Source of the DNA: a candidate division TA06 bacterium SM23_40
GTDB taxonomy: Bacteria > LJUI01 > SM1-40
Length of the DNA stretch: 12,037 nucleotides
Reading direction: 5' to 3'
NCBI GenBank assembly: GCA_001303705.1
Contig: LJUI01000074.1
Span: forward strand, 1-12,037
Both the position numbers and the translations under genes were made by a program. Within the stretch, counting starts at the first letter, position 1; each line of letters starts with the position of its first letter. The notes under the pieces were generated by a model that did no database searches, was not told the DNA's origin, and saw only the letters and a program-made list of their open reading frames with translations. Shown here piece by piece: positions 1 through 12,037 of the stretch.

Positions 1-77
1 CACTTCCTGCACTCGGCACGCTGCGCCGCCTGCCTCAGCTCGGAAGCAACCCTGTCCAGGACGTCCTTCTTGTTCAT
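1..77 (-). CDS. Hypothetical protein, N-terminal 25 residues only
   Basis: The window cuts this gene, so only its first 25 codons are visible. They read M-N-K-K-D-V-L-D-R-V-A-S-E-L-R-Q-A-A-Q-R and then A-E-C-R-K, a charged, helix-forming stretch without a signal peptide. The ATG at 77 has only a weak ribosome site. A GTG two codons upstream (81-83) has GAGGGA about ten bases before it and is a credible alternative start. The gene follows the GNAT gene on the same strand with a 69-base gap and could be co-transcribed with it. The family cannot be recognised from so few residues. Confidence 0.55.
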   Translation of the reverse strand, partial: MNKKDVLDRVASELRQAAQRAECRK

Positions 78-146
78 CTTCACTGGCTCGCGATCCCTCG
101 GTCCCTCTGGGCCTTTTACCCGGTGAGCTGCGGAATTAGCGAGAAC

Positions 147-656
147 CTACAGAACCTTCCACGCGAGCCCCAACGCTTCTCTCTCGCCGCGTGGTGTGCG
201 AGGAGAGGCTCCGAGATCCTTACGCATCTCGATCGTATTGAGGATCCCGTACCCCTCGGCGCGCGCCAGCGCTATCATCGCGACGTTGTGGGGCGTACAC
301 GAGATGCAGGCGATCTCCTGACCGTTCTCGAGAAGCCACCGCTCGAAGTGGCGGATGAGCGCACGAGCGACCCCCTGGCGGCGGACCTCTGGAATGATGT
401 ACAACTCTCTCGTGAAGTAGAAACCGTCCCGCCGTTCCCAGCGCCGGAAGCCGACGGGCAGTCCTGTCGGATCGACGGCAACGAAGTAGCCCGCGTCATC
501 ACGGCCCAGGTACCGCGCGACCTCCTGCGCGGCTTCATCGAGCGTACACCCGCCCTGTCCGCCGATCAACAGGCTGTGCTCATCTCGAAACTCCCGGACA
601 AGGTGAGTAAGACCTTCTCTGTCCGATGGAGAGGCGGCTCGTATCCGAGTGTCCAT
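147..656 (-). CDS. GNAT family N-acetyltransferase
   Basis: This 169-residue protein is a single-domain GNAT acetyltransferase, the usual length for the family. The acetyl-CoA-binding motif A is plain: beta strand E-L-Y-I-I-P-E (84-90) followed by R-R-Q-G-V-A (92-97), matching R/Q-x-x-G-x-G/A. Motif B follows as N-V-A-M-I-A-L-A-R-A-E-G-Y (124-136), the typical 'N-x-x-A-x-x-L-Y-x-x-x-G-F' segment. Motifs C/D are represented by G-Y-F-V-A-V and L-P-V-G-F near residues 57-70. The start at 656 is supported by GAGGGG six bases upstream. GNATs transfer an acetyl group from acetyl-CoA to a primary amine; the substrate cannot be told from the sequence. It is cytoplasmic, with no membrane segment. The C-terminal 20 residues are basic and extend past the fold. 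Confidence 0.9.
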   Translation of the reverse strand: MDTRIRAASPSDREGLTHLVREFRDEHSLLIGGQGGCTLDEAAQEVARYLGRDDAGYFVAVDPTGLPVGFRRWERRDGFYFTRELYIIPEVRRQGVARALIRHFERWLLENGQEIACISCTPHNVAMIALARAEGYGILNTIEMRKDLGASPRTPRGEREALGLAWKVL

Positions 657-710
657 GCCGCGCCCCTCAGCTGAGATGGAGGCCGCACCATCGTCCGCGG
701 AGACGGAATA

Positions 711-737
711 GGGCTGTGTATGCAGGCTCTACAGCCC
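711..737. other. Short inverted repeat between two minus-strand genes
   Basis: GGGCTGT (711-717) and ACAGCCC (731-737) form a perfect 7-bp stem around a 13-base loop. It lies 44 bases past the stop of the cysteine protein gene and before the GNAT gene. No T-run follows on either strand, so it is at best a weak pausing or processing structure, and it may be chance. Confidence 0.3.
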
Positions 738-780
738 GTCATCCCCCCATTCCGCCCCGTCCGTTCCTTGACAACAATGC

Positions 781-1221
781 CTATCGCGCGATGAGTTCCT
801 CGACGATCTCTGCCGCATCACGCACGAATTTCGGGCAGCGCGTCGTGAACAGCTTCTCATCTCTGGCCTGCCTGTACCCCTCCGGGGTACCTATGTCACA
901 GCCGAGCAGCTCCCTGCAGATAATCGATCCGTGACGTGCCCTGAATTTCTCGGCGAACTCCCTCGTGAGCGCATAGGCACGTTCCTTTGACTCCCTGTCC
1001 TCAGCCCTAGCAGCCCCGTGTTTGAGCCCTATCACCATGTATGCACCGGTCACGGCCCCGCATGTGTTCCCCATCCGGCCCATTCCCCCTCCGAAGGGTC
1101 CCGCGACCCTCAGGGCGTGCTCGCGTTCTATGCCGAGCTCAGTTCCATACGTGGAAAGAATCGCCTGGGCGCAGTTGAATCCCTTCTCGAAACAATCGGC
1201 GGCAGCTTCCACTCTCTTCAT
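781..1221 (-). CDS. C_GCAxxG_C_C family cysteine-motif protein
   Basis: The 146-residue product carries the conserved cysteine pattern that names this family (putative redox-active protein family). Cysteines fall at 10, 17, 54, 102, 108 and 129: G-F-N-C-A-Q-A (14-20), G-N-T-C-G-A-V-T-G-A (51-60), C-R-E-L-L-G-C-D (102-109) and R-C-P-K-F-V-R-D (128-135). Glycines cluster in G-P-F-G-G-G-M-G (41-48). The family is thought to bind a metal or cluster, or to act in redox chemistry, but no reaction is established. The start at 1221 is chosen because the motif region begins there and AGGGA lies upstream; the open frame runs on to 1305, but that extension is only translated intergenic repeat. No signal peptide or membrane segment is seen. 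Confidence 0.88.
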   Translation of the reverse strand: MKRVEAAADCFEKGFNCAQAILSTYGTELGIEREHALRVAGPFGGGMGRMGNTCGAVTGAYMVIGLKHGAARAEDRESKERAYALTREFAEKFRARHGSIICRELLGCDIGTPEGYRQARDEKLFTTRCPKFVRDAAEIVEELIAR

Positions 1222-1256
1222 CTTCCGGTTCCCTGTTATCGAAGTCGTTCGACTCA

Positions 1257-1403
1257 CGATTACGCACGTGCTCGGTCCGATTACGCACGCGCTCGGTCCG
1301 ATCACGCACGCGCTCTGTCCGATTACGCACGCGCTCTGTCCGACTACGCACGCACTCTGTCCGATTACGCACGTGCTCTGCCTGATTACGCACGCGCTCT
1401 ATC
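1257..1403. repeat. 21-bp tandem repeat, seven contiguous copies
   Basis: Seven head-to-tail units of exactly 21 bp (1257-1277, 1278-1298, 1299-1319, 1320-1340, 1341-1361, 1362-1382, 1383-1403) share a plus-strand core CGATTACGCACGCGCTC, with T/C and G/A substitutions between copies. There are no spacers, so this is a minisatellite and not a CRISPR array. It fills most of the gap between the TPR-like gene and the cysteine protein gene, and the last unit contains the TAA stop of the TPR-like gene (1386-1388). Because 21 is a multiple of three, several frames stay open across it, giving spurious heptad peptides. Twenty-one bp is two DNA turns, so sites would lie on one face of the helix. Confidence 0.95.
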
Positions 1404-2102
1404 CGCGAACACGCCGAGCACGGATTTCAACTGATCTGCGAAGAAGCGGGAATCCTCAGTATTGAGCTTCTTCAGACCTTCCACTGCCTCCTTGAGCTGC
1501 TTCTCGCCTTCCTTTCTGCCCGATCCCTCGAGTATTCTCGCTATCCCGAGGTACCCCAGGTTCATGAAGACACTCGCATCATCTTCTGCTTCTCGTGCCT
1601 TCTGTTCCGCGGTGGAAAAAGCATTCATCGCCTCATCGTACTTCCCGGCCGCCACGTACTGTGCCCCCAACGCCCAGTGCGCCGCCGACAATACAGACGG
1701 CTCTCTCCCCAGTTCGCGAGCTAATCGGAGGTTCAGTTTCGCTGCATCGAGCCCCACCATGAGGTCCGGTGGCGTGATGACGATGCCCTCCTCCTCCCAC
1801 CCCGGCCAGGTGAATGAAGCCAGGTTGTAGGCAAGGGCTTTCGCGGTCCCCCTCAGTGTCGCCGCCAGTTCCGACTCCCCCTCCGGCACATCCTGAGCTC
1901 TGGTCAGGCAGTATTGGATCCCCGCTCTGGCGATAGTGACGACCTCCGGCAGTGCTCGTTCTTTCCAATAGAGGTGTTTGACGAGCTCGAGATAGCTATC
2001 AGCTACCGCCGCCGGCTCACCTACCTTGTGGATCAATTCGATCGCCTCATATGAGTCGCCCTCCCGAAGCAGCGTCCTCACGTCTGTCAAGAGCTCCGCC
2101 AT
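1386..2102 (-). CDS. TPR-like helical repeat protein
   Basis: This 238-residue soluble protein is all-helical in appearance, with tetratricopeptide-like pairs. The clearest is A-A-H-W-A-L-G-A-Q-Y-V-A-A-G-K-Y-D-E-A-M-containing residues near 140-165, which fits the TPR pattern (small residue, L-G, Y, G-x-Y-x-x-A). A second pair, M-N-L-G-Y-L-G-I-A-R-I-L-E-G-S, lies near 180-195 and is followed by a charged helix. The N-terminal half (E-A-I-E-L-I-H-K-V-G) looks like further degenerate repeats. TPR folds usually mediate protein-protein contacts; no partner can be named. The start at 2102 has a strong AAGGAGG eight bases upstream. The last residues, A-D-R-A-R-A, and the stop codon are themselves encoded by the seventh copy of the 21-bp repeat, so the C-terminus may have been reshaped by repeat expansion. 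Confidence 0.8.
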   Translation of the reverse strand: MAELLTDVRTLLREGDSYEAIELIHKVGEPAAVADSYLELVKHLYWKERALPEVVTIARAGIQYCLTRAQDVPEGESELAATLRGTAKALAYNLASFTWPGWEEEGIVITPPDLMVGLDAAKLNLRLARELGREPSVLSAAHWALGAQYVAAGKYDEAMNAFSTAEQKAREAEDDASVFMNLGYLGIARILEGSGRKEGEKQLKEAVEGLKKLNTEDSRFFADQLKSVLGVFADRARA

Positions 2103-2228
2103 CTCAGCATCCTCCTTCCCTTCTCTTCTGGAGTGTTGGTCGAACGAGACTACAGCGACAATCGTGCGTGGCCGAGCAAACGTTCACTCTATGTGCACTG
2201 ATCAGCGAGCTGCCTCCGGCGGCTCTCC

Positions 2229-2388
2229 CTACTCCTCGAGCGATTTGTCTATGTGTTCCAGCTCCCGCACAAGGAAGAAGTTGAGCACCGTCCGTATCCC
2301 AACGATAGCACCAAGCATCCCGATGTCATTCCACCCCTTCCAGGATATACGCGACATACTGGGCCGTCGTCTTCACGATTTCATGCAT
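2229..2388 (-). pseudogene. DUF1622-like membrane protein gene with internal deletion and frameshift
   Basis: The first frame from ATG 2388 reads M-H-E-I-V-K-T-T-A-Q-Y-V-A-Y-I-L-E-G-V-E and stops. From the junction, a second frame reads W-N-D-I-G-M-L-G-A-I-V-G-I-R-T-V-L-N-F-F and continues L-V-R-E-L-E-H-I-D-K-S-L-E-E to TAG at 2229. From memory of the family, these match the two ends of DUF1622 proteins: an N-terminal helix like 'I-A-x-x-V-A-Y-I-L-E', and a terminal 'W-D-E-I-G-x-L-A-A-I-x-V-I-R-T-x-L-N-Y-F-L-E-R-E-L' helix. About half of the expected roughly 115 residues is missing, including the central membrane segment. AGGAGA sits nine bases before the ATG, so the 5' end is intact. It lies just after the broken methyltransferase. 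The family call is moderately sure; the break is read directly. Confidence 0.6.
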
Positions 2389-2455
2389 CGGTCGTCTCTC
2401 CTGTGCGAACCGCGGGTCGGAGCGTCCTGTGCCGCGTACCTTCTTCGAGGACGGC

Positions 2456-3123
2456 CTATCGATGCGCCGCGCAGACTGCGAGCTGTTTTCGCGAATTCGA
2501 CTCAAATGGCGTCCGATCGTAGTCCCCGAATTTCGAGTCGATCCTGAATCCACTCCACCGGAGAAGCGCATCGAGTTCCTGCGGGAAGAAGATGCGCACG
2601 TTGTTCTCGACGATGCGCTCCGGCTGGGTGCCGATCTCGTAGTGCCACTTGATTCGATTCACCTGCGTGGCGCGATCATATTCATTGCTTTCCGTGATGA
2701 CTACTTCTCCGCTCCCGTCCGGATCGTCATATCGGGCGACAGGATGGCGCTCCTCTGGATGTCTCGTGAGGATAGTGAGGAGAGGATTGAAGAATTCGAC
2801 GATGAACCTCCCCCCTTCTTCCAGGTGCCTGCGGACGCAGGAGAAGCACGACCTGATACTCTCCAGGCTGTGGAGGTCGCTGCCGCCGCCTTCTGTCGTG
2901 CCCGGGCGAGCATGGGCTCTGAGGCATCGAGCCCGGTGATCCGGTACCCGCGCTTCGCGATGGGAATGGCGACTCTGCCTGTCCCACACCCGAGCTCGAG
3001 GACAGGGTCACCCCACCTCGATACCTGGTCGAGGTAGAACGGGATGTCCGCCACGTAGTCTCCATGTTGGCTATCGTAGTGGCGACCATCCGAGTACAGG
3101 TCGTGGCAGTCGATCGGCTCCAT
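2456..3123 (-). pseudogene. Class I SAM-dependent methyltransferase, frameshifted with internal deletion
   Basis: The N-terminal part in one frame (from ATG 3123) holds a classic SAM-binding motif I, V-L-E-L-G-C-G-T-G-R, then the motif II acidic residue in I-T-G-L-D-A-S-E-P-M-L and A-R-A-R-Q-K-A. Near 2870-2890 the coding sense moves to another frame, which continues D-L-H-S-L-E-S, C-V-R-R-H-L-E-E-G-G-R-F-I-V-E-F-F-N (post-I region), and ends F-G-D-Y-D-R-T-P-F and Q-L-A-V-C-A-A-H-R. Intact relatives normally have about 35 more residues here, including the 'G-D-M-R-D-F' strand and 'F-N-S-L-L-H-L'. So roughly 100 or more bases appear lost with a phase change. GGAGAGGA precedes the ATG. The product should be inactive unless this is an assembly error. 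Confidence 0.75.
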
Positions 3124-3186
3124 GACCCGTCCTCTCCGCTCCGCACCGGCCGGGTTGTTGCACACTCTGACTTGGCACCCGGGCGC

Positions 3187-4278
3187 TCACGAGCCATACG
3201 TCCAGCTCTCATTCCTCGAGAAACGCCAGGTTCGCGGGAAGAGGGCGTCCAGAAGGTCGACAGCCGGACCGGGGAGCGATGTATGGTGCAGTTCGCTCAG
3301 TTCCTCTGCTGAGCGATATCCGGTCACGAGCTGGGCGAGCCCAGATGACGGCCACGCAATGGAGGGCAGCTCCGGCCTTCTCTCCTCCCCCACCACTACC
3401 TCCGAGCCGGATCTCACAACCGTCACGTCGCCGGCATCAGTATCCAGACAGACTCCGCCTTCGAGAACCGCCTCCCCGGTCCAATCGGCAAGGACCTCGC
3501 GCACCAACCCACGGGCATCGAGCACCTTTATCCAGTCGGCGTCGGGGATCGAACCACGTTCCGGATCAGCACGCTGAAGGGAGACCTGCGCCCCGCAGGC
3601 CCGCGCCAGATCGGTGAACGGGGTCTCCGGCGACGCGTACATCGGGTACCGGGACCCGTAACTCGGCGCGGCCGGATGCTCGAACAGGATCCTGGCCTTG
3701 CCGCGCTCACGGGCGATCGCGGCAGCTGTCTTCAGAGCGGCCCTGCACTCAGAGAGCTCGGTCGCCCTCACCTCGGTGACGACGAGAAGGCCTTCCGTGA
3801 TGTGTCTGCTCTCGTCGATCACGAGGAGCTCCGACCCACGTCCCGAGGCCCCCGTGCCCATCTGCCTCTCGATGGCGTCTGGCGTTATGAAGATACCGGA
3901 ATGATATGTGAAGACATCAAACCCGAACTGGCGATAGAGCTGATGGCGCCCGTGCGTGACGACGATTGGGATCCCCGCGGAGCGGAGCCGGGAAAACGCA
4001 TGCGTTACGATCTCCCGGAAATGACCCTCGCCCCGCCGGTCTTCGCACGTCGCCACATCGGCGATGAACCCGTACCGAACATCCCCGCCCGGGAACTCCA
4101 TCTCCTTCTCGGGATCGACGAGAATGAATGAGACAGGGGCCTCATCTACGACGCGCACTACTGCCCACCCGGGCGGCACATTCTCCACATCGGCAGCGTA
4201 CGACCGCCGCATGACCTCTTCGATGGCAGAGCGCCCCTGTTCTGTCTCTGCAGTAAGGTAGGTGGCGGCGTGACTCAT
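3187..4278 (-). CDS. Eis-like GNAT acetyltransferase with SCP2-like C-terminal domain
   Basis: The 363-residue protein has the layout of the Eis family (enhanced intracellular survival type N-acetyltransferases). An N-terminal GNAT domain carries I-A-D-V-A-T (72-77) and the acetyl-CoA loop R-R-G-E-G-H-F (81-87), then Y-R-Q-F-G-F (115-120), the usual end of motif B. A degenerate second GNAT-like half spans about 130-255. The C-terminal 100 residues (L-D-A-R-G-L-V-R-E-V-L, then a valine-rich sheet, then S-S-G-L-A-Q-L-V-T-G-Y) resemble the SCP2-like sterol-carrier fold found in this family. Length is somewhat below the usual 400 or so. GAGGG precedes ATG 4278 closely. Substrates in the family include aminoglycosides and protein lysines; the substrate here is unknown. 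The broken methyltransferase starts 63 bases downstream, so the two may have formed an operon. Confidence 0.87.
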   Translation of the reverse strand: MSHAATYLTAETEQGRSAIEEVMRRSYAADVENVPPGWAVVRVVDEAPVSFILVDPEKEMEFPGGDVRYGFIADVATCEDRRGEGHFREIVTHAFSRLRSAGIPIVVTHGRHQLYRQFGFDVFTYHSGIFITPDAIERQMGTGASGRGSELLVIDESRHITEGLLVVTEVRATELSECRAALKTAAAIARERGKARILFEHPAAPSYGSRYPMYASPETPFTDLARACGAQVSLQRADPERGSIPDADWIKVLDARGLVREVLADWTGEAVLEGGVCLDTDAGDVTVVRSGSEVVVGEERRPELPSIAWPSSGLAQLVTGYRSAEELSELHHTSLPGPAVDLLDALFPRTWRFSRNESWTYGS

Positions 4279-4298
4279 CGTCCCTCAATACTCCGGTC

Positions 4299-4387
4299 AG
4301 CGTCCCAGGCGTACGAAGAGCTCAAGATACGGAGAAAGGTGGGCGCAGATCGCGTCATCCAGCGTCCCCCGCGTACGACGAACTCAA
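4299..4387. repeat. Imperfect direct repeat pair, 61-base period
   Basis: CAGCGTCCC-AGGCGTACGAAGAGCTCAA (4299-4325) recurs as CAGCGTCCC-CCGCGTACGACGAACTCAA at 4360, with a few substitutions. The copies sit 20-110 bases upstream of the Eis-like gene, where binding sites for a regulator would be expected, but they could equally be decayed duplicated sequence. Confidence 0.6.
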
Positions 4388-4494
4388 TGTGGCGTACCGG
4401 CGGGCTATTCCAGCTGGGAGATGATACGCGCCGGAGTCGCCCTCCGTCAACGGTTTTCCTGAACCCTCCGGCGGGCGGCGCGTAGGGCGTTCGA

Positions 4495-4516
4495 GGCGGA
4501 GCCATCGAGCTCCGCC
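4495..4516. other. Perfect 8-bp-stem hairpin
   Basis: GGCGGAGC (4495-4502) and GCTCCGCC (4509-4516) pair perfectly around the six-base loop CATCGA. The stem is very GC-rich. No T-run follows on either strand, so it is not a normal intrinsic terminator. It could be a structural element of an RNA made from this stretch. Confidence 0.55.
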
Positions 4517-4538
4517 CCGTCAGGGATTCCGTTCTTAA

Positions 4539-4564
4539 CCGGTTCGCGACAACCGCGGAACCGG
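4539..4564. other. Hairpin with one bulged base
   Basis: CCGGTTCGCG (4539-4548) pairs with CGCGGAACCGG (4554-4564) with a single extra G, around the loop ACAAC. It sits 22 bases after the previous hairpin, which makes a folded RNA or a structured DNA site more likely than either hairpin alone would. Confidence 0.5.
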
Positions 4565-4575
4565 CCAGGCTTCCC

Positions 4576-4712
4576 GCGATCTCAGAAGAGGAACCCCCAA
4601 GGAACGCGACCGATCCGACTGCCCATACCAGCTGCCCGGCCGTGCGCGATCTCAGAAGAGGAACCCGCAAGCAACGCGATCGACTAGATCGCCCATATCA
4701 GAAGTCTGGCCG
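4576..4712. repeat. 70-bp direct repeat, two copies
   Basis: GCGATCTCAGAAGAGGAACC at 4576 recurs at 4646, exactly 70 bases later. The similarity continues through CAAG-AACGCGA and GCCCATA to about 4640 and 4712. The first 21 bases are identical and the rest diverges, so it is a tandem duplication of a non-coding unit. The second copy runs into the intrinsic terminator at 4709. Confidence 0.85.
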
Positions 4713-5060
4713 CCTGGCGGCTCGTTTTTTTGGTCTTTTTTCGGTGGGCACCGCCTTGACTTTCTGGCTTTTCCTGGTCATATTGTGCTGGTAAGCCCTC
4801 ATCTGTTCCTCTCTTGTTACTCCGGTGGACCCCCTCATTTCCCCGGTTTTGACCGCCTCGACGGCCAGTTGTGAGCACTCATCTATGAGCATCCAGTGTA
4901 GATCGGCCTCCGTGACCGAACTTGGGGCGCGCCGAAGGAAGGTGTGCCCTGACGGAAGCCGATATGTTGTTTGGACTTGCGCAATCCGTGATCCCTCTGG
5001 GCCCCAACGGGTTGCTCGCTCATCCTGGGCGACGCCGTTCTGCTCGCGCCATTGCCGCAA
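4698..5060 (-). CDS. Doubtful basic hypothetical protein
   Basis: This open frame gives 120 residues with no recognised domain. The middle (S-S-V-T-E-A-D-L-H-W-M-L-I-D-E-C-S-Q-L-A) could be an acidic amphipathic helix, and the last 25 residues are strongly basic (K-R-P-K-K-R-A-A-R-R-P). A stop lies in frame shortly upstream, so the only early start is TTG at 5060. GGAGGAGG (5076-5083) is an excellent ribosome site but lies 15 bases from that TTG, farther than normal. The codons are unlike the neighbours', with many AGG, AGA, CAA and AAA. The 3' end also overlaps a plus-strand terminator. It may be a small acquired gene, a remnant whose start is lost, or non-coding. Confidence 0.35.
   Translation of the reverse strand: MRQWREQNGVAQDERATRWGPEGSRIAQVQTTYRLPSGHTFLRRAPSSVTEADLHWMLIDECSQLAVEAVKTGEMRGSTGVTREEQMRAYQHNMTRKSQKVKAVPTEKRPKKRAARRPDF
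4709..4731 (+). terminator. Rho-independent terminator on the plus strand
   Basis: GCCGC (4709-4713), loop CTG, GCGGC (4717-4721), then TCG and seven T residues (4725-4731), with a further T6 at 4736-4741. This is a textbook stem plus U-tract for plus-strand transcription. No plus-strand gene lies upstream of it in the window, so it would end either an unannotated RNA or read-through transcription. Confidence 0.65.
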
Positions 5061-5321
5061 GTCTATGGTCTATAGCCTCCTCCGGATCCCGCGGACAGAG
5101 AGCACGATCCGCTAGTTCGTGCCAGCTTGTGGCCGAAAACTGCTGTCCAGGGACCAGTCCAGGGCAGGGCTCGGTCCGCTCGGGGAGAGTTCAGCACCGG
5201 GGAGGAGCACGGCATCAGAGGGGGACAGACAGAGGGCTACGTCAGTAGATCACCAACCGCGCGAGACTGTGGTTCCATCCGCCAGGGAATCCTCGCTCGC
5301 CCATACGCCGAGGAGCGAAGC

Positions 5322-5795
5322 TTGGAAGTCAGAATCTGCGTGAAACCCGCAGCCGACATAATGACGGGACCCGGCCCCAACCATCGGGTAGATGAAGGCA
5401 GTCCACTCATAGAGGGGGAAAAGATATATGTCCTGGAAAAACGGGGCAGTTGGGTACGATTCAGACTGACGCCTCGTGACGACGGGTGGTCGGGCTGGGT
5501 GAAGAAAGAGATGACCGTCCCGGAATCGGCGCACGAGCTTGCCAAACTGCATTCCAAGGTGGAGCGGTTTCAGGATCTGGGCTTCATCAGAAGAATGGAT
5601 CTCGGCACGGGCAACTTCTATGTTGAGCCTCAACTATGGGCGGCAGCCGAACCTCAGGTGAAGATGAACATCGTTACCACGTTATCCGAGTATTCAGAAT
5701 TGAGCGGCAAATCGCCCCTGGTGGAGGTCAAGGATGCCGATTCGGGCCAGACGCTGGCAAAGGCAGGTCGGTTGGGGATCAAGGTGTACCTGTGA
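5322..5795 (+). CDS. SH3-like domain protein of unknown function
   Basis: The only clear plus-strand gene. Its first 65 residues form a bacterial SH3-like domain: L-E-V-R-I-C-V-K-P-A-A-D-I, then T-G-P-G-P-N-H-R-V (the conserved 'R-x-G-P-G-x-x-y-x-v' turn), E-G-E-K-I-Y-V-L-E-K-R-G-S-W-V-R-F-R-L and G-W-S-G-W-V-K-K. The C-terminal half (about 75-157) is a separate module with G-N-F-Y-V-E-P-Q-L-W and V-E-V-K-D-A-D-S-G-Q-T-L-A-K, which I cannot name firmly. TTG at 5322 is chosen because GAGGAG lies six bases upstream. The open frame extends to 5127, but that part is low-complexity and lacks a signal peptide. Such SH3 proteins are usually exported, so a leader may have been lost. It is convergent with the next gene. 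Confidence 0.72.
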   Translation: MEVRICVKPAADIMTGPGPNHRVDEGSPLIEGEKIYVLEKRGSWVRFRLTPRDDGWSGWVKKEMTVPESAHELAKLHSKVERFQDLGFIRRMDLGTGNFYVEPQLWAAAEPQVKMNIVTTLSEYSELSGKSPLVEVKDADSGQTLAKAGRLGIKVYL

Positions 5796-5872
5796 CTGCG
5801 CCGCGGTTGGGCTATGGCGACCGCGGCTCGCCGCACGGCGGAGAGCGTTCCTCTCCCAGGACGTTCTGGTGA

Positions 5873-5900
5873 GCGTCAGGTGACGTAACACTGCTGACGC
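5873..5900. other. Hairpin between convergent genes
   Basis: GCGTCAG (5873-5879) and CTGACGC (5894-5900) form a perfect 7-bp stem with a 14-base loop, in the 189-base gap between convergent genes. A second inverted repeat, GGACGTTCTG (5859-5868) with CAGAACGTCC (5932-5941), encloses it. Neither has a T-run. Together they could act as a bidirectional transcript end, but this is tentative. Confidence 0.35.
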
Positions 5901-5984
5901 GAGGGCCGTCGCGTTCGCCCCGGGGTTCAGGCAGAACGTCCGAGTGGAGGCCGTCCCCACAGGCCGTTTCCGCCCGCGATATCG

Positions 5985-7379
5985 CTACTCCAACTCTTCG
6001 CCCGGAAGCTCCCCGATCAGCATCCGCTCGTATCTCACCTCCCAGATCCCCTGCCAGGGCTCAGTCCAGATGATATGCAGGTACCCGGTCGCCGGATCCG
6101 CATTCGGCACGTAGCAGATGTGCGGGTACCGGGAATCCGCATCCGGAGTCTCGCTCACGTTGAGGGGCTCTTCCCACCCACTCCCGTTCCAGTAGCTCCA
6201 CCAGATCTCATAGAAGCCGGAGTCGTTCGCCCCTTCCCAGATGACCATGGGAACGCTCCGCTTGTGCGCTATGACCGGGTGGGAGGCGCGTTCCTGGGAG
6301 TACGACACCTGGGCAGACGGTGACCAAATGTACTGACCGGGGACGAACTCGTACCCAGCGACCCTGTGGAAGATGTGCGAGCCGCCGCCCTCGCTCTCCT
6401 CCACCCACGCTGCATGGAGGCGCTGCGGCGGGTCCGGGAAATCCGGTGCGCGCGATGCGACACCATGGACAAGGTCTCGAACGTTCATGGTATCGGTGGT
6501 GCCCAGGTTGATCGTCCCGGTCGCCCATTCCCCGCCATACGGACGTTCATACAGGTGGATGATCGAATCGACCGATCCACGATGGACATGGACGATGCAT
6601 GAGGCACGAGACTCGAACAGGCTATTCACATAGTGCGCAGCGGCGGGCGCCTGGAACGTGTGCTCGGTGCCGCTCGACAAGAGGTCGACCGGCTCGGCCG
6701 GGAAGGGCTCCCAGCAACTCTTCCACAGGCGGAGATTACCCTCCTCTGGGTGGGGGGTCGGTATCACCTCCTCCGGACGAGAGAACTCGTACACGAAGAC
6801 CGCCGCAGGTGGCCCAAGCATGACGGGTTCGAGTGCGAGTGAGGGAGGACCGAAGAAGCCGGAGTATTGCGCTCCGATACCCTCCTGGGTATCGATCAAC
6901 CAGCTCTCGAACTCCCAATGAGGCGGCCCTGCGACGAGCCGATCGTACACTACCGCCTCCCCTAGCAGCCAGTGTCCCACCTCGCCACATCGCACCGATG
7001 CGATGAAGACAGCGCCATCGGAAGTGACGGCAATTGCGGGATCGTACCGCGTGTAGCAGTTCACCCCCTCCCACATCTCTCCACCATCGGTGCTGAAGAA
7101 GTAACCGATCTCCCCCAGCTCCGGAAACTGGGAATTCTCGAAGATCTGGTACGCGACGTGAATCGTTCCCGAATCATCGACCGCCACCTTGGAGCCGCCG
7201 GTGCCCTGTGTGGCGTTCGGTGTGAGGCTCGTGAGACGCTCCTCCGGGATGTGGATGGCGACATGGTCTTCCGGCCTGTCGAGAGTGCCGGCAGGGGCGA
7301 GGTGGCCGCCGGCCAATGCCGCGGCGACGAGGACGAAGCCCGGGAAGCGGGACCACGAACAGATCCTGGGCCAACACAT
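5985..7379 (-). CDS. Exported beta-propeller-like (sialidase/BNR-type) protein
   Basis: The 464-residue product begins with a signal peptide: basic start (M-C-W-P-R-I-C-S-W-S-R), hydrophobic F-V-L-V-A-A-A-L-A-G, and a likely cleavage after A-P-A-G near residue 31. The mature part has repeated 'V-A-V-D-D-S-G-T-I-H-V-A-Y' strands and an Asp-box, F-F-S-T-D-G-G-E-M-W (94-103). More 'H-x-x-W-x-E' strands such as L-H-A-A-W-V-E-E and L-H-I-I-W-T-E-P suggest a six- or seven-bladed propeller of the sialidase/BNR superfamily. No sialidase catalytic set was identified, so binding is more likely than hydrolysis. It ends G-E-E-L-E, without the sorting tail its neighbour has. ATG 7379 has GGGAG eight bases upstream; the open frame to 7448 adds only a non-signal extension. 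Confidence 0.85.
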   Translation of the reverse strand: MCWPRICSWSRFPGFVLVAAALAGGHLAPAGTLDRPEDHVAIHIPEERLTSLTPNATQGTGGSKVAVDDSGTIHVAYQIFENSQFPELGEIGYFFSTDGGEMWEGVNCYTRYDPAIAVTSDGAVFIASVRCGEVGHWLLGEAVVYDRLVAGPPHWEFESWLIDTQEGIGAQYSGFFGPPSLALEPVMLGPPAAVFVYEFSRPEEVIPTPHPEEGNLRLWKSCWEPFPAEPVDLLSSGTEHTFQAPAAAHYVNSLFESRASCIVHVHRGSVDSIIHLYERPYGGEWATGTINLGTTDTMNVRDLVHGVASRAPDFPDPPQRLHAAWVEESEGGGSHIFHRVAGYEFVPGQYIWSPSAQVSYSQERASHPVIAHKRSVPMVIWEGANDSGFYEIWWSYWNGSGWEEPLNVSETPDADSRYPHICYVPNADPATGYLHIIWTEPWQGIWEVRYERMLIGELPGEELE

Positions 7380-7681
7380 GGCGTTCTCCCTTCCTGAGAA
7401 GGAGTAATTCGGCCGACGCCCGGTCTCTTCTTGTGGCCCGGATCTCACCCCGATGACTGTCGATCGCCGACTTCCGATTCATGGCGCTCGCGTTCCTCAC
7501 GCCGCATGAGGGATCCCCCATTTACGGGACCGCCCGAGGTGGCAGGCCTTTCCCCTGAGCCTATGGCCGTCCCGAGACGGGTACTGCGCGGGCAGGGCAT
7601 CGGCCGACCCGCCTCACCCAGATCCGCTTGCCCGGCAGAGCTCGGGACGCCACATCGCACCCCGCGGTGAACGGACGGTCA
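7380..7681. other. Intergenic region between two exported-protein genes
   Basis: No gene is seen in these 302 bases. The region contains a 9-bp inverted repeat, CGTCCCGAG (7568-7576) with CTCGGGACG (7641-7649), and the hairpin at the end of the large upstream gene. No good sigma-70 or sigma-54 promoter was found, so the downstream gene may be read from upstream or from a promoter of unfamiliar type. Confidence 0.5.
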
Positions 7682-7688
7682 TCACCGC
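7664..7688 (-). terminator. Possible 3'-end hairpin of the large secreted-protein gene
   Basis: GCGGTGA (7664-7670) and TCACCGC (7682-7688) form a perfect 7-bp stem with an 11-base loop. The right arm overlaps the TGA stop codon at 7682-7684. There is no T-run afterwards on the minus strand, so it is a weak terminator candidate or an mRNA 3'-end stabiliser. Confidence 0.35.
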
Positions 7689-10408
7689 AACAGCACGATC
7701 TTCCCCGATTCGCGGGCAGACTCACCGCCCCCCTCCACTGTGAGATAGACAAGATAGACACCGCTTGCGACAGCATCTCCTCGCTCGTTTTCCCCGCCCC
7801 ATCGGATGCAGTGACGACCTGCCGTGTCTGTGCGGTCGATCAGCCTCCGCACCTGCTGTCCCAGGAGATTGAATATCCGTATCTCAACACGAAGGGGGGC
7901 GCCCAGATCGTACACAATGCTCGAGGCTCCCTGACAGGGATTCGGATGGACGGACCATTCGATGAGATCGAGAGCCACCTCCCTATCTTCATCTCCCTCC
8001 TCCCCCACGGCCGTCGAGACGCCGAACCAGTCGAGTACTCTCGAAATCACCTCCCCTCTCGTGGCCTGAGCGGGCCCGTTCTTGCTGACCGCCTCGACGC
8101 CGAATGCGCAGTACACGACTCTCCCCCCGTCGTGATCTGTGCGCAGGGCCGAGGGAGCACCCGATGGATATCTGAAGACTACCCGAGCACCGTTTTCAGG
8201 ATGGATCTCGTCCGGGGACACCTGGTTGTCCGCGCCGTTCGCGCCGGCGATGGCCACGGTCAGCCCATCGCCGATCGTGTCACCTGGCTCGCCGTACATC
8301 CCACGCTCAGAGGAGACGGTATCGAACCCTGCACAGAGCCAGTCGTGGTAGAACGGCGTATCCCCGATGTCCTCTGCAATGAACTGTCCGCTCAGGAGGA
8401 GACGGCCTTCTCCGCCAAGGAACGTCCTGAGACTCTCCTGATCGGCCTCGGTGAGCGTCTCGTTCTCCTGGTCGCCGGTGAACCAGATGATCGTGGGCAC
8501 AGGGAGGAGCGTGGAGCAACTGATGGGGAAGGTTCCGTCCGTTGCGACGCACCAGATGCAGTGGCGAATGCCCAGTTGGTCGAGGGGCTCGATGTACAAG
8601 ATCTCGTATCCCTCGCCGCCGTCGTCATCGATGAGAACGACGTCGGCCGGCGAGACGAGGACCTCGAGCTGGGTAATCGAGTCGGGCGCGATGACGACAC
8701 CGTTGTACGCAGTCCCGGGATAGGGAGCGCCGGGCTGTACTTCTATATCGTACGTACCCGGCATGAGGTCGAGAGTGAATTCCCCGCTTGTCGAGTCTGA
8801 CCGGATCGAATCGGGAGGGGCACACCACCCGTCTCTCCTCGCCACGAGCAGGGCCGCGATCCCGCCTCCCGTCCTCTCATCGCGCACTCTGCCGGCAAGG
8901 GTGCCGAGTGCGTACTCGATCGGATACCCCCCGGCGAAGTAGATATCCGTGTCGAACGGGGCGACGGGGCGAGCATCCTCCCATACCACCATCGGACCGC
9001 AGTCCGTACCGAGCGTCAGGCTCGTATTTACCTGCAACGCGTCGATGCTGTCGACAAGCACCCCGGGGAGAAACGTCACTCCAGCGTCCGTCGAACGCGT
9101 GACGCAGATGTTCGAGAACGGACCCCGTTCTTCCCGCCACGCCACGACCGGGTGGTTCGCGGCGTCGAACGCGATCGAACCTCCGGTCCCCCACACGCGG
9201 TCTGTGCCGACGCACCGGCCCGGAGGAAATGTGGCGCCGCAATCTGTCGATCCGGCGAGATACGGGGACCGGGTGCGAGCATCAGTCCAGACGATGACGG
9301 GATTGCCCGTGCGATCGATCGCGACTCGGGGGCTGGATCGGTCCCCTGGCCCCGGATCTATTTCGCACGGATCGAGGAATGTCTGCCCGCCATCAGTGGA
9401 CCGCGCATAGACGAGACAGAATCGGGTGACCGGTGTCATGTGTTGCTGTGTCCATGCGACGTGCGGGTTGCCCTCAGTATCGCTGGCAATCGACGGCATA
9501 CAGTCGATGAGGACCGGATCCCCTATCCCGACAGGCATGAGGAAATTCTCGCCTCTGTCGGTCGAACGGCTCACATAGATGTCGGCACCGTCGTGCCAGA
9601 CGACGAACGGATTGCCGCTCGGATCGAGGGCGATGTCCGGGCTCCGCTGGACCGCATCGCGCGGCGGGATGAAGACTCCAGGCAGGAACGAGATACCGCC
9701 ATCGGTGGAGCGAACATATCGGACGCGATCGCCGTCGCGATCAAAGGCATAGACAATGTGGACGTTGTCCTCATCATCTATGGCCATCCGTGGGGCGCAG
9801 ACCGTATTGGACGAGTCGACCCAGGTACTCACCGGGAACGTGAGCCCGCCGTCGGTGGAACGTGTGAATCTGATTCCTACGCTATATCTATCTCGCGAGC
9901 GTACGCGGTCCGGAATAAGGGACGATCCCCTCAATAGGGCGCCTTCTTCCCCCTCAAGAGGAGAAGACTCTCTCATTGCCGCGACATTGCCCGCCGCAGA
10001 ACCGATCTCTCCCACGAAATCATAGACTAGACAGGGATTCCCCTGTGAGTCGACCGCCACGGAGGGTGCCGACTGCGCCGCTGGATCGGGATCAATGACC
10101 ACCGGAGGATAGAAGAGAAACTGCGCCGCCCCTCTGTTTGTGCCCGAGCAGATCACCGTCATGACAGTGAGAGGGAGTATCGCCGCCAGGCGCCGCACCC
10201 CGACGGGTCGCCATCCAATGAGCGTGCTGCCGATCGCTTTCCCCATTGTCTTCCGCGCTTTCCCCGTCGTTTTTGCCCCCGCTTTCCCTGTTGTCTTCCG
10301 CGTCGACTTTCCCTTCGTTTTCCCGATCATCCTACCAGTGGCTTTCCCCGTCGTTTTGCGGATCGCTCTCCCCTCCCGACCCTCATCGCCCTCGCTGTTG
10401 CCGTGCAT
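7682..10408 (-). CDS. Large secreted multidomain protein: Asp-box repeats, carboxypeptidase-regulatory-like domain, C-terminal sorting tail
   Basis: From ATG 10408 the product is 908 residues. Order: a basic K-T-T-G-K-A repeat (17-60); a signal-peptide core, A-A-I-L-P-L-T-V-M-T-V-I-C (75-87), with a likely cut near A-A-Q (about 96); six Asp-boxes of the form S-T-D-x-G-x-x-F (about 184, 234, 282, 337, 387, 439), suggesting a sialidase-type propeller; a carboxypeptidase-regulatory-like beta sandwich (about 500-575); a V-V-L-I-D-D-D-G-G module ending F-G-V-E-A-V and V-L-D-W-F (590-795); then a tail starting V-H-P-N-P and ending K-I-V-L-L-R, like FlgD/type IX sorting domains. It is probably exported and retained at or released from the surface. 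Start is uncertain: ATG 10408 (GGGGA five bases upstream), ATG 10426 (GGAGGGGAG twelve upstream) or ATG 10246, which would give a normal-length leader. Confidence 0.88.
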   Translation of the reverse strand: MHGNSEGDEGREGRAIRKTTGKATGRMIGKTKGKSTRKTTGKAGAKTTGKARKTMGKAIGSTLIGWRPVGVRRLAAILPLTVMTVICSGTNRGAAQFLFYPPVVIDPDPAAQSAPSVAVDSQGNPCLVYDFVGEIGSAAGNVAAMRESSPLEGEEGALLRGSSLIPDRVRSRDRYSVGIRFTRSTDGGLTFPVSTWVDSSNTVCAPRMAIDDEDNVHIVYAFDRDGDRVRYVRSTDGGISFLPGVFIPPRDAVQRSPDIALDPSGNPFVVWHDGADIYVSRSTDRGENFLMPVGIGDPVLIDCMPSIASDTEGNPHVAWTQQHMTPVTRFCLVYARSTDGGQTFLDPCEIDPGPGDRSSPRVAIDRTGNPVIVWTDARTRSPYLAGSTDCGATFPPGRCVGTDRVWGTGGSIAFDAANHPVVAWREERGPFSNICVTRSTDAGVTFLPGVLVDSIDALQVNTSLTLGTDCGPMVVWEDARPVAPFDTDIYFAGGYPIEYALGTLAGRVRDERTGGGIAALLVARRDGWCAPPDSIRSDSTSGEFTLDLMPGTYDIEVQPGAPYPGTAYNGVVIAPDSITQLEVLVSPADVVLIDDDGGEGYEILYIEPLDQLGIRHCIWCVATDGTFPISCSTLLPVPTIIWFTGDQENETLTEADQESLRTFLGGEGRLLLSGQFIAEDIGDTPFYHDWLCAGFDTVSSERGMYGEPGDTIGDGLTVAIAGANGADNQVSPDEIHPENGARVVFRYPSGAPSALRTDHDGGRVVYCAFGVEAVSKNGPAQATRGEVISRVLDWFGVSTAVGEEGDEDREVALDLIEWSVHPNPCQGASSIVYDLGAPLRVEIRIFNLLGQQVRRLIDRTDTAGRHCIRWGGENERGDAVASGVYLVYLTVEGGGESARESGKIVLLR
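10232..10360 (-). repeat. Degenerate 12/21/24-bp tandem repeat coding K-T-T-G-K-A units
   Basis: On the minus strand the motif ACGACGGGGAAAGCG and variants (ACAACAGGGAAAGCG, ACAATGGGGAAAGCG) recur about six times at 12, 21 or 24 base steps. Translated in the frame of the secreted protein it gives R-K-T-T-G-K-A, S-T-R-K-T-T-G-K-A, G-A-K-T-T-G-K-A and R-K-T-M-G-K-A. The array lies immediately before the signal-peptide core, so it is either an unusually long basic leader or part of the 5' untranslated RNA if translation starts at 10246. Confidence 0.8.
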
Positions 10409-10522
10409 CTCGTTCCCCGTGGTCATCGTTTCGAACGGCTCCCCTCCGTCACCACCCAGTCCGGTCCCGCTCAGTCTGCGGCCTGATTCCACGGCACCGC
10501 GGGCGGACCACCCTTACCCTGG

Positions 10523-10537
10523 GCAAGAAGCGTGCCA
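10523..10537 (-). promoter_or_regulatory. Sigma-54 (-24/-12) promoter
   Basis: The minus strand reads CTGGCACG-CTTC-TTGCC, with TGGCAC at 10537-10532 and TTGC at 10526-10523. The GG and GC dinucleotides are separated by exactly ten bases, the strict RpoN spacing, and the match to TGGCAC-N5-TTGC is complete. It predicts transcription from about 10511 toward the large secreted-protein gene. A complete match in the intergenic region, in the right orientation, is unlikely by chance. Confidence 0.65.
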
Positions 10538-10728
10538 GCGCGAACGGCTTCAACGGAGATGCTGCCTGCACGAATCAAGTCCGTTTGCGAAATGGCGTTA
10601 GGAACGCGGAGTCGAAGAAAGCGAGGAGTTGATCGCCATGCCTCTCGGACTCTGAACGACAAGGGGATGTGCCCGCACATGCCTTCGCCCGCCGAACTCG
10701 ATGCGCGCGAGCACGTTGGAGCAGTGCA

Positions 10729-10756
10729 AAGCTCGTTTGCCTGTGCAAACGAGCTT
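10729..10756. promoter_or_regulatory. Perfect 12-bp-arm palindrome, probable regulator binding site
   Basis: AAGCTCGTTTGC (10729-10740), spacer CTGT, GCAAACGAGCTT (10745-10756). The arms are perfectly complementary. It lies about 220-245 bases upstream of the start predicted from the sigma-54 promoter, where an upstream activating sequence for an enhancer-binding protein would be expected. It could instead be a hairpin ending minus-strand glycosyltransferase transcripts, but only three T residues follow the stem. Confidence 0.65.
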
Positions 10757-10889
10757 GACATTGTGACGTGTCTAGTATGTTGACAGCAGGATCAGTTGGG
10801 CAAACAAGGGTGCACAGGCGGGAATGCCAGGGGGGTGCAAGAAACCTGGTGACTCGCTCACGTAGTGGCCCGTCTACCTGGTGGCCCCC

Positions 10890-11582
10890 CTAATACATCC
10901 TGAAGCAGAGCCGGGCGAGCTCGCGGAGCGCGCGGAGGATGACGCTCGGCTTATCCCCGCTCTGCTCACCGCACTTCCTCGGCCGGTGGCCCACGGGGAG
11001 CTCGATGAGGCTCACCCCGCGGCGCATCAGCCTGGCGAGGAGCTCACCGTTAATGAGCGCGCCCGTTGCGGAGAGATCGATCTCCCGCAGTCTCTCGCTC
11101 CGAAAGAGCTTGAATGCGCAGTTGAGATCTCGCACGCGCACGCCGAGACAGCAGCTCACCAACAGCCCCCATCCCCGCGCGAGCAGGTACCGGTGCGGCC
11201 GATCCTCGCGTTTCGCACGGTACCCGATCACGGCCTCGTACGTGGGGGCATAGCTCATGAACCGCTCCAGTTCCCCGAGCTCGAATTGGTCGTCCGCATC
11301 GGTGAAGAACGCCAGGTCCATACGGCAGTTGGATAGGCCTGTCCAGACTGCGGCGCCGTACCCGCGGTTAGTGGGGTGCTGAACAAGCCGGACCTCGGGG
11401 TGCTGGCCGGCGAGGCGCCCGACGATGTCAGCGGTAGCGTCCGAACTCCCATCGTCGACGACGATCACCTCGTACTGATCGGCGACCCGCGACAGGACGC
11501 CGAGCGCATCGCGCACTACGCGCTCTATGTTCCCCTCCTCGTTATGTGCAGGAAGGGCGATCGATACTGACTGTTTGCTCAC
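10890..11582 (-). CDS. GT2-family glycosyltransferase, polyprenol-phosphate sugar synthase type
   Basis: The 230-residue protein is a GT-A fold glycosyltransferase of the dolichyl/undecaprenyl-phosphate mannose synthase type. Markers in order: S-I-A-L-P-A-H-N-E-E-G-N-I (7-19), nucleotide-binding V-V-D-D-G-S-S-D (41-48), N-R-G-Y-G-A-A (72-78), catalytic-metal T-D-A-D-D-Q (94-99) and D-L-N-C-A-F-K-L-F (152-160), the family's 'D-x-x-x-G-F-K' segment. It lacks C-terminal membrane helices, so it is a soluble or peripheral enzyme of usual length, probably loading a sugar from a nucleotide donor onto a lipid phosphate for envelope glycans. GTG 11582 is preferred because GGAG lies eight bases upstream; GTG 11591 overlaps that site. 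It overlaps the upstream oxidoreductase gene by about 40 bases, which suggests translational coupling. Confidence 0.88.
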   Translation of the reverse strand: MSKQSVSIALPAHNEEGNIERVVRDALGVLSRVADQYEVIVVDDGSSDATADIVGRLAGQHPEVRLVQHPTNRGYGAAVWTGLSNCRMDLAFFTDADDQFELGELERFMSYAPTYEAVIGYRAKREDRPHRYLLARGWGLLVSCCLGVRVRDLNCAFKLFRSERLREIDLSATGALINGELLARLMRRGVSLIELPVGHRPRKCGEQSGDKPSVILRALRELARLCFRMY

Positions 11583-12037
11583 GAAGATCACTCCGCTCTC
11601 GTGAATCTATGCTGAGATCTCTCGCGATGGCCTCGGCACACTCATATCCGGCCCTGAGCGAGGCGCAGAGGCTCCGCTCGGGGTAACTGGGCGGGCTCGC
11701 CATCCCCGCCGCGTACAGCCCCCGAATCATCGTCCGGTAGGGAACGATCGAGTGTGCGGCGTACCCCACGACATAGTGGGGGGAAGAATGCTCGGTGCGC
11801 GCCAGGTGCCAGAAGACGATATCAGAACGCTTCAGACGAGGCACCATCCTCCCGAGCCCATCGATGAATGTCTCCGCAACTTCTCCGTCGCCCATATCCG
11901 CGATATCGGTGCCATCTGGAGGACCAATATCTCCAGCACTGCCGGGCTGAACACCACTATGCCGAGTACTGCCATCTCGAATACCACTGCTCCGAACACC
12001 AGCATCTCGAGCACTACCATCCCGAGCACTACTGTCC
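11542..12037 (-). CDS. FAD-dependent amine-oxidase-like oxidoreductase, C-terminal part
   Basis: The frame is open from the TAA at 11542 to the right edge, so the N-terminal FAD-binding part is outside the window. The visible C-terminus has W-H-L-A-R-T-E-H-S-S-P-H-Y-V-V-G-Y, then I-R-G-L-Y-A-A-G-M-A-S (the strand and glycine turn contacting FAD) and S-L-R-A-G-Y-E-C-A-E-A-I-A-R-D-L, the final helix. This is the usual ending of flavin amine oxidase / protoporphyrinogen-oxidase-like / UDP-galactopyranose-mutase-like proteins. Upstream of D-G-E-V-A-E-T-F-I-D-G-L the frame runs through a pentapeptide repeat rich in S, G, R and D, which looks like a surface-loop insertion. Being directly upstream of and overlapping a lipid-linked-sugar glycosyltransferase, it may serve glycan or isoprenoid-lipid metabolism (inference). 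Confidence 0.72.
   Translation of the reverse strand, partial: DSSARDGSARDAGVRSSGIRDGSTRHSGVQPGSAGDIGPPDGTDIADMGDGEVAETFIDGLGRMVPRLKRSDIVFWHLARTEHSSPHYVVGYAAHSIVPYRTMIRGLYAAGMASPPSYPERSLCASLRAGYECAEAIARDLSIDSRERSDLREQTVSIDRPSCT
11911..12037 (-). repeat. 15-bp tandem repeat inside the oxidoreductase gene, at least eight units
   Basis: On the minus strand, units such as AGTGCTCGGGATGGT, AGTGCTCGAGATGCT and GGTATTCGAGATGGC follow each other every 15 bp and run off the right edge. In the oxidoreductase frame they code S-A-R-D-G, S-A-R-D-A, G-V-R-S-S, G-I-R-D-G, S-T-R-H-S, G-V-Q-P-G, S-A-G-D-I and G-P-P-D-G. The units become less alike toward the 3' side of the gene, so the array probably grows at its 5' side. 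The alternative frame gives a valine-rich hydrophobic peptide but does not join the enzyme. Confidence 0.85.

Follow-up and report, generated by a model that had tools for sequence, protein, structure and literature searches.

What controls the gene for the large secreted protein with six Asp boxes on this contig? An earlier note on this DNA had placed a sigma-54 promoter before the gene and had read a distant palindrome as the operator of the promoter's activator. The window analysed here (12,037 nucleotides) is an entire contig, C20, of a candidate division TA06 bacterium genome of 2.88 Mb in 189 contigs, with a completeness of about 90%. Stretches amounting to 1.4 Mb of this genome were sampled and their genes called with a home-made Markov caller. 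The sample deliberately takes in contigs with motif matches or activator genes, and because of this bias we judged motif enrichment by whole-genome counts. The features discussed below are collected in Table 1.

Table 1. Positions of the gene, its neighbour and the candidate control elements in the window, with the sigma-54 sites elsewhere in the genome that carry a dyad.
Feature	Position	Strand	Remarks
Secreted six-Asp-box protein gene, FlgD_ig-like C-terminal tail	7682..10492	minus	start codon uncertain
Sigma-54 (-24/-12) element TGGCACGCTTCTTGC	10523..10537	minus	exact TGGCAC-N5-TTGC; predicted start near 10511
CGTTTGC, single copy of the palindrome half-site	10582..10588	plus	real
Imperfect dyad GGnATGTGC-N2-GCACATnCC	10664..10683		centred 136 bp upstream of TGGCAC
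28-bp palindrome AAGCTCGTTTGC-CTGT-GCAAACGAGCTT	10729..10756		arms 12, spacer 4; 3'-end hairpin of upstream gene or activator operator
Glycosyltransferase (GT2) gene	10890..11591	minus	upstream, co-directional; stop codon 133 bp from palindrome
Dyad-bearing sigma-54 sites, other contigs	L031 13334 and 16942 (C4); L099 5297 (C88); L114 1230 (C163); L068 6581 (C42); L087 4535 (C61)

The promoter motif, with its GG and GC ten bases apart, was recovered exactly where the earlier note had read it. When up to two mismatches were allowed, the window held nine matches against 8.64 expected from shuffled sequence, so only the exactness of this site is unusual. Genome-wide there are 24 exact matches, compared with three occurrences of the reversed control. 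Varying the spacer from 1 to 13 gave 24 matches at a spacing of 5 and 35 at the 12 other spacings together (mean 2.9). All 24 exact matches lie in the sampled sequence, where 18 are intergenic even though intergenic DNA makes up 14% of it; about one chance intergenic match per genome is expected from the spacing controls. We conclude from the enrichment at spacing 5 and the intergenic bias that the motif is genuine here. Genes downstream of the other sites encode type IV pilin-like proteins, exported proteins and response regulators, or directly follow activator genes; the first and last of these groups are known kinds of sigma-54 targets.

The genome also encodes the machinery that such promoters use. 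A single, intact rpoN carries the RpoN box ARRTVAKYR, and 18 full-length Sigma54_activat domains were found, nine activators in the sampled sequence matching a joint GAFTGA-like and Walker-A pattern. No activator gene was detected on contig C20. The rpoN and activator genes that the earlier note had named as support for its promoter are thus present, and together with the genome-wide enrichment of the exact motif upstream of genes they support its promoter claim.

How good is the window site as a promoter? A leave-one-out matrix built from 21 intergenic TGGCA[CT] sites gave it a core score of 22.1, among the best, and a flank score of -4.6, the worst of the 21. The base after TTGC is C here and T in 15 of those 21 sites, and the 25 bp downstream contain 24% A+T, the lowest value among 24 sites. 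A T or A after TTGC and an A+T-rich start region, as at the other sites of this genome, are a preference and not a defining requirement. Because of the C and the most GC-rich start region of the set, we rank the site among the weaker sigma-54 sites of the genome. These same features, with the low flank score, speak for a rival reading in which the match arose by chance and the gene is transcribed from another type of promoter or by read-through, as does the one or so chance intergenic occurrence predicted per genome. Against this stand the 18 intergenic exact occurrences where about one is expected, the correct orientation of the site, co-directional with the Asp-box gene and 30–96 bp before plausible start codons, and a search of 10200–10900 in which no sigma-70-like site was found. 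On balance a chance match appears improbable, and the site is likely to be a real sigma-54 promoter of the Asp-box gene.

The gene itself is largely as described in the earlier note. Its six Asp boxes are real; of the sorting tail, a FlgD_ig match is indeed present, but it falls below threshold: the genome search, where the cut-off is 27, scored it at 25.4 bits and another search at 21.2 bits. Candidate start codons are GTG 10492, ATG 10426, ATG 10408 and ATG 10246, all downstream of the predicted transcription start, and the reading frame is weakly coding in appearance back to 10492. An unusual N-terminal run of Lys/Gly/Thr-rich imperfect in-frame repeats (RKTTGKATGRMIGKTKGKSTRKTTGKAGAKTTGKARKTMGKAIGS) occupies 10235–10400, ahead of a signal-peptide-like stretch, and makes the choice of start uncertain. 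When the big Asp-box protein was searched against the genome contigs no relative was found, and the same search with the glycosyltransferase returned distant homologues only. At the contig end (11900–12037), short degenerate tandem repeats with units like GAGCACTACCATCCC form, in frame, a hydrophobic repeat that starts an open frame matching no Pfam family.

We then ask what the palindrome between the two genes may be. Its two perfect 12-nt arms were confirmed, 218–245 nt upstream of the predicted start, as was the CGTTTGC copy nearer the promoter, whose surrounding 12-mer (10577–10588) matches a palindrome arm at 10 of 12 positions. This recurrence is only mildly unusual, since an equally good half-site copy lies within 300 nt of two others among 35 long intergenic palindromes. 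In the assembly, which is about 10% incomplete, the palindrome is single-copy at up to three mismatches, and it was not found again at another promoter or at an activator gene. Its core, GTTTGC-N4-GCAAAC, occurs at up to one mismatch in seven places against four for the control, near the control level. An Rfam search of the window gave no match, and a DNA search of the intergenic region over 59 genomes, in which the nearest relative is no closer than domain level, returned the window itself as its sole match.

Dyads at the other sigma-54 promoters provide a second standard. Of 24 sigma-54 sites, six carry a perfect dyad with 7-nt arms centred 114–128 bp upstream of TGGCAC; in 2000 random samples of intergenic sequences, no 14-bp bin reached that number. 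The dyad GGTGCGG-N8-CCGCACC is common to both promoters on C4, beside an activator gene; the one on C88, TGCGAC-N7-GTCGCA, recurs near a C124 site. Judged by position and sequence, these dyads are likely to be activator binding sites of the lineage. On C42 the element is a 28-bp perfect palindrome without a spacer (CGGCCTGCGGTATCGATACCGCAGGCCG, L068 6581–6608); the near-consensus sigma-54 site 122 bp downstream of it precedes the gene for an 882-aa exported protein. The palindrome in the window is centred 205 bp upstream of TGGCAC, outside this zone. The imperfect dyad of Table 1 lies nearer to the zone and might, weakly, be proposed as an alternative activator site; its core ATGTGC-N2-GCACAT (10667–10680) is unique in the genome, so that its support from recurrence is no greater than the palindrome's.

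Long inverted repeats elsewhere in the genome offer another comparison. Perfect repeats whose arms reach 11 nt or more number seven in 8.8 kb of convergent spacers, 17 in 144 kb of co-directional spacers and two in 26 kb of divergent spacers, and are thus about ten times denser between convergent than between divergent genes; 17 of 24 intergenic ones have a stop codon no more than 150 bp away. The long intergenic inverted repeats of this genome therefore behave mostly as gene ends. The palindrome fits this population. On the transcribed strand shortly after the glycosyltransferase stop codon, it folds into a stable hairpin (-22.6 kcal/mol, z -4.8), as an intrinsic terminator would. Its arms are only 50% G+C and no U-run follows the stem; U-runs are weak after most gene-end hairpins here too. 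We lean slightly towards a 3' hairpin of the glycosyltransferase transcript over an operator, a reading to which we give about an even chance of being correct.

The rival reading takes the palindrome as an upstream activating sequence for a sigma-54 activator dedicated to the Asp-box gene, acting by DNA looping over about 205 bp. The perfect 12-nt arms, which put 16 bp between the centres of the half-sites, are what such a site would offer, and the 10-of-12 copy nearby is a mild hint of protein binding. The C42 promoter demonstrates that long palindromes can accompany sigma-54 promoters in this genome, and the distance has precedent in Desulfovibrio vulgaris, where the activator site lies more than 300 bp away for four promoters (PMC4641369). 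These points are countered by the single-copy state of the palindrome and the near-control frequency of its core, by its position outside the zone used at the other promoters, and by its resemblance to the gene-end hairpins, so that the operator function proposed in the earlier note did not find support. We consider an operator of some kind plausible and less probable than the hairpin, and a dedicated looping activator at this site rather unlikely. More doubtful still is the full claim that a dedicated, undescribed activator binds AAGCTCGTTTGC-N4-GCAAACGAGCTT and the flanking half-site and thereby switches a single Asp-box sorting-tail protein. That the palindrome is something else altogether seems quite improbable.

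The earlier note had further suggested that a sigma-54 activator switches the production of surface or secreted proteins in this lineage, and had named as support a promoter and palindrome common to the upstream regions of other sorting-tail genes. Across the genome 68 C-terminal tails are FlgD_ig-like; large exported proteins carry many of them, and several are clustered (C13, C42, C84 and C143). Of 35 sampled sorting-tail genes, the one in the window alone has a sigma-54 site, exact or near-exact, in the 600 bp before it, which contradicts a general switch; neither element is common to the others, the palindrome being single-copy. We therefore rejected a sigma-54 regulon common to sorting-tail genes. 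This test does not place the sorting-tail proteins under sigma-54 as a class, and the Asp-box gene is a single case.

Our preferred explanation is an ordinary sigma-54 promoter for the Asp-box gene, served by an activator whose gene lies at another place in the genome. Sigma-54 RNA polymerase would wait at the site for an upstream-bound activator to melt the DNA, with transcription starting near the predicted point, and the palindrome would, slightly more probably than serving as an operator, form the 3'-end hairpin of the glycosyltransferase RNA. Taken whole, hairpin included, this account stands in our judgement evenly poised between right and wrong. The single finding is modest and fairly ordinary: a standard sigma-54 promoter, probably, before a large secreted protein of an uncultured bacterium. 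Its wider value lies in showing canonical sigma-54 promoters in use in a little-known lineage, with pilin and exported-protein genes among their targets, and in about 20 intergenic sites plus positioned dyads that form a basis for working out its activator regulons.

Sigma-54 is already known as a frequent regulator of the bacterial exterior, mainly of polysaccharide, flagella and wall synthesis (Francke et al. 2011, PMC3162934). The present case resembles that pattern in its exported target and in the pilin and exported-protein genes that follow other sites here. It departs from it in that the sorting-tail Asp-box protein would be one more exported target, whereas the other sampled sorting-tail genes of this genome are without such sites. 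Like established promoters dependent on sigma-54 and enhancer-binding proteins, the window site has the exact TGGCAC-N5-TTGC with its GG-to-GC spacing, is intergenic and co-directional with its gene, and belongs to a genome with rpoN and activators; unlike them, it has C in place of T or A after TTGC, a GC-rich start region, no adjoining activator gene and an activator site that is only putative. The palindrome, for its part, shares with the intrinsic-terminator-like hairpins at gene ends of this genome a long perfect stem, a 4-nt loop and a place 133 bp after a stop codon, and differs from them in its missing U-run and lower stem G+C.
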